DNA from: Peronospora farinosa
Taxonomy: Eukaryota; Oomycota; Peronosporomycetes; Peronosporales; Peronosporaceae
DNA length: 64,000 nucleotides
Direction: 5' to 3'
Assembly: GCA_947646735.1 (NCBI GenBank)
Contig: CANTFK010000899.1
Location: forward strand, 186,001-250,000
Below the pieces are notes generated by a model. It was not told the origin of the DNA. It made no database searches and saw nothing but the letters and a program-made list of their open reading frames with translations. Below, in pieces: positions 1 through 64,000 of this stretch; position 1 is the first letter of the stretch; each line of letters opens with the position of its first letter. The translations under genes and the position numbers were made by a program.

Positions 1-1919
1 TTGAAGCAATGTTCCGAAGGGGTTTCAACTTCTTGAGACACCATACGATTGATATTGGCTGGTGTGTTCCTCAATCCTTGTGGCACAGCCAGCCACTCCC
101 ATAACATGCCACTCGGAGTGCTCACCGCGGTGAGTGGGATATCACTCGGTCACATCAGAATCTGGTAAAAGCCATCGGTTACTGAAGATGACACTTCCTG
201 ACATGGAATTCAGCCCCATGTCCTTCCTGGGAATTGGCGTTTGCACAGGAATAGTGGCATCATTCAACTAATTAAACGCATGCACTATCTGCCAGCCTCC
301 CGTAGCCTTCTTCAAGCAGAAGGTTGGACTCGAATGTAATACGCACATGACCCGCCTTGTGGCGGCCTTCGAAGAATGCGTCAATAGCTTCGACTTGATC
401 TCGAGGCAACGGCCACTGCCGTGTAACACAATACTTCGACCCTGGAACGAGATCAATCTACCACGGTAAAAATTCAGCCGGGATCTTGTTCGGGAACACG
501 TCTGCATACTCACAAGCAATGTCGTAGACAGGGTTACCAGACTCTCGCAGAGCCTCCCATGTCTGTGATGCAAGCGTTTCTTCACGCGCTGACTTTTCTA
601 AGCGCTTCGAGGACGCGCCATTTGCTCCTCGTTCGCCACAGTATTACCTCGTTGGTGATTAGACACACTTTTTCCACAGTGCCTCCCTTAAGGTCACGTA
701 GGAAATGCTTCCAGAAAAGCCCTGGAAGGCTTGTAATGGAAGACGCATCACTAAAAGTACTCGCGACTTTAATGTATTGGCGTCTTCGTGGACTCCCTTC
801 CACGTACACGATAGCGCGGACACATTCCAATGCTAAATTCTCGATGATGTTGTCCCCATCGTGCTTCGAGTCACTACTACAATTTGGCGAACCGCAGCCA
901 GGTGATAAACCATCACCCCTCCCTCTAGGCACTGGATGTCGTCATCCAAGATGCCGGAAACACTGGACGGGAGTACCCCAAACTCGACCGTCGACAATTG
1001 ATTCGGGAGCTCCTGCTCGGCCGCCGTATATCCGTGTGGGATTCCCTGATCAACCACAATCTGGCCCTGTGGTAACCTCGATTCACCACAGTGGGTGATG
1101 ATGGGAACCCCGGATCGACCATCATGCGCTCGCGTGGAAACTCCTGTCCTTTCACGTCACACTCGTTGTCGAGCTCTTGCTCGTCGTCACAATGCCTTTG
1201 TGGGAGCCCCTGCTCGACCACACTAGGTGCAGATGGGAGCCCCGGTTCAATCACTGCATTCACGTGCGGGAACCCCTGTTCAACCGCATTAATGACGCGC
1301 GGGAACTCCTGTTCGACCGCGCCGTCCTCGTCGTCCTCTTCTCTCTGTAGCGAGAAGTCACTTTCACTTGTTTCTCGAAGAACAGCACAAGCAGTGCAGA
1401 GAGGTCCATCGCTCGCTCTGTGCACCGCCAACGTCGTGGAATCACTATCTACGACTGTGACGTTCGGCCAGTCACTTGGAGATACCAAGAAATGGGTCAA
1501 CGCTTCACTGACATTGAACTTGCGTCGACGTCTCACTGATCTGGCTAACCAGTCGATCTGGGGCTTATAACGTGCCAACCATGGCATGCCCAGTATGTAA
1601 TCGAATGCATAATTCATCGCGATCACCAAGAAATCATCATTTTTTTACTGCGAAAACCATCAAACGTGTACGGCAACGACACTTCGCGCCGCGATACGCG
1701 GTGTGGTTTCCCGTCAGCTAACTTGACGACGACCTGGCCAGGTCCCTCACGGACCTGAATGCTGGGAGGCAGCATAGATAAACAAGATTCATGGAAGAAA
1801 TGATTTGTTTCTCCTGAGTCCAGGAGTGCTCGCAGAGATCGCCGGACGCCGGTGATGTGGTGGAGTGGGATTCGCAAAATTGCTGATGCGATTCCAACTC
1901 TCCACTGGCGCCCGGACAA
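1..1919 (-). pseudogene. Decayed Ty3/gypsy pol remnant (protease, linker, start of RT)
   Basis: Reading leftwards on the minus strand, the pieces follow retrotransposon order. About 1919-1623 holds a retropepsin-like active-site region (ALLDSGETNHFF). About 1629-1500 holds the protease C-terminal flap region (DYILGMPWLARYKPQIDW). About 930-600 is a pol linker resembling the one in the better preserved element at 13.4 kb ([13 protein letters not shown]). About 585-1 is the start of reverse transcriptase (KKATGGWQIVHAFN), running off the left edge. The pieces lie in different frames with stops, so no functional protein is possible. Between protease and linker, about 1060-1330, a loosely repeated Glu-Gln-Gly-Leu/Phe-Pro motif is visible. 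Family assignment rests on similarity to the element at 10.5-15.3 kb; the catalytic RT motifs are outside the window. Confidence 0.8.
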
Positions 1920-1923
1920 CCGA

Positions 1924-2570
1924 CTAACGGAAGGGGTATCCCGATTCCGTGTGTATAGCCTTCCTCACCTTATGTACCCGTCGATAGGGCGGGTTGCTCT
2001 CTTCTCGGTAGACTTGAGCCGATGTTGAACTTGATTGTGTTAGGGATAGGTGGGGGGGGCGATCGAGTGGAATCCTCACACGATCGCAGTTGTTCTTAAG
2101 GTGCTCTATTTGAGTCGCTCTGATCTCTCTTGAGATCGCCTTGTCCAAAAATGTAGATACTTGATCCACTTGATATACTTGATCTTCTGACCACTTGAGC
2201 CGTCTCGCAATCTTGTACCTTGTTCTTTTCTTGTTGTGCTGCGTCCAATCGCAGGGGGAGTTTTTTGTTAAAAATCCTTGAAATCCCTGGCCAAACAATC
2301 CAGGGATATGACTTGCGTAGTATGTAGACTTCCTTGAGACGTCGGGAGGCCAAATATCCTGCCCGGAAGAGAAGTCGACACGTATACTTAGAAGCAAATT
2401 GAACTCTGTTAATGTAACCAATCAAATACCAAAACCTATGATCTTGCTTATCTGTAGCTCAGGATCTATTGCCACGTATCGCCCTTTCGGAGAAATCAGA
2501 TCTTGTAATGTGGTCCACTCCAATATCGCCGCGATCTGGATCGCTACCTCGCTTGGATCTAATACCATTT
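1924..2570. other. Unassigned insert inside the old retroelement
   Basis: The protease (up to 1919) and gag (from 3988) of the old element are separated by about 2 kb that has no gag-pol similarity. This left part has a minus-strand open stretch of about 165 codons (2421-1924) that I do not recognise. It is rich in GATC and CAAG triplet-like strings and may be the end of an inserted LTR or another repeat. No gene is claimed. Confidence 0.4.
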
Positions 2571-2935
2571 TAGTATCAGATCGCGGTACTAATAATTAGT
2601 ATCGGATCGCGGTACTTATAATTAGTATCGGATCGCGGTACTAATAATTAGTATCGGATCGCGGTACTAATAATTAATATCGGATCGCGGTACTGATTAA
2701 TTAGTATTGGATCGCGGTACTAAATAATTAGTATCAGATCGCGGTACTAATTAATTAGTATCGGATCGCGGTACTAAATAATTAGTATCAGATCGCGGTA
2801 CTAATAATTGATATCGGATCGCGGTATTAAATAATTAATATCGGATCGCGGTACTAATAATCAATATCGGATCGCGGTACTTATTTTAGTATCGGATTGC
2901 GATACTAATAATTAGCATCGGATCGCAGTCCGCCG
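2571..2935. repeat. Hairpin-forming 26-bp minisatellite, about 14 units
   Basis: About 14 tandem units of 25-27 bp with the core TATCGGATCGCGGTACTAAT. Variation is mostly in the AT spacer (AATAATTAG, AATTAATTAG, AAATAATTAG) and at a few core positions (TCAGATC, TTGGATC). Each unit has arms TTAGTATCG and CGGTACTAA that can pair over 9 positions with one T-G pair; the unit near 2889-2915 has perfectly complementary arms (TTAGTATCG / CGATACTAA). The array sits inside the insert that splits the old retroelement. It has no coding potential. Confidence 0.95.
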
Positions 2936-3987
2936 AATCACGACTTTTCCTCTTCACCGTTTCTCAGGTCATGTGAGATGGTCCATCTATATGACATGTC
3001 ATGTCCACCTCATTCCAGTCCTCCATAGCGACGTGATCCACAACAGACCGTCTTCCACATACTTGGATGTACCCATCCTCCTTCTTAGCGATCGCGTTCA
3101 CGCGGATCGCCATCGAAAAATACTGGAGATCGCAATTGCGTAGTTCTAGGCCATAGTTAATTCCACATAGAACTGCGAACTCCACCATTCACTGTTTTCA
3201 TCCCATTTGCAATCGTCTCGAAACTTCTTCTGCAAAATCGCGACTCATCAATATTGGCCATTTCGGACTTAACCGAAAATATGTGATCACACTTTGCGAA
3301 AAATGCTCATTCGCTTCTCCACAGTCGCGTCCCACACTTTGCGAAATTACACTATTCCACATTCACGTATAATCCTTTTAAATCAATCCATCTAATTGGA
3401 TCAACCGATACTGGAATCAAGTATAATCCAAACGGTGTCCTATTCCATGATTATTCAATATAATTCGGAAATGTGATCCATGCCATGTATCTTCACCTTA
3501 AGCATGTTTCAATCCATATCATCATCGTCTTCGATACCATTGATCCCTTCTTCATTCGTTTTGTTGAACAAACAAATAAACGATCTTGGATCAACGGTGC
3601 TTTTCCATTCGATCGTCCATGAATTGAGATCGACTTCATCACACTCAATAAGTCATTTTAGTAAGTGACTTAATGGGAAAAAGGGATCCAACCGTTATGA
3701 GAAAGGGGTCCAGCCGTTATGAGAAAGGGATCCGGTCGTTATAAGAAAGGGATCCAACCGTTAGAGAGAAAAGTCCCAATAACTCGGCTCCGGATTTATC
3801 GAGAATAATATTGTATGGACTTAGCCAAAATTCTCTAATCGACTTTACCACAGTGACATGTAAACTTGCAATAATAAGACGCGAATCACCATGGCATTTA
3901 ACCGTGCGCGTAGCGCAGGAGGACTGGAAGATTAAGCTGCCACCGGACGACCCGAACTTCCGTCCCAACCATTATCGCGCCCTTCAC
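2936..3987. other. AT-rich non-coding stretch
   Basis: No coding signal beyond short open stretches. The sequence is AT-rich with repeated GATC-containing strings (for example around 3180-3700) similar in flavour to the neighbouring minisatellite. A second short tandem repeat lies at 3675-3764. It probably belongs to the same insert that interrupts the old retroelement. Confidence 0.5.
3675..3764. repeat. Four-copy 22-bp tandem repeat
   Basis: Four successive copies of a 22-bp unit of the form GAGAAAGGGATCCAACCGTTAT, with one or two differences each (GGGGTCCAGCC, GGGATCCGGTC). Every copy contains GGATCC or GGGTCC. No coding role is apparent. Confidence 0.85.
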
Positions 3988-5007
3988 CTACTGGTCCCGA
4001 CCGTTTTTTGGACGTGAGGCCGGTACAGCACCCTCATGATGGGCATCCACTACTTGCACCGATATCGGCGCTGACGCACGGCACTCAGCCGCGCGATGAC
4101 CTAGCTTGCGACAGCGAAAGCAAACCATTTGACGCCCGATGTGAGCATCACCTTGATGGGAATGACAAGTCATCGGTCGCTAGACGACTCATTCACGTCT
4201 ATCTCCATAGGTTCTGGACCAGAAGGCCGGGGGACGGTGAAGACCGAGGGTTTGGCATACCTTCAAGTCCTCACGGAGTGCAATAGCAAATTCCTTATCC
4301 AAATGTGGCAGGCTCCGCGCGCTCCAGCGATAAGCGGGTCTGCCCTTCACGCTTACCATTCACATAAACATTCACCTGCGTGTACATGTCCACGGGGTGC
4401 GTGATGATACACGACACCAGATGCCTAGCCATCTACACGTAGTCGCGCATCGCCATTTTACCCTGTCGCATCAACAGGAATCTTGATCGCACCAGTTTCT
4501 CCTCTTGCGGTGGCTTGAAAGCAAGACGAAGATCGTCCTGAATGGCATCCAAGGTGGGGAATGCGTGCTTGTCCACAACTAGCTTATCAAGAGCCCACTC
4601 CTTGGCCTTCCCGGTGAGGTGAAAAAGAAGGAAGTTGACCTTCGGCTGGGGTGCCTCAAGAAGTCTCGAGGAGATGGCGATATAAACTTCTCGAAATAAT
4701 CGATTCAGCGATAACCGGTCTTTACCTTCTCCTGAGTAGGAGGAATTTTCCATCTCCACGGCCTCATCACGTGAAGATCGCGAGTTAAGCCTCGCCGTTT
4801 GGATTAGGCGAGCTCGCGTTCCATGAACTCATGTATGGCGAGGCGTTCCGCGTCAGGGGTCGCTGATCTCATCAGCGACGCGATGAATGCCTCTCCCGAT
4901 ATCGCCGCGAGACGAGTAAGGGCATCCCACTCAACACCAGTAAGATGGGGGAAGGGCGCGTGCTCCTGAAATAAATCTGTATCATCAAAGTACGACGATA
5001 TGCTCAT
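3988..5007 (-). pseudogene. Decayed Ty3/gypsy gag
   Basis: The minus-strand gag of the old element starts at an ATG at 5007, only 24 bp after the primer-binding site, with an N-terminal segment of about 67 codons that then hits a stop. The capsid-like part (4759-4433) includes [14 protein letters not shown], a typical retrotransposon gag core. A zinc knuckle CFRCRKLGHRAAEC (CX2CX4HX4C) lies at about 4130-4085. Stops and frame changes between these pieces show that it is dead. The element's protease and RT continue at 1919-1 beyond the 2 kb insert. Confidence 0.8.
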
Positions 5008-5030
5008 CTCAAACTCGGCATAGGAAGAAC

Positions 5031-5045
5031 TACTAAGTGCTACCA
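5031..5045 (-). other. Primer-binding site of the old element
   Basis: On the minus strand, TGGTAGCACTTAGTAG begins two bases after the LTR end (ACA, then CC). The first eight bases, TGGTAGCA, complement a tRNA ending UGCUACCA, as initiator Met tRNA does in many eukaryotes. The younger element has TGGTAGCACCAGTAG at the same place. Its position between LTR and gag fixes the orientation of this element. Confidence 0.65.
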
Positions 5046-5047
5046 GG

Positions 5048-5389
5048 TGTAACGGAGCTAGAATGTACCGTCACTAGCTTCCACGCGCCCTCGAGGAAGA
5101 CTCAAGCCCAAGTATTAGGTATTAAGTAAATATTATCTCTGATTTTATCTTGGTTTTAATTCGTACTAATTACAAAAATTTTAGTCGTAATAAATACGAC
5201 AGTGTTCTCGCCTTTCGGGAACCGCAAAATTTCAGGTTGATTTATCATTGGTCCATATTGGGACTTTAGGCCCCAATAATAAACTAAAATTAAATTGCCA
5301 CGCTGTGCCCGCTATTCGGGCACAGCACCTGCCAACATATGTAATAATTTATTCATGTTAATACTATGTGTGTAATGTAGCCCATTACA
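5048..5389 (-). mobile_element. Old LTR (5' LTR of the minus-strand element)
   Basis: Bounded on the minus strand by TGTAATGGGC at 5389 and TTACA at 5048, followed by the PBS and gag. The start resembles the younger LTRs (TGTAACGGGC). It contains a run of inverted repeats: GTCGTA/TACGAC at 5184-5200, GTTCTCG/CGGGAAC at 5204-5222, TATTGGG/CCCAATA at 5256-5278, and a perfect 10-bp stem GCTGTGCCCG/CGGGCACAGC at 5302-5326. The 342 bp length is shorter than the 596-601 bp of the younger LTRs. Confidence 0.6.
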
Positions 5390-5429
5390 TACTCCTTTAT
5401 TGCGTGCACCGTTACACGTTACATCCTCT

Positions 5430-6600
5430 ACGTGCTCCGGAAGAGTGCTGGGAGTCTGTCTCAATGGACTGCGTCTTTGGGTTTTCCAAAGACGCTCACG
5501 AGAATAATGGTATTCTCTTGTTTGTCGACAGTTCCATTAAGTTGGCACATCTTGTTGCTGTACCTGATTCGATCACAACAGAGGTCTGTGCTCACGTGTT
5601 ACTCGATACAAATTTTTGATTGCACGAGTTACCCTGTGAACTTGTGTTTAATAGGGACCCTCGGTTCACGGCTGTTTATATTATTTATGTGTCGTGTCAC
5701 AATCACTTGGAACACGGATTACGTTGTCTACTTCTGACCATCCCAAAACCGATGGTCGGACTGAACGCGCCAACCACGTTCTCGAAGAAATACTTCGAGG
5801 ATATGTCCACTCGTTTACGAGTTGGAGTGAGTTTTTGCCGATGGTCGAGCCCGCCATTAACAACTCAGTGCGTGCGTCCATGACCCATACCACGCTCTAC
5901 GTGAATGGCCTTCGACATCCACGTGTCTACATCTTAACACAGTTTGACTATAATTCAAGGGGAGAGGGATCGCTGGAGCTAGAATCAATCTGGCTCTTGC
6001 TCATAACGCGCCGACATTATGATCGAGGCGAAAGTAAACGAAATCGCACCATTCGACTTCGGTAAGAAGAAGGTAGTAAGAGCGATAAAGCTCTTACTGA
6101 TGACGATGTTGACGACATCAGCATCGTGCGAGGTATCACCTGATGTTCTTGCTAAGTTAGTCACAAATGTGTCTGCAGTGCATTCACAATGCACTGCAGC
6201 CAAAATCAACAATTCAGCAGAGAATTTCTGCTGACTCAAGAAGCGGTAGTCTGTTTTGTGCAAGACTCCATTAAAGAAGCGATCAACAAGCAGAAATGGA
6301 ACGCAGAAAATGATGGAAGGGCAAGCGCTTGTTCTTTATTTTTAAGGTAACTTATCTTTTAATTTCAACAGTTAATCTATTTTAAACGTGCAGTGAATAG
6401 CGTAGGCAGCAATAAATTTGGTGCCCAAGTACATCGGCCCATTTCGTGTATTGTGCCGCCTAGGCGGCGTATACACGATTGAGCTATCACGCATAAGCGT
6501 ACGCATCCTACGTTTCATGTGGGGCGTCCACGCCCGTACGTTCAGTACGCGGCTTCGTCGAACGACAAAGACGGTTTCCACGCTCAAGAGCCTCAATCAG
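5430..6600 (+). pseudogene. Decayed Ty3/gypsy integrase and C-terminal domain
   Basis: Plus-strand fragments in three frames give an ordered integrase. About 5436-5620 is the start of the catalytic core (SMDCVFGFSKDAHENNG, then VDSSIKLAHLV). About 5640-5665 is the second Asp motif (NRDPRFT). About 5694-5930 carries STSDHPKTDGRTERANHV, including the catalytic Glu region. About 6418-6530 is a C-terminal segment (PKYIGPFRVL, then GGVYTIEL) of the kind found in chromo-type integrases. The N-terminal zinc finger was not seen. Frameshifts at about 5620 and 5690 make it dead. It is oriented opposite to the gag-RT pieces on its left, so at least two insertions are merged here. Confidence 0.8.
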
Positions 6601-8300
6601 TCTCTTGTGGCCACGATCCAGGTTTGCAACCCGGACGTTAAGAGACGAGATAGTCCCACGACGCTGGGTGATCTCCTGACGAGATGCCGCCACATCGTCA
6701 CGCAGAGAGCGACGCATCCGCTCGCTCTTAACTGTGCAACAGTAATCGACACGGGCATTCGCCCGGTCAAGGTGAGCTGCTGCACAGAGTTGCGCAAGCG
6801 AAAAACATGTCTCGGCCGTGGCCCGCGTCTCGGCGAAACCCACAAGTTTTGTAATTAAAACGAGAAAGCTCGGCAAGTAGGTTCGACGGAAGATTAGAAT
6901 CAGGTTTTTTCTCCACCACCGTATCCGCTGGTAGACTATCGTGGCGGAAAGCGAATTCTCGTAGACCGTTTGCTACATCACTGCGAAATGAAAGGACGTC
7001 GAAAGAGTTACCTCTTCCGGTGGCGTGGTTATTTGCCTTAGGTGGATAGCTGAAAACGTCGTGCCCAGTTAATGGTAGACATTTTTGGCCTCGTCGAGCA
7101 GTACGACGAAGCTCATCTGATGACTCGGAAGTTCTATTGAAAAAAAGAGTCCAGCGCACTGTAAAGGGGATGCAAAGTAGAAATCCCTTCACGCATCTCG
7201 GAAGAGATGCGATCCCTCCGATAGGACTCAGTGGAGTTAGTACTTCTTTAGCGCTTTGCCCGAGTTGCTCAAGCTCGGGCAAGGGACGCTCCAAGTAAGG
7301 CAATACAATCCAGCCTCCTTTGACCATACGATGCAAGCTAAAGCGTGCACCGGAAATGGTTCTATTTTAAAACATATCGCTATTAGCGATTAGTTTCTGA
7401 AGCCAGGCATCGCGTAAACGTTTTTAATGTTGGTAATAAACGCGTTACAAGCGTGAAGGAACGCGTCAACGTCACGCTTACGATGTGCGCTGTACCATCG
7501 ATGCATTGGAAACGAATCGATGTAAAAGTCATTCGCAATGTGAAAGTAATTTGCAATGCGAAAGTTATTCGCACTAGCGTCAAGGCCGTAAAGCTTTGAC
7601 GCAATAAACAATATAATTATATGCCGTTCACTGGCATACCAGACCAGAGATTCAGTAGATGCTGGAACAACATCCAAGGTATCCGTTCAGAAGCAAGACG
7701 CAAAACATTGCGGTTTCTAGTCTCCTGCGTGATGTCGATAGAAGTACCGACATCACGTGTAACACCCCCAGCCGACTTACTCGGTTCGGATTGCGAGTCG
7801 TCTGAGTTATCAGACGACCCAACAATTTCTCTACGGATTGAAGTACTCAATGTAACTCTGTATAACAGTAGGGACAAACCTTGGGGCAGCACCCCGGGGC
7901 GAGCCCGAATGTGTAGAACGACACTTCGAGTCGGATGCAACAACATCCGACTCATCAGAGAAGATAACATTTAACTCTGGATCAACATCTTCACGTCACT
8001 TGATCCTGCAACAGATGTTGTAGGCTAATGTTATTAACAGCAAACGATCACTTGGATGCTGCTTGAGGCTGAGAAGCCTTAATTGCGTTTGTACGCAAAC
8101 GTGCAGCCGAGTTCCTTGCGGCATTCGCGGCAACGCGCAGTGCAGGAGGCTCGATGGAATTAAAGAAAAACCAACAAGTGCTCCCTATGAATATTATTAT
8201 AGCTAGTAATATTCGACAAAATTATACTTTCTTATAATAATGTTCTTGCATCTCCTTTAGGTTGGAGATACCCTCTAGTTGATTGGTATAGGCCATGGTA
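6060..8300. repeat. Region packed with perfect inverted repeats
   Basis: A chain of stem-loops downstream of and partly inside the integrase remnant. Perfect or near-perfect stems include AGTAAGAGC/GCTCTTACT (6075-6098), CTGCAGTGCATT/AATGCACTGCAG (6173-6199, 12 bp), TCAGCAGA/TCTGCTGA (6214-6234), CGCATCTC/GAGATGCG (7192-7211), TTGCCCGAG/CTCGGGCAA (7256-7282), CGTGATGTCG/CGACATCACG (7728-7757), GTCGTCTGA/TCAGACGAC (7797-7818), GAGTCGGATG/CATCCGACTC (7928-7953) and GAATATTA/TAATATTC (8189-8214). The LTRs show the same style, so this may include a degraded LTR or 3' region of the plus-strand element. No confident gene was found within 7400-8434. Confidence 0.75.
6508..7336 (-). pseudogene. Possible remnant of an antisense retroelement ORF
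   Basis: Two overlapping minus-strand open stretches (7336-6767 and 6876-6508) lie just 3' of the plus-strand integrase and overlap its C-terminal segment. The second has a helical, Arg/Glu/Leu-rich stretch (about 6790-6560) that could form a coiled coil. The position and convergent orientation match the antisense ORF of the younger elements (9319-10450 and 59670-61106), but I see no clear sequence similarity and the region is dominated by inverted repeats. It could equally be chance open frames. Confidence 0.25.
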
Positions 8301-8434
8301 TCAACCAAATGCACTGACCAATGACCGATGGACGCGCGCAATGAGTAAATGCAAGTTTGTCAACATACATGTTTGTAGTTTAATATATTAAATACAGTTC
8401 TCTTTTTCCTTACAATTAATTGCGTCACTTAGTA

Positions 8435-9261
8435 TGTAGACGGGCACTTCAAAGAATTTGCCACATGCTACTAGCACACACCATCGAGAAGCATGAGGAA
8501 ACGGTTTGACCATCTTGCCTCCGCGTGCGGTGGTGGTCGGCGCCGAAGCGCTGTATCAACCGCTGCCGGTCGCCTCAAGCGAACCACACAACGAACCTCA
8601 AAACAAACACCTAACTGCGTCGCGGAAGCTGTTTACAGTCTTCCTTCTTGCATTGAGTGTGATGTAGTAAATTTAAGTCTGACTTATATCGAATAGAGCA
8701 AATTTAATTATAAATCTAACTACTGATTGAATACTATGTAAAAATTGGATTGTAAAAAGTAAGAATGAGGTTTACATGAATGACTTGTTAACGCGTGCCA
8801 GACGCCTTCCGGTCCCCGTTGGGGCCTCGTCAGTGGCTTTGCCAATCAACACGTGAAAACCACCCGATCATCTTCCTATCTAAGCTCTATCACATCCATA
8901 GAAGCATCTAGAAGCCTCGACAACATTTCATATATCCTAGCGTAGGTTAAAGCTCTGGAGTCGATACCAAGTGCAACTTGCACTTTCCAACACGGATACG
9001 CATTTCTTTAGAAGCTTATCCCTACGTGCGAGCTTATATATATATAAGCTAGCTGATGACGTCCGTCTGTGACGTCACCATGACGCCTAGTCCCAACTGG
9101 GCGTCATCTCCGTCGGATGTGAATTAATCAATGGATATCACATTCACGAGAGTGGGTCACATTGATGTGCGTCACCCTAGTGGGAGGTCTAAGGTAACTT
9201 TTATACCTCCCCATTAAGTATATGATACTCAACGGACTCGTGTTACTATTGGCCCGTTACA
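8435..9261 (-). mobile_element. LTR of Ty3/gypsy element (3' LTR of minus-strand copy 1)
   Basis: On the minus strand it starts TGTAACGGGCC at 9261, immediately after a purine tract, and ends CGTCTACA at 8435. It resembles LTR copies at 15648-16243 and 59015-59615 but is about 230 bp longer because of a nested insert at 8751-8992. Inverted repeats lie at 8539-8552, 8568-8585, 8624-8644, 8994-9021, 9031-9050 (a perfect 20-bp palindrome), 9058-9076, 9080-9107, 9117-9143 and 9183-9210. A CRE-like TGACGTCA lies at 9070-9077. No target-site duplication is shared with the outer end at 16244. Confidence 0.85.
8751..8992. mobile_element. Small insert nested in an LTR (solo-LTR-like)
   Basis: Comparison with the LTRs at 15.97 and 59.34 kb shows an extra 242 bp placed within the conserved string ATTGGATACG. 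The insert begins TGTAAAAAGT and ends CCAACA, the TG...CA termini of an LTR, and is flanked by TGGAT on the left and CGGAT on the right, a 5-bp duplication with one mismatch. No coding capacity. A solo LTR is the simplest reading; a short non-autonomous element is an alternative. Confidence 0.55.
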
Positions 9262-9278
9262 CCATCCCCCTCTTTAGG
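9262..9278 (-). other. Polypurine tract of copy 1
   Basis: On the minus strand CCTAAAGAGGGGGATGG directly abuts the LTR start TGTAACGGGC. A polypurine tract next to the upstream edge of an LTR marks the 3' LTR, so this fixes copy 1 as a minus-strand element. The same feature is seen at 59616-59632. Confidence 0.75.
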
Positions 9279-9318
9279 ACAATTTTTTCCATCTTTGTAA
9301 GAAATCGAAAGCAAGAAG

Positions 9319-10460
9319 ATGCCACCAAAACTTGGTAAGGCTGATGAGTCGGCTGCAAAGGCGCCCATGCATACCAACACAAAGCGCACGCGCCGCAATA
9401 ACTCGCAGCTGTCGCTAAGTGTCTCTGTGACAACGCCGACATCTAATGTCAGCTTGTAAGCAATGAACACTAATCCATCCCACTATGGTGCGGATGATGA
9501 CCTGTCTCTCACTGTTAACTACAATGAGATCAAGCCATTTCCATCACTTTAAGCAGTGATGAGCACAGTGCATTGGTGGGACAGATGTACCAATCATTTG
9601 AGGCAACCAGCCATGAGGAAGCTTCCACGCTTCCTGAGAGCGAGGGACATGCCTCGTCGTCTGCGCCAACGAGCGCAGCGACCACAACTGAGCGCGCTGC
9701 TTCGAAAGAAACAGCCTCGGCTCAGCAGCAGGTCGGAGATTCGAAATTATCCGCCTCTGTTGATCCTACGTCTGCAGCCTTGACAATTCATAATGAAGAG
9801 TCAGACTCAGGCAAGGAAGAGCAAAAAGCTCCTTCGACTTCACGTCGGTCTCACTAGCACGCCGTCGCGAGGGCGGATACGTGAGTGGTGGCTTGCCATC
9901 AATGCCACCGTCATCCGATGGTCACACTCGAGTAGGAATATTGTGAAGCTTCTAGAGCGTGCAAATATTGATGCTAATCAACTTTTAGCGTCTTTTCTTC
10001 ATGGAAAAGGCAGGGCAAAGCACGAGGTAGCACTTTTTCTATCCTCGTCGTGTTGCATTCTAACGAAACAACCGACGATATGAGGCAGAATTCCTGTGAC
10101 GTGTTAACTGCACGCAGATGCAGTGAAACAGCGGTCGCAGCGACTCAGCTTCGCTATGACGCATGGGAGGAAAATATTCTGGAAAATATTCTCGTCCGGG
10201 CTCCGTGCTAGTCCATAAGGACCTAACAGAGCGAATGCAGCTGGTGCTTCTGCTCGTAAGCATCCACCAGCCCAGTCACGTTGACGCACAACGCGTCGAC
10301 CGGTTCTTTACAGTGAAAACACTTCGTAATTTTTTACATTGGACAAGGATCTGAAGCTTTTGCTTTACATTGCGGTGGGCCAACAACCTTTTAACAAGGA
10401 AGCGCGTATTCCCTTCCGTGTCCACCAGCACAGGTGGCGTCCGATAGTAGCGGAGATTAC
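9319..10460 (+). pseudogene. Antisense ORF of the retroelement, copy 1 (broken)
   Basis: The plus-strand coding sequence starts MPPKLGKADES at 9319, 57 bp inside the 3' LTR, and runs towards the end of pol, which is on the other strand. Copy 2 at 59670 has the same start and conserved segments (RNN...LSVSV; NPSHYxADDxLSL; HASSSAPTSAATTTE; ERANIDANQLLASF), with many differences that keep the amino acids. Here the frame is interrupted by a stop at about 9457 and by indels near 9540 and 9850. The 3' part ends with SGDYAQIF at about 10465, where about 500 bp present in copy 2 are missing. The function is unknown; a gag-like or regulatory role is speculation. Confidence 0.6.
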
Positions 10461-10469
10461 GCCCAAATA

Positions 10470-13400
10470 TTCGCGGTAGGGTAGCAGTACTTCATAGCAC
10501 TTTGTCCCCAACACTAAAGTGTTCATAGTTTTTGCGACCATGCTGGTTCGCATATTGTTTATGCTTGTCCTGTGCGCCTGCCATCGCGTAACGGACTTTA
10601 CATGTGATGGCTAATCACTCATCCACGAAGCGCTGAGCTTCGATCACGCTTTTAGCATCCAGCTCGCCTATGACACCCCCAAGAGGTCGGTCATGGGTCG
10701 ACGCTGTTGACAAAACTATAGTGTCATCGTCAATAAGCACAGTCGTTTCTTGCCGTGCCTCCTCTGTGACACCTATAGGTGACGTGACCACTGCTAAACT
10801 AGTAGTGTCACTAGGGCAAACTTGACCCTCTTTGGCATTCGCACCGAACGAAGTGAGGGGCCCTCCCCCACTAAGACTCGGGCTGCGTACAAACGAGACT
10901 GGCGTTCGAGGATGACGCAGTCCGTTAATGTAAAACGGTGTTTCACCCGTACTGGCGTGAACACTGTTATTAATAGCAAACTCCACGAATGGCAATTGCT
11001 TGCTCCATTCTTTGGGAGTCGCTATTGTACGCAACACATCCGCCACGACTCGATTGGCTCGTTCTGTTTGGCCATCGGTATGGGGATGATCAGCGGTAGA
11101 CATGTGGAGCTTGCTACCCAGCAGCTCAAACACATGTCGCCAAAAACCCGACGTAAAACGCGGATCCCGATCCGATACTATGGACTCGGGCATCCCGTGT
11201 AGTCGATACACGTGATCCAGGAACAAGAGGGCAGCCTCTTTTCCTGCGATCTTGGTGCTACATGGTGCCAAATGCACTATCTTGCTCAGTCTGTCTACAA
11301 CGACAAAGAGCCTCGTCCTGTCTTTATGGTCAGGCGGTAAGCCAAACATGAAGTCCAAACTGACCGACTATCAACAATCCGTTGGAATCGGCAATGGCTT
11401 TAATGGCGCACTGCAATGGCCATCTATAGTCGCTCTTGTGAAGAGTGCGCTGACACTCTTCACAAGAGCGAACATAGTTGGTCATTCGACATTATAGGTG
11501 GGGCCACCAAAATTCCTCTGACACTCGTAAGAATGTCTTTTCCAGCCCAGATGCCCATTAGATGGCGCATCATGGCACTCGTGAAGTATCATCAGCTTGA
11601 GATCAGTGTCATTAGGGACATAGATTCTCAAGAGATCACAGGGTGACAGTTGATGCCATAACAGGCCATCACTGTAAATAAAGCGAACAATTTTCGCTTT
11701 GAGGTGCGACGGAAGGGTAACCTTTCGTCCACTAAAATGATCCAATAGCAGGCGACATTGTTCGCCGTGACTCTAGCACTCCTTATATCGGAGGCCATTG
11801 AGCTCTTCACATGGTAGGCCTTCATGACTGCCAATGTTGACGACCCAACTTTCTCTTTCGCACGAGACACACTTTTCTGGTGTCTTGCCTCGAAGTCTGG
11901 TCTGCGCGATAAAGCGTCAGCCAAGACATTCGACTTACCCGGCTTATATTCAACTTTGAAATTAAATTCAGAGAAGAATGTTAGCCATCTCGCCATCCTA
12001 GGCGAGAGGTGCGGTGAATTTATAGCGGTCCGCAGTGATGCGTGATCCGTATAAACCACAAAAGGTTCGGTGCCCAAGAGGTGCACCCGAAACTTTACCA
12101 GGGCATACTTAATTGAAAGTAGCTCCTTGTTATGCACAGGGTAATTCAGCTCTGCAGCTTTTAAAAGCCGAGACTGATACGATATGACACGGTCAACGCC
12201 GTTGTCATCCTTCTTCATGAGCGCGCTGCCGATTGCAAAATTGCTTGCATCGCAGACGACGATAAAGGGCTTATCCACGTCTGGCAATGCCAAGACCGGT
12301 GCCTCTACAAGAGATTGCTTCACTGTTGTGAACGCATCTACTTTCTCCTTTGACCAAGTCCATTCTGTATCCTTTTTCAAAAGATCAGACAATGGCTTAG
12401 TCTGCTCCGCATAATTCTTGCTGTACGTATGCAAGTAATTAGCGAGACCAAGGAATTGGCGCAGATCCTTCACATGACGTGGGACTGTACATTCCTCTAC
12501 AGCCTTGACCTTTTCTGGGTCTGCTCGTACACCATGTGTACCTACGATGCAGCCCAATACAGGTATCTCGGGGACCCTTATAACGCACTTTTGCAAGTTT
12601 ACGTATAATTTGGCGTCACCCAGAGTCTGCAACATAGCGTCTAAATGACGCTTGTGCGACTCTATTGCGCTCAGACCGTCTTCCGCCCTACTATGCACGA
12701 ACACGTCGTCAAAGTAATGGGGCGCGTAGGCACGTGCTGACGCATCACGTGAGCCACCACTCAGTTGATTGTTGCCGAAGCATTTTTCAACCATTGTGGC
12801 ATCACAAGCCACTCCCACAGCATACCGTTTGGGTTACTTACTGCCGTCTTGGCTAAAGTAGTATCTCTCATGAGAGCTTGATAGTAGCCATCCTTCAGAT
12901 CCAACGCGGAAAAGATAGTTGACTTTCCCATGGAGTTCAACAAGGCATCGCTCCGCGGGATCGGTGTTTGCGCCAGAATGGTGGCCGTGTTCAGCTTATT
13001 ATAAGCATGAACCACGCGCCATCCACCTGTTGTTTTACGCACATAGAAGATCGGACTGCAGTGAGGCGACTTTCTCTCACGTACATGTCCCGCCTTGGCT
13101 CTCTTGTCGAAGAACTCATCGATGTAATCGACTTGTTCCTTCGGCAACGGCCATTGCCTGGTCACACAATACTTGGTGCCAGGCTCCAGGTCAATTTCGT
13201 GCCTGATGCCCCTATCGGCCGGCAGGCGGCTCGGCACTTCTGCTGGAAACACATCACGGTGTTTCCACAGAACATCATCGAACGGGCTGTCCTTCAAGGC
13301 TTCCCAGCCTTGAGCAGCGAACCGTTTCTTCTTGTCGGTCTCCAAGACGCTCTCATCCATTGTGGATGAAGAGCAACAGTCCACCACGTTCTCTTCTGGA

Positions 13401-13972
13401 ACTGGTGCAACTATCTCGTGGATCTTTCCTTCCTTTAGTTCGGACAGGAAAAGATCCCACGTCATCTTCGAGAGATTTAATATCTCCTCGGCAGATGCCA
13501 AGACAAGTTGGAGCACCTCAACAGAGGATGCCTCCGGCATTTTGTCTTTGACGGCCTCGAACAACTCGCTCGTAGGTCCGTCCTCTTGGACCGAGACTGA
13601 TCCAAGGGTCACTCGTTTCGACGTGTCCTTGATCGTCTTAATACGTCGGGTGCTCGTTCTTCGAGTCACCACAACCTTTGACCTGGAAGAAGGTGTCGTT
13701 GCTATCTCAGCTAACACACTCCTTCCAACCGCACCAGGCTCTTGGCTCTGTGCCGGTTCTTGTGGCGCTTGACTTCCTGTCAGCCCACCATCAACTGACA
13801 CAGGCTCTCGGCTCTGTGCAGGACTATTGGACGCATGACTACCTGTCATCGCCCCATTCACTACACCAGTCTTTTCGACCTGGGTAGGAATATGTGTCAC
13901 CTGGCTTTCCGCCAGTGCACTTCCAACTACACCACTCTTTCGAGCTGAGTAATTACTGGTGCCGATTGACAT
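10470..13972 (-). pseudogene. Ty3/gypsy pol: RT, RNase H and integrase, frameshifted
   Basis: Order on the minus strand: a variable linker (13972-13350); RT N-terminal part (FDKRAKAGHVRERKSPHCSP, ALDLKDGYYQ); a frameshift near 12780-12810; the RT active site YFDDVFVH at about 12.71 kb; RNase H (VCDASNFAIGSAL, NKELLSIKYAL, VYTDHASLRTA) around 12.27-12.03 kb; a damaged integrase zinc-finger region (about 11.75-11.5 kb); and the integrase core (11358-10615) with DFMFGLPPDHKDRTRLFVV, VSDRDPRFTSGFW and DGQTERANRV. The C-terminal domain seen in copy 2 is deleted. At least two frameshifts make it non-autonomous. The same region of copy 2 is closely similar. Confidence 0.9.
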
Positions 13973-14385
13973 AACGTCATCGGACCCTCGACTGTGTTGG
14001 ACAAAGCATCAGCCACATAAGCCTCTCGCAAGAGCACATCCTTTCCGGTGTCTTGCGTAGAGCTAGAGACTGTGCGTGTACGCCAGTCTATCCATGGTTG
14101 GTGTTTAGTCAACCAAGGCATGCCTAGGATGGGGTCATATGGACTCTCCATTCCTAGCATTGTGAACTTCTTTTTACAAGAAAAGTCAATGAGACTGAAT
14201 GCGAGTTCAACTTGAACTCCCTCCGATCTTACAGACGCGACGTTCTCTAAACGAACGATCGCCTCTTTTCGCTTTCCATCCTGGCAAAGCGACTCATAAC
14301 TCGCCGGTCTCTTTTTCAGAGCCGCGAGTTTCACAAAGTTTTGTGATGCACCCGAATCCATGAGAAGGGTCATAGCCTCGTACAC
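13927..14385 (-). pseudogene. Ty3/gypsy aspartic protease segment
   Basis: An open minus-strand segment of about 150 residues with the catalytic triplet region LLMDSGASQNFV near its start and a flap-like segment DPILGMPWLTKHQPWIDW further on. It lies between gag (ending 14512) and the RT linker and slightly overlaps the latter in another frame. The same DPILGMPWL motif occurs in the old element at about 1.6 kb. The separation from gag by a stop and the frame change to pol could reflect programmed frameshifting or decay. Confidence 0.8.
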
Positions 14386-14511
14386 GAGCGCTATAGCCCA
14401 AAAGGGTTGAGTTCCGACCTTTCGGAACCTCAGGGACTATGCTAACCCTTTGTTCGATCACTCTGAACTTAGGGGTAGCTTCAGAGTCCGCGACAGTAGG
14501 GCATCCCGCCC

Positions 14512-15603
14512 CTACTGCGCTCCCGCATTTCCCGACTTGTCAGGGGTCGAATCTGAATCCGTGCGACGTGCACGGTTCTTCAAACCACCCTTCGGGTTGG
14601 GAGACTTCTTGCTGGCTGCCTTAGCACCAGCAGCAAGTTTGGCATAGCAGCGAGCCATCATATGGCCTCGCTTGCCGCACTTGTAGCAGATAATATCTGC
14701 ATTGCCTAACTCCATAGGATTGGCATCAGACTTCTCGGACGACGGCCTGTAATAGACTGGTGCCAAGGAGCTGTTGTAGGATTGATCCTCAACTAAGGCA
14801 ATGTCAATTGCCTCTTCCATCGTCGCTGGCACCTTTTTGAAAAGGGCCTGACGCGATGGGCCGTGCCTAAGTCCATTCATGAACGTGGCCACCTTGATAC
14901 GTTCTGGTATCGGTTCCCCATTGATGGACGCCGACAGAGAACGCATCTCCTGCACAAACTCTTGCAGAGAGCGTTTCGCCTGTCGTGCTCCAAAGAAGCG
15001 CGCCATAAGCAACACTTCGTTGTTAGGCGGCTGATACATGGCGCGAATCTTTGCCTTAAAGATCATCCATGATAGAAACGCATCAGCATTTGCCATCAGC
15101 ACAGAGTATGCCCACTCTGACGCTTTGCCACGCAAGTTGGACATGGCATACGACACCATTCTGGTGTCGTCCTTGATGAGCTGCGCCACTCCACATTGCT
15201 CCACGGCTAATAGCCAGTGAACAATCGTGTGAGGGCTACTTCCATCGAACTTCGGAGGGTCCATCCGAATGGGCCTCGGTTGAGCAGGCCGGGCAGCGAG
15301 CGTCTCAACAGTTCTGTTGAGCGCCTCATTACGTGCTTGCTCAAGCCTAAGCTCATCCTGAGTCTCATTGATAGATCAGCGGTGGCTTGGCTGTTTACCT
15401 CAGACGCGTTCTACGCTGTCCGAGCACAAACGCCTCAAATTGCTCCAACTGAGCAACATGTTGCTCAGGAGGACAATGCAAGAGATTGACCAGGGCTTGT
15501 TCACCAAGTCCCTGGCCATATGCTCTGCCAACTCCCTATGATGTTGAGAGAGGTGAAGGAAGTCACTCCGGTCCATATTAAGGACCATCTTAACCACAAG
15601 CAC
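14512..15603 (-). pseudogene. Ty3/gypsy gag
   Basis: The main open part (15264-14512, about 250 codons) has a capsid-type core (MSNLRGKASEWAYSVLM, FGARQAKRSLQEFVQEMRSL, ERIKVATFMNGL) and a zinc knuckle CYKCGKRGHMMARC (CX2CX4HX4C). It ends in a basic Lys/Ser-rich tail. Upstream, 15603-15400 reads as a Leu/His-rich N-terminal portion that is out of frame with the core, so the gene is broken near 15.3-15.4 kb. The PBS and LTR lie just beyond at 15631-16243. Confidence 0.85.
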
Positions 15604-15630
15604 GCTCAGAGAGACAGGTCGTGGGAAGGA

Positions 15631-15645
15631 CTACTGGTGCTACCA
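15631..15645 (-). other. Primer-binding site of copy 1
   Basis: TGGTAGCACCAGTAG on the minus strand lies two bases after the LTR end CTACA. The first eight bases complement the 3' end UGCUACCA expected of an initiator Met tRNA. Together with the purine tract at 9262-9278 it shows that gag-pol and the LTR pair share minus-strand orientation. Confidence 0.7.
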
Positions 15646-15647
15646 AG

Positions 15648-16243
15648 TGTAGACAGGCACTTCTACAAGTTGTTTCGTACTACTTAGCACACCTTCAGCA
15701 CAAGCGAGGAAGCGGTTAGACCGTCTTACCTTCGCGTGCAAGGGTGGTTAGGAGGCTGGTCGACTGCTTAAGCAGTCGTACCACCAGTTGCCACTCGCTT
15801 AAGCGAGAGTGCAACGAACTTCTAAACAAGAAGTCACCGACGTCACGCAGAAGTCTTTCAACTTCTCGTGCGTGGTGCGTTTGTTTAAGTAAATTCAAGA
15901 CTGAGCTATATTTAATGAATTATAATGACATATATAAACTTAACAACTGATTGGCTAATTATATATAAAGATTGGATACGCGACTCTTTAAAAGCGTATC
16001 CTGACGCATGAGCTTAAATCTAGATTTAAGCTGCGAATGACGTCCTTCTGAGACGTCCTGATGCCTAGCTTCAACCAGCGTCATCCCTTCCAATGTGAAT
16101 CCATCAATGGATATCACATTCACGAGGGTGGATCACATTTGTGTATCGCACTCAATTGACAGGTCAAAAGTAATTATGGATACTTTTAGACCTTACAATA
16201 AAGTATTACTTAATGTTTACGTGTAACTAGATGCCCTGTTACA
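15648..16243 (-). mobile_element. LTR (5' LTR of copy 1), hairpin-chain type
   Basis: Starts TGTAACAGGGC at 16243 and ends CTGTCTACA at 15648 on the minus strand (596 bp). Inverted repeats in order: CGACTGCTTAAGCAGTCG (15761-15778), CTCGC/GCGAG (15794-15807), ACTTCT/AGAAGT (15818-15834), CACG-c-AGAAGT/ACTTCTCGTG (15844-15870), GGATACGC/GCGTATCC (15974-16001), a perfect 22-bp palindrome (16011-16032), GACGTC/GACGTC (16039-16057), AATGTGAATCCAT/ATGGAT-a-TCACATT (16092-16120) and AGGTCAAAAGTA/TACTTTT-a-GACCT (16161-16193). Its sequence differs more from the 8435 LTR than that one does from the 59015 LTR. Confidence 0.85.
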
Positions 16244-16436
16244 ACCTTTATTCCAAGAAGATATTTGGTTATGGCGCAAGCTTTTATTTACCATTGCGCA
16301 CGAGTTCTTATCTTTGGCTAAAAGTGGGAACACCCGTATCTTGAGTGGTTCGGCAGCAATACACAGAGTGCAACAACTAACGCTCGAACTGTCGAACACA
16401 CATATAAGGTTACACCTTCCACTTGTCATGTTTAAA

Positions 16437-18758
16437 TTATTCCAACTTGGGTTTCGTGGATGAGATCGCATCTGACTCATTATTACTCGCGTGCTTCGAG
16501 TACTTGAGTACTAAATACAAGTCCAGTATAAGAAGAACCAACACAATTACCTCAGCAGGGGCGAGCCGTATAGACAGGAGCGCCACGTTCAGCACAGCTG
16601 CAAGAACGAGCTTCCACTCCACTGGGAGGTTTGACAGCTCCGGTAAGCCTTCCATTGCCTCAATACGGCTGTTGATTGGAGAAGTAATATACATACCGGG
16701 TTGGACAACTTCGATGTCATCATCGCCCTTGTGTGACTCGTCGTTGGAGCCCGACTCAGACTCATCATCCTCGTGATCATCAATGTCACCATCGTCTTTA
16801 TTGTCCGAGTCGTCGTCATCGTCGTCATCGTCGTCAGACTCTTCACTTCGACCAAGTGGCTTGCCACGACCCCGAGACGACTTCGACGTTGTCACGGCAC
16901 TGCCATTGGTGTCCGTAAATGCGCCGGATTGTGGTAATTCATCTTCAGATTCATCGAAATGCGAACCCTTTTGTATCGCTGACGAATTTGCGGCTTTAGC
17001 TATTGCACTCTTGCTCTTTCTGCCACGTCGAGATTGTTGCGCAGTCAGGATAGCCGTTGATATTACACTTTCCCACTCGCTATATTCACTCTGTGATGAA
17101 GCACAAATGTTCCAGGAACGATTCTTGGTGCGAATGAGAAACACATAAGGTGTGGGAGCCGCATCCAGACTCAAACTGCTGGTGATAGCCAGAGAGACAT
17201 GCTTATTTGACAAGTTGAGCTTAGCCAACGACAACCCTCGGTGAGCCGCAGCCTCTGAATCGTAGTAACGCAAAACACATTTCCGCAAGTCCAGCACAAA
17301 CCACTTCCGGTACCAGTTGCGTCCACGAAATGTCACACGGCGCTGGATGATAAGAGATCCCGCCTTCACTGAAGGCCGACTGCAATTAGAGCCTTGTAGT
17401 TCGCTTGGATTTGTAAGCGCATGTCCCGACATTCTTCGAGTTATTATGTGTCGAGTTTTTCCGTGCGCAGAAGTATCTTCGTTTCCCACATATCCATGCA
17501 CAAATGGCTTTGACAGTAAAGAAATGGACGAGTTCATAAGATGCCGTGGATGCATTGCGTTGCTACGTGTATAATCGATAAAGCCCATTCGACGATTATC
17601 CATATCCATGGCATCTGATCCTGCTCCGCTACCCGTTGGCATGACGTCAGTGCTCTCAGCTGACACATCCGTATCTTGAACTGCAACAGATGCACGAGAA
17701 GGTTGATGTTGTCTATTCAATTGAATTGGTCCGTTCTTCGACTCGACCTCGGCCCAGTAAATCAACACCTTGGCTTTGCTCCACGTATACGTGTTATCCC
17801 ACGTGAGTGTACATGTACCCGATGTAGTACAGCGATAAAATCCTTTGACCGGTTTCAAATCTGCACCTTCACGAGAGTATGCACAGATCATTTCACCTTC
17901 AAATGTTGCACTAAATCCAATATTGTGTTTCTTGGTCGTAAACTGCCACGATGCTACATCTCCAGCAACATCAAGTGGTAGCGTTACAGAGAATGACTGA
18001 CCAGCTCTCACAGTCACAATCGTACCCGGCAGTCCTTCCAACATCCTTGAAGGTATCAGCAATTTATCGTCATCCTCACTACTGTCTTCAATTGCAGTGG
18101 ATGTTTCTAGAAACTCATGTAGCATATGACAAGCCTTAATTTGTGAGATTTGCATCAACTGAGTCAAATAGTGCGTCAATTCATTGCATTTCATCTCAAT
18201 ATACTCCTTATCCAGCTTTTTATTCCGCATAGACGGTAAATCTCGTGGTAAATTCGACTTGGGATACGTCTTAAGAAGTCGAAAATGCAGTGATCGAAAC
18301 TGTTTGTAGCTACGTTGCACCACATGTCGTTGATTCGCTGCTTCGTCGTCTTCTTTCAAGTACGAAGCAATAGTAAAAAGGACGTAGTAGCCGCCATTTT
18401 CCGGCAGATAACGAAGCGGATCAAGTGCCTTCTTCTTAGGTGACACTCTTTTCTGAATCTTGTGTCCTTCAATACGACACGCTACAAACTGCTTCTTGCG
18501 CAATGTCTTGTCGTCTACGTCTGTGCTCATTGAAGCAGAGTGTGACGATGCTGAATACTCGAGATGATCGGCTTTGAGGCCACTGCGATTAACATCGACG
18601 TCGACCGTCATTTCTATAATCGAAGGGGTTATTCGAACCAATTTAGGGATTTCCAGGCTTTTTAAATCAAAAATAAAAAGAGGATGTATGTATGTACAGT
18701 ACATCAAATTGATGTACGCATGGTGTAAAGGTGCAATCTTTCCCATCGATTCGGCCAT
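16437..18758 (-). CDS. PX / GOLD-like / PH domain protein with C-terminal membrane segment
   Basis: A single-exon frame of 773 residues. About residues 95-225 form a PX domain (YVLFTIASYLKEDDE, then RSYKQFRSLHFRLLKTYP with the basic phosphoinositide-binding region). About 245-345 resemble a GOLD/Sec14-type beta-sandwich (VRAGQSFSVTLPLDVAGD, CTLTWDNTYTWSKAKVLIYW). About 465-590 form a PH domain (GRNWYRKWFVLDLRKCVLRYYD). An Asp/Glu/Ser tract follows (about 640-700), then a hydrophobic hairpin near the end (LVLAAVLNVALLSIRLAPAEVIVLVLLILDL, given here in parts: residues about 715-750). A role in phosphoinositide-dependent membrane traffic or lipid transfer is inferred. The start is uncertain: Met49 (18614) is a good alternative because the first 48 codons are AT-rich and contain a 9-bp inverted repeat at 18699-18717. 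Confidence 0.75.
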   Translation of the reverse strand: MAESMGKIAPLHHAYINLMYCTYIHPLFIFDLKSLEIPKLVRITPSIIEMTVDVDVNRSGLKADHLEYSASSHSASMSTDVDDKTLRKKQFVACRIEGHKIQKRVSPKKKALDPLRYLPENGGYYVLFTIASYLKEDDEAANQRHVVQRSYKQFRSLHFRLLKTYPKSNLPRDLPSMRNKKLDKEYIEMKCNELTHYLTQLMQISQIKACHMLHEFLETSTAIEDSSEDDDKLLIPSRMLEGLPGTIVTVRAGQSFSVTLPLDVAGDVASWQFTTKKHNIGFSATFEGEMICAYSREGADLKPVKGFYRCTTSGTCTLTWDNTYTWSKAKVLIYWAEVESKNGPIQLNRQHQPSRASVAVQDTDVSAESTDVMPTGSGAGSDAMDMDNRRMGFIDYTRSNAMHPRHLMNSSISLLSKPFVHGYVGNEDTSAHGKTRHIITRRMSGHALTNPSELQGSNCSRPSVKAGSLIIQRRVTFRGRNWYRKWFVLDLRKCVLRYYDSEAAAHRGLSLAKLNLSNKHVSLAITSSLSLDAAPTPYVFLIRTKNRSWNICASSQSEYSEWESVISTAILTAQQSRRGRKSKSAIAKAANSSAIQKGSHFDESEDELPQSGAFTDTNGSAVTTSKSSRGRGKPLGRSEESDDDDDDDDDSDNKDDGDIDDHEDDESESGSNDESHKGDDDIEVVQPGMYITSPINSRIEAMEGLPELSNLPVEWKLVLAAVLNVALLSIRLAPAEVIVLVLLILDLYLVLKYSKHASNNESDAISSTKPKLE

Positions 18759-18820
18759 GTTTCCTCTTTTTCAATATCTTGATGTTTGTATGCTAAAAAG
18801 GCAACCAAAGTGCCTTCGAT

Positions 18821-18834
18821 TCATTCTTCAATCT
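18821..18834 (+). promoter_or_regulatory. Oomycete core promoter (Inr + flanking element)
   Basis: TCATTCTTCAATCT matches the oomycete initiator/flanking consensus TCATTYYNCAWTTT at 13 of 14 positions. It lies 50 bp before the thioredoxin-gene ATG at 18884, a typical distance for these short 5' leaders. Confidence 0.6.
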
Positions 18835-18883
18835 ACCACGTCCAAGTGAAGCACCCATTCGACATTTACTCTAATAAAAAAGA

Positions 18884-19690
18884 ATGATTGCGATTTCGTC
18901 GGCCGAAGACTTTCACGCCGCAGTCGCGGCCACGACAGAGAAGCCGTTGGTGGTTTTCTTTTCGGCTCCATGGTGCGGCGGCTGCAAGATGGTAGCACCG
19001 AAAGTCGCAACGCTTGCTGAAGAACTGGCACCAAGCGCTACGTTTGTTCAAGTGAGTGCTGAGGAACTCAAAACGCTCTGTGAGGAGATAGAAGTGGACG
19101 GGTTTCCGCACTTTCGCGTATACAAGGAGAGCAAGATCGTGGGCGACTATACGAGCTCCAAGTTTGATAAGGTGGACACATTTGTCCGCGAGCTAATAGC
19201 GCCTGACACGCTGCAGAAGAGGGAGGAGGAGACGCCAGAGAGCGACAAAATGACGAAGGAAGATACGAGGGTGAAGGAGGAGGAGATCGTTGTGGAGGGC
19301 GAAGAAGGAACGAAGAAACGTCAGGAACGCGAGGAGATGGAGTCGAATGACGAACACGTTGTAAAGAAGGCTAGGACGGACGAGACAGCTGCTAGAGAAG
19401 CTGGAAAGGAGGAGATGATCGCTGAGACAATGGAGAACGTGGATAAGGCAATGGAGAAAGTGACTAAGGTAATAACGTACATGGCTGACACAGCGGAGAA
19501 GGTGGAGGACGTGGCTGAAGAAGTTGAGGAGGTCGCCCCTGAAGCTGCTGAGACGACGAACACGTCACAAGATGAAGCTGAAACGACGGATGTGACATCA
19601 GAGGTGGCGGAAAAGAAGCTCGATGAACTACCGTCTGCCAACAAGATTGACTCTAGTGACGTGACTGCTGTGGATGCTGCTTTAACGTAA
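18884..19690 (+). CDS. Thioredoxin-domain protein with long acidic C-terminal tail
   Basis: 268 residues, single exon. Residues 1-105 form a thioredoxin fold with FFSAPWCGGCKMVAPKV (redox motif CGGC, where classic thioredoxin has CGPC) and the cis-Pro region DGFPHFRVY. From about 110 to the end the protein is Glu/Lys/Thr-rich, low complexity and probably partly helical, with a possible nuclear localisation stretch KKAR. It is likely a disulfide reductase or chaperone; the tail may mediate localisation or binding. An initiator match lies 50 bp upstream and an AATAAA at 19757-19762 follows the stop. It converges with the LYAR-like gene. The domain is certain, the precise role is not. Confidence 0.85.
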   Translation: MIAISSAEDFHAAVAATTEKPLVVFFSAPWCGGCKMVAPKVATLAEELAPSATFVQVSAEELKTLCEEIEVDGFPHFRVYKESKIVGDYTSSKFDKVDTFVRELIAPDTLQKREEETPESDKMTKEDTRVKEEEIVVEGEEGTKKRQEREEMESNDEHVVKKARTDETAAREAGKEEMIAETMENVDKAMEKVTKVITYMADTAEKVEDVAEEVEEVAPEAAETTNTSQDEAETTDVTSEVAEKKLDELPSANKIDSSDVTAVDAALT

Positions 19691-20036
19691 CTTGTAGTAG
19701 GGCACTGCGAAGACTGCATTACACTGCAATTTCTTATGCGTTTCTTTGATGGAATCAATAAACACTATTTGATGGGGTCTTCCTTGACGACAATGGATGG
19801 TTTGACTGAAAAGGTGAAGCATACATTCGTGTCTTAGTGCTGCTGGTCATTGACACGTGAATGGAAGTAAAATGACTACCGGCTTTAACACTTTAGACGG
19901 GTTTATCGAATCGAGCGTCAGAGAGGCCCATCGCATTACTTGAGGTCAGGTTTGGGAGCAAAGCATACGATTTTTTCTGTATGTTCAGCTTTTATTCGCA
20001 TTGTATCGACATATATAGTCTATCTATTCGACGCGT
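19691..20036. other. Convergent 3' intergenic region
   Basis: The space between the stop codons of the thioredoxin and LYAR-like genes. It holds an AATAAA (19757-19762) for the plus-strand gene and otherwise nothing recognisable. Confidence 0.5.
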
Positions 20037-20807
20037 TCATTTAAGACGCACCACTTCAATCACTACAAACTTATCGCTGGCTTTGATCGCTGCCTTAAAC
20101 TCCTTCTTCAGTTCCTTTTCACTTTTCGTCGACAGCTCCTTCTCCTGAATTTGCTTTAGCACCTGATCCCGCAGCATTTCCATCTCCAACTTCTTGCCAG
20201 CGTTTTTTAGCGCAGATTTTATCAGCTTGCTCCATTTGATCGGCTTGTCTTCCGTCTTTGTCTTCTTGCTACTAACTTCAGTATCTACCGTCTCAGCTGG
20301 TCGCTTGTTGCTACAGTTCTCCTCCGCATCAGTACTGCTTGCATTTTGCTCAGCAATCTTCGGTGCAGAAGCCTTGAAAGCCGTTTCATAAATCGTCCAG
20401 GATTTCTCCACGAGCGTCGTATCACGCAATGCCAAGCTATTGCTGACAAAGTTGACAAACTTGTTCTTTTTACGGGGCACATTGTCGTAGCCAGCGATGC
20501 GCGTGAGCACGTCCTGTACCTTTCGATCGTCTACACTTCTAGACGACTGTACGACTTCCATCCATCGTTCCTGTGGTGTCTGTTTCTTGCCGCTTTTGCT
20601 CTTGTTCTTGTCGCCTTGGAACAAACTCTTTTCATACTTTTCGGCTTCGGAAATGCAGCTCATGTGAGCCGCATAATCGTTACCCTCAAACACGACGCTG
20701 CAGTCCACACAGCTCACAGCCCAGCAGTTGCGGCATCTACCTGCATGTACATCCACCTTGTTCTTCTTTAACGTCTCATTGCAACCTTCGCACACAAAGA
20801 AGACCAT
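20037..20807 (-). CDS. LYAR: LYAR-type nucleolar zinc-finger protein
   Basis: 256 residues from the ATG at 20807. The N-terminus MVFFVCEGCNETLKK with later Cys/His pairs (CRNCWAVSCVDC; AHMSCISEAEKYEKSL) is the paired C2HC-type LYAR zinc finger of cell-growth-regulating nucleolar proteins, which act in ribosome biogenesis and rRNA transcription. The C-terminal half is Lys-rich, as in the family (KKELEMEMLRDQVLKQIQEKE), and ends with a short conserved-looking helix/strand. The frame is open 27 codons further upstream, but family starts coincide with MVFF. It is head-to-head with the UBR7-like gene, with 97 bp between the two ATGs. Confidence 0.85.
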   Translation of the reverse strand: MVFFVCEGCNETLKKNKVDVHAGRCRNCWAVSCVDCSVVFEGNDYAAHMSCISEAEKYEKSLFQGDKNKSKSGKKQTPQERWMEVVQSSRSVDDRKVQDVLTRIAGYDNVPRKKNKFVNFVSNSLALRDTTLVEKSWTIYETAFKASAPKIAEQNASSTDAEENCSNKRPAETVDTEVSSKKTKTEDKPIKWSKLIKSALKNAGKKLEMEMLRDQVLKQIQEKELSTKSEKELKKEFKAAIKASDKFVVIEVVRLK

Positions 20808-20904
20808 TTTCCGGTCACTCGACTCCAATGAAAATAAGTCTCGAATTTGGGTACTTTTACATACTGTCAACTTTGTCAAAGATCCCATTTTATAATGTCA
20901 TATT

Positions 20905-22302
20905 TTGGGCAACGAAGCTTCAGTTACTGTTATCCAAAAAGCCCAAAATATGATTGATACAGAGACGTCTTCACCTATAGCTGGGAATAAACGCGATCGT
21001 AAAGAAGAAGGAGAGAAAGAAGAGACAAATGAAAACAATGCAGACGAAGAGGACGTGGTGACGCTCTTGGATGTTCTCAAGCAAAACGAACACATGACAG
21101 AGACGGCGGATGCAGTGTTAGGCGATGCCAGTGACACATACTGTAGCTACCCAATGGGATACATTCGTCAAGCAATTTATGCTTGTATGACCTGCACTCC
21201 TGATGCTTTGGAGAAGTCAGAGACACGTGCAGGTGTGTGTTTGGCCTGTACGTACAAGTGTCATCAAGATCATGAGCTCGTGGAGCTCTATACGAAGCGT
21301 GCGTTTCGCTGTGACTGCGGCAATGAAAAGTTTCCTAAGAGTGCGTTATGTTGCTGTAAGTGAGTGGCATGTAATGATTGTAACCATACGTGGTTTTTTT
21401 GATGTGGTACAGCTAATCCTTGCCAGCTGGAAGTGGCCAAGACATCGACAAATTCAAGAAACACTTATTCGCAGAATTATGGAGGGATATATTGCAATTG
21501 TCATCGACCGTATCCCGATCCAGAACGAACAACGATGGAAATTATGGTGCAATGTATCATTTGTGAAGACTGGCTGCATGAGGAGCACATTTTTAAGGAT
21601 GTTGTGAAGACACCTGAAAGTCAGACTGCTGAAAAGGATGCAATGGTTTTGACCAAGACGGAAAAAGAGCTATCTACCGATGGTGCTGTGGACCAAGCTA
21701 CTGACTGTAAAGACAGTTTGGTGCCTGCAAACTATGACGAGCTCATCTGCTTTGATTGTATGAAGAAACACCCGTTTCTTATGGCGTATACGGTGGACAA
21801 TTGTGATGTCGAAGGTAAAGAAGACGAGGAAACTATCGCTGGTGGTGATAGTGATGCTTCCAAAGTGAAGCAATCGGACAAGAATGAATGTGTGCTCAAG
21901 AAGAAGCAACAGCAATTAGAGGCCAAGGGTTCAACGACCTTGCAGCCGACTTTCTGGTCGAGTGAGTGGCGCAATGATCTTTGCCATTGCTCGTCGTGTA
22001 CCACACTTTTGGAAAAGCATGGTATTCCTTTTCTACTGGATCCTGATGACGCGTTGCACGTGTATGAAGCTAGCGCAAGGGAAAAGAAGACTGCTTCAGA
22101 TGAGGAAGTTGCTCAGCGCGCGTTTGCAAAGACACTTACACACGAGCAACAGGTGGAGGTTGCCATGGGCTACAGTCTCATGAAGACCAATCTTCAGCAG
22201 TACCTTGCAAACTTTGCGACGGAAGGCAAGACTGTACGAAAAGAGGACATCACGGATTTTTTTAAGAGGCTGAGCCAAACCAAGCGTCAGAAAATAGAGT
22301 AA
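20905..22302 (+). CDS. UBR7: UBR7-type E3 ubiquitin ligase (UBR box + PHD-like finger)
   Basis: Two exons: 20905-21355 and 21413-22302, with a 57-bp intron (GTAAGT...GTACAG), giving 446 residues. The UBR box spans exon 1 and the start of exon 2 (CMTCTPD, GVCLACTYKCHQDHELVELY, RAFRCDCGNEKF, then SNPCQLE). It is followed by YCNCHRPYPDPE and a PHD-type finger (VQCIICEDWLHEEHI ... ELICFDCMKKHPFL). The C-terminal half carries a further Cys-rich segment (CHCSSCTTLLEKHGIPFLLDP) and a helical tail typical of UBR7/Mlo2. The family ubiquitinates histone H2B in animals; nuclear action is inferred. The acidic N-terminal extension is variable; Met16 is an alternative start. Confidence 0.9.
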
Positions 22303-22389
22303 AGGCAGGTGAGAGCTAGGTTCAGGTTTATTCAGCTGTTACATTACTGCCGATTCTTAGTTACGGCCACGTCGAAGTGCAAGCCTTAG

Positions 22390-25065
<2,676 letters not shown>

Positions 25066-25470
25066 ATGTCCAAGGAATACACACTGGATGAGATCCGCCG
25101 TCTGGCCGACACGAACCCGGAGAAGCTAGCGCAGGAATACCAGGCTTCACGCGCCGCCACTGCTAATTTGGTGGACCGTGCTCGCGCTGGTATTGCTGCA
25201 CGCTCGGCCAACCCGCCCACGAACAAGTTTAACGCTTGGGCGCAAGGCTATGGCAACCGCTTTCTTTACAATGGCAGCGTGAAGCCACTTGTGCACATGA
25301 TGCTCATTATCGGCAGTGCCGGCTGCGCTGTCGAATGGTGGTGCCACCACAGTACGTTGATATAAATTATGAGAGACGATGGATTTGTACAGGTTTTTAA
25401 TCTCAATGTGATGTTCGTATAATTTACAGGACACGCTTTTGCGGAGAAGAAGGAAGACGAGCACCATTAA
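25066..25470 (+). CDS. Small membrane protein resembling mitochondrial ATP synthase subunit f
   Basis: Two exons, 25066-25351 and 25430-25470, with a 78-bp intron (GTACGT...TTACAG), giving 108 residues. The N-terminal half is helical and charged. The middle holds NAWAQGYGNRFLYNG, then a single transmembrane segment (PLVHMMLIIGSAGCAVEWW), and the end is His/Lys/Glu-rich (HAFAEKKEDEHH). A Trp/Tyr/Arg/Asn-Gly motif before one membrane helix and a His-rich tail fit F-type ATP synthase subunit f, but the family is poorly conserved and this is a resemblance only. Without splicing the frame would end a few codons into the intron. Confidence 0.65.
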
Positions 25471-25852
25471 GCGGTCCTTTTTCTTTATCGTCTAGCTACT
25501 GCAATGAGGGATACTGGATCTGGAAGCGAGGGCGTCTTGGAATGTAGGTCCAGTTTGCTGAGCAGGAAGGCGAACGAGCGAAGCCAGCCAATTAGTGCCA
25601 TTGCTAGCAAACTAGTCAACTTTTGGAGTAAAAAAATTGACGTGGCGCGTAAATAAGGCTTGGGACTCCTGATGCAAACAATCAAAACATTACAAGCGCG
25701 ATCGCAAGTGCTGTGGCTGTGATGCATTAATTGATCTATCTTTTTCTCTGCTTGGAACAAGATGTGTAGCTATATTAGCACGGAGTTTACTTCACTTCAT
25801 CAGCTAGCGTCGTGTTGATTCTATGACGTTTGTTGCAGTGGCTTCACTTTTT
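25471..25852. other. Convergent 3' region
   Basis: Lies between the stops of the small membrane protein gene and the metallophosphatase gene. No gene or structured element recognised. Confidence 0.4.
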
Positions 25853-26878
25853 CTATAAGAAGCAAAGTTCGCGTGTAGGAATCTTACCGTAGCCTTGGAC
25901 GACCAATTTATCATGGAATACATGCACTAGTGCATGTGCAGTCTCGGTCGGTGTGCATTCTAGGATGGCGTCGCACACAACAAAGTGCACTCCATTGCTG
26001 TGCATGCCGTCATGTTCATACACGTATCCGTCAGCATGTGAATGACCCGAAAAGACGACACGAACACAGCTGAAACGCCGGATGAGCTCTAGCATTTCTG
26101 GGTAGTTCCACAATAAACTAGAAGGTGCTGGTGTCGTGCTCGGGTGGATCGGAACGTGCGTAAAAATCACGACGTGGTCCTTATTTTTCGTCGCCTTGAC
26201 AAGAGTCTCCTCCAGCCAACACATCTGCTCTTGATCCACGGCTCCATTGAATGCGACGAACCTCCTCTGCTCGTTCATAAGACCTGTAGGAGAATTAAAG
26301 TTCTCGTTCGGGTTTATACGACGCAGTAGTGCCAAGGCTTCTTGGTACACCGGGTCGCTTTTCTCACGTCCAAGGACGGACAACCCGTAGCAATCTAGCA
26401 CTACAAAGCGGAAGTTTGGTGCATCAGGTACTTGAAAGTCATAGTAACTACGTCGAGGTGCACTCTCAACTGTCCTTGGCGGTTGATAAAGAAGTTCCTT
26501 CTGGATCACCGATGCTGGAAAATTGTAAAGCTCGTGGTTGCCAACGAGGTGATGCACTGGCCCCACTGTGTCTTCAAATAGCTTCCAAGCTGCTTTGGTA
26601 CTCTCCAGAGCTTGTCGTGACGTAAAAGCTGGTCGGTTCTTACCATCAATGAGATCTCCTAAATTCACGGCGAAGCGAAGTTTGGTCGTCGAAGTTTCAC
26701 TCTTGGCCACGCGTAGCCACTCTGCAACTGTCGCTTGTAACTGCGGTAAGGCATTGCGATAGTATCGCTGCGATGTATGGTGGAAATCCCATCCGTCCTC
26801 TACGTCGGCGTATTGTACATCTGTTACTAAACCAAACGACACAAGCGGTGTCATTTGTTCTGACGTCACTCTTGTCAT
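25853..26878 (-). CDS. ADPRM: Mn-dependent ADP-ribose/CDP-alcohol diphosphatase-like metallophosphatase
   Basis: 341 residues, single exon. The calcineurin-like metal ligands are in order: [10 protein letters not shown] (D-x-Q/H), VNLGDLIDG (GDxxD), LVGNHELYN (GNHE), IFTHVPIHP (H) and [10 protein letters not shown] (GHxH). The Gln in place of His in the first motif and the insert with [18 protein letters not shown] are typical of ADPRM, which hydrolyses ADP-ribose, CDP-choline and related substrates. There is no signal peptide, so a cytosolic location is likely. It is divergent from the dynactin subunit 5 gene, with 153 bp between the ATGs. Confidence 0.9.
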
Positions 26879-27031
26879 GTTTTATTTATCTTTCACTATG
26901 CTTTGAGCCATTATGACCCCTGCACAGCTTTGCAACATTTTAGCCATCTCCTAAAAGTTGCTAAAACAATAGGCAAAATTAGTGCAACAAGTGCCCAATT
27001 TCATTTGCATACAAAACTACTAGTGGCTAAA

Positions 27032-27895
27032 ATGAACCCGTATGTGGAGGCGCCCGAGAGGCAATTTGACCCGAAACTGTACATTCATACGTCTACAGGC
27101 AACAAAATAAGTCGTAAATGCACCTTATGTGGTGCGCATAACATCCATTTACGCGGCAAGGTCTCTAAATAAGCTACTTGTATCAAATGCTAAATCTGTT
27201 TTTTATTTAAATATTCATGTAACTAAAAATTGGTGTATAAACTTTTGCAGACTATTGTTGATTCAGGTGCAATCGTCCGTGCCGATTTGGCAAAAGTTTC
27301 GCTTGGAAAGCAATGCATTATTCGAGAAAATTGTGTTGTAAAGCCTCCGCCAAGAGTCGTGTCCACGTACGACTCCCATGTGGCTATTTATAGTCGCTTT
27401 GAAAGGATCAACATTTGATTTTTATACTGTCATTGTGGATAGAGGATTGGCCTACATCCCAGTAAAAGTAGGAGATTATGTGTATATTGGGGAAGACACG
27501 GTAGTGGAAGCTGCAATGATCGGATCTTACGTGCAGATTGGCAAAAACTGTGTCATTGTAGGTGCCTTCTCTCTCTCTCTGCAACTTGTAGTGAGCTTTT
27601 AGCTGACAGTGACATGTTTATTCGGGTGGCAGGGAAAGCGAGCCATCATTCGAGACTGTTGTCGGATCGAAGACAATACTGTTGTTCCTGCTGATGCTGT
27701 TATCCTGCCATTCTCGAGGATTGGCGGCATTCCAGGTAAAATTCAAGATAAGAACTGTGTATTGTGGCGATCTAAAATGTGCTTGTGGATAATTTAATAG
27801 GAAAGCTTGTCGAGGATATGTCTGAAGCTACCCAGGAACTAAGCATTGGACAAATTAGTCGATACTTTGACAATTTCACTCCGCAAGAACAGTGA
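27032..27895 (+). CDS. DCTN5: Dynactin subunit 5 (p25), five exons
   Basis: Exons 27032-27160, 27251-27366, 27443-27557, 27633-27735 and 27801-27895, all in phase, give 185 residues; the human protein has 182. The sequence is a left-handed beta-helix of hexapeptide repeats: [88 protein letters not shown], ending [14 protein letters not shown]. It belongs to the pointed-end complex of dynactin, which links cargo to the dynein motor. Intron 1 has a weak donor (GTCTCT), and the intron 2 donor (GTACGA) was chosen because it restores the exact family alignment length. Confidence 0.92.
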
Positions 27896-28540
27896 ACTTG
27901 TGGATGCTGAGTTTGGACAGAACCCTAGTGTGCTATGTAGCACAATAGGATCAAGATGTGGTGGTATTTTGATCGTGGGGATGGAGTTTTTGTGTCCGAT
28001 ACGATTGTTTTGGCTTTTCGCTCGAGCGAAAGCCAATACATCGGGTAAGATTGAGGTTCTGCCCAACCAATTCCCGGTTTCATCCTGTCCAATCTAATAT
28101 GTAGCTGTGGTTGATAATACAGAGGAACGATTTAGAACCTCCATTATTCTTACACTTAAACTGTTTCAAAATACTTCTTGAAACGTCTGCAAACACAGAA
28201 GCGATGAAGAGCTTTAGTAAAAATAACCTATGGAACTTAAGCACCATAGATTAGCACAAGGTGTCTAGAGTTCTCAGCCAACAGAAGCTTCTAGCTACCA
28301 TTGATGTAGCAGATTGCCCGAAAGCTCCACAGAAATAACAAATTCCTTGTCGGAAAAGCCTTATGTTTTATGCAAGAGTGAAATTGGAATAAAAAACTCG
28401 ACCATTGCTGCCTTGGAAAGCCGCAGCTTTGACGAGTTGAAAAGAGGTGAGAAAATTACGTACCTGGCCATCTACTCACGCACTCGCAATTTTTCCAAAC
28501 TTTACTCACATTCTTCTCTAAAGATTGAATTCTTTTCTTC
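27896..28540. other. Intergenic region with a palindrome
   Basis: No supported gene. A perfect 16-bp palindrome TTTCGCTCGAGCGAAA lies at 28016-28031, with pairing that extends outward (GGC/GCC) if one T is bulged. Near the right end there is an initiator match serving the next gene. Confidence 0.5.
28481..28497 (+). promoter_or_regulatory. Oomycete core promoter (Inr + flanking element)
   Basis: GCACTCGCAATTTTTCC fits an initiator-like YCAYTYY core followed by the flanking element CAWTTTNYY. It lies about 45-60 bp before the ATG codons at 28541 and 28544. Confidence 0.5.
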
Positions 28541-29278
28541 TTGATGCCTCCTCCTCCAGCCACCATGGAGTCTCAATTTGGACACGATCAAGTTATGGAT
28601 CTCTGCATTAACAAGTCTATCGTGAACACACCACTTTCTTGTAGTGACAATGCTACGTGGAATTTTGTGCAAATGAATATGACGCTACTACCCATTGCTC
28701 GCCCAGTGCCAGTCAGCATCAGTCACAGGTTTCAGGAAGGAGCGGTACTATCGGGGGTAAAACCTTCTACGCCGACTCAGAAATTACATCGTCGACTACG
28801 CCAGCATACGACCAATATCAGCCCTCGAAGACATGATCTAGACTGCAATGCTATACGACCAACAGCTACGACAACGTCTCATCCAAAAAGCTCCAATCGA
28901 GGGCGCCCCCCGACCCCAAGATTAACTTGTGGAGCGAAACGAAAAATTTCGGAGACATGGCACGTACCAGCTATTGACGCTCCAATGCCCCCACCGGCAG
29001 TGAGTGTGTCAATGAGAATGCGCAGCTTTAGTGAAGACTTGTATACTCCTGCCACACGCAGTGACTGTGGCTACTCCAGTGACCCAGCGGGACAAATGCC
29101 GTTGGGGTACAGTCCGCTGGATCGAAGTGCTAGCCTGTCCTATGGCTGTGCTGCTAAGTCTAAGGGTCTGTACAAAGGTAAACGAATTCTGGAGCTACAG
29201 AATGAAGATCGTCGATTCCACCCGGACGATCGAGGTACGGCCCCGCCATCGTCCAAGCGAAGCAAGCACCAGTCGTAA
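28541..29278 (+). CDS. Unknown basic, Pro/Ser-rich protein
   Basis: 245 residues, single exon, with no family recognised. The N-terminal part has QVMDLCINKSIVNTP. The middle is Pro/Thr/Arg-rich (SNRGRPPTPRLTCGAKRK), Ser-rich motifs such as MRMRSFSEDLYTP look like kinase sites, and the C-terminus is basic (KGKRILELQNEDRRF, ending SSKRSKHQS), with two possible nuclear localisation signals. Proline-rich sequence MPPPPATM at the start makes Met9 (28565) an alternative. It is supported as a gene by length, an upstream core-promoter match and the absence of a better frame. A nuclear regulatory role is only a guess. Confidence 0.6.
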   Translation: MMPPPPATMESQFGHDQVMDLCINKSIVNTPLSCSDNATWNFVQMNMTLLPIARPVPVSISHRFQEGAVLSGVKPSTPTQKLHRRLRQHTTNISPRRHDLDCNAIRPTATTTSHPKSSNRGRPPTPRLTCGAKRKISETWHVPAIDAPMPPPAVSVSMRMRSFSEDLYTPATRSDCGYSSDPAGQMPLGYSPLDRSASLSYGCAAKSKGLYKGKRILELQNEDRRFHPDDRGTAPPSSKRSKHQS

Positions 29279-30388
29279 ACAAGTGGAGTTGACTGGAGTT
29301 ATTTCCACATTATCTAGTTCCTGCTAATACTTCGACTATACATCTCCTACTTTATTAATCTACTTAACACGTTTGTTCGTTTGTTTGTTTGTCGTCAGGT
29401 TTCAACTCGAATTTTACGCTTAATAATACCAGTAAAAGAAAAGCGCACTCTAGGTTATCAAACGATAAAAACGGCGAGTGGACTGTGACGTGAGCAACTT
29501 GCACAAAGAAGACAGCGCGTGGAAAAACTCAAGAGGTCGCTTTAGAACTTTTCGATTTTTATTTAGAGCTGATGACTAAAAGTGGCGACGATTTTAGGTC
29601 TAGGTTATGTGTCGCATCTCCTGTAGGTTTTAACTACAGTAGAACCCTTTCAAGTTATAAGCGATTGATTGATTATCCGTAGGACTTTGCAGTACATTTT
29701 GCTGTTCTAGAGGAATATAATCGGCTCTTAAGATGGACAGGCCACTGGCGGCGAAAGAAAAGAATGGCGTCATGAAGTGGAAGGTTTCCCAGGAGTTTCA
29801 ATGTCGCTGAGGCCGTCGTTAAGGAAAAGAATGCAGTTTAGAACGTCAGTAGAAACGACAGCACTGAGCAGTAGGTAGTAGTAGTAGTAGTTGCCAGTAG
29901 TGTAATACCGTACATTTAAAGTCGGTTGCTCGACGTAGCGAAGAGTGTAACGATGAAAGGGGAGTGCTCAAGTCTTGACGTCTACAAACCAAAAGCATGT
30001 TGTCGATCGTTTGTTCACCTGCAGATACGGAGGTCGTTTGACTCAAAAGTTCCATGTACAAAAGCACCAGCAAATGTTCCGCAAAGTGAAATGAGGCCTC
30101 GCATCACCAATTACTCGAGATGCAATGAAACCCGTCTTGCAAATGCGTTCCACTCATCATTCTGCATATTAATTTCCAACTACAGAGAGTAAGTAGCAAT
30201 ACTTTTTGTACGCAGTTCAATGGTCTCGTGATATCGTCAAAGATCCAGTCTCTTATTCGTACCTAATTCAATTGTTGTGTCATTGTAATACAAACCCACA
30301 TTTACCAAACCCCCCTACTTCATTTCCAGATATCTTGGACTTGAAGCAAACCAGTGAGATATCTTTTTCGATCCCCCTATTTGAAACA
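29279..30388. other. Intergenic, with a short GTA microsatellite
   Basis: 1.1 kb without a convincing gene. It has a (TTTG)n-like run near 29376 and about six GTA triplets at 29875-29892. The part just before the next gene is C/T-rich (ACCCCCCTACTTCATTTCC), probably its promoter. Confidence 0.5.
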
Positions 30389-30850
30389 ATGAGTGACGTT
30401 GCGGCGATTATCAACCTCGTCAACAAATTTGCACTCGCCTATTCGTTAGAGGACGCCGGCGCGTCAGTCAAGACGTTGTTATCACTCTTCACGGATGACG
30501 CCACGTTCTTTGAAGAACTTGTGGGTGGGAACTGCACGGGCAAGAGCGAGATCGAGGCGGCTCTGCAGGAATTGGCCAAGCTCACGTTCGTAACTGAGAC
30601 GCGTCATCTACCCAGTGGACATGTCGTGGACCTCGTGGATGCTGAGAATGCCACAGTGTCAAGCCACACCACGGTCTTTTGGAAGTGCACGCCCGTCATG
30701 GTCGTCACATGGACGGACGTGCTGGTCAAGCGTGACGGGCAATGGTTTTTTCAGAAGAGAGCAGCTGATGCTGTCCAGAAGAATCTCGAGATGATTGGAG
30801 AGATGCAGCTTCGTGGTAAGAAGCAGTACTCCCACAAGGACGAAGCTTGA
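30389..30850 (+). CDS. SnoaL/NTF2-like fold protein
   Basis: 153 residues from the ATG at 30389. The pattern is that of a SnoaL-like alpha+beta barrel: helices 1-2 (AAIINLVNKFALAYSLEDAGASVKTLLSLFTDDATF), then strands (TETRHLPSGHVVDLVDAENATVSSHTTVFW, VMVVTWTDVLVKRDGQWFFQKRAA, quoted as positions 70-135). The family holds small-molecule isomerases, hydrolases and scaffold proteins, so the fold does not give a substrate. There is no signal peptide. The frame is open further upstream, but that part is Pro/Asn-rich and promoter-like. An AATAAA at 30966-30971 follows. Confidence 0.75.
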   Translation: MSDVAAIINLVNKFALAYSLEDAGASVKTLLSLFTDDATFFEELVGGNCTGKSEIEAALQELAKLTFVTETRHLPSGHVVDLVDAENATVSSHTTVFWKCTPVMVVTWTDVLVKRDGQWFFQKRAADAVQKNLEMIGEMQLRGKKQYSHKDEA

Positions 30851-31185
30851 AACTGAAGAGGTCGACGAGTCACACGTGACCTCTACATTTTTTTTGTTTG
30901 CACTCGGAAGAATACAAAAACTAAATGAGAAAGAGATTTCTTTGTCGACAGAATGGCAAGTGAAGAATAAACATACGAGATGCAAAATGACTGTTGTCGA
31001 ATTGTTGATTTATTATTTGGAAGGTGTCATCTTTTGCTAAACTGTTGAAAGTGTCAAGCTCCGTAGCGATAATAAGTGCACTCATTATCTATCTAGTGTT
31101 TTAAAAGGTGGTGCTAATAACTACGTGGGTGTTTTTGTTGTTGCGAAGAGGCTTGTTTAGACTGTGGTCTGCATGATACGTGAGA
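30851..31185. other. Intergenic region
   Basis: The 3' region of the SnoaL-like gene (AATAAA at 30966-30971) and the upstream region of the next plus-strand candidate (CACTCATTATC near 31080). Nothing else recognised. Confidence 0.4.
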
Positions 31186-31792
31186 ATGTCCGTCATATAC
31201 AGTAAAGTTAGAAACAACCGCAATAATCTGCTTGATGAAGTCTCAATGGACGATGCCATCGTGAAGAAGTACAAAAGAGATATGCTTTCGGATAAAAACA
31301 TCGTGACTAAAGTCTTGCTGCATGTATGCGAAACCTATCGCAAGTGGTACTGTCTCCTGACATGGACACCTTCAAGTAAAGATATTATCCTGCGCGACAC
31401 AAGAAAACACCCTCTCCAAAAATTTGTCATTGTTCCATTCGAAATCAGCACTTCATGATCGCGATGTTGCAACAAAATTGTCATTTTTGCTCGAGGACAC
31501 TCTGTATGGACGGTGGAAAGCACCTGAAGACTCTGGAGTAAGGCTTGTCCGCTTGGATCAAGTTGGTGCACTTTTGCCGGAGGAAATGAAGCCCCCTCAC
31601 AACACGCGTAGTATTTCAGACAACGGTTCTTTTGACAGGATGTTGCACAGCACAACAGGGTATGGCCAAAGCTGTCCGTATTACGACGAGAACGCCGACA
31701 CGGCAGCAAGTGCTTCTTTATCCGCGGCCGTCAGTTCCGGCATGATGGCCTCGAGCACGTTCGCGTTAGCCGTGACGTTTTGCAAGGTCTGA
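31186..31792 (+). CDS. Unknown spliced gene, tentative
   Basis: The proposed exons are 31186-31375 and 31449-31792, with a 73-bp intron (GTAAAG...AATCAG), giving about 177 residues. The first exon is charged and helical (DDAIVKKYKRDMLSDKN; ETYRKWYCLLTW). The second starts LHDRDVATKLSFLLEDTLYGRW and later becomes Ala/Ser-rich. No family recognised. Without splicing, the frame breaks at about 31458. The end overlaps the last importin-9 exon on the other strand (31681-31803), so the true 3' end may be earlier through another splice. Treat the end as provisional. Confidence 0.4.
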
Positions 31793-34700
31793 GGAATCGC
31801 GCTCTAGCCAGGAAACGAAGAAACAAAGTCAGTAAGGATTTCATAACAGCGCCAAACTGAACACGAAACCCTTGCACACCTTTAGGTCGACCTCGTTCAA
31901 AGGGTCAAAGTACGCCTCAAATTCTTCCTCGGGCTCTTCGCCTCGATGTGTTTCTACAGCGCCGCTGGCATCCAAGCGATTTGACAGAAGTTCATAATCC
32001 TCTGTTCGTTCACGCGACATAATGTAAGTTGAGTGATAGTCAGCCTAGACTACGTAAACAAGCTCACTCACCTGCAGGTGCGAACACGGAAGATGTGCCA
32101 CCGGAGATGACATCGTCTTCACCTTCACCATCCGACGAATCATCGTCAGTTGACTCCCACTCCTCCTCCTCCTCCTCAGCCAGGTTCAACATCGTTTTCG
32201 CAAGAATGACAACAAACTTTGTCAAAAAGTGTACCATCGTGTACTGCGTCTTGCTACTTGCAGGACTGCTACGAGCCTTTGACCGAGTCTGGATACCCGT
32301 GGTATCTCCGCTAGCCGAATCGACCGCGCTTCCAGTAACAACGATGGAATTAATTCGAGCGTCATTCCACTCGACAACCTTGATCAGAGCACTCATAGTC
32401 ACTTTAATGCAGTAGAGTCCGTAGAAATCCTGCTGTTTTTCGATCCAGGTTCGGAACACAAAAGTCAGCATATTCGGAGCCTGGTCATGGCCTTCCGGTG
32501 CAGGCGGAGGCGGCAACTGCTCCAGCACGTTTAGAACTTCGTGGCCGTGAGAATGGACAAGGCGAGCAAACACCATGCACAAAGACTGCACCAGGGACGG
32601 TAACTCTGTGGCCGCAAGTCGAGCGCAGACAGCACTCAGGATTGACTGAACGGTCGCAGTTGGCAGCCCGGGGCCCAGCTTCAGCAAGATCTGAGTAATC
32701 AGGCCACCAACACAGGTGGCGCTTGCATCGGAGACAGCAGGTGATAACAGTTTCGCGGAAACTGACAACGTTGTATCGATACCGTTTCCACCAGCGGCGG
32801 TAGTATATGCCGCAAGAGGATCCACAGCGAACATGACAAACCACTTCAAGCATTCGGACCCAGCATTGAGTACCTTCTCATCATCAATAGCTCCTAGCAC
32901 CACAACAAGTGGCTCAAACGTTAGCTGGACGAACTGTGCTCCAAGTTGTTGAGTAACTGGGTCGGCGCTGCTTGTCGATTTGGGACTATTTGAAGCGAAA
33001 GAGTGGCGAAGCAATGTTTTCAGAATAGTCACTGCACTGCCGGCAGTGTAAACACCATTGCCAGAACCTTCCAGGTCTGAGACACTCTGAACGAGCATGG
33101 AACGAATGACAGGCAAGACCTGTTCGTGGACCGTCATAGTTACAGCAGTGTTATCAAGCTGAAGAAGTGCTCCAAAGGCGCCGTCAATTAGTTCAGAAAT
33201 TAGCGGGTCATTCAAATTCTGGCTCCACCGGTGCAAGAAGCAAGCAACAACTCGTTGCGCCGCCTCTAGAGTGAGTTCTTTTGATTCTTGTAGAACAACA
33301 ACCAACGTCTCAAGAGCAATGTGAAGCGTCTCATGGGTAGACTGCTCAGCTAGACTGGTCAGTCGGTCAATGATGATAGCGCTTGCCTCATGAAGCCGAG
33401 CCTTACCCCTGTCGTTGCAAATAATAGCACCAATTGCGCGGCAGGCGTACATCCGAACAGGCAGAACCTGGCCCTGCTCGACTCCCAAAATTGCCACCTG
33501 AAGGAAAGCGTCTAGCATCTCTTGATTCATACCCTTTGCAAAGCGGCTTGCACACCACAGAGCTCTTGCACGCAGATAGATCTCCTGGCTACCCGCGTTC
33601 ATCACCTTGAACAAAGTCTGCAAGAAAGCCGAAAGATCCAGTAGCTGAGAAATATCGGCAGCATTCTTACTAATGGCTTCAAGTGTTGACGCGGCCAAAC
33701 ATCCCACAACCAGCAATGCTGCCTCCTGAAGCCGCCAGTTGCTCGTGTTTTCAGCCTTCAGACGTCGCTGGGCCGCATCAAGAGCGGCTACTACAGCCTT
33801 ACGTCCTAGCACAGCCTCCAACTCGGTTAGAAGGTCAGTAGCAGCGTTTCGCACGTTAAACGCCAGGCTTTCGTCGTCTTCATCCGCAACGTATTTGTTT
33901 GGATCTTCCTGCCACGACTCTATCTGACTCACCGTGATCTGCATGTACCCGATCATTATAAACACAAAGTCGGCCAGTCCACCCACAATCAACTGGCGTG
34001 TCTTCTTAGTAGGGGCCTGGACAGCACCACGCAGAAACTCAAAAGCAGCAATAATCATAGCACTTCGACCAATAAGCGCGCCTTCTCCATCACTGTCATA
34101 ACCTTCCTCCTCCTGCGAGGCACTCAGCACCACATCACGTTCGTACGCTTCTGCATCGTTAACCATTAGTCCGTACACTTGAGGCATGATCTGCGGCATC
34201 AAACCCGTCATTTCCTTGGGCCACTCACGCACAAAGCTCGCAAGTGTCGTCAATATCTGAATCTTGATTGAATAGTCCTTAACACTTTGTACTGGCATGA
34301 CCAATTGCTCCAAGAACAATGCAATCCATTGCGTCGTGTTTTCATGTAACAGCTGCACCGCAGTGGGATTTCCCACCTGTGCTTCCATCCCCACCATGAG
34401 TAGACTGCTCTGCACAATACGTGCAATTCTGGATCTTGTTCCAGCTTGAAACTCCTTGACAAGCACAAAAACTCGTCGCAAATGAGGAAAAACAGACGCG
34501 ACAAGCTCACAGCAATTGTCACTGGAGAAATGTCCACCTGCGAGCGACAAAAAACGCACCGCAAAGTCAATACGAAGCTTGTCTTGACTAGAGATCATGG
34601 CCATGACAGTTGGTAAGATCTCAGACCATTGGTCAGGCCAATCACGCTCAAAAATGGCCGTAAGGATGAGACACAGTGCCGTCTGCAGTTTACTGCCTGC

Positions 34701-35012
34701 AAAAACTTCCAGCTGCTGCTGCAAGGCCAGCACAAGTGCCTGCTTCACTTGAATCTTCTCTTGCTCTGGAACAACGTAAGAAAAGCCGTCGCTATCTTCT
34801 TCATTGACCGCCCAATAGGACGTTACGAGCTTCTTGAGTAAGAGTGCTGACAATTGTCGCTGTGATTCTGAGGCCTCCGCTGAGAAGAGAAACTCGCCCA
34901 GCTGTATAGAAAAGCCTGGGGTTCGTAGTAACTCGGTCAGTCGAGCTTCACTCATTGCACGAACGTCTGTAGCTGCTGAAAGGCTGCCATCCAATAACTG
35001 CACCAGCTCCAT
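31681..35012 (-). CDS. IPO9: Importin-9 (importin-beta family)
   Basis: Three exons: 35012-32072, 32001-31880 and 31803-31681 (introns 70 and 76 bp), giving 1061 residues; human importin-9 has 1041. The N-terminus has the importin-beta pattern (SQRQLSALLLKKLVTSYW). A long series of HEAT repeats follows, including IFERDWPDQWSEILPTVM. Then comes an acidic stretch (EEEEEEWESTDDDSSDGEGEDD) and a conserved C-terminal end, YFDPLNEVDLK plus the short last exon, which matches the DPLYQIDLQAYL... tail of the family. It imports ribosomal proteins, histones and actin. The frame extends upstream of 35012, but Met40 begins the conserved part. The two short last exons are easily missed. Confidence 0.92.
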
Positions 35013-35204
35013 TCGTCTTGAGAGTGATTGTCGTGTGTCTTGTAACGGTTTTTTTGGATAATGAGTACAGTGTAGCCATAATGACAAGATAACTGAAGCC
35101 ATGTTCAAACATGGATACATAAAAGGCAAGTAGTCTGTTGCTATGCGTTCGCCCTGTGTGACAAGCTCTATATGGTACTATATCAATAACTTACAAGTTT
35201 TGCT

Positions 35205-37811
35205 TTAGATTGGGAGGCATTTGGTTTCCCAGATACGATTGCCAACGTATTGTAATCGGTAGGATGTGTAGCGTAGCGAGATGCCTTGAAAGAGAAAAGC
35301 TAGGTAGCAGTCCTTTTCGAGCATCTTTGCAAAACTCTTGCAGTCCAAAACATACACTACACTGCGTTTCGTTGCAATGAGAGAAGTCTTGCGCTTCTCA
35401 CCCGTCAAAAAGCACATTTCACCCACAACCGACCCTACCGATACATTCTCTGTTGTACCAGCTTCTTCCTCGACCACGGCAGTTAGCGCTCCATCAATAA
35501 GCAGCAGCGCACGGTCCGGGGTGTCGCCTTGCCTCCATACAACTTCATCCTCGTTGATTTCCTGGATGTAAAAGTAGTCAAGCAGGCGTTGCTGTACGGA
35601 TAGCGGCTGATCCGGCATGAATCGCCGCAGGTTGAGTAGATGCGTGAGCTCGTCTTCGTCTGCATCGCATGTACTTGGAGGAGACAGGTCCTTGTCGGCC
35701 ACAAATTTTCCAAGTATATCGTTCTCGCACCATGCTAGCGCGCTGTCCAAATCCGATGCGATATGTAGCATGCGGTTGTCACCAAAAAGCTCGATAAGAT
35801 GCTCAGTGAACTTATTGTAAGCGCATGGCACGGCTGCAAACACAATCTTGCAGTTGTGTGTGTCGCATGCATACTTGATCTTGGTAAGTCGGTCCGCTGC
35901 AGAAGAGTCCAATCCGACCACCAACGTAAAGTCGAGCACAAGCCAGCGAATAGCCAGTCGTGGTCGAACATCATCACTTAGTACGCTTTCGAGTGGAAAC
36001 CCCACCCCACTGATCGTAGAACAAGGGCCTTTTTGAAAGAGGTTGCGCACGTAATCGCTAAGCTGGTTGATGTTGCCAAAGAAAAGGTGTCCCTTCAGCT
36101 GCACAACGTGGATGTTACGACACTCACGGTCCAGCACGTCCAGCTCTTCCGTAGTACGCCATGTGTGAGATCGTAGAGTAGCAGCACTCATGCTTCCACG
36201 GATTGGGGCATTGGTCGGTGTGCGTGCACTCTGCATCACAAAAGTCATACAGGCAAGCAAGGCACCGACAGCCAGACCTTGATTCATGCCCCAGAACGTC
36301 ATGGTCCCCGCTATAGCCCACACAGTGCCGAGTTCCAATGCATCAAGCTGGTCGTATGTGTCAATGAGTGCTTCCTTCAAAAGATCCCGTCCAAGATGCA
36401 TCATAACACAGCCTGCCATGCATCGGGGGATATAGGAGACAGCGTTGGGCCCAACAAAGAAGAAAAACAACATGATAAGTCCAATGACAAAACCACTGCG
36501 ACGTCCAGTGCCTCCACACTTGAAGTACAGCGCTGATGTTGAATAGCAGAGATAGTTCTGCACACTACCGCACAGTCCACCCAAGGTGTTCGAGATACCG
36601 TGAGCAACTAGTTCATCGTTAATATCCACTTCCTTGTCAGTAGTGAGACTGAGCGATGGAATGTTAATCGGCACGTGCATGAGAGAGAAAAAAGTTAAGC
36701 CGACGATCGTTCCAAATTGTCTCGGGATGACATGCCAGGCCACTCGCGAAAAGTCATACTGTTCCCACAGCGTATAGAAAGCTACGTTTGGCGCACGGTC
36801 AAAAAACCAACCATGCTCGCGAGCAGAGTCTGTCGAAATGCCCAACAGTAGCAATACCACGTAAAAAAGTGGTGGAATAGACACGAAAAACAGCGGCGGG
36901 AACAATGGCGACTTGATCTGGCGTGCAAGAATGAACAAGGCCAATGCCAAGATAGCTGAACTAACCCAGAGCCACACGATCTCGTGGTCAAAAAGACCCT
37001 CAATGCCATCCCTGGACCAGCTAAACACACGTCCTGTAGCATTTTCAATTCCGCTCTGCAGCACAAATGCTCCAATCCCACCTACAGCACCCACAATAAT
37101 GTGTTTTGGGAAAAGGTACACAATATTGCCAAGCTTCCAGTGTCCCAGGACGTAGAACAGTGCACCACATACAACTGACGACAGTGCATAGGTGACCAAT
37201 ATCGTCGGCAAGACACTTGAACTCTTGGGTCCTAGTTCTTGAATAATTGCCATGGAAATTGTGTGCATGAATGGCACATTTTCCACCATCATTTGACAAA
37301 TGGCTCCGTCAAAATTACTGAGCAGGACGAACGTAAACTGACAAATGGCTGATGTCAATAGAAACATCTGTATGCCTAAAGCATGTGGGACCGGAATATC
37401 TTTCCACTCTACAGGAAAAAAGGACAATCCAAATGGGACACAGATCATTAAATTTACAAGCACAGCAATGACAACACAAGGTGCAGCATGCAAAACTTCC
37501 GTGACGCTTCGTTTCCAGGCATGAAATGGACCACTGGCGTCTTGTTGAGAGCGCAAAGAATCGACCGACAATCGAGTTGTTCCATAGGAAGAGGAACAGT
37601 GTAGAGATGTGGCGTTTAAGGCTGTAGTCGGCAGCATTTCGTGGTCAGGAGACGGTGTAACTGCTAGTTGCGTAGTAAAGTGCAACGAAGTGCCACCAGC
37701 ATCACGACGTAAGGGTGGAGGCTCAAAGACCATATGGGACGAGGTGTGACTTGCGGCCGGTGAACTGCGACGCGGCGAACGCAGACGTGGAGACGGCTCG
37801 TGGTCATCCAT
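35205..37811 (-). CDS. SulP-type anion transporter with STAS and cyclic-nucleotide-binding domains
   Basis: 868 residues from the ATG at 37811. After a Ser/Pro-rich cytosolic N-terminus come about 10-12 membrane segments of the SulP/SLC26 type (for example LGIQMFLLTSAICQFTFVLL; NTLGGLCGSVQNYLCYSTSAL). A STAS domain follows (IHVVQLKGHLFFGNINQL, LVLDFTLVVGLDSSAADRL). The C-terminus is a cNMP-binding-type beta-roll (VVWRQGDTPDRALLLIDGAL, GSVVGEMCFLTGEKRKTSL). The same order occurs in fungal SulP proteins thought to act at the vacuole. The phosphate-binding cassette is only partly conserved (GEMCFLTGEKRKTS), so nucleotide binding is uncertain. The substrate is unknown. An initiator-like match lies at 37839-37850. 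Confidence 0.9.
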   Translation of the reverse strand: MDDHEPSPRLRSPRRSSPAASHTSSHMVFEPPPLRRDAGGTSLHFTTQLAVTPSPDHEMLPTTALNATSLHCSSSYGTTRLSVDSLRSQQDASGPFHAWKRSVTEVLHAAPCVVIAVLVNLMICVPFGLSFFPVEWKDIPVPHALGIQMFLLTSAICQFTFVLLSNFDGAICQMMVENVPFMHTISMAIIQELGPKSSSVLPTILVTYALSSVVCGALFYVLGHWKLGNIVYLFPKHIIVGAVGGIGAFVLQSGIENATGRVFSWSRDGIEGLFDHEIVWLWVSSAILALALFILARQIKSPLFPPLFFVSIPPLFYVVLLLLGISTDSAREHGWFFDRAPNVAFYTLWEQYDFSRVAWHVIPRQFGTIVGLTFFSLMHVPINIPSLSLTTDKEVDINDELVAHGISNTLGGLCGSVQNYLCYSTSALYFKCGGTGRRSGFVIGLIMLFFFFVGPNAVSYIPRCMAGCVMMHLGRDLLKEALIDTYDQLDALELGTVWAIAGTMTFWGMNQGLAVGALLACMTFVMQSARTPTNAPIRGSMSAATLRSHTWRTTEELDVLDRECRNIHVVQLKGHLFFGNINQLSDYVRNLFQKGPCSTISGVGFPLESVLSDDVRPRLAIRWLVLDFTLVVGLDSSAADRLTKIKYACDTHNCKIVFAAVPCAYNKFTEHLIELFGDNRMLHIASDLDSALAWCENDILGKFVADKDLSPPSTCDADEDELTHLLNLRRFMPDQPLSVQQRLLDYFYIQEINEDEVVWRQGDTPDRALLLIDGALTAVVEEEAGTTENVSVGSVVGEMCFLTGEKRKTSLIATKRSVVYVLDCKSFAKMLEKDCYLAFLFQGISLRYTSYRLQYVGNRIWETKCLPI

Positions 37812-38147
37812 TTTGAAGATAAATTTTATTCTAATAATAAATGAAAATGATCTATTTTGGATAGAAAAAAAATGATAATTGTGAGCCAATCATACAGTAT
37901 TTGCTTGTCGAGCTTGATGTATGATTATTTGTTACCATTAGTGCATATAGATGTAAGTAGAGACTGAAGACGTTTAAAAAGGTAGTACAGTTTGCATTTA
38001 CGCACAGCTTTTTCCATCTCTTTGTCACTTTCTACCTGATTGTAAATGTGCACGGGCAATCACTTACTATGAACAAATGCTTTGTTGTGCCTTTCGTGAT
38101 CAATCTGAGTCGTGGATTGCATCCACGTAACTCCTTGTCGATTCAAT
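37812..38147. other. Intergenic: promoter of the SulP gene and 3' end of the proton ATPase gene
   Basis: AT-rich. On the minus strand TCATTTTCATTT (37839-37850) resembles the oomycete initiator plus flanking element with one base less of spacing, 28 bp before the SulP ATG. No gene seen. Confidence 0.5.
37839..37850 (-). promoter_or_regulatory. Initiator-like element of the SulP gene
   Basis: TCATTTTCATTT on the minus strand, close to TCATTYYNCAWTTT with one spacer base missing, 28 bp upstream of the chosen ATG at 37811. It supports that start over an ATG 26 codons further upstream, which would overlap the initiator. Confidence 0.4.
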
Positions 38148-41045
38148 TTATACCTTGGCAGAGCTCGAGGCATTCTGGATGATGGCACGGATTACCTTCA
38201 CCTCAGCTTCGATGCGCACAAGGCGGTTCATGGCCTGCTCAAGCGTCATGCTGCGCTCGACGAACGAGCCACCCACTGGTCGACCGGCCACGAACGAGCC
38301 GTGCATGAACGAGTCGTTGTTCAGTAGAGTCGAACCCATACGAATGCGGTTCTGGCGCTGGGCTTCATGCTTCACGTACTTCTTGCTACTGACCTTACGC
38401 TCGAAAACGTTCATTTGGTCAATGTGCTCAAGCGCAAAAGTGAGAAGCACCTTGCCAAGATCCTGCACAAAGAACCACCCCACACAGTAAATCCAGACGA
38501 AAATTGCGAGCCTGAACGAGATTGCCGCCATCTCCGTGAACGGCCAGTACACAGCCAGAAGCGTAGACACGAAAGTGGCAAAGCATGCAGCAACTGCAAG
38601 AAGATGACCAGGGGCACGCGTGAAGAACAACCCATCGGTACGAGCTGTGAACACCGTCATGAAGTCGGACAACGAAATCTTCAGATACATCATCATCATG
38701 ACCTGGTCGTAAGGAAGGTCACCCAGACCAAAGTATGCAAGAACGCCGTTTTTGTTCCACGAGTCGAGGCCCCAGAAGAGTAGCAGAAGAGAGCTGGCCA
38801 CAGCAATCAGACCAAGCGTCGTCGCCACCCAGTAGATACGAGGCAGGTTCCAGCTCTCCGGGCGCTTCGAAGGAACCACATTGTCGTAGGCAATCGAAAT
38901 AATCGTGCCGTCATTGAGGATCGTAATAAGCACCAGAGCAATGACAGGAAGTTTGAAGTACGGGTCCACAGACTCCGTGCTCTCATTAGTATTGAGTGGG
39001 CAGTCTCCGATATGCGGAATAAAGTGCTGGAAGCGGCAGCTGTCTGGATGGATCAGCAGCACCGAGATGAAGAAGAACATGAGAAGCTGGATCGTGCAAG
39101 CAATGCGGTATGTCACATAGTTGCGCATGCGCTGGAAAATCTTGCGAGACAGAGTAATAGCGTTGATAATAACAGACAAACCAGGCTGCGTGAGCACAAT
39201 GTCCGCAGCAGCGCGAGCAGCGTCTGTCGAGCCTTCAACAGCAATACCGACATCAGCTTTCTTGAGAGCAGGAGCGTCGTTCACGCCATCACCGGTCATA
39301 CCGCACACCCAGCCGCGCTGGCGAAGCACTTCAACGATCAAAAACTTGTGCTCGGGGAACACCTGAGCAAAGCCATCAGCGCTTTCAACAATAGCACCGT
39401 AGTCCGAGCCCAGAGTCATTGAGAGACCATCCTGCACGTTAGCCGTCGGCAACACATCCGTGCCCAAGATAGTTGTGCCCATTCCAAGCATGCGGCAAGT
39501 CTCCACAGCAATGGCGGCTTGGTCACCGGTAATCATCTTCACACCGATGCCGTTCTGGTGAGCCAGCTCAATCGTGCGTTTGGTATCGTGACGTGGAGGA
39601 TCCAAAAACGTCATAATACCAAGGAACACCCAACCACCTTCAGCCTCTTCCTCCGAAGTACGACCAACAGCAAGCGAGCGGATGCCACGCTTCGCCAGGT
39701 CCAACACCTTTGCTTCCACATCTTCCTGGATCTCCGTGACGTTGTGGGCGAGAGCAAGAATAATTTGTGGGGCGCCCTTGGTCACCTTGAACACCTTACC
39801 GTCCGGTCCGCGGATCGTAGACTCTGTGCGCTTCACCGAGGGATCGAAGGGCGCGTGGTCCATCATTGTGTATTTGTCAAGTGGACGAAGATCAATTGCG
39901 TTCAACACGAGAGTATCAAGAGCATCTTTAGGCGGTTCCTTCCACTTGGCAGCAAGAGCAGCCGTCACAAGCACTTCCTCACGAGTAGCAGTGGGGTGAA
40001 AGATCGGCAAGTCGTCTTGCAACTCCATCTTGTTGCGAGTGAGCGTGCCGGTTTTGTCCGAACACAGCATGTTCATGCCCGAGAGCGTCTCAATCGACTG
40101 TAGCTGGGTAACAATGACCTTCTCCTCTGCAAGTTTGCGAGATCCAAGAGCCATTGTCGATGTGCATACCACTTGCATTGCAATAGGAATGGAGGCGACA
40201 AGTAGCACGACACAGAAAGCAATAGCTTCTAGGAAGTCCTCACCATTGTAGATCAAGTATCCAAGGCAGAATCCCACCAATACAAATGAAATAGCCATGA
40301 GAAACATGGTAATGCGAAGAAGAATCTTCTGGAAGTGACTCACTTCGTCCACAGACGAGATAAGACTGGCTGTCTTACCAAAGAATGTTTGGCCACCAGT
40401 AGCAGAGACTACAGCCTCTACTTCACCACGGACAACAGTAGATCCCATCTTGGCATTGTCTCCAGCAGTCATCGTCACTGGGAATGACTCGCCTGTCAAG
40501 GCAGCTTGGTCAATCTGCATGGGATGTCCCTCACACAGATCACAGTCAGCAGGGACAGCTGCACCGGACGAAAGAGTGATGCGATCGCCCGGTACGAGCA
40601 AAGCAGCGTTGATAGTCTGGTGCACACCGTCACGAATGACCTGTGCCTCTGGCTTGAGACTGGCCTTAAGTGCAGCCACGGCATTGCCAGCCTTAAGCTC
40701 CTCATACCAACCAACGGTACCGTTAAGTAGCTGGAGAAAAAGCAGTACCAAAAAGTCGGGCCAGTCTCTGGTAATGGCTTCCACAAGGATTGCAAGCCAA
40801 ATCATGATAGGCATGGGACCCCAGAATTGCTCGGCCAATTTGATCCATTTACTCTTTTCCTTGCTCTCGAGCTCATTCGAGCCAAAGACTTTAAGGCGAC
40901 GTGATGCTTCGACTGTGCTTAGACCGGCCTCGCCCGTATCTAATAGTGAGCGTTTGTCTACGCCCATGTAGAAGCGATCGTCATTACTTCCGCCGCTGTA
41001 CAATTGTTCATCACCATTAGCAAGCAACGGACTATGCTCAGACAT
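38148..41045 (-). CDS. Plasma-membrane P-type H+-ATPase (P3A)
   Basis: 965 residues, single exon, from the ATG at 41045. N-terminal cation-ATPase domain, then the membrane pair M1-M2 (MPIMIWLAILVEAITRDWPDF). The actuator has QAALTGESFPVT (TGES). M4 has VASIPIAM and the phosphorylation site is CSDKTGTLTRNKMEL. The nucleotide domain has KVTKGAPQ and DPPRHDTKRTI, and the hinge is MTGDGVNDAPALKKADVGIAVEGSTDAARAA, shown here as positions about 620-650. It pumps protons outward and energises nutrient uptake. The C-terminal cytosolic tail is basic, ending in coiled-coil-like SMTLEQAMNRLVRIEAEVKV. A CT/GA-rich leader lies upstream. Confidence 0.95.
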   Translation of the reverse strand: MSEHSPLLANGDEQLYSGGSNDDRFYMGVDKRSLLDTGEAGLSTVEASRRLKVFGSNELESKEKSKWIKLAEQFWGPMPIMIWLAILVEAITRDWPDFLVLLFLQLLNGTVGWYEELKAGNAVAALKASLKPEAQVIRDGVHQTINAALLVPGDRITLSSGAAVPADCDLCEGHPMQIDQAALTGESFPVTMTAGDNAKMGSTVVRGEVEAVVSATGGQTFFGKTASLISSVDEVSHFQKILLRITMFLMAISFVLVGFCLGYLIYNGEDFLEAIAFCVVLLVASIPIAMQVVCTSTMALGSRKLAEEKVIVTQLQSIETLSGMNMLCSDKTGTLTRNKMELQDDLPIFHPTATREEVLVTAALAAKWKEPPKDALDTLVLNAIDLRPLDKYTMMDHAPFDPSVKRTESTIRGPDGKVFKVTKGAPQIILALAHNVTEIQEDVEAKVLDLAKRGIRSLAVGRTSEEEAEGGWVFLGIMTFLDPPRHDTKRTIELAHQNGIGVKMITGDQAAIAVETCRMLGMGTTILGTDVLPTANVQDGLSMTLGSDYGAIVESADGFAQVFPEHKFLIVEVLRQRGWVCGMTGDGVNDAPALKKADVGIAVEGSTDAARAAADIVLTQPGLSVIINAITLSRKIFQRMRNYVTYRIACTIQLLMFFFISVLLIHPDSCRFQHFIPHIGDCPLNTNESTESVDPYFKLPVIALVLITILNDGTIISIAYDNVVPSKRPESWNLPRIYWVATTLGLIAVASSLLLLFWGLDSWNKNGVLAYFGLGDLPYDQVMMMMYLKISLSDFMTVFTARTDGLFFTRAPGHLLAVAACFATFVSTLLAVYWPFTEMAAISFRLAIFVWIYCVGWFFVQDLGKVLLTFALEHIDQMNVFERKVSSKKYVKHEAQRQNRIRMGSTLLNNDSFMHGSFVAGRPVGGSFVERSMTLEQAMNRLVRIEAEVKVIRAIIQNASSSAKV

Positions 41046-42683
41046 GGCTCTCTGTTGTTTTCTCTCTCTCACTCTCTCTCTCACTATAGGCCGAAAATGG
41101 AAGATGGATTCCACTTGTCAATGGAGTGGGGAATGGAGAAGTGAGACTAAAGTGGATTTGGTGGCGTGCTAAGCTCGCTCACTTTGGGCAGGATTTTTTT
41201 TCAAAAGATTCGCTTCCAAGAGGACCAATCAAAGACGGCGCCCCTCCCTCCCCCCCCCTCCCCATCTCCGGCTTGTTCTTATCCAATGATTAGCCCTGAC
41301 GTGCTGGGGCAATAGCCGGCCAGATTGTGATTTTTGCGGGCATCGCAGACGTCGGTCGGAATGACCAATCTCAATTGGGCCACACTCACACCTGGATGAA
41401 TTTTTCATCACAGTGACGATGGGGTTTTATATGTTAATGAGCAAGCAGTCAGTCGTTTTAGGATACTTCGTCGTGCAAAATCTGAGCTCCAAGGATGTCG
41501 GGATGCCAAAGCTTTTTCGTAGAAGAGGCTTTTCAAATTAATCGTGAGACGGGAATGGGAACAGCAAAGCTCAAGATTACAGCGGATCCACGCTCACCGC
41601 AAACTTGAGTGGATAGCTTCACTACGATCTCAGCTTGGGAAAAATTATTGCAGTGGCTGGGCAGTAAAATGTTACTGCTCGTGTTTACGACGGTCGCGCA
41701 TGTGAGTCCGTCCAATTTAACGACAAGACAGCTTTTTTGCGCTGAGACGAAGCCAAAAGCTCTTGGCCCGAGATTGGACTAAACCTTTGCGCTGTGAATG
41801 ATCCACACGCACGACTGTGTGTGACCGACTAGTTGTGAAGCTTTTATTGTCGATACATCGAGTTTGGTGTGCCACCATCGACGCATATACTGTTTCGTCA
41901 GGCTGACGGAGCAATGTTTACGACTAATACCATCAGGTTACATCGTTTAATCGTCTTTTACACGGTGCAACGATGAAATCTGATGGTATCAGTCTGCTAC
42001 GTTGCTGTAGCAAAGTGCAAATATGGATGGGCGTCTATAAAAGGAAAGGGACCAACCGCTTCCGTGGACAATGATACCAGCCAGAATCGACGCTGGAGAC
42101 GGGACGCAAACATCTTATTTCAGTGGGTACTGATTCACTTACAATAGATACGTCCTGAGTTGTTCAATCAGGGGAGGTCGTAGTACAATATTCTGAAAAT
42201 CTTGACAATTTTGTGGGTTACAAGTGATGTTACCAATTGAACGTGTCAAACCACATCTATGGGATCCTGATTTATATCAGCCGATCTCTGCTTGGAAATG
42301 AGCACCTTCTTCAAATGATAAAACCAGCTGCCCGTGGCGCTTTTATACTAGGTGACTAACAGGTTCTCGTGTGACAAGCATGACGCACTTCCAAAACACA
42401 ATTCCGCTGTCCATTCGAACAGACGTAAAGAGCTTCTGATCGTCAGGATGAGGCTTGGTGTGTTAGTTGGAAAGGTGTCAATGAAAAGTAAAAGTCTCAA
42501 CGTGCGCCGCTTCACTTATGACTGGTCATCACTACATTAATCAACTCGGACTCTTGTCCACTTTGATCATTTCAACACTTTAGGTGCTAAGTAATGGAAG
42601 ATGCTAAAGGAATGCAACGCTTAAATCAAGCAGCCTATCCTTGCGAAGTAGCAAATATGCCATTCAACACAATTTGAGATCCA
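41046..42683. other. 1.6 kb intergenic region
   Basis: No supported gene. It contains a GA/CT-rich run (41048-41088), a poly-C run (about 41246-41262) and the presumed proton-ATPase promoter. Short open stretches have no protein-like character. Confidence 0.5.
41131..41144 (-). promoter_or_regulatory. Initiator-like element of the proton ATPase gene
   Basis: TCACTTCTCCATTC on the minus strand: a perfect YCAYTYY core (TCACTTC) followed by a CCATTCC flanking-type element, 86-99 bp before the ATG. A second pyrimidine/CATTTTC string lies nearer, at about 41091-41103. Confidence 0.4.
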
Positions 42684-44180
42684 TTACTCGTGGGCATCTT
42701 TGCTCGAAAGAATCACCTCCATCGCATGCCAAACATCGAGCCTCCCGTAGCCAAAGATGTTGTTTGGAAAGGTAGAGGCTGAAGTGTTGCCACAGGATAA
42801 GTAAAAGGAGGCATTGTGTACGATGCTTTCGTCCCTAACGGTCGATGTAGTCAATGTAGCCCAAACCTGGCTATAAGTTAGCCCGGGTTTTGCACTCAGA
42901 AGCAGCGCGACTGCTCCAGCAACGTGTGGTGATGCCATACTTGTTCCAGACGTGATAGCGTAGACATTGTCTCTTGTCCACCAAGCTGAGTAAATTCCAA
43001 CTCCTGGAGCCACAATGTCCGGTTTAATTCGACTTTCAAGCGACGGCCCTGTAGAGCTTCTCGGAAACAGAAAATCTCCAGAGTCGGTTGCACCCACTCC
43101 AATCACATTGTTTTCACTTCCAGGCGAGTACAGCGTTCTGCACATTTTCAACGATCCCCCGTTGCCTATGGAAAAAATTGGGATGATCCCAGCCGCTTGC
43201 CACGCTGCAATAACTGCACTGAAGTTTGCAGTCCCACGAGATATCCCCCAACTGTTGTTTACGATACGAGGAGCTTTGCTGCAATTTGCGTTGATGCCCT
43301 TTGGATCCGTTGGGCATAGAACAAATTGGGCACAAGCGAGCAAACTTGATTCTAGACACGACGTAAAGCTTCGGCAGCCTCGACAAGCGATCCATTCTGC
43401 CCTTGGTGCTACTCCAATGCCTGTCGTACCAACAATTGAACCTAATACATGCGTTCCATGGCCTGACAAGTCAAACGGAGTCGCACTTTTGGTTTCCGGA
43501 TCAAACCACCCGTAATCACCTCGAAAGTTTGATCGTAACACCTCGTGTGTTGCACGAGCGCCAGTATCGATCGTTGCGATGGTGACATTCAAGCCCATAA
43601 AGCCTTGCGCCCACACAGCCTCTGCACCAATTTTCTCGACACTCCACGTCTGGATGTTCGTTCCAGACTCAGCGTTTGCATCCAAATGTTCCGCATGGAA
43701 GTGATCTCCCATTGTCAGGACAAACTGCTCGTGAATTTCTGCAATTGACGATTCGACTTTCAATTGCTGCAACAACTCGATGGTAGCGTCGGTTATATAC
43801 ATTTGATTCGAGATCCACAGCGTTGTTGAGGACGAAAACGTTTTGGTAGTCCTGGTTTTTTGGTCAAGAAGTGCCTTCAGCGGCTGTTGCGCTTTCGCGG
43901 CAACATTTCGGAGAGAGTCTACGACTTGAGCTATTCGAATATCTCGTGGTACCGAATTGGACTGTGAAGCCAAGAAAACATCAGCTTCTTGCAGTGCTGA
44001 GGCAGTTCCATCGCGCATTGTCACTATTAAATTGATTGAAGGCTTTTCTTGAAGCCTGCGATAGACATTAGGGTGAATGTGAGGCCTCGGATGAACTTGA
44101 GCCGCTTTCGGTACGTTTCGTCGTGTGCTGAAAGCGAAAACCACGTAAACGTACAACACTCCGAGAAGTCTTGTCATCAT
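42684..44180 (-). CDS. Secreted subtilisin-like serine protease (S8)
   Basis: 498 residues, single exon. The N-terminus has a hydrophobic signal peptide (LLGVLYVYVVFAFS) followed by a propeptide of about 150 residues (NLIVTMRDGTASALQ...). The catalytic triad is intact: Asp in NVTIATIDTGARATHE, His in DLSGHGTHVLGSIVG and Ser in TSGTSMASPHVAGAVALLL, with the oxyanion Asn in RIVNNSWGIS. Several Cys pairs (IACRGCRSFTSC, LLACAQFVLC) suggest disulfides in an exported enzyme. The N-glycosylation sites NVT, NCS, NFS, NAS and NTS fit secretion. In a plant-associated oomycete it could act outside the cell, but that is inference. Confidence 0.92.
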   Translation of the reverse strand: MMTRLLGVLYVYVVFAFSTRRNVPKAAQVHPRPHIHPNVYRRLQEKPSINLIVTMRDGTASALQEADVFLASQSNSVPRDIRIAQVVDSLRNVAAKAQQPLKALLDQKTRTTKTFSSSTTLWISNQMYITDATIELLQQLKVESSIAEIHEQFVLTMGDHFHAEHLDANAESGTNIQTWSVEKIGAEAVWAQGFMGLNVTIATIDTGARATHEVLRSNFRGDYGWFDPETKSATPFDLSGHGTHVLGSIVGTTGIGVAPRAEWIACRGCRSFTSCLESSLLACAQFVLCPTDPKGINANCSKAPRIVNNSWGISRGTANFSAVIAAWQAAGIIPIFSIGNGGSLKMCRTLYSPGSENNVIGVGATDSGDFLFPRSSTGPSLESRIKPDIVAPGVGIYSAWWTRDNVYAITSGTSMASPHVAGAVALLLSAKPGLTYSQVWATLTTSTVRDESIVHNASFYLSCGNTSASTFPNNIFGYGRLDVWHAMEVILSSKDAHE

Positions 44181-44910
44181 GGGTATTGGTGGGCAGGGCT
44201 GAGTCTACAAACTGCAATTCAAGAATGACAAATACGTGCTGGCTTGCAGTTGTAGCAAGTTATACAATTCCCTGTGTGTGATATAGTATTTTGATCACCA
44301 GGGGAGGCTTCCCGTAACCACTCAGCATATTAAGCATTATTAGACCAACGTTGACCTAAAGTTTTGTTGCCGGTATATCCTCTCGATCTTTGAGGAAGAT
44401 TACTTTTGGTCGCATGGGCTCTGTACGACAATACTGCTTTCAAAAGATGCAGTGTAAGGTTGTGCATTATGTTTTAGGTAGAGATGATAGTTTGCAATGA
44501 CATGTAGGGACGCTCAAAGGTCTTACTTGCAGTTAACAATCTCTGACATTGCAGAATCACCGCTATGGAAACAAAAGACTAAACTCGCTGGACGAAACAT
44601 CTGACCAGAAGATCCTTACAGACACGGTCACTTAGCGAGTCAAATTAGAATTTTTCTATAAAGTCCTTAGCTATAATGAGTGACCTGCAATACGGCAGGC
44701 AACTGAAGCGGGCACTTTTAACTGATCGCAATCATTCCACTACGGCTTGAAATGATTGCAACCCCTCTATATAATGACCATGCGACGGAGCTACCACTCG
44801 AGAAACTTCCATTCATCCGATTGGCTCCAGGGCGCGTGGCCTGCCTGGTGGTAGATGCAATACCGGTTTTTTTACCGTTTAGAACTTCCAGTCATTTGCT
44901 AATTTGCTCG
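44181..44910. other. Divergent promoter region
   Basis: The spacer between the subtilase start (minus) and the carrier start (plus). It holds the core promoter of the carrier at its right end; nothing else recognised. Confidence 0.5.
44892..44905 (+). promoter_or_regulatory. Oomycete core promoter that fixes the carrier start
   Basis: TCATTTGCTAATTT matches TCATTYYNCAWTTT at 12 of 14 positions and lies only 6-19 bp before the ATG at 44911. Transcription starting here would exclude the in-frame ATG at 44752, supporting 44911 as the true start. Confidence 0.55.
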
Positions 44911-45978
44911 ATGGAGATTAACGTCCAAGACACGGTCAAGAAAGCTGCTGCAGCGTCCTTTGGTGCGCTTCTCACGTCGCTTTTTGTCACGCCATTGGAC
45001 GTAGTTAAAGTACGTATTCAGTCCCAGATCCAGACGTTTCCATGTCCATCCACGACGCTCGCTGATTTACGTGTGACACACTCAAGTGTCGGTACGTCGG
45101 TTGCAACTGTCATTGAACATTGTCGCTGTCGTAGTCGCTGCGTTTGCAATCGTTGCATCACTCGTCCATTGGATTCCCAGTTTCAGACTTTACGACGTGG
45201 AGGAAATGCTCCATTAGCCATGCGGATGTCGTGCTCTCGGACCGTAACACCTCCTTTGCTTCACGGCACATTTCATACATTACGTCATATATTTCAAACG
45301 GAAGGACTTAAAGGACTATTTGCAGGTTTATCTCCTGCTATGGCCATTGCAGTTCCATCTACTGTATTGTATTATATGTCGTATGATTTATTATTACATG
45401 AGGGATATCAAAAATTGCCACAAGTAGAAGGTTTTGTGCCATTAATGGCAGGTACGACAGCTAGAATTGTTGCAGCTTCGACGACATCACCTATTGAACT
45501 AATTAGGACGAGGATGCAGAGTGAGAATGCAGGAACAAGTATGTTGATGACGTTTCAACAAGCAGTGAAGCGTGGAGGTTATGTGTCATTGTTGAATGGA
45601 TTGGGAGCTACATTGGCACGTGATGTACCATTTTCAGCCATTTATTGGACATCCTATGAGAATCTTCAGAGAAGATTAAATACAACGGAGTATGAACTTA
45701 CAAGGACGCAGAGAGCATTTGTATGCGGTGCAGTATCTGGAGCTATTGCTGCAACGGTAACGACTCCATTTGATGTGGTCAAGACGCTACAGCAAGTGTC
45801 CATGACGACACAAGAATCACAGGCGTCCGGGGTACAGGTGTTTCGACAGGTGGTGGCTAGCAAGGGTTTAAGTGGAGCGTTTACGGGACTTGGTGCACGT
45901 CTTGCGCGGGTAGCACCATCCTGCGCCATTATGATTTCGTGCTATGAGCTTGGAAAGGAGAAACTCTGTATTGCATGA
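44911..45978 (+). CDS. SLC25A39/40-type mitochondrial carrier
   Basis: 355 residues, single exon. Three mitochondrial-carrier repeats with signatures TPLDVVKVRIQ, SPIELIRTRMQ and TPFDVVKTLQQ. The first matrix loop is long and Cys-rich (HCRCRSRCVCNRC), as in SLC25A39/40 and yeast Mtm1, which import glutathione into mitochondria and, in animals, sense iron-sulfur status through loop cysteines. Repeat 2 contains GLFAGLSPAMAIAVPSTVLYY and repeat 3 GLGARLARVAPSCAIMISCYE. The start at Met54 of the longer open frame is preferred because the carrier fold begins there and a core promoter lies just upstream. Confidence 0.9.
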   Translation: MEINVQDTVKKAAAASFGALLTSLFVTPLDVVKVRIQSQIQTFPCPSTTLADLRVTHSSVGTSVATVIEHCRCRSRCVCNRCITRPLDSQFQTLRRGGNAPLAMRMSCSRTVTPPLLHGTFHTLRHIFQTEGLKGLFAGLSPAMAIAVPSTVLYYMSYDLLLHEGYQKLPQVEGFVPLMAGTTARIVAASTTSPIELIRTRMQSENAGTSMLMTFQQAVKRGGYVSLLNGLGATLARDVPFSAIYWTSYENLQRRLNTTEYELTRTQRAFVCGAVSGAIAATVTTPFDVVKTLQQVSMTTQESQASGVQVFRQVVASKGLSGAFTGLGARLARVAPSCAIMISCYELGKEKLCIA

Positions 45979-47283
45979 GGTGGTGATGTAACTGGAGGTC
46001 ACTTGTTGGAGGGTATGCAGGGTTTTACATCAAGAAGTGCTTGGTTGCGAAACAATACGGCCCGATATTTAATGAAATGGAAGGTGCGGGTCTCTTCTTG
46101 GTCTTTGCAAAACAATGAAGATGTCTGCTTGTTTTCAAGCTACGCTGTGATCTGTATGTAGATTATGAAAAAGCTTTAAACACTTTTTTTGGTTTGTCGT
46201 AGGTAGCAAAGCGTTGGATCTCGAATTACATTCATTGTATCACTGAGGATGAATTAACAGCAGAACTCGGGTGTTGAGCAAAACGTCGCACGAGCGATGC
46301 ATTCTATTTTGTCTTTAGCTTCTGCTCTGCACTACTTAATCATGCATCGTAAACGCGTAGCAAACTTATCGTACCACGTCGTTTTTCACGGTCTACAACG
46401 CTTATTTCTGCTCCTGCAACTCGCGCCTAACGCTGAGATCGTAGCAATTTGAAGCATGAAACTAAAGTGGTGATGTTCATCGGTCACTTGCATGACTTGA
46501 TTCCATTACATTTTGTGAATGTCACCTGCTCAAGCGTCACATCAAAACGCGATCATGCCGACCGACAGCGAAGTGAAAACTTGATAGTGAATGCGTACCG
46601 TCAACGTTTTAGAGTGCACCTACCGGCTGTGCCGATGTCTCGTACACGTACATCTCGAATGCTTTTCGATGACTACGCATTTGTTGTACATCTTGCACTC
46701 TTCTACCTTTTAGCACTGAAGCTCGTACCATCGACAACGGGCAAGTCTGCAAGTCTGCTGCATAGATCTAGGCCGAAGACGACTTTTAGCCGCATGAAGC
46801 AAACTTGAAAACTACCAAACTTGTAGCCTATAAGAAAGCAAGCATTTCTTTGTGTACTTGTGCCCCAAAGTCAGCGATAGTTCTGAAGACAAGAACATCC
46901 GCATCACTCAAGAATTCTTCAAAGTAGACTTTTACAAACGTGTAATGGTTTAGGCCCATGATAATGTCTTCACGCTAGTCATTCGTTTGGCGACCAGGGC
47001 ATGACATTTTTCGTTTTCTTTGCTTGCAAGGCAAATGTCCGCGTAAAGTTAATCGACTTCCGCTGCACATTCAACACCTGCATCAAGCACTTGTTCGACG
47101 ATCGTGTAGTCACTGTTTAAGTCATCCGGGCGAGGCTTCACAATCCATCGATTACATCGTCAGGTGCCACATAGCCCATTCTTTCGTATTACATGGCATA
47201 ATCGTTCTTTGGCCTTGACCAAAGGCAGTCGATAAGCTGGTCGGGTGCGTGCGACTTAAGATGTAGCGACGGCTTATGACATA
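45979..47283. other. 1.3 kb convergent intergenic region
   Basis: Between the stops of the carrier and hydrolase genes. A 119-codon open stretch (46449-46808, plus strand) has no recognisable domain and is not called. Nothing else seen. Confidence 0.45.
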
Positions 47284-49032
47284 TTACTTCGCAACCTTGT
47301 CGGTGGCTAAATCATCCTCTCCGCCACTAGAATGGTCAATACTTAATCGTCGAGCCAATTCTGCATCAGAAAGAATACTTGACGCAGTACTCTTCATCGA
47401 AGAAACCAGAATCGCTGAATCTACTGCTTCTGCACCTGCATCAAACCTACTACCTTCGCTACGGCGTCGGCCTTTAGGTGTAGGTGAGCTCATTTCTGCT
47501 TTTGTAGCCCCACTTGCGTCAGAAGTGGTCAATGGTGATGACACGATAGATGCTTCTGCACGCGCTTTACTATCTGACGTAGTTTCCTTCACTTCTTCTT
47601 CACATGCTGGTACTGCGGGGCACTGCTGCCTGTCATCGGTTGCTTGCTTGCTAAATCGTCTATAGCGAGCATAAAGCTTGAGAACGAGATCCACCATGTC
47701 CTTCTTCTCAATACATGTAACATCGCTGAATCCAGCACGATCAATACACTGCTTCAGCTCCTTCACCGACATCTTGTGCACAGCCTCAATTGAAACGCCT
47801 GACTCCAGTGGATTCTTGTACACTCGTGATGGTTTCTTGCGATTTGGAGGTGTCTTTTTATCCGGTTCCCTCGATTGTACTTGCTGCTGCTGCGTTGGTG
47901 ACAAATCAAAAGTCGACAGATCGTCTGGCAGCGGCATCAGCCCAACCATATTTCTCAGGAACTGCAATGCTTGGATAAAGAAGTTGAACGGCCGCGGACT
48001 GTTGTGACCTCCAGGGAACTTAAACAGTTGATTGGGACCATTGTGAAGTTTATACAACGCCTCAACATGATGTGGCCCCACCAGTTCATCTTGCAATCCC
48101 ACGACAAAAAAGGCGGGCACCGCACATTTGTGAATTTTAACAATGGGCTTTAACTTGAACATATCAAACTTGGCTCTCTTCTTGACATCCCGTTGAATGA
48201 GTTTCATAACCAGCTTCACAGCAATCTTAGGTACGCCAAGCTTTCCATCTTCCACCAATTCAGTCGCTAGTTTCGGTAAGCTTGAAAACGGCGAGTCCAG
48301 CACCATGGCACTCACCGACGGATTTGATTCTGCATACAATAATGCCGCAACTGCTCCCATACTGCGTCCCCAAAGACACAACTTGGAAGCTTCTCCAGTA
48401 TTTTGTATATACTGTACTGCCATAGCAATGTCCGTTTGCTCATGGAACCCGAGCGACACGTACTTGCCTTCCGACAGTCCAGAGCCCGAGAAATCCAGTG
48501 CAAACACCGTAAAACCTGCTGGTAATGCATACATGACAATCTCTAGAGCTCCAAGCCGGCAGGAACTGTTCCCATGGAGCACCACAATGCACGGTCGCTT
48601 GTCCTGTTCCTGTACTTGTCCTTTTTTAGGCTTCCGTAACTTCCACCAACTGCATTCGAGCGTGAAACCCGCCGGGTTCTTGAGCTTTAGATCTACACGT
48701 TGCACTGAAACATTTCCAAATTGTGCACGCTTTGGACCGAGCTCCGACGGTGCGTATTGGGACCTTAAAGGACGGATCACTGTATTCACAAGACCTTCGT
48801 AACCTTCTTTCACCATGGACCACAAGCCACGACGATCGTGTGCTGTTGCTGGCACAAGAAGAAGAGATAAAGGGCTACAACTTCAGCTAAGTGGATAGAG
48901 AGATGAATAAGGATCAAGAAACAGAAAGAGCTTACCGGAATCGTCCATCCAAAGTGCTTCAAAGTCACAAGATGCCGTCTTATTTTGAACCTCTTTTTTG
49001 AAGCTGTGTCCGAAACGTTGTGTCCCTGTCAT
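47284..49032 (-). CDS. Alpha/beta hydrolase with long C-terminal extension
   Basis: Two exons: 49032-48936 and 48848-47284 (87-bp intron, GTAAGC...TGCCAG), giving 553 residues. The hydrolase core (about residues 75-320) has HGNSSCRLGALE (oxyanion region), FALDFSGSGLSEG, nucleophile elbow CLWGRSMGAVAALLYAE (Ser), acid VVGLQDELVGP (Asp) and FPGGHNSPRP (His). This is close to serine-aminopeptidase-like / ABHD13-17-type hydrolases. The extension holds a short helical domain (VHKMSVKELKQCIDRAGFSD, MVDLVLKLYARYR) resembling a SAP/HeH-like fold, then a Ser-rich tail. The substrate is unknown. Exon 1 was found by frame and splice signals; Met46 (48816), which lies in exon 2, is an alternative start. 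Confidence 0.85.
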
Positions 49033-49175
49033 TTATTTTTTGTTTTGTGGTATTATGATTTGGTGTCAAAGTTGTGTATATTCATGTAAACTTGATGACT
49101 CACTCGCTTTTCGAGAGTGTGTAATCAAAAAATAGAACAACATTTCGATGGACGTGATGGTTGCCGATGATTGGT

Positions 49176-50807
49176 TCACGTGCAACGTCTGTTTGGGGTG
49201 GCCTTGATGGTAGCTATAGCAGCTTTTTTGAGTGGTCTGGCAAAGTTGAGCGTCTGCTGTGACCAGAGCGTAGCTGTCAAGACCACAATGGCACCACATT
49301 GGTGCGAAATTGCAAGTGGAATTGGCACGCAATTGATCAGTGTCGTGATGCCCAGCAATACTTGACCACCAACAGCAGTCAATGCCATGTTCAGTGCATT
49401 ACGTGATTGCTGTGGTAGCTGTTTCCATATGTGTGGACGGCGAGCCATTGCATACACAGCACCGAAACCAGTGAGCGTGCTCAAAGCGAGAATACGGTGG
49501 TCCAGCTGCACGAGAGGCACGTTCTCAAAAAAGTTCTTGTACTTGGGCTCGATCACAAACAGATCGTCGGGGATCCACTGACCGTCCATCTTGGGGAAAG
49601 TGTTGTATGCCATACCGGCGTCAGTACCAGCAACAAACGCACCAGAGACAATCGTGAAGCCGAGAACAGTCGAGACGTGGCCAAGGATCTTGCGGATACG
49701 GGTCGTCTGCTTTAACACATCGGGCGAGATCATCTCACGCGTCAGTGCTGCGCGAGACGGAGGTGCGGCCAGGGTGAAGCCTGTCCACAGAAGAACTCCC
49801 AACGTCGTGAATGCAAATGCAAGCTATCGATAGTAAAAATATCAATACCCGTTAATGACCTGCCATAACAGTTTGCACTGGAACAAAAGCAAATACGTAC
49901 GTGCGTGGCGAGACGGTAGGGACTAACACGCACTTCGTTGCGCTTCTCCAGCTGCTCCTTCCCGTGCTCCCCCAGCCCACTGCGCACCATCCACCAACCT
50001 ACACCTCCTTGCGTTGCACCTAGAGCGAATAGGATGCCGAAGCGCTTGTAAAGCTCCCTCGGTAATTTCTTGCGGAGCATAAAGTAAACTAGTGGGACCG
50101 TGTAAACAAGACCGATTGTACGGCCGAGCATCCGATGGCCGTACTCCCACCAGAAAATCCTCTTAAATTCCTCCATCGTCTACACAACAAGTTCCAAATC
50201 ATAATCAGTTCGCAACCTCATCAAAGAACGTCGCACCAATCGATGACCATGTGCCACAATGCCGTACCATGTTCTGACGTTGTTTGTACTCTGGAAACTG
50301 CTTGTAAATCTCAAACTGTTCTTCCCACTCGTCTCGAGTGGTAGGTGGCAGACTACCCTGTGGTTTCCATTCTACCATGGACAACCCAGATCTAGTAAGA
50401 CGAGTAGCACCGCCAACGGCAATTGTGCTGCCAACCAAAGCCGCTGTGCCAAAGATCCAGTACGCAATCGGGCGGTTGGCTGCCACGTTCTCAATTGTAG
50501 CAGTCGAAGCCGTAAACCTCTGTACAATATCACGTGAGTATTGACAAAATGCAATAAACTACTAATCACACTTCTACAACAACATCAACAACATTGCAAT
50601 CATCAATTACTATTGCTACACACGAACCCGAGCTTTTGTGGAATGAACCCGAGCTTTTGTAAAACAAACCAGCGGCTGCTTGGTCGTTCGGGTCATCTGA
50701 CGACCAAGACATGACCATAGAGACTTTGTAGTAACAGGTAAAGCTCGTATAGGCTTCACCATTGTTTGGTAGGGACTGCCAACCAAACCGAAGCTTTTCT
50801 GCATCAT
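49176..50807 (-). CDS. COX15: COX15, haem A synthase
   Basis: Four exons, all phase 0: 50807-50622, 50519-50268, 50179-49901 and 49823-49176 (introns 102, 88 and 77 bp), giving 454 residues. Exon 1 is an Arg/Lys/Ser-rich mitochondrial presequence (MVKPIRALPVTTKSL...). Exon 2 has VGGATRLTRSGLSMVEWKP. Exon 3 has FKRIFWWEYGHRMLGRTIGLVY (haem-ligand His) and GGVGWWMVRSGL. Exon 4 has GAFVAGTDAGMAYNTFPKM, VQLDHRILALSTLTGF and AISHQCGAIVVL, with the other conserved His residues. It converts haem O to haem A for cytochrome oxidase in the inner membrane. The exon 1 donor (GTGTAG) is the least certain splice site. Confidence 0.9.
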
Positions 50808-51950
50808 ACCACCACAATGTCCAAATCAATCACAAGGTCAGTCATTTGATGGATAAGGAAGCATTTTAGCCAATGTCAATATGAAACACAAAACAACATA
50901 CAGTGGTATGAAAGCTATAAATGATGCCAAAGTGAGCGCTTCGTCGAGCTGTTTGCATGAACATCGGTCTTTTTGCTCGATTGTTCTTTTTTTAGACGAA
51001 TTTCCACCACAAAAAATGACCGGTACTTGGCTCTATTTACTTCTGTAAAACGTATCCCATAATGGAATCAAGTCAGGGTCGCGTCTCAGACGTATTCCTT
51101 GTATAAATTTATAGCTTCTTCATGCATTTTACTTACACATGGTCTTCTTTGGCCATGAGCGCTACTTGCTCGGTACTAAGTCGCTCATATGTATGCCTCA
51201 CATACCAAGTTTCCTACATGTTTTGTCTCATGTACAATCTAGCAATCTCATAAGTGGTTTGACGTCTTCACGTACCTTCGAAATCGTATGGCCGTGAAGC
51301 TATCACATGTGCGACATTTGTCTTAACAGTTGACTTTCCTCGCTCTAGCCGACGAGCTCAAGCGTGTTCATTTTGAGCGAGCTCAGCTATAGTTGGAAAA
51401 GTCAATCTTAACCTTTTTCCGAGCACCTTTCACACAAAGGTCGCACGTTTCACTTGAATACTTTGTCCGAAAGCAGTTGAAAACCCTGTACGTTATGGAA
51501 TAGACCGTATGATACGTTTTAGGATTCTCAATGAACGCTTATCTGGTCTTTTCCCGTGACTCAAGACCATGTACCGGTTGAACCAAAATTCCATGAACAC
51601 TTCAGTTGTAAACTGGAGTTTCCATATCGTAACGCATGCTCGAGAAATTCGAGTGTGTCATGTTGCAAACTTGTTGAAAACAACGTCATGTTGTTTCAAT
51701 CAGTCCAGTTCTTACGTTCTTTGCCGTCATAGCCTGTAGACTACATGACGTTTTAGCTAACGGAAGACGAGACATACACACGTTCATAGCAAGGTTCTGT
51801 CCGTTGAACTGGTTTTGAAGATGTGGTGATGGTACATGTTCATTATCCAACTTGCTCAAAAAAATTGTGACGTTCCTGTCGTCGTAGCATTCGCCGTGAC
51901 GTATTAAAGTCGAACTTCCATAGCTTGTAGTTTCAGTGTAACAACTTCAA
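50808..51950. other. 1.1 kb intergenic region
   Basis: Upstream of both COX15 (minus) and the PH-like gene (plus). No convincing gene. Several short imperfect repeats with GAGC/GCTC and CATG are seen between 51150 and 51750, but no structure is clear enough to name. Confidence 0.4.
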
Positions 51951-52930
51951 ATGGAAGGCTACATGATTCGCGTACCGATGGAAGCTTGCTTCCCAGACAC
52001 ATGTTCTGCCTGGGAACAAAAGTCCAAGACTCACCAACCTGTTCATTCGCGTGTGCTCTACTATGTGCTCGAAGAAGGCTATTTGCGCGGCTACGCGACA
52101 CCAAATGATATCAATGAACCGGTTGAATCGTTCCGGTTGACCAGCAATCGCATCAAAGTCAACACCATGTGCTCACTCAACATTTTCGAGATAAAAGCAA
52201 GAGTAGGGAGATTGCGCCTACCACAACAATGTGCCGTAAACACATTGAGCTCAGACACCAGCGAAGACGAAGACGACAGTGAGATCGAGCAAGCCGATTC
52301 GGCTGCGTTGTATATGCCCCCCACGACCACATCATCGTCTCCAAACGTGATTAACGAAAACTACCATGTCGTATTCTTCGCCGCAAACACAGATCTGGTC
52401 AAGAAATGGTCCGTAAAGCTGCTGAACTGGACTCGTTCCGTATTTGGGTCTCTCGCTGGCCACGACGAAGCAGAGCTCAGGATGGCAAAAGCAAAAATAC
52501 TTCATGCTCTGCACGCGATGAACGCTGCAAACCAGTTCCTGCGACCAGTCGAAATACCAACAACACCTCACGCCGCAATGGATTTCCCAGCAATTACGTC
52601 GGAACAAGTTAGCATCGCTGATGCGTCTATCAACCTGCCAGCGCTTGCCAATGATTCGAGTAAGCGTACACTGAACGAAACAACCAATACAATCCAGGTC
52701 ATCGACTTGGCAGACGTTGTAAAGCTCTCCGACATGTTGACACAGACACAACCGCCAAATCCGTGGTGGATAGCCTCGTTTGGAAGACACAGGAAGATTT
52801 CGTCGTATTCTCAGAGGTGTTAATGCAAGTTGCCGACTCGACATGTAGTCTGAAAACTATGATTGACGCTCCCTTGAACATTCTTGAAAGTGACAATTCA
52901 GTTGTTGTGAATATATCCATAAGATCTTGA
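51951..52930 (+). CDS. PH-like domain protein, two exons
   Basis: Exons 51951-52659 and 52746-52930, with an 86-bp intron (GTAAGC...ACACAG), give 297 residues. Splicing switches into a frame with clear protein character (VVDSLVWKTQEDFVVFSEVLMQVADS). The N-terminal part resembles a split PH fold: strands RVLYYVLEEGYLRGY and FRLTSNRIKVNTMCSLNIFEIKA, an acidic Ser/Asp/Glu loop (SSDTSEDEDDSEIEQ), then YHVVFFAANTDLVKKWSVKLLNW with the C-terminal helix Trp. The rest has no recognised family. A membrane or protein-binding adaptor role is inferred from the fold only. Confidence 0.65.
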
Positions 52931-53147
52931 GCTCTGTTATCTCGTTACGCTGCGTCCCATTCCAGGAACAAGCACAAGCTTTTTTCGGAAGGGGGGAGTA
53001 ACTTGGGAGCAGATGTTGATCCATGTTCTTTGTATCTTAGATCGTACTATATCCGTTTCATCGCCAAAGCCGCTACCGGTGCACTCGTTTTCGCAGACAT
53101 CCCCCAAATAGTCACTACCACCATGGGATAAACAACGCAAAATGGGC

Positions 53148-55076
53148 TCAGCGTTCATCTTCGGTATTTCTAGTGCGGGTGTAAACATTCCCGAAGATAT
53201 CTGGGCTCTCTCGCACAAGATCCCAGACCCAGGGCTCGTCCTTCCTAGGATCATAGGTAGTCAACGGAAAGTTATACGGCAGTGGCAGTGACTCCACTAT
53301 AAGGTTTCCAGGTACTGCAACACTGAAATGATCAGCAGCTCTACTTCCAATTGTCACAAGACGCGGTAGAGTTCCATCCTTTTCACGCCCTAATACCGGT
53401 GGCAGGAACATTACGCCGAGCTCATACGACCGAATCATGAATTGCGTCTTATTCTTCTGAAACGTGCCCCACGCAGCTTTACTCAAGTTGGAGCTGGTCA
53501 CGATAGCCCAGTCCAGCTCACCAGCTCCTTCCTCACTCGGGTTAAAGCGAGCGTACGACTTAATATGCGGCATTGCATTTTGCCGATGAAGAGCTGGCGG
53601 AGGTGACCATTTTCGGAGGTATTTGTGCAAGAAAGGTTTCATGTTCTTGAGCGGGCACGGTATTGATCGTCCTGAGTTCCATCCCTCAAGTGAGTTTTGC
53701 TACAAGTGCCAAGAAACAAAGCGGAGTTAGTATCGATTTGAAAACTCATCTCAATGTGAACATACGACATCTTTGACCGAGGGCCAAATGATATGAAGTG
53801 CTTCAACAGGCATAAAGGTTGAGGACACATCCTTTTTTCCTGGTAAAAAGCTCTCCGCGAACTCCCCGAACACCCATTTCTCGTCAAGCGAACCCAAGCT
53901 AGAAAACTAAGCAAGGGCGCGAGCGTGAGTATTGTTGCATTGACAAGTGCATCTGAAAAAATCTGCTCCTACACGTACCTGGCAAATCAATGGGTTGTCT
54001 GTCCGAGGAACTTTGTACATTTTCAAAAGTCTATTGAAGAAGGAGTGAGACATGGGCCAATATTCTACAAAAGAAGACGATAGATATCGTACTTGCGCAC
54101 ACGAAGATGTCCGTATTTCTCCATATCTGTCCAATAGACGCCAACACCCATACTGTAAGCTTAATAAGCACAGTGGAGTTCCAACCACATTCCACTACCT
54201 TTTCCTTTATGGACTCCTGGAACCGACGGCACCAATAGGACGCGCGCCGTCGAAAAGTCGTAATATTTCAACTCTCTACAAAACCTCTTGACTTGGTCTC
54301 CAAGTGACGACAAATATTCGACCAAATCAGTCTCAAAATCAGCAAGAGTGGCGCTCCTTCTAACAGATTCTTCTTTCTTCTCTTCATCTTCACTGTCAGT
54401 AAGAACCTTAAGACCAAAGTCCTGGTACCACACTCCCTGTGTCTTTGTGTTCCAGTCATTTGACAAAAAATTGGCAGTAAAAATCGCTACCCGAACCTTT
54501 TCTGCGTACAATGCTACCAACATTTTGGTATGATGCGTTCCATAAGGAATCGGCAAAGGTGGAGCCACGGGTGTGACATTCGTATACTCGTGACATTCCT
54601 TCATCATTCTGTAATAATTGGAAAAAAGTTGCAGCACAAAATTCACAACTGGCACAAAATGTAGAGCTTTTACAGTCCATAAAAACTTACCTCTGTCGAT
54701 CCCTCTCTCCATGCACCAATAGCACCGGCACTTGTCTTAGTCGTGGACACTCGGTAAAGAGCCACTGGAGATCAAACATGTAATTAGTTAATAAACAACG
54801 AGAAAAGTCTCCCATTAAAAGGTCATTCTTTAGGCTCTTGGCATGCACTATTAAAAAGATAATAACGTAATTCAGTACTTGAAAATAACATGATTCAGTA
54901 CTTGAAGATAACATGATTCAGTACTTACAGTTGTGAGTCTCTGGAGTGCCTTTTAATTGCGACAAATAGAAGCCGAGTTTGTCAACGCGAGGATGCCTTG
55001 GAGCTGTGGTAGTCCGAGAGATATTTTCTACTGGAGTGAGCTTCTGTCGCTTGAGTGATCGCCCGTCATCCACCAT
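53148..55076 (-). CDS. TDP1: Tyrosyl-DNA phosphodiesterase 1
   Basis: Seven exons: 55076-54929, 54847-54691, 54608-54199, 54126-54093, 54030-53979, 53906-53766 and 53699-53148 (introns 62-82 bp), giving 497 residues. The N-terminus is short and basic. Conserved blocks are NLHAKSLKNDLLMGDFSRC and VPVLLVHGERD, then HKD motif 1 THHTKMLVALYAEKVRVAIF with LSNDWNTKTQGVWYQD, KYGHLRVRKLLK, QFSSLGSLDEKW, HKD motif 2 MPHIKSYARFNP, SSNLSKAAWG and QFMIRSYELGVMF. The enzyme removes trapped topoisomerase I from DNA 3' ends in the nucleus. Intron 1 (54848-54928) is mostly three copies of a 23-bp repeat. Head-to-head with MED8, 192 bp apart. Confidence 0.93.
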
Positions 55077-55268
55077 CAACGCAAATTTCAAGTTAGCAAA
55101 CTTAACTTTCCCTAAGACTTTTACTTATTTTTAGTTTAAATTTTAGTTTTCGGACAGTAATTTATATCGTAAGAAAAAACATGGGTTTTTCAGCTTTCGT
55201 GATGGGACTTTTTATTCTTTTTGTCAAAAAAACAAAAACCTTTTCAGTTTCGAGGGGTGATAGAGATC

Positions 55269-55867
55269 ATGCAGTCTGGAGGTGGAGGAGGTGATGTGGA
55301 GCGTGCACTAAGCAGTATCCGGGCACGCGCCGACCATTTGCGTCACACAATATCTCGTCTAGAACATAATTTGGCATGGAATCCAGCCAGTACATGGTAT
55401 CAAATGTGATGGAAATGATGAGTAATGCCTTTAACTTGAAACTTGACTTTTATATATGACGGTACTCTAGGCCCGAACTCTTGAGCCAATATATGGTCAT
55501 TTCCAAGCAATTGGAGAATATGAACGAGGAAATACCTGATCTAGTGCAGCATTTTGCTTGTGTTCCAAGAATGTCGACGCCGAACCCTGCAGATATTCCA
55601 CTTTTGCTACGGACTCGAGAAGATCCCGAGATGGAGGAGGAAGAACGAGAGCTCATGATTGATAAACCTCGAGAAAAGAACACGGAAGCATTGCAGAAGC
55701 TGGTGGTGGCTCATAATGACGCTGTAGAGAGTTTGGAGGAGACGTTTAATGACATGTCGGACGGACTGCTTAAAGCTATTCGAGTGAACAAGTACGTGGT
55801 CAAGTCTAAAGCACCGAGTACACAAAGCCAACAGTTTAAGTATATCGAGTCTGGCATGTACGAGTAG
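55269..55867 (+). CDS. MED8: Mediator complex subunit 8
   Basis: Two exons, 55269-55396 and 55471-55867, with a 74-bp intron (GTATCA...ACTCTAG), give 174 residues. The MED8 pattern is visible: an N-terminal helix (ALSSIRARADHLRHTISRLEHNL), then TWPELLSQYMVISKQLENMNEEI across the splice junction, then ACVPRMSTPNPADIPLLLRTREDPEMEEEE, followed by a second helical region (ALQKLVVAHNDAVESLEETFNDM). It is part of the Mediator head module that bridges activators and RNA polymerase II. The frame is open upstream of 55269 but without an ATG. Confidence 0.88.
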
Positions 55868-56038
55868 ACGAACACTTGCAACAGACACGAAGAAGGCGAA
55901 CTTTCGTTTTGATCGTTGGTTATTTACTTTGTTCTGTTTGTCGGTCCAAGTCAGTCGTCAATTGTATCTAGTGTATCTTGCTTTGTGCGAAGCGCAGCAA
56001 GAGCGCTCTCAGCGCAAATGTACGATGACAAGAAAGAT

Positions 56039-56305
56039 TCAGTGTATCGCAAGTGGCCCCATGCTCGGAGAAAAAGTAGACCCAAGCAATGCATGTGCAG
56101 GTGTGGAATAGAGGCGAAATAAGAACGGTGGAAGCCAAATCTGAATAGAAAATAATCGATGCACTACATTAGTATTGAGTCTCTTCACAAAAAGAAGGAC
56201 AGCAATGGTAGCGACTGTACCAGTGCCAACGTACCGACGGTTTTCTTCATCAACAAAGCCATCGTTTGCCAGAATCTCTTTCCCCGTTGTCAGCGTGAGT
56301 TCCAT
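56039..56305 (-). CDS. Possible small single-pass membrane protein
   Basis: An 88-codon frame from the ATG at 56305. The N-terminus is charged (KEILANDGFVDEENRRYVG), followed by a membrane segment (TGTVATIAVLLFV) and a basic patch. After residue 46 a possible donor (GTAGTG) would allow a different C-terminus through an acceptor near 56087, so the end is unsettled. It lies 18 bp beyond the stop of the zinc-finger gene on the same strand. No family recognised. Confidence 0.4.
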   Translation of the reverse strand: MELTLTTGKEILANDGFVDEENRRYVGTGTVATIAVLLFVKRLNTNVVHRLFSIQIWLPPFLFRLYSTPAHALLGSTFSPSMGPLAIH

Positions 56306-56322
56306 TGCAACATTGTATCAAT

Positions 56323-57750
56323 TTAACGGTCAATTACATCACTCACTCGTGTGCGTCGACTTCGTGATATCGAGTTCGACCAGCTTGATGTCGACACATG
56401 TGGCTTCCAACTAGCATTAAAGGACCCATTTTTCCTTTGACTTTTTTGCTCCTTTTTGCGTTGCTTTTCTAGCTCCATTCCGTTCATCATCTGCACCAAC
56501 TTTTTCTGGCGATAGAAAACCGTTTTCTCTGGCTGCGAGCAGGTGGGACAATCGCAATCCCATAGGTACCCACCACTCTCATAGAAATCCAAAAACGCAG
56601 CCTTACATGATGCACAGCGGAAAATACTGCCGCGATGCTCCGATGCTTTAAGCTGCAAGTGCTCTATCTGGCCAAAAATCGGCATACTTTCATCTACATA
56701 GGGTTTAAATGCATGCAGGAAGCACTGCGCATGATACACGCGACGACACGCATGACAATGCATCAGCACACAAATATTTGCAGCTTTCTTGCAGTACTCG
56801 CAGTGTCGATCGTCACAGCCATTCATCTCTTTCAGCGAGTGCAACGACTCAGTCTTAGTTTTAACATACCGCTTGCTCTTCAGCTTGTTCTTTCCTTTGA
56901 TACGCAGCACCGGACTTGTGCTCGTAAACGGAAGTGGCGGGATGTCTGTAATAATCGGCGAAGGTTCGACGAAACCAGCTTTATACGTTGCAGCCTGACG
57001 CTGCTTCTTACCATACGTCAAATTCTGCTCTGCACTTTCAGTCCTCAATGTATTCTGCAACACCTTTGTAACAGCCTCTTCTGACCTCTTCAGTGCTCGA
57101 CCGTGTCCATCTATTGTCCTCTTCTTTGTAACATGATATATCTCCATGTCTGCATCCCTATTTTCCAGTTCAAAGGCCGATTCAATGAGCAATTCCAATG
57201 AATTAATTTCCTGCTTGGCTTCACGAGCCATTCCAACTGTAGCAGCAACTGCAGCAGCTCTCGATGGTCTTGTAATCAGCGCCACTTGTGCAACCTCCTT
57301 CTGTTGGAAAGACTCCTTCTTTATTGGAGCACTAAATCCTAAATCTAATGCAGTCACATTAGCTGCATGACTTAATGGAGATGCCTCCTCATTGGTTGGG
57401 TCAGCTATCACAGTGTGGACCACAGCCCTTAAGCTTGTCCCGGTCTTGTCCCTGTGAATCGTTCCACCGTCTGTGATTAATGCAACCGAATCGCTACTTC
57501 CACCATCTAATATCAGGCTAGTGCCACTTGTCACTAGTGACACTGTCTCCTCTTCCTTATGTGGCTGGATCACCGCGGCGTTTTGAACGTCCGGCAGCGT
57601 CTCGTCCGTCTTCTGCACATCTTCCCAGTGTGAAACTTGGTCGGCAGCTATTCCAGAGTCTAATGAAGATAAGTCGCTCTTTGTATGGGCGGCGATTGAG
57701 GCCGCGGTCATTGAGGAAGCGGTCATCGGACCGGCGGGAGCTTCAATCAT
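56323..57750 (-). CDS. Cys/His-rich zinc-finger protein (PHD/RING-like)
   Basis: 475 residues, single exon. The first 250 residues are low-complexity, acidic and Ala/Thr/Ser-rich, followed by a Lys/Arg-rich linker. The zinc-binding region is near residues 310-400: CDDRHCEYCKKAANICVLMHCHACRRVYHAQCFLHAF (quoted by residues 314-350), then RCASCKAAFLDFYESGG and WDCDCPTCSQPEK. The spacing CX4CX2C...CX2C...HX2C...CX2C resembles a PHD-type cross-brace with an added CXC-XX-C knuckle. The C-terminus is very basic (QRKKEQKSQRKNG), suggesting nuclear chromatin association. The exact family was not recognised. Confidence 0.75.
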   Translation of the reverse strand: MIEAPAGPMTASSMTAASIAAHTKSDLSSLDSGIAADQVSHWEDVQKTDETLPDVQNAAVIQPHKEEETVSLVTSGTSLILDGGSSDSVALITDGGTIHRDKTGTSLRAVVHTVIADPTNEEASPLSHAANVTALDLGFSAPIKKESFQQKEVAQVALITRPSRAAAVAATVGMAREAKQEINSLELLIESAFELENRDADMEIYHVTKKRTIDGHGRALKRSEEAVTKVLQNTLRTESAEQNLTYGKKQRQAATYKAGFVEPSPIITDIPPLPFTSTSPVLRIKGKNKLKSKRYVKTKTESLHSLKEMNGCDDRHCEYCKKAANICVLMHCHACRRVYHAQCFLHAFKPYVDESMPIFGQIEHLQLKASEHRGSIFRCASCKAAFLDFYESGGYLWDCDCPTCSQPEKTVFYRQKKLVQMMNGMELEKQRKKEQKSQRKNGSFNASWKPHVSTSSWSNSISRSRRTRVSDVIDR

Positions 57751-59014
57751 CGGCCGTTACGAGCTTTTGTCACTTGATTAATATATCAACAGGTTCTCCA
57801 CGCTCATTGGCTAAAAACAAGCTCTTTTGATACAGCGTTTTAGGAATGTTGCTTGATCATCTATTGGACAATGTTTTCAAATCGATCCTATCATGGCTTT
57901 GAGGTAACCATTACCGTAACATTCTGGACACTGAATACTGTACGGCCCATTGAGATAGTTAAATATTCTTGTAGTGGACGTGTATAAACACTCACAGCCT
58001 TAACTCTTTTTGAAATGCAAGATCTTGCCTTTAAAAAATAACGCCACATGCATCAAATCACAGCACCCAATTACAGGTCTCTATTCTGTAAGCCTCCATC
58101 GTAGATTTCTTCGCCACTATTACCTTCAAAAGCAACATGCTCAACAGTTTGAACAGATTGAGAAACTCAACGCATTTTTATTCTGTTCATGACCAATATA
58201 AGCGAATATCAATTGCCTCGGCGAGTCTTCTTTTAATCTTGTTTGCTTTACTTGCGTCCGTAATGCTTCAACTTCGTAGAAACAATACAATCATATATCG
58301 AGGTGTCGCCCCGTTGCGCTCAATAATGCTGTATTCACATGACGATAAAGCCGCTCAAATTAAGTACAGGTTGCAAGCGTACTCGATGATGCGTAGAGCC
58401 GGGAGCCTTCCATATCCGCAAAGGATACGGGTGATTGTAACTAATTCGCAAGGTCCATAATGCAGCAATGCATGCTCAAACTTCTGTGCTAAGGTCTTAG
58501 AAGACATTGACAAACTTAAACAGCGCCTACTCGCCAAGTTTCTTCTTAACGCACGGACTAGCAGCGCTGCACTCGTCGCTAAGTTGTAGTAGTACCATAT
58601 GTCTTGGAACAGCAGGACGTAGCGGATTCGCCTGCTGAGCTCATCTACCGTTTCTGCCATCATGGAGATGCAATTCGATGACTTAAGTTATAAAGGCAGC
58701 AATGTCATTGACTCTTGGCTCACTTCGGTTTTCCGTGACAGCGACATAGATATCACATTTTGTTATCTTGACAACCTTGAACACTTCACCATAACTGCCT
58801 TACAGTCATCACCTTCCTTTATGTCATCAGCTGTAACCATCGCAGCTTAGAACCTCCCACCACAAAGTATGCTTTCGGAATATCTTCAGCACCTATTTCT
58901 TTTTTTCTTGCTGCTTCTTTCACTCATGTTTTCCTCCATGGTACTTATCCTTCGTATCATACCACGATCCAGTCCTTTCATACGAAACAGGCCTTCTTGA
59001 TAAAGTCGACGCAC
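57751..59014. other. Gene-poor boundary between host block and retroelement
   Basis: No gene is called with confidence. Plus-strand 58137-58460 encodes a possible single-pass membrane protein (SASLLLILFALLASVML). Minus-strand 58663-58355 encodes a helical stretch (ELSRRIRYVLLFQDIWYYYN). The two overlap and neither has a known family. Plus-strand 58662-58850 is a further short open frame. Confidence 0.35.
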
Positions 59015-59615
59015 TGTGGACGGGCGCTTCGTAAAAAGCTGCAGCGTACTACGCAAGCACACACCTTCGAGCAGCGTGAGGAAGCGGTTATACCGTCTTA
59101 CCTCCGCGTGCGGTGGTGGGGGTGTTGTTTGGCGCTAAAGCGCAGTACCAACTGCTACCGGTCGCTTTAAGCGACCCGCGCAACGAACTTCTATGACAAG
59201 AGCTCCACTAACGACACGCAGAAGCTTATTTTGCTTCTCGTGCGCAGTGAGTGTGATGTAGCAACTTCATGACTGACTTCTATTTAATCGGAATAATCAA
59301 ATAAAAATCTAACTACTGATTGGTTTAAATGTAAAGATCGGATACGCGTTTCTTTAGAGGCGTATCCCTACGTGCGAGCTTAAATAAATTTAAGTTTGCC
59401 GATGACGTCCGTCTGAAGCGTTACCATGACGCCTAGTCCCACCTGGGCGTCATCCTCGTTGAATGTGAATCCATCCATGGATATCACATTTACGAGGGTG
59501 GGTCACATTCATGTGCCACACCCAAGTGGCAGGCCTAAGGTACCTCGTACCCATTTAGGCCTGCTCGTTAAGTATTGGATACTTAACGAACCGTGTAACT
59601 TTTAGCCCGTTACGC
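59015..59615 (-). mobile_element. LTR (3' LTR of minus-strand copy 2), hairpin-chain type
   Basis: On the minus strand it runs from 59615 (CGTAACGGGC, with a T-to-C change at the terminal base) to 59015 (CGTCCACA). Stems in order: GCGCT/AGCGC (59132-59143), GGTCGC/GCGACC (59160-59176), CACG-c-AGAAGC/GCTTCTCGTG (59215-59242), GGATACGC/GCGTATCC (59340-59367), AGCTTAAAT/ATTTAAGTT (59377-59396), ATGACGCC/GGCGTCAT (59426-59453), AATGTGAATCCAT/ATGGAT-a-TCACATT (59462-59490), GCAGGCCTAA/TTAGGCCTGC (59529-59564) and TCGTTAAGTAT/ATACTTAACGA (59565-59589, 11 bp). The partner LTR lies beyond the right edge. Confidence 0.85.
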
Positions 59616-59632
59616 CATCCCTCTTTTTAAGA
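59616..59632 (-). other. Polypurine tract of copy 2
   Basis: On the minus strand TCTTAAAAAGAGGGATGG ends at the LTR start, as at 9262-9278 in copy 1. It confirms that copy 2 is also a minus-strand element and that 59015-59615 is its 3' LTR. Confidence 0.7.
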
Positions 59633-59669
59633 CGATTGTTACATTTTGTAAATTATCGAAAGCAAGAAG

Positions 59670-61106
59670 ATGCCACCGAAACGTGAAAAGGCTGATGGGT
59701 CGCCTGCAAATGCTTTCATTCAGACCAACAAAAAGCTTACGAGCCGCAATAACTTGAAGCAGTCGCTAAGTGTCTCTGTGAAAATGCCGAATCTAATGTC
59801 CGCTTGTCAGCAGAGGACACTAACCCATCCCACTATTGTGCGGATGATGAACTTTCTCTCATTGTTGACTACAACAAGAACACGCCATTGCTATCACCCC
59901 AAAGTGGTGATGAGCACAGTGCTCTGATGGTACATTTGTCCCCATCATTTAAGGCACCCAGCCTTTTAGGAAGCTTCCATGCTTCCTGACAGCGAGGTTC
60001 ATGCCTCGTCGTCTGCGCCAACGAGCGCAGCGACCACAACTGAGCACGCTGCTTCGAAAGAATAAGCAACGGCTCAACAGCAGGTCGGCGATTCTAAATC
60101 GACCGCGTGTGTCAACCCTACGTCTGACGTCTTGACAATCTATAATGGAAAGTCAGACTCAGGCAAGGGTGAGCAAAAAGCCCCTTCGACCTCACAGTTG
60201 GTCTCACTAGTATTCCGTCGCGAGGGCGGCTACGTGAGTGATGATTTGCCACTAATGCCACCGCCATCCGAGTGGTCACGCTGGAGTGTAAATATTGCGA
60301 AGCTTCTAAAGCGTGCCTCTATTGACGCTAATAAACTTTTAGCGTCTTTCCATCGTGGAAAGGCAGGGCAAAGCACGAGGTCGTGCTTTCCCTATCCCCG
60401 TCGTGTTGCGTTCTAGCGAAATAACCGGCGAATACGAATCATAGCTCCTGCGTCGTGTTACACCGCATGTAGATACAGTGAAACGGCGGTAGCAGCGAAT
60501 CAGCTTCTCTATGACGCGTGCGAGGGAGATATTGGGTGATAACATACCCTCAGCTCCTTCTCACTACGCTGCCTCTGTTTGTCCGTCAGGACCTATCAGA
60601 GCGAATGCAACTGGTGCTTCTGCTCGTAAGCAGCCACCAAGCCAGGCACGTCAACACGCAACGCGTCAACCGGTTCCCAAGAGTCAAAGCTCTTCGGGTA
60701 TCCTTTCCATTGGACAAGGAACTGAAGCTTTTGCTTCACATGGCGATGGTCCAACAACCTTCCAAATAAGGAATCGTGTTTTCCCCACCCGCATCCACCA
60801 ACACAGGTGGCGCCCGATAGGAGCGGCGATTACGCCCAACTATTCACAGCTGTCTATCCTGTTGCTGTTCAGTCGCAGGCGGAGATCGCTGTGCTGAAGA
60901 AAGAGGTGACGGATATTTCGAGTCAAGTATCGCGAATGACTTCGGATCTACGCTCTGTGAATACGAGGGATCGTGAAGACCCGTTTGGACATTTTAAAGC
61001 GACTGGTGATGAGAGACCCACGTCAAGCGCGGAGTCCTCCTCGATCGCCGAGTCTTCTATCATCTGTCTCGTAAATGGGAAGTCTTTCGGCTTCCTTTTC
61101 GACTGA
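59670..61106 (+). pseudogene. Antisense ORF of the retroelement, copy 2 (few breaks)
   Basis: The plus-strand frame starts MPPKREKADGS, 54 bp inside the 3' LTR. Segments: RNNLKQSLSVSV and NPSHYCADDELSL (to about 59989); a frame change; a Ser/Ala/Thr-rich linker (HASSSAPTSAATTTE) with one stop near 60063; MPPPSEWSRWSVNIAKLLKR and DANKLLASFHRGKAGQ (to 60416); a Gln/Pro-rich part (ARKQPPSQARQHATRQ); and a predicted coiled coil (FTAVYPVAVQSQAEIAVLKK, VTDISSQVSRMTSDLRSV; about 60840-60960). It ends at 61106, overlapping the minus-strand C-terminal pol segment (61312-60923). Copy 1 shares the amino-acid pattern. No known family recognised. Confidence 0.6.
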
Positions 61107-64000
61107 TCGGCAACGACGCTCGACTCACAGTCGACGTCACCATCAGTCTCGTTAGACTGATGCGGATATGAAATCTTTCGTGGTTCCACATACCGTTTCA
61201 GACGACCCACGTAAAATACGGGGTACGTCTCCATATACGGTGGGAGAGTGAGCCTATCGTTTATGTCTCCAACTTCTCTAACCACTGTAAAGGTCCCAAC
61301 GAATCGGGGCAATAGCTTAGTAGTACCACCAGGTAGTACAGAAATTGCATGTTTAGGTAGGGGTAGCAGTACTTAAAATCACTTTGTCCCCCACACTAAA
61401 GTGTTCATTGTTTTTGCGACCATGCTGGTCTGCATATTGTTTTTGCTTGTCCTGTGCGCTTGCCATCGCGTCACGGACTTTACGTGCGATGGCTAATCGC
61501 TCATCCACAAAGCGCTGAGCTTCGCTCACGCTTTTAGCATCCAGCTCGCCTATGACGCCTCCAAGTGGTCGTTCATGGGTCGACGCTGTTGATAACACGA
61601 TAGTGTCATCGTCAAGGAGCACAGGCATTTCTTGCCGTGCCTCCTCTGTGACACCTATAGGTGCCGTTACCACTGCTAAACTAGCAGTGTCACTAGGGCA
61701 ACCTTGGCTCTTTTTGGCATTCGCATGAGGGGCCCTCCCCCACCAAGACTCGGGCTGCGTACAAACGAGACTGGCGTTCGAGGATGACGCAGTCCGTTAA
61801 TGTAAAACGGTGTTTCACCCGTACTGGCGTGAAAACTGTATTGAATATTGAGCTCCACGAATGGAAATTGCTTGCTCCATTCTTTGGGAGTCGCTACTGT
61901 ACGCAACACGTCCGCCACAACTCGATTGGCCCGTTCTGTTTGGCCATTGGTCTGGGGATGATCAGCGGTGGACATGTGGAGCTTGCTTTCCAGCAACTCA
62001 AACACATGACGCCAAAAACCTGACGTAAAACGCGGATACCGATCCAATACTATGGATACAGGAATCCCGTGTAATCGGTACACATGATCCAGAAACAAGA
62101 GGGCAGCCTCTTTTCCTGAGATCTTGGTGCTACATGGTTCCAAAAGCACCATCTTGCTCAGTCTGTCAACAAATACGACGATCCCCGTCCTTTCTTTATG
62201 GTCAGGCGGTAAGATAAACATAAAGTCCAAACTGACCGACTTCCAAAATTCAGTAGGAATCGTCAGTGGCTTCAGTGGCGCACTGCTAGAAGGTGCAGGC
62301 TTTATGCGCTGACACTCTTCGCAAGAGCGAATATAGTTGGCCACCCACCGATATAGGTGGGGCCACCAAAATTCCTCTGACACTCGTAAGAATGTTTTTT
62401 CACGGCCCAGATGCCCACTAGATGGCGCATCATGGCACTCGTGAAGTATCATCAGCTTGAGATCTGTGTCATGAAGGACATAGATTCTCAAGGGATCACA
62501 GGGTGACAGTTGATGCCATAACAGGCAATCACTGTAACTAAAGCGATTTAACTTCGCTTTGAGGTGCGACGGAAGGGTAACCTTTCGTTCACCAAAATGA
62601 TCCAACAGCAGGCGACAATGTTCGTCCTGACTGTAACACTCCTTTATGTCGGAGGCCATTGAGATCGTCACATGGTAGGCCTTCATGGATGCCAGTGTTG
62701 ACGACTCAACTTGTGCTTTCGCACGAGACACACTTTCCTGGTGTCTTGACTCGAAGTCTGGTCTGCGCGATAACGCGTCAGCCAAGACATTCGACTTACC
62801 CGGCTTATATTCAACTTTGAAATTAAATTCAGAGAAGAATGTTAGTCATCTCGCCATCCTAGGCGAGAGGTGCGGTTAATTTATAGCGGTCCGCAGTGAT
62901 GCGTGATCCGTATAAACCACAAAAGGTTCGTTGCCCAAGAGGTCCACACGAAACCTAACAAGAGCATACTTAATTGAAAGTAGCTCCTTGTAACTCACAG
63001 GGTAATTCAGCTCTGCGGCTTTCAAAAGCCGAGACTGATACAAATGACACGGTCAATGTCGGTGTCATCCTTCTGCATGAGCGCGCTGCCGATTGCAAAA
63101 TCGCTTGCACATCAGACGACGCTAAAGGTTTAACGGTCTGGCAATTCCAAGACCGGTGCCTCTACAAGATATTGCTTCACTGACGTGAACGCATCTACTA
63201 CATCTACTTCTCCTTTGACCAAGTCCATTCTGTATCCTTTTTTTAAAAGGTCAGACAATGGCTTGGTCTGCTCCGCATAATTCTTGCTGTACTTATGCAA
63301 GTAATTAGCTAGCCCAAGGAATTGGCGCAGATCCTTCACATGACGTGGGACTGGCCATTCCTTTACAGCCTTTACCTTTTCTGGGTCTTCTCGTACACCG
63401 TGTGCACCTACGATGAAGCCCGATACAGGTATCTCGGGGACCCCTATTACGCACTTTTGCAAGTTTACTTATAATTGGGCGTCACCCAGAGTCTGCAACA
63501 TATCGTTTAAATGACGCTTGTGCGACTCTATCGCGCTCAGACCGTCTTCCGCCCTACTATGCACGAATACATCGTCAAAGTAATGGGGTGCGTAGGCACG
63601 GTGCTGACGCATCACGTGAGCCACCACTCGGTTGAATGTTGCCGGAGCATTTTTCAAACCTTGTGGCATCACAAGCCACTCCCACAGCATACCGCTTGGG
63701 GTGCTTACTGCCGTTTTGGCTACATCGGTATCTCTCATGAGAACCTGATAGTAGCCATCCTTCAGATCCAACGCGGAAAAGATAGTTGAATTTCCCATGG
63801 AATTCAACAAAACATCTTTCCGCGGGATCGGCGTTTGAGCTGGAATGGTGGTCGTATTCGGCTTGTTATAAGCACGAACCACGCGCCATTCACCTGTTGC
63901 TTTACGCAAACAGAAGGTCTGACTGCAGTGAGGCGACTTGCTCTCACGTACACGTCCCGCCTTAGCTCGCTTGTCGAAGAACTCATCGATGTAATCGACT
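60923..64000 (-). pseudogene. Ty3/gypsy pol, copy 2 (RT to integrase C-terminal domain), cut by window edge
   Basis: On the minus strand: RT (63986-63469) with ALDLKDGYYQVLMRDTD, PQGLKNAPATFNRV and YFDDVFVH at about 63.58 kb; the thumb/linker after a frame change (63462-63130); a damaged RNase H (about 63.1-62.8 kb); then a long open integrase (62785-61676) with an H2C2 zinc finger (HDAPSSGHLG...CEECQ), LDFMFILPPDHKERTG, LDRYPRFTSGFW and NGQTERANRV; a linker (61673-61353); and a C-terminal domain (MPRFVGTFTVVREVGDINDR, YPVFYVGRLKRY). In the second integrase motif Tyr replaces the Asp after Arg (DRYPRF, where copy 1 has DRDPRF). Closely similar to copy 1. Gag and the 5' LTR lie outside the window. 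Confidence 0.9.

Follow-up and report, generated by a model that had tools for sequence, protein, structure and literature searches.

LTRs are usually regarded as fast-changing sequences that, apart from a small number of hairpins in the leader, have little shape. HIV-1 carries the TAR, poly(A) and DIS hairpins. With Ty1, kissing loops have been described in the leader RNA (PMC5454406), and a survey of LTRs mentions stem-loops near the polypurine tract and in R regions of greater length (PMC3601003). The several hairpins of the Ty1 and HIV-1 leader or LTR RNAs are tied to dimer formation or packaging. As to the origin of hairpins, Monttinen and Loytynoja (2022) reported that template switching creates stems, inverts loops and repairs arms (PMC8794818); that study concerned RNA genes and DNA replication, whereas with a retrotransposon reverse transcription offers an extra chance for such switches.

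Three repeats, named A, B and C, in a 64-kb stretch of the Peronospora farinosa genome (the window, to which coordinates refer unless a contig is named) are LTRs that belong to a single large family of the Ty3/Gypsy type. With Ty3/Gypsy elements (Metaviridae) they share the gag-protease-reverse transcriptase-RNase H-integrase order, TGT...ACA ends, and flanks resembling a primer site and a polypurine tract; they differ in that short hairpins, some pairs of which covary, follow one another almost without interruption along each LTR. Several hairpins are likewise present in the Ty1 and HIV-1 RNAs, but those described here cover the whole LTR, and any role for them is putative. No description of a hairpin-chain LTR was found in the literature searched, which covered few subscription journals. 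Rfam returned no match in the window at the gathering score and none at E <= 0.05 in three loci, and the motif of hairpin H6 (below) had 0 matches in each of the viral and prokaryote collections.

The LTR Family and Its Copies

The coding pieces of a Ty3/Gypsy element were identified with Pfam on the minus strand at 10615-15264, where gag (15264-14512), protease (RVP_2), reverse transcriptase (RVT_1), RNase H and the integrase core (rve) follow one another in several frames. Scores for RNase H and gag were above the cut-off and those for RVT_1 and rve just below it, and the reading frames are broken; the integrase follows RNase H, the gene order by which Ty3/Gypsy elements are recognized. LTR B (15648-16243, minus strand) holds the 5' LTR position and is adjoined by a primer-binding-site-like TGGTAGCACCAG at 15634-15645 (minus strand). 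LTR A (8435-9261, minus strand), with TGT...ACA ends, is in the 3' LTR position beside a polypurine-tract-like run at 9262-9279 that is purine-rich on the minus strand; these ends and flanking sites were read from the letters. LTR C (59015-59614, minus strand) is the 3' LTR of an element that extends past the end of the window. Given that the coding strand is the minus strand, the minus strand is also the sense strand of the LTRs, and the letters given are complementary to the sense RNA.

These boundaries agree with those of the initial annotation for A and B, while the end of C, formerly set at 59615, is at 59614. The extent of A stands as well, except that the LTR is interrupted by a 242-bp insertion of another repeat (8751-8992), which by itself matches several other places at 84-86% and is perhaps a small mobile repeat. 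Because A and B, although they flank one Gypsy interior, are only 67-71% identical and have no common target-site duplication (their outer 5 bp, tagta and acctt, differ), they are not an original pair, and the locus is composite.

With B, C and A as probes, searches of the 46.85-Mb genome yielded 1225, 1289 and 1283 first-look candidates, of which 40, 40 and 39, respectively, were scored. Three further probes (1270, 1229 and 1711 first-look candidates) revealed an additional subfamily, D, whose members match their own probe across 536 of 601 bases. The D copies were taken as these 536 bases plus 10, which places their right end (half of H12, together with H13 and H14) outside the extracted part; the D LTR continues past this point, since the following bases are alike in different D copies. 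Two D-type places on one contig (C272:353697 and C272:361233), on the same strand and approximately 7.5 kb apart, show no difference at any aligned base in the 538 that were extracted. In all, 168 loci gave 171 candidate stretches, and after removal of 12 partial ones 159 were kept, 149 of them distinct, with pairwise identities of 65% to 100% (median 75%). By a simple text match that pools short flanks, solo LTRs and mutated ones, the core of the primer site was found beside 30 of 148 copies, the tract beside 15, and neither beside 104. On contig C238, five C-type LTRs (L010-L014; 252530-267522) recur every 2875-2878 bases, except for one interval of twice that length; in this series an LTR and an internal unit are repeated in tandem.

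Hairpin Organization of the LTRs

Folding energies were far below those of dinucleotide-shuffled controls, a comparison that the initial annotation had proposed as a check and that did not refute it, with z values from -4.3 to -8.8: -7.82 (+ strand) and -8.67 (- strand) for B against 100 shuffles, -8.76 and -8.61 on the two strands of C against 20, and -4.28 for A against 20 (+ strand only). Without recourse to alignment, the mean number of hairpin base pairs per LTR among 87 copies (non-redundant at 93%) was 55.3, compared to 15.8 in shuffles. Strong hairpins (net stem of at least 8) numbered 8 in the three LTRs (3.95/kb) where 0.7 were expected; the corresponding values were 17 versus 10.1 for the interval separating B from C (42.8 kb), and 13 versus 1.1 in the stretch at 4.7-8.4 kb. 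When short stems were scanned in 425 segments of 300 nt, segments of the LTRs scored z values of 0.4-4.2 and the maximum outside was 5.65, several non-LTR segments of the 64 kb thus outscoring them for short hairpins.

Up to 14 short hairpins, arranged in an order common to the three LTRs, make up each chain. The intervals were defined on copy C, where H1 (59076-59111) is followed by H2 (59127-59152), at the matching position of which LTR B has GACTGC/GCAGTC, H3 (59155-59185) and H4 (59213-59244), these being stems 1, 2 and 4 of the initial annotation. Next are the AT-rich H5 (59275-59309), adjoined by a CCAAT-like box visible in the letters; H6 (59336-59368), with GGATACGC/GCGTATCC; H7 (59371-59400), the AGCTTAAAT palindrome; H8 (59400-59426), the GACGTC region; and H9 (59425-59454), with ATGACGCC/GGCGTCAT. 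H10 (59457-59494), H11 (59494-59523), H12 (59524-59567; the penultimate stem of the initial annotation), H13 (59564-59592), whose loop is found in both orientations among copies, and the terminal H14 (59592-59614) complete the chain. Eleven intervals are clear and three (H1, H5 and H14) weak: relative to single-base shuffles, mean interval energies were clearly lower for H2-H4 and H6-H13 and slightly lower for the other three.

The stems first quoted for the three LTRs are present on direct reading and in the same order. The chain itself is therefore upheld, with 14 intervals in place of about ten stem-loops. The quoted stems are not all intact in every copy, however: stem 2 is imperfect in A, GGATACGC/GCGTATCC has one mismatch in A, and GACGTC/GACGTC, which had been called nearly fixed, is broken in C.

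Covariation between the Arms

RNAalifold, applied to a MAFFT alignment of 87 copies, gave almost no consensus fold. The hairpins were thereafter aligned one by one to templates, themselves picked from folds of the same copies. For the tree test, the 149 distinct copies were aligned with no pairing bonus, substitutions were placed by parsimony, and a null was obtained by redealing the substitutions of each branch among stem columns in 200 simulations. Hairpin rows that fell below 0.8 of the template length were excluded, as was every D row in H12-H14 (61 of 2037, with 1976 kept), and branches ancestral to at least 5 of the 149 copies were classed as deep.

On the deep branches, 10 double Watson-Crick changes were observed against a null of 1.0 +- 1.0, and 49 pair-restoring changes against 13.9 +- 3.2; none of the 200 simulations reached either value. 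Pair-breaking changes on the same branches were depleted, with 27 to G.T, 26 to A.C and 28 to other mismatches, compared to null values of 46.1, 40.3 and 43.5. Shallow branches were near the null (6 double changes versus 2.3, reached in 10 of 200 simulations). On terminal branches, restorations and G.T breaks were near the null and the remaining breaks slightly above it, with a clear excess of double changes (31 versus 16.4; 0 of 200). With a second tree, built without the stem columns, deep branches gave 7 double changes versus 1.0 and 46 restorations versus 12.7 (both 0 of 200), and shallow branches 9 versus 2.3 and 49 versus 35.7, respectively. Retention of all rows gave the same picture, and a version with the pairing bonus gave 15 double changes versus 2.2 on all internal branches and 43 versus 16.2 on terminal ones. 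When each partner was slid by 1-3 columns, deep double changes fell to 0-1. The ten deep double changes of the main tree lie on five branches, and the branch of subfamilies B and D by itself accounts for five; hence they do not represent ten independent episodes.

The commonest states in six subfamilies, which cover 88 or 115 of the 149 copies depending on the cut-off, comprise at least two Watson-Crick types in 11 of 157 pairs, distributed over 9 or 10 of the 14 hairpins by cut-off. One Watson-Crick type together with another state was found in 42 or 39 pairs, and 104 or 107 are invariant among the subfamilies; use of the pairing bonus in the alignment raised the first class to 13 of 157. An alignment-free test was made by exchanging 3' halves between copies of different clusters, the results being means without significance values. 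The resulting chimeras folded worse on average for H12 (1.6 kcal/mol), H3 (1.1), H2, H8, H4 and H6, and on one strand only for H5 and H11; in many of the hairpins with a positive mean, no more than about half of the chimeras folded worse. The test was flat or negative for H1, H7, H9, H10, H13 and H14, and nearly so for H11, as would be expected wherever most differences represent decay after insertion.

Covariation of the arms is thus real but sparse, being carried by a minority of pairs. The earlier proposal that the arms change jointly above the phylogenetic background is borne out by tree-based simulation (R-scape was not the program used); its further contention that so many stems had changed in this way needs to be tempered, with 11 of 157 pairs involved and approximately half of the hairpins flat on exchange of arms.

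Probable Selection on a Folded LTR

Comparison of deep with terminal branches indicates that stems were upheld in the lineages that spread and were lost after insertion. Substitution rates are consistent with this: for deep relative to terminal change, the odds ratio of stem columns was 0.59 compared to spacers (p 0.001) and 0.43 compared to loops (p 1e-5). These values were computed over MAFFT columns with few gaps, which practically excludes H12-H14 (columns which D rows lack). Since correction of one arm by the other would not by itself reduce the rate of substitution in stems, a pure arm-correction process is disfavored, and of the three possibilities first raised (selection on a folded RNA, cruciform DNA, or a copying mechanism) selection gains from this constraint. 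The unpaired flanks of the hairpins were as constrained as the stems, and therefore the constraint may be partly on sequence. The 50 deep restorations counted in this analysis comprise 17 reversions, 13 new pairs and 20 with no earlier Watson-Crick state.

Taken together, selection for a folded LTR in the spreading lineages, with decay of the stems after insertion, is on balance the probable explanation. In lineages leaving many copies, stem-breaking changes would have been removed and stem-restoring changes kept; following insertion, the stems of each copy decay. In a full-length LTR-retrotransposon transcript, U3, R and U5 are all present, so that every hairpin would be contained in the full-length RNA and the element RNA would be the relevant form. 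The string of hairpins could then serve packaging, dimer formation, strand transfer, stability or translation. The joint changes suggest that the folded shape, and not the exact letters, mattered to the element. An account based purely on active lineages does not predict the excess of double changes on terminal branches, nor that on the shallow branches of the second tree.

With nearly the whole LTR paired in a high-copy family, dead copies serve as neutral controls in the same genome, and selection on structure can be separated from structure-making mutation, a question already raised for RNA genes by the work on template switching (PMC8794818).

Inverted Template Switching as a Likely Source of Hairpins

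A process that needs no function could leave a similar pattern. If, in reverse transcription or replication, the growing strand changes template inside an imperfect palindrome, it would make hairpins, mend their arms and sometimes invert their loops, and much-copied lineages would stay paired while dead copies would not. This mechanism is the one described for RNA genes (PMC8794818), and a case was found inside the element at 11424-11477, where a 22-bp hairpin has a new left arm that is the reverse complement of its right arm, as an inverted template switch would yield. Among the 40 copies scored of 437 candidates, the window copy and one other (95%) align through the hairpin without a gap; the other 38, judged from alignment spans, have 13 or 14 bases fewer or align only rightward of it, and a second copy in the window, the letters of which were read, is without the left arm. 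That the hairpin is common to two places suggests that it has spread by transposition or duplication. The three-base loop of H13 also occurs both ways, as CAT in 13 and ATG in 3 clusters, and as TCG in 26 and CGA in 2. Hairpins are enriched approximately 12-fold in a separate repeat at 4.7-8.4 kb, wobble pairs are not preferred, and terminal branches have somewhat more double changes than the null, all of which are points in favor of copying.

Set against these observations, the stems are constrained, which is unexpected under pure correction, and double changes affect single pairs rather than blocks; block-wise replacement of arms as the rule was rejected, two pairs being changed in 3 of the listed double-change events and one in the rest. 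Most of the inverted-loop pairs span 3-7 bases, a length at which chance could account for them. A comparison of each LTR with its nearest relative for inverted copies of 12 bases detected 5 weak cases, three of them AT runs, along with 11 direct matches and 0 reversed or complemented ones, in a scan insensitive enough to miss the hairpin at 11424. As the complete explanation, copying by itself is a possible, if rather unlikely, candidate. The initial suggestion of a copying mechanism is supported insofar as inverted copying does occur, the case in point being the single hairpin at 11424-11477 formed de novo. Under the favored reading of selection in spreading lineages, the hairpins would probably arise through inverted template switching, of which the window holds this one fresh case; such switching is a likely source of the LTR hairpins and maybe contributes to their upkeep, including the double changes on terminal branches. 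A broader view is considered unlikely: that in this genome the retrotransposons keep forming and repairing hairpins through inverted template switches in the course of reverse transcription, and that in more than one family the LTR has been overrun by hairpins, a chain that the copying machinery produces and the element then puts to use.

RNA, DNA and Common Descent

Selection on RNA should favor G.U pairs, and hence the lack of a wobble signature among deep + strand changes (G.T and A.C breaks at 27 and 26, or 22 and 22 in another run) counts against action on a single RNA strand. In the sense RNA, A.C on the + strand becomes G.U; when stem columns were left out of the tree, A.C breaks showed the weakest depletion (0.77 versus 0.55 and 0.64), and on the main tree they were level with the other classes (0.65 versus 0.59 and 0.64). 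Near-equal depletion of all mismatch types therefore permits no strand to be assigned.

This equality on the two strands, the equally good folding of both strands of B and C, and self-complementary motifs in some arms, such as GACGTC, are also consistent with a function at the level of DNA, by which the inverted repeats would be kept as cruciform-prone palindromes or paired binding sites. Such a function is nonetheless distinctly improbable: a site-specific binding protein would not tolerate joint change of the arms, the hairpins span the whole LTR, and terminal copies lose pairs at an approximately neutral rate despite remaining in the chromosome. It is very improbable that the pattern is mostly one of common descent, with hairpins present by chance in an ancestral LTR and covariation produced by errors of alignment and parsimony, for even though 104 of 157 pairs are invariant among subfamilies, exchange of arms has no effect in about half of the hairpins, RNAalifold found no consensus fold and the templates came from the copies themselves, the excess persists without the pairing bonus, the stem columns or the short rows, and sliding the partners all but removes the deep double changes.

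Other Features of the Window

In both elements, a short frame starting MPPK was read from the letters on the + strand, antisense to the element and immediately internal to its 3' LTR, from 9319 and from 59670. The segment 4700-8434 is another repeat, with a hairpin density 12 times that of shuffled sequence and 952 first-look places in the genome for 5200-6700; it is putatively Gypsy-like, given an integrase-like frame legible on the + strand near 5.5-6.0 kb. At 2570-2929 lies an AT-rich tandem repeat, each unit of which is itself an inverted repeat. Comparison of a related repeat at 6143-7493 with a second locus (L027; 69%) revealed a hairpin at 6168 with its inner pairs altered on both sides, from GCATT-CAC-AATGC to GCAAT-CAC-ATTGC; other hairpins there have decayed.
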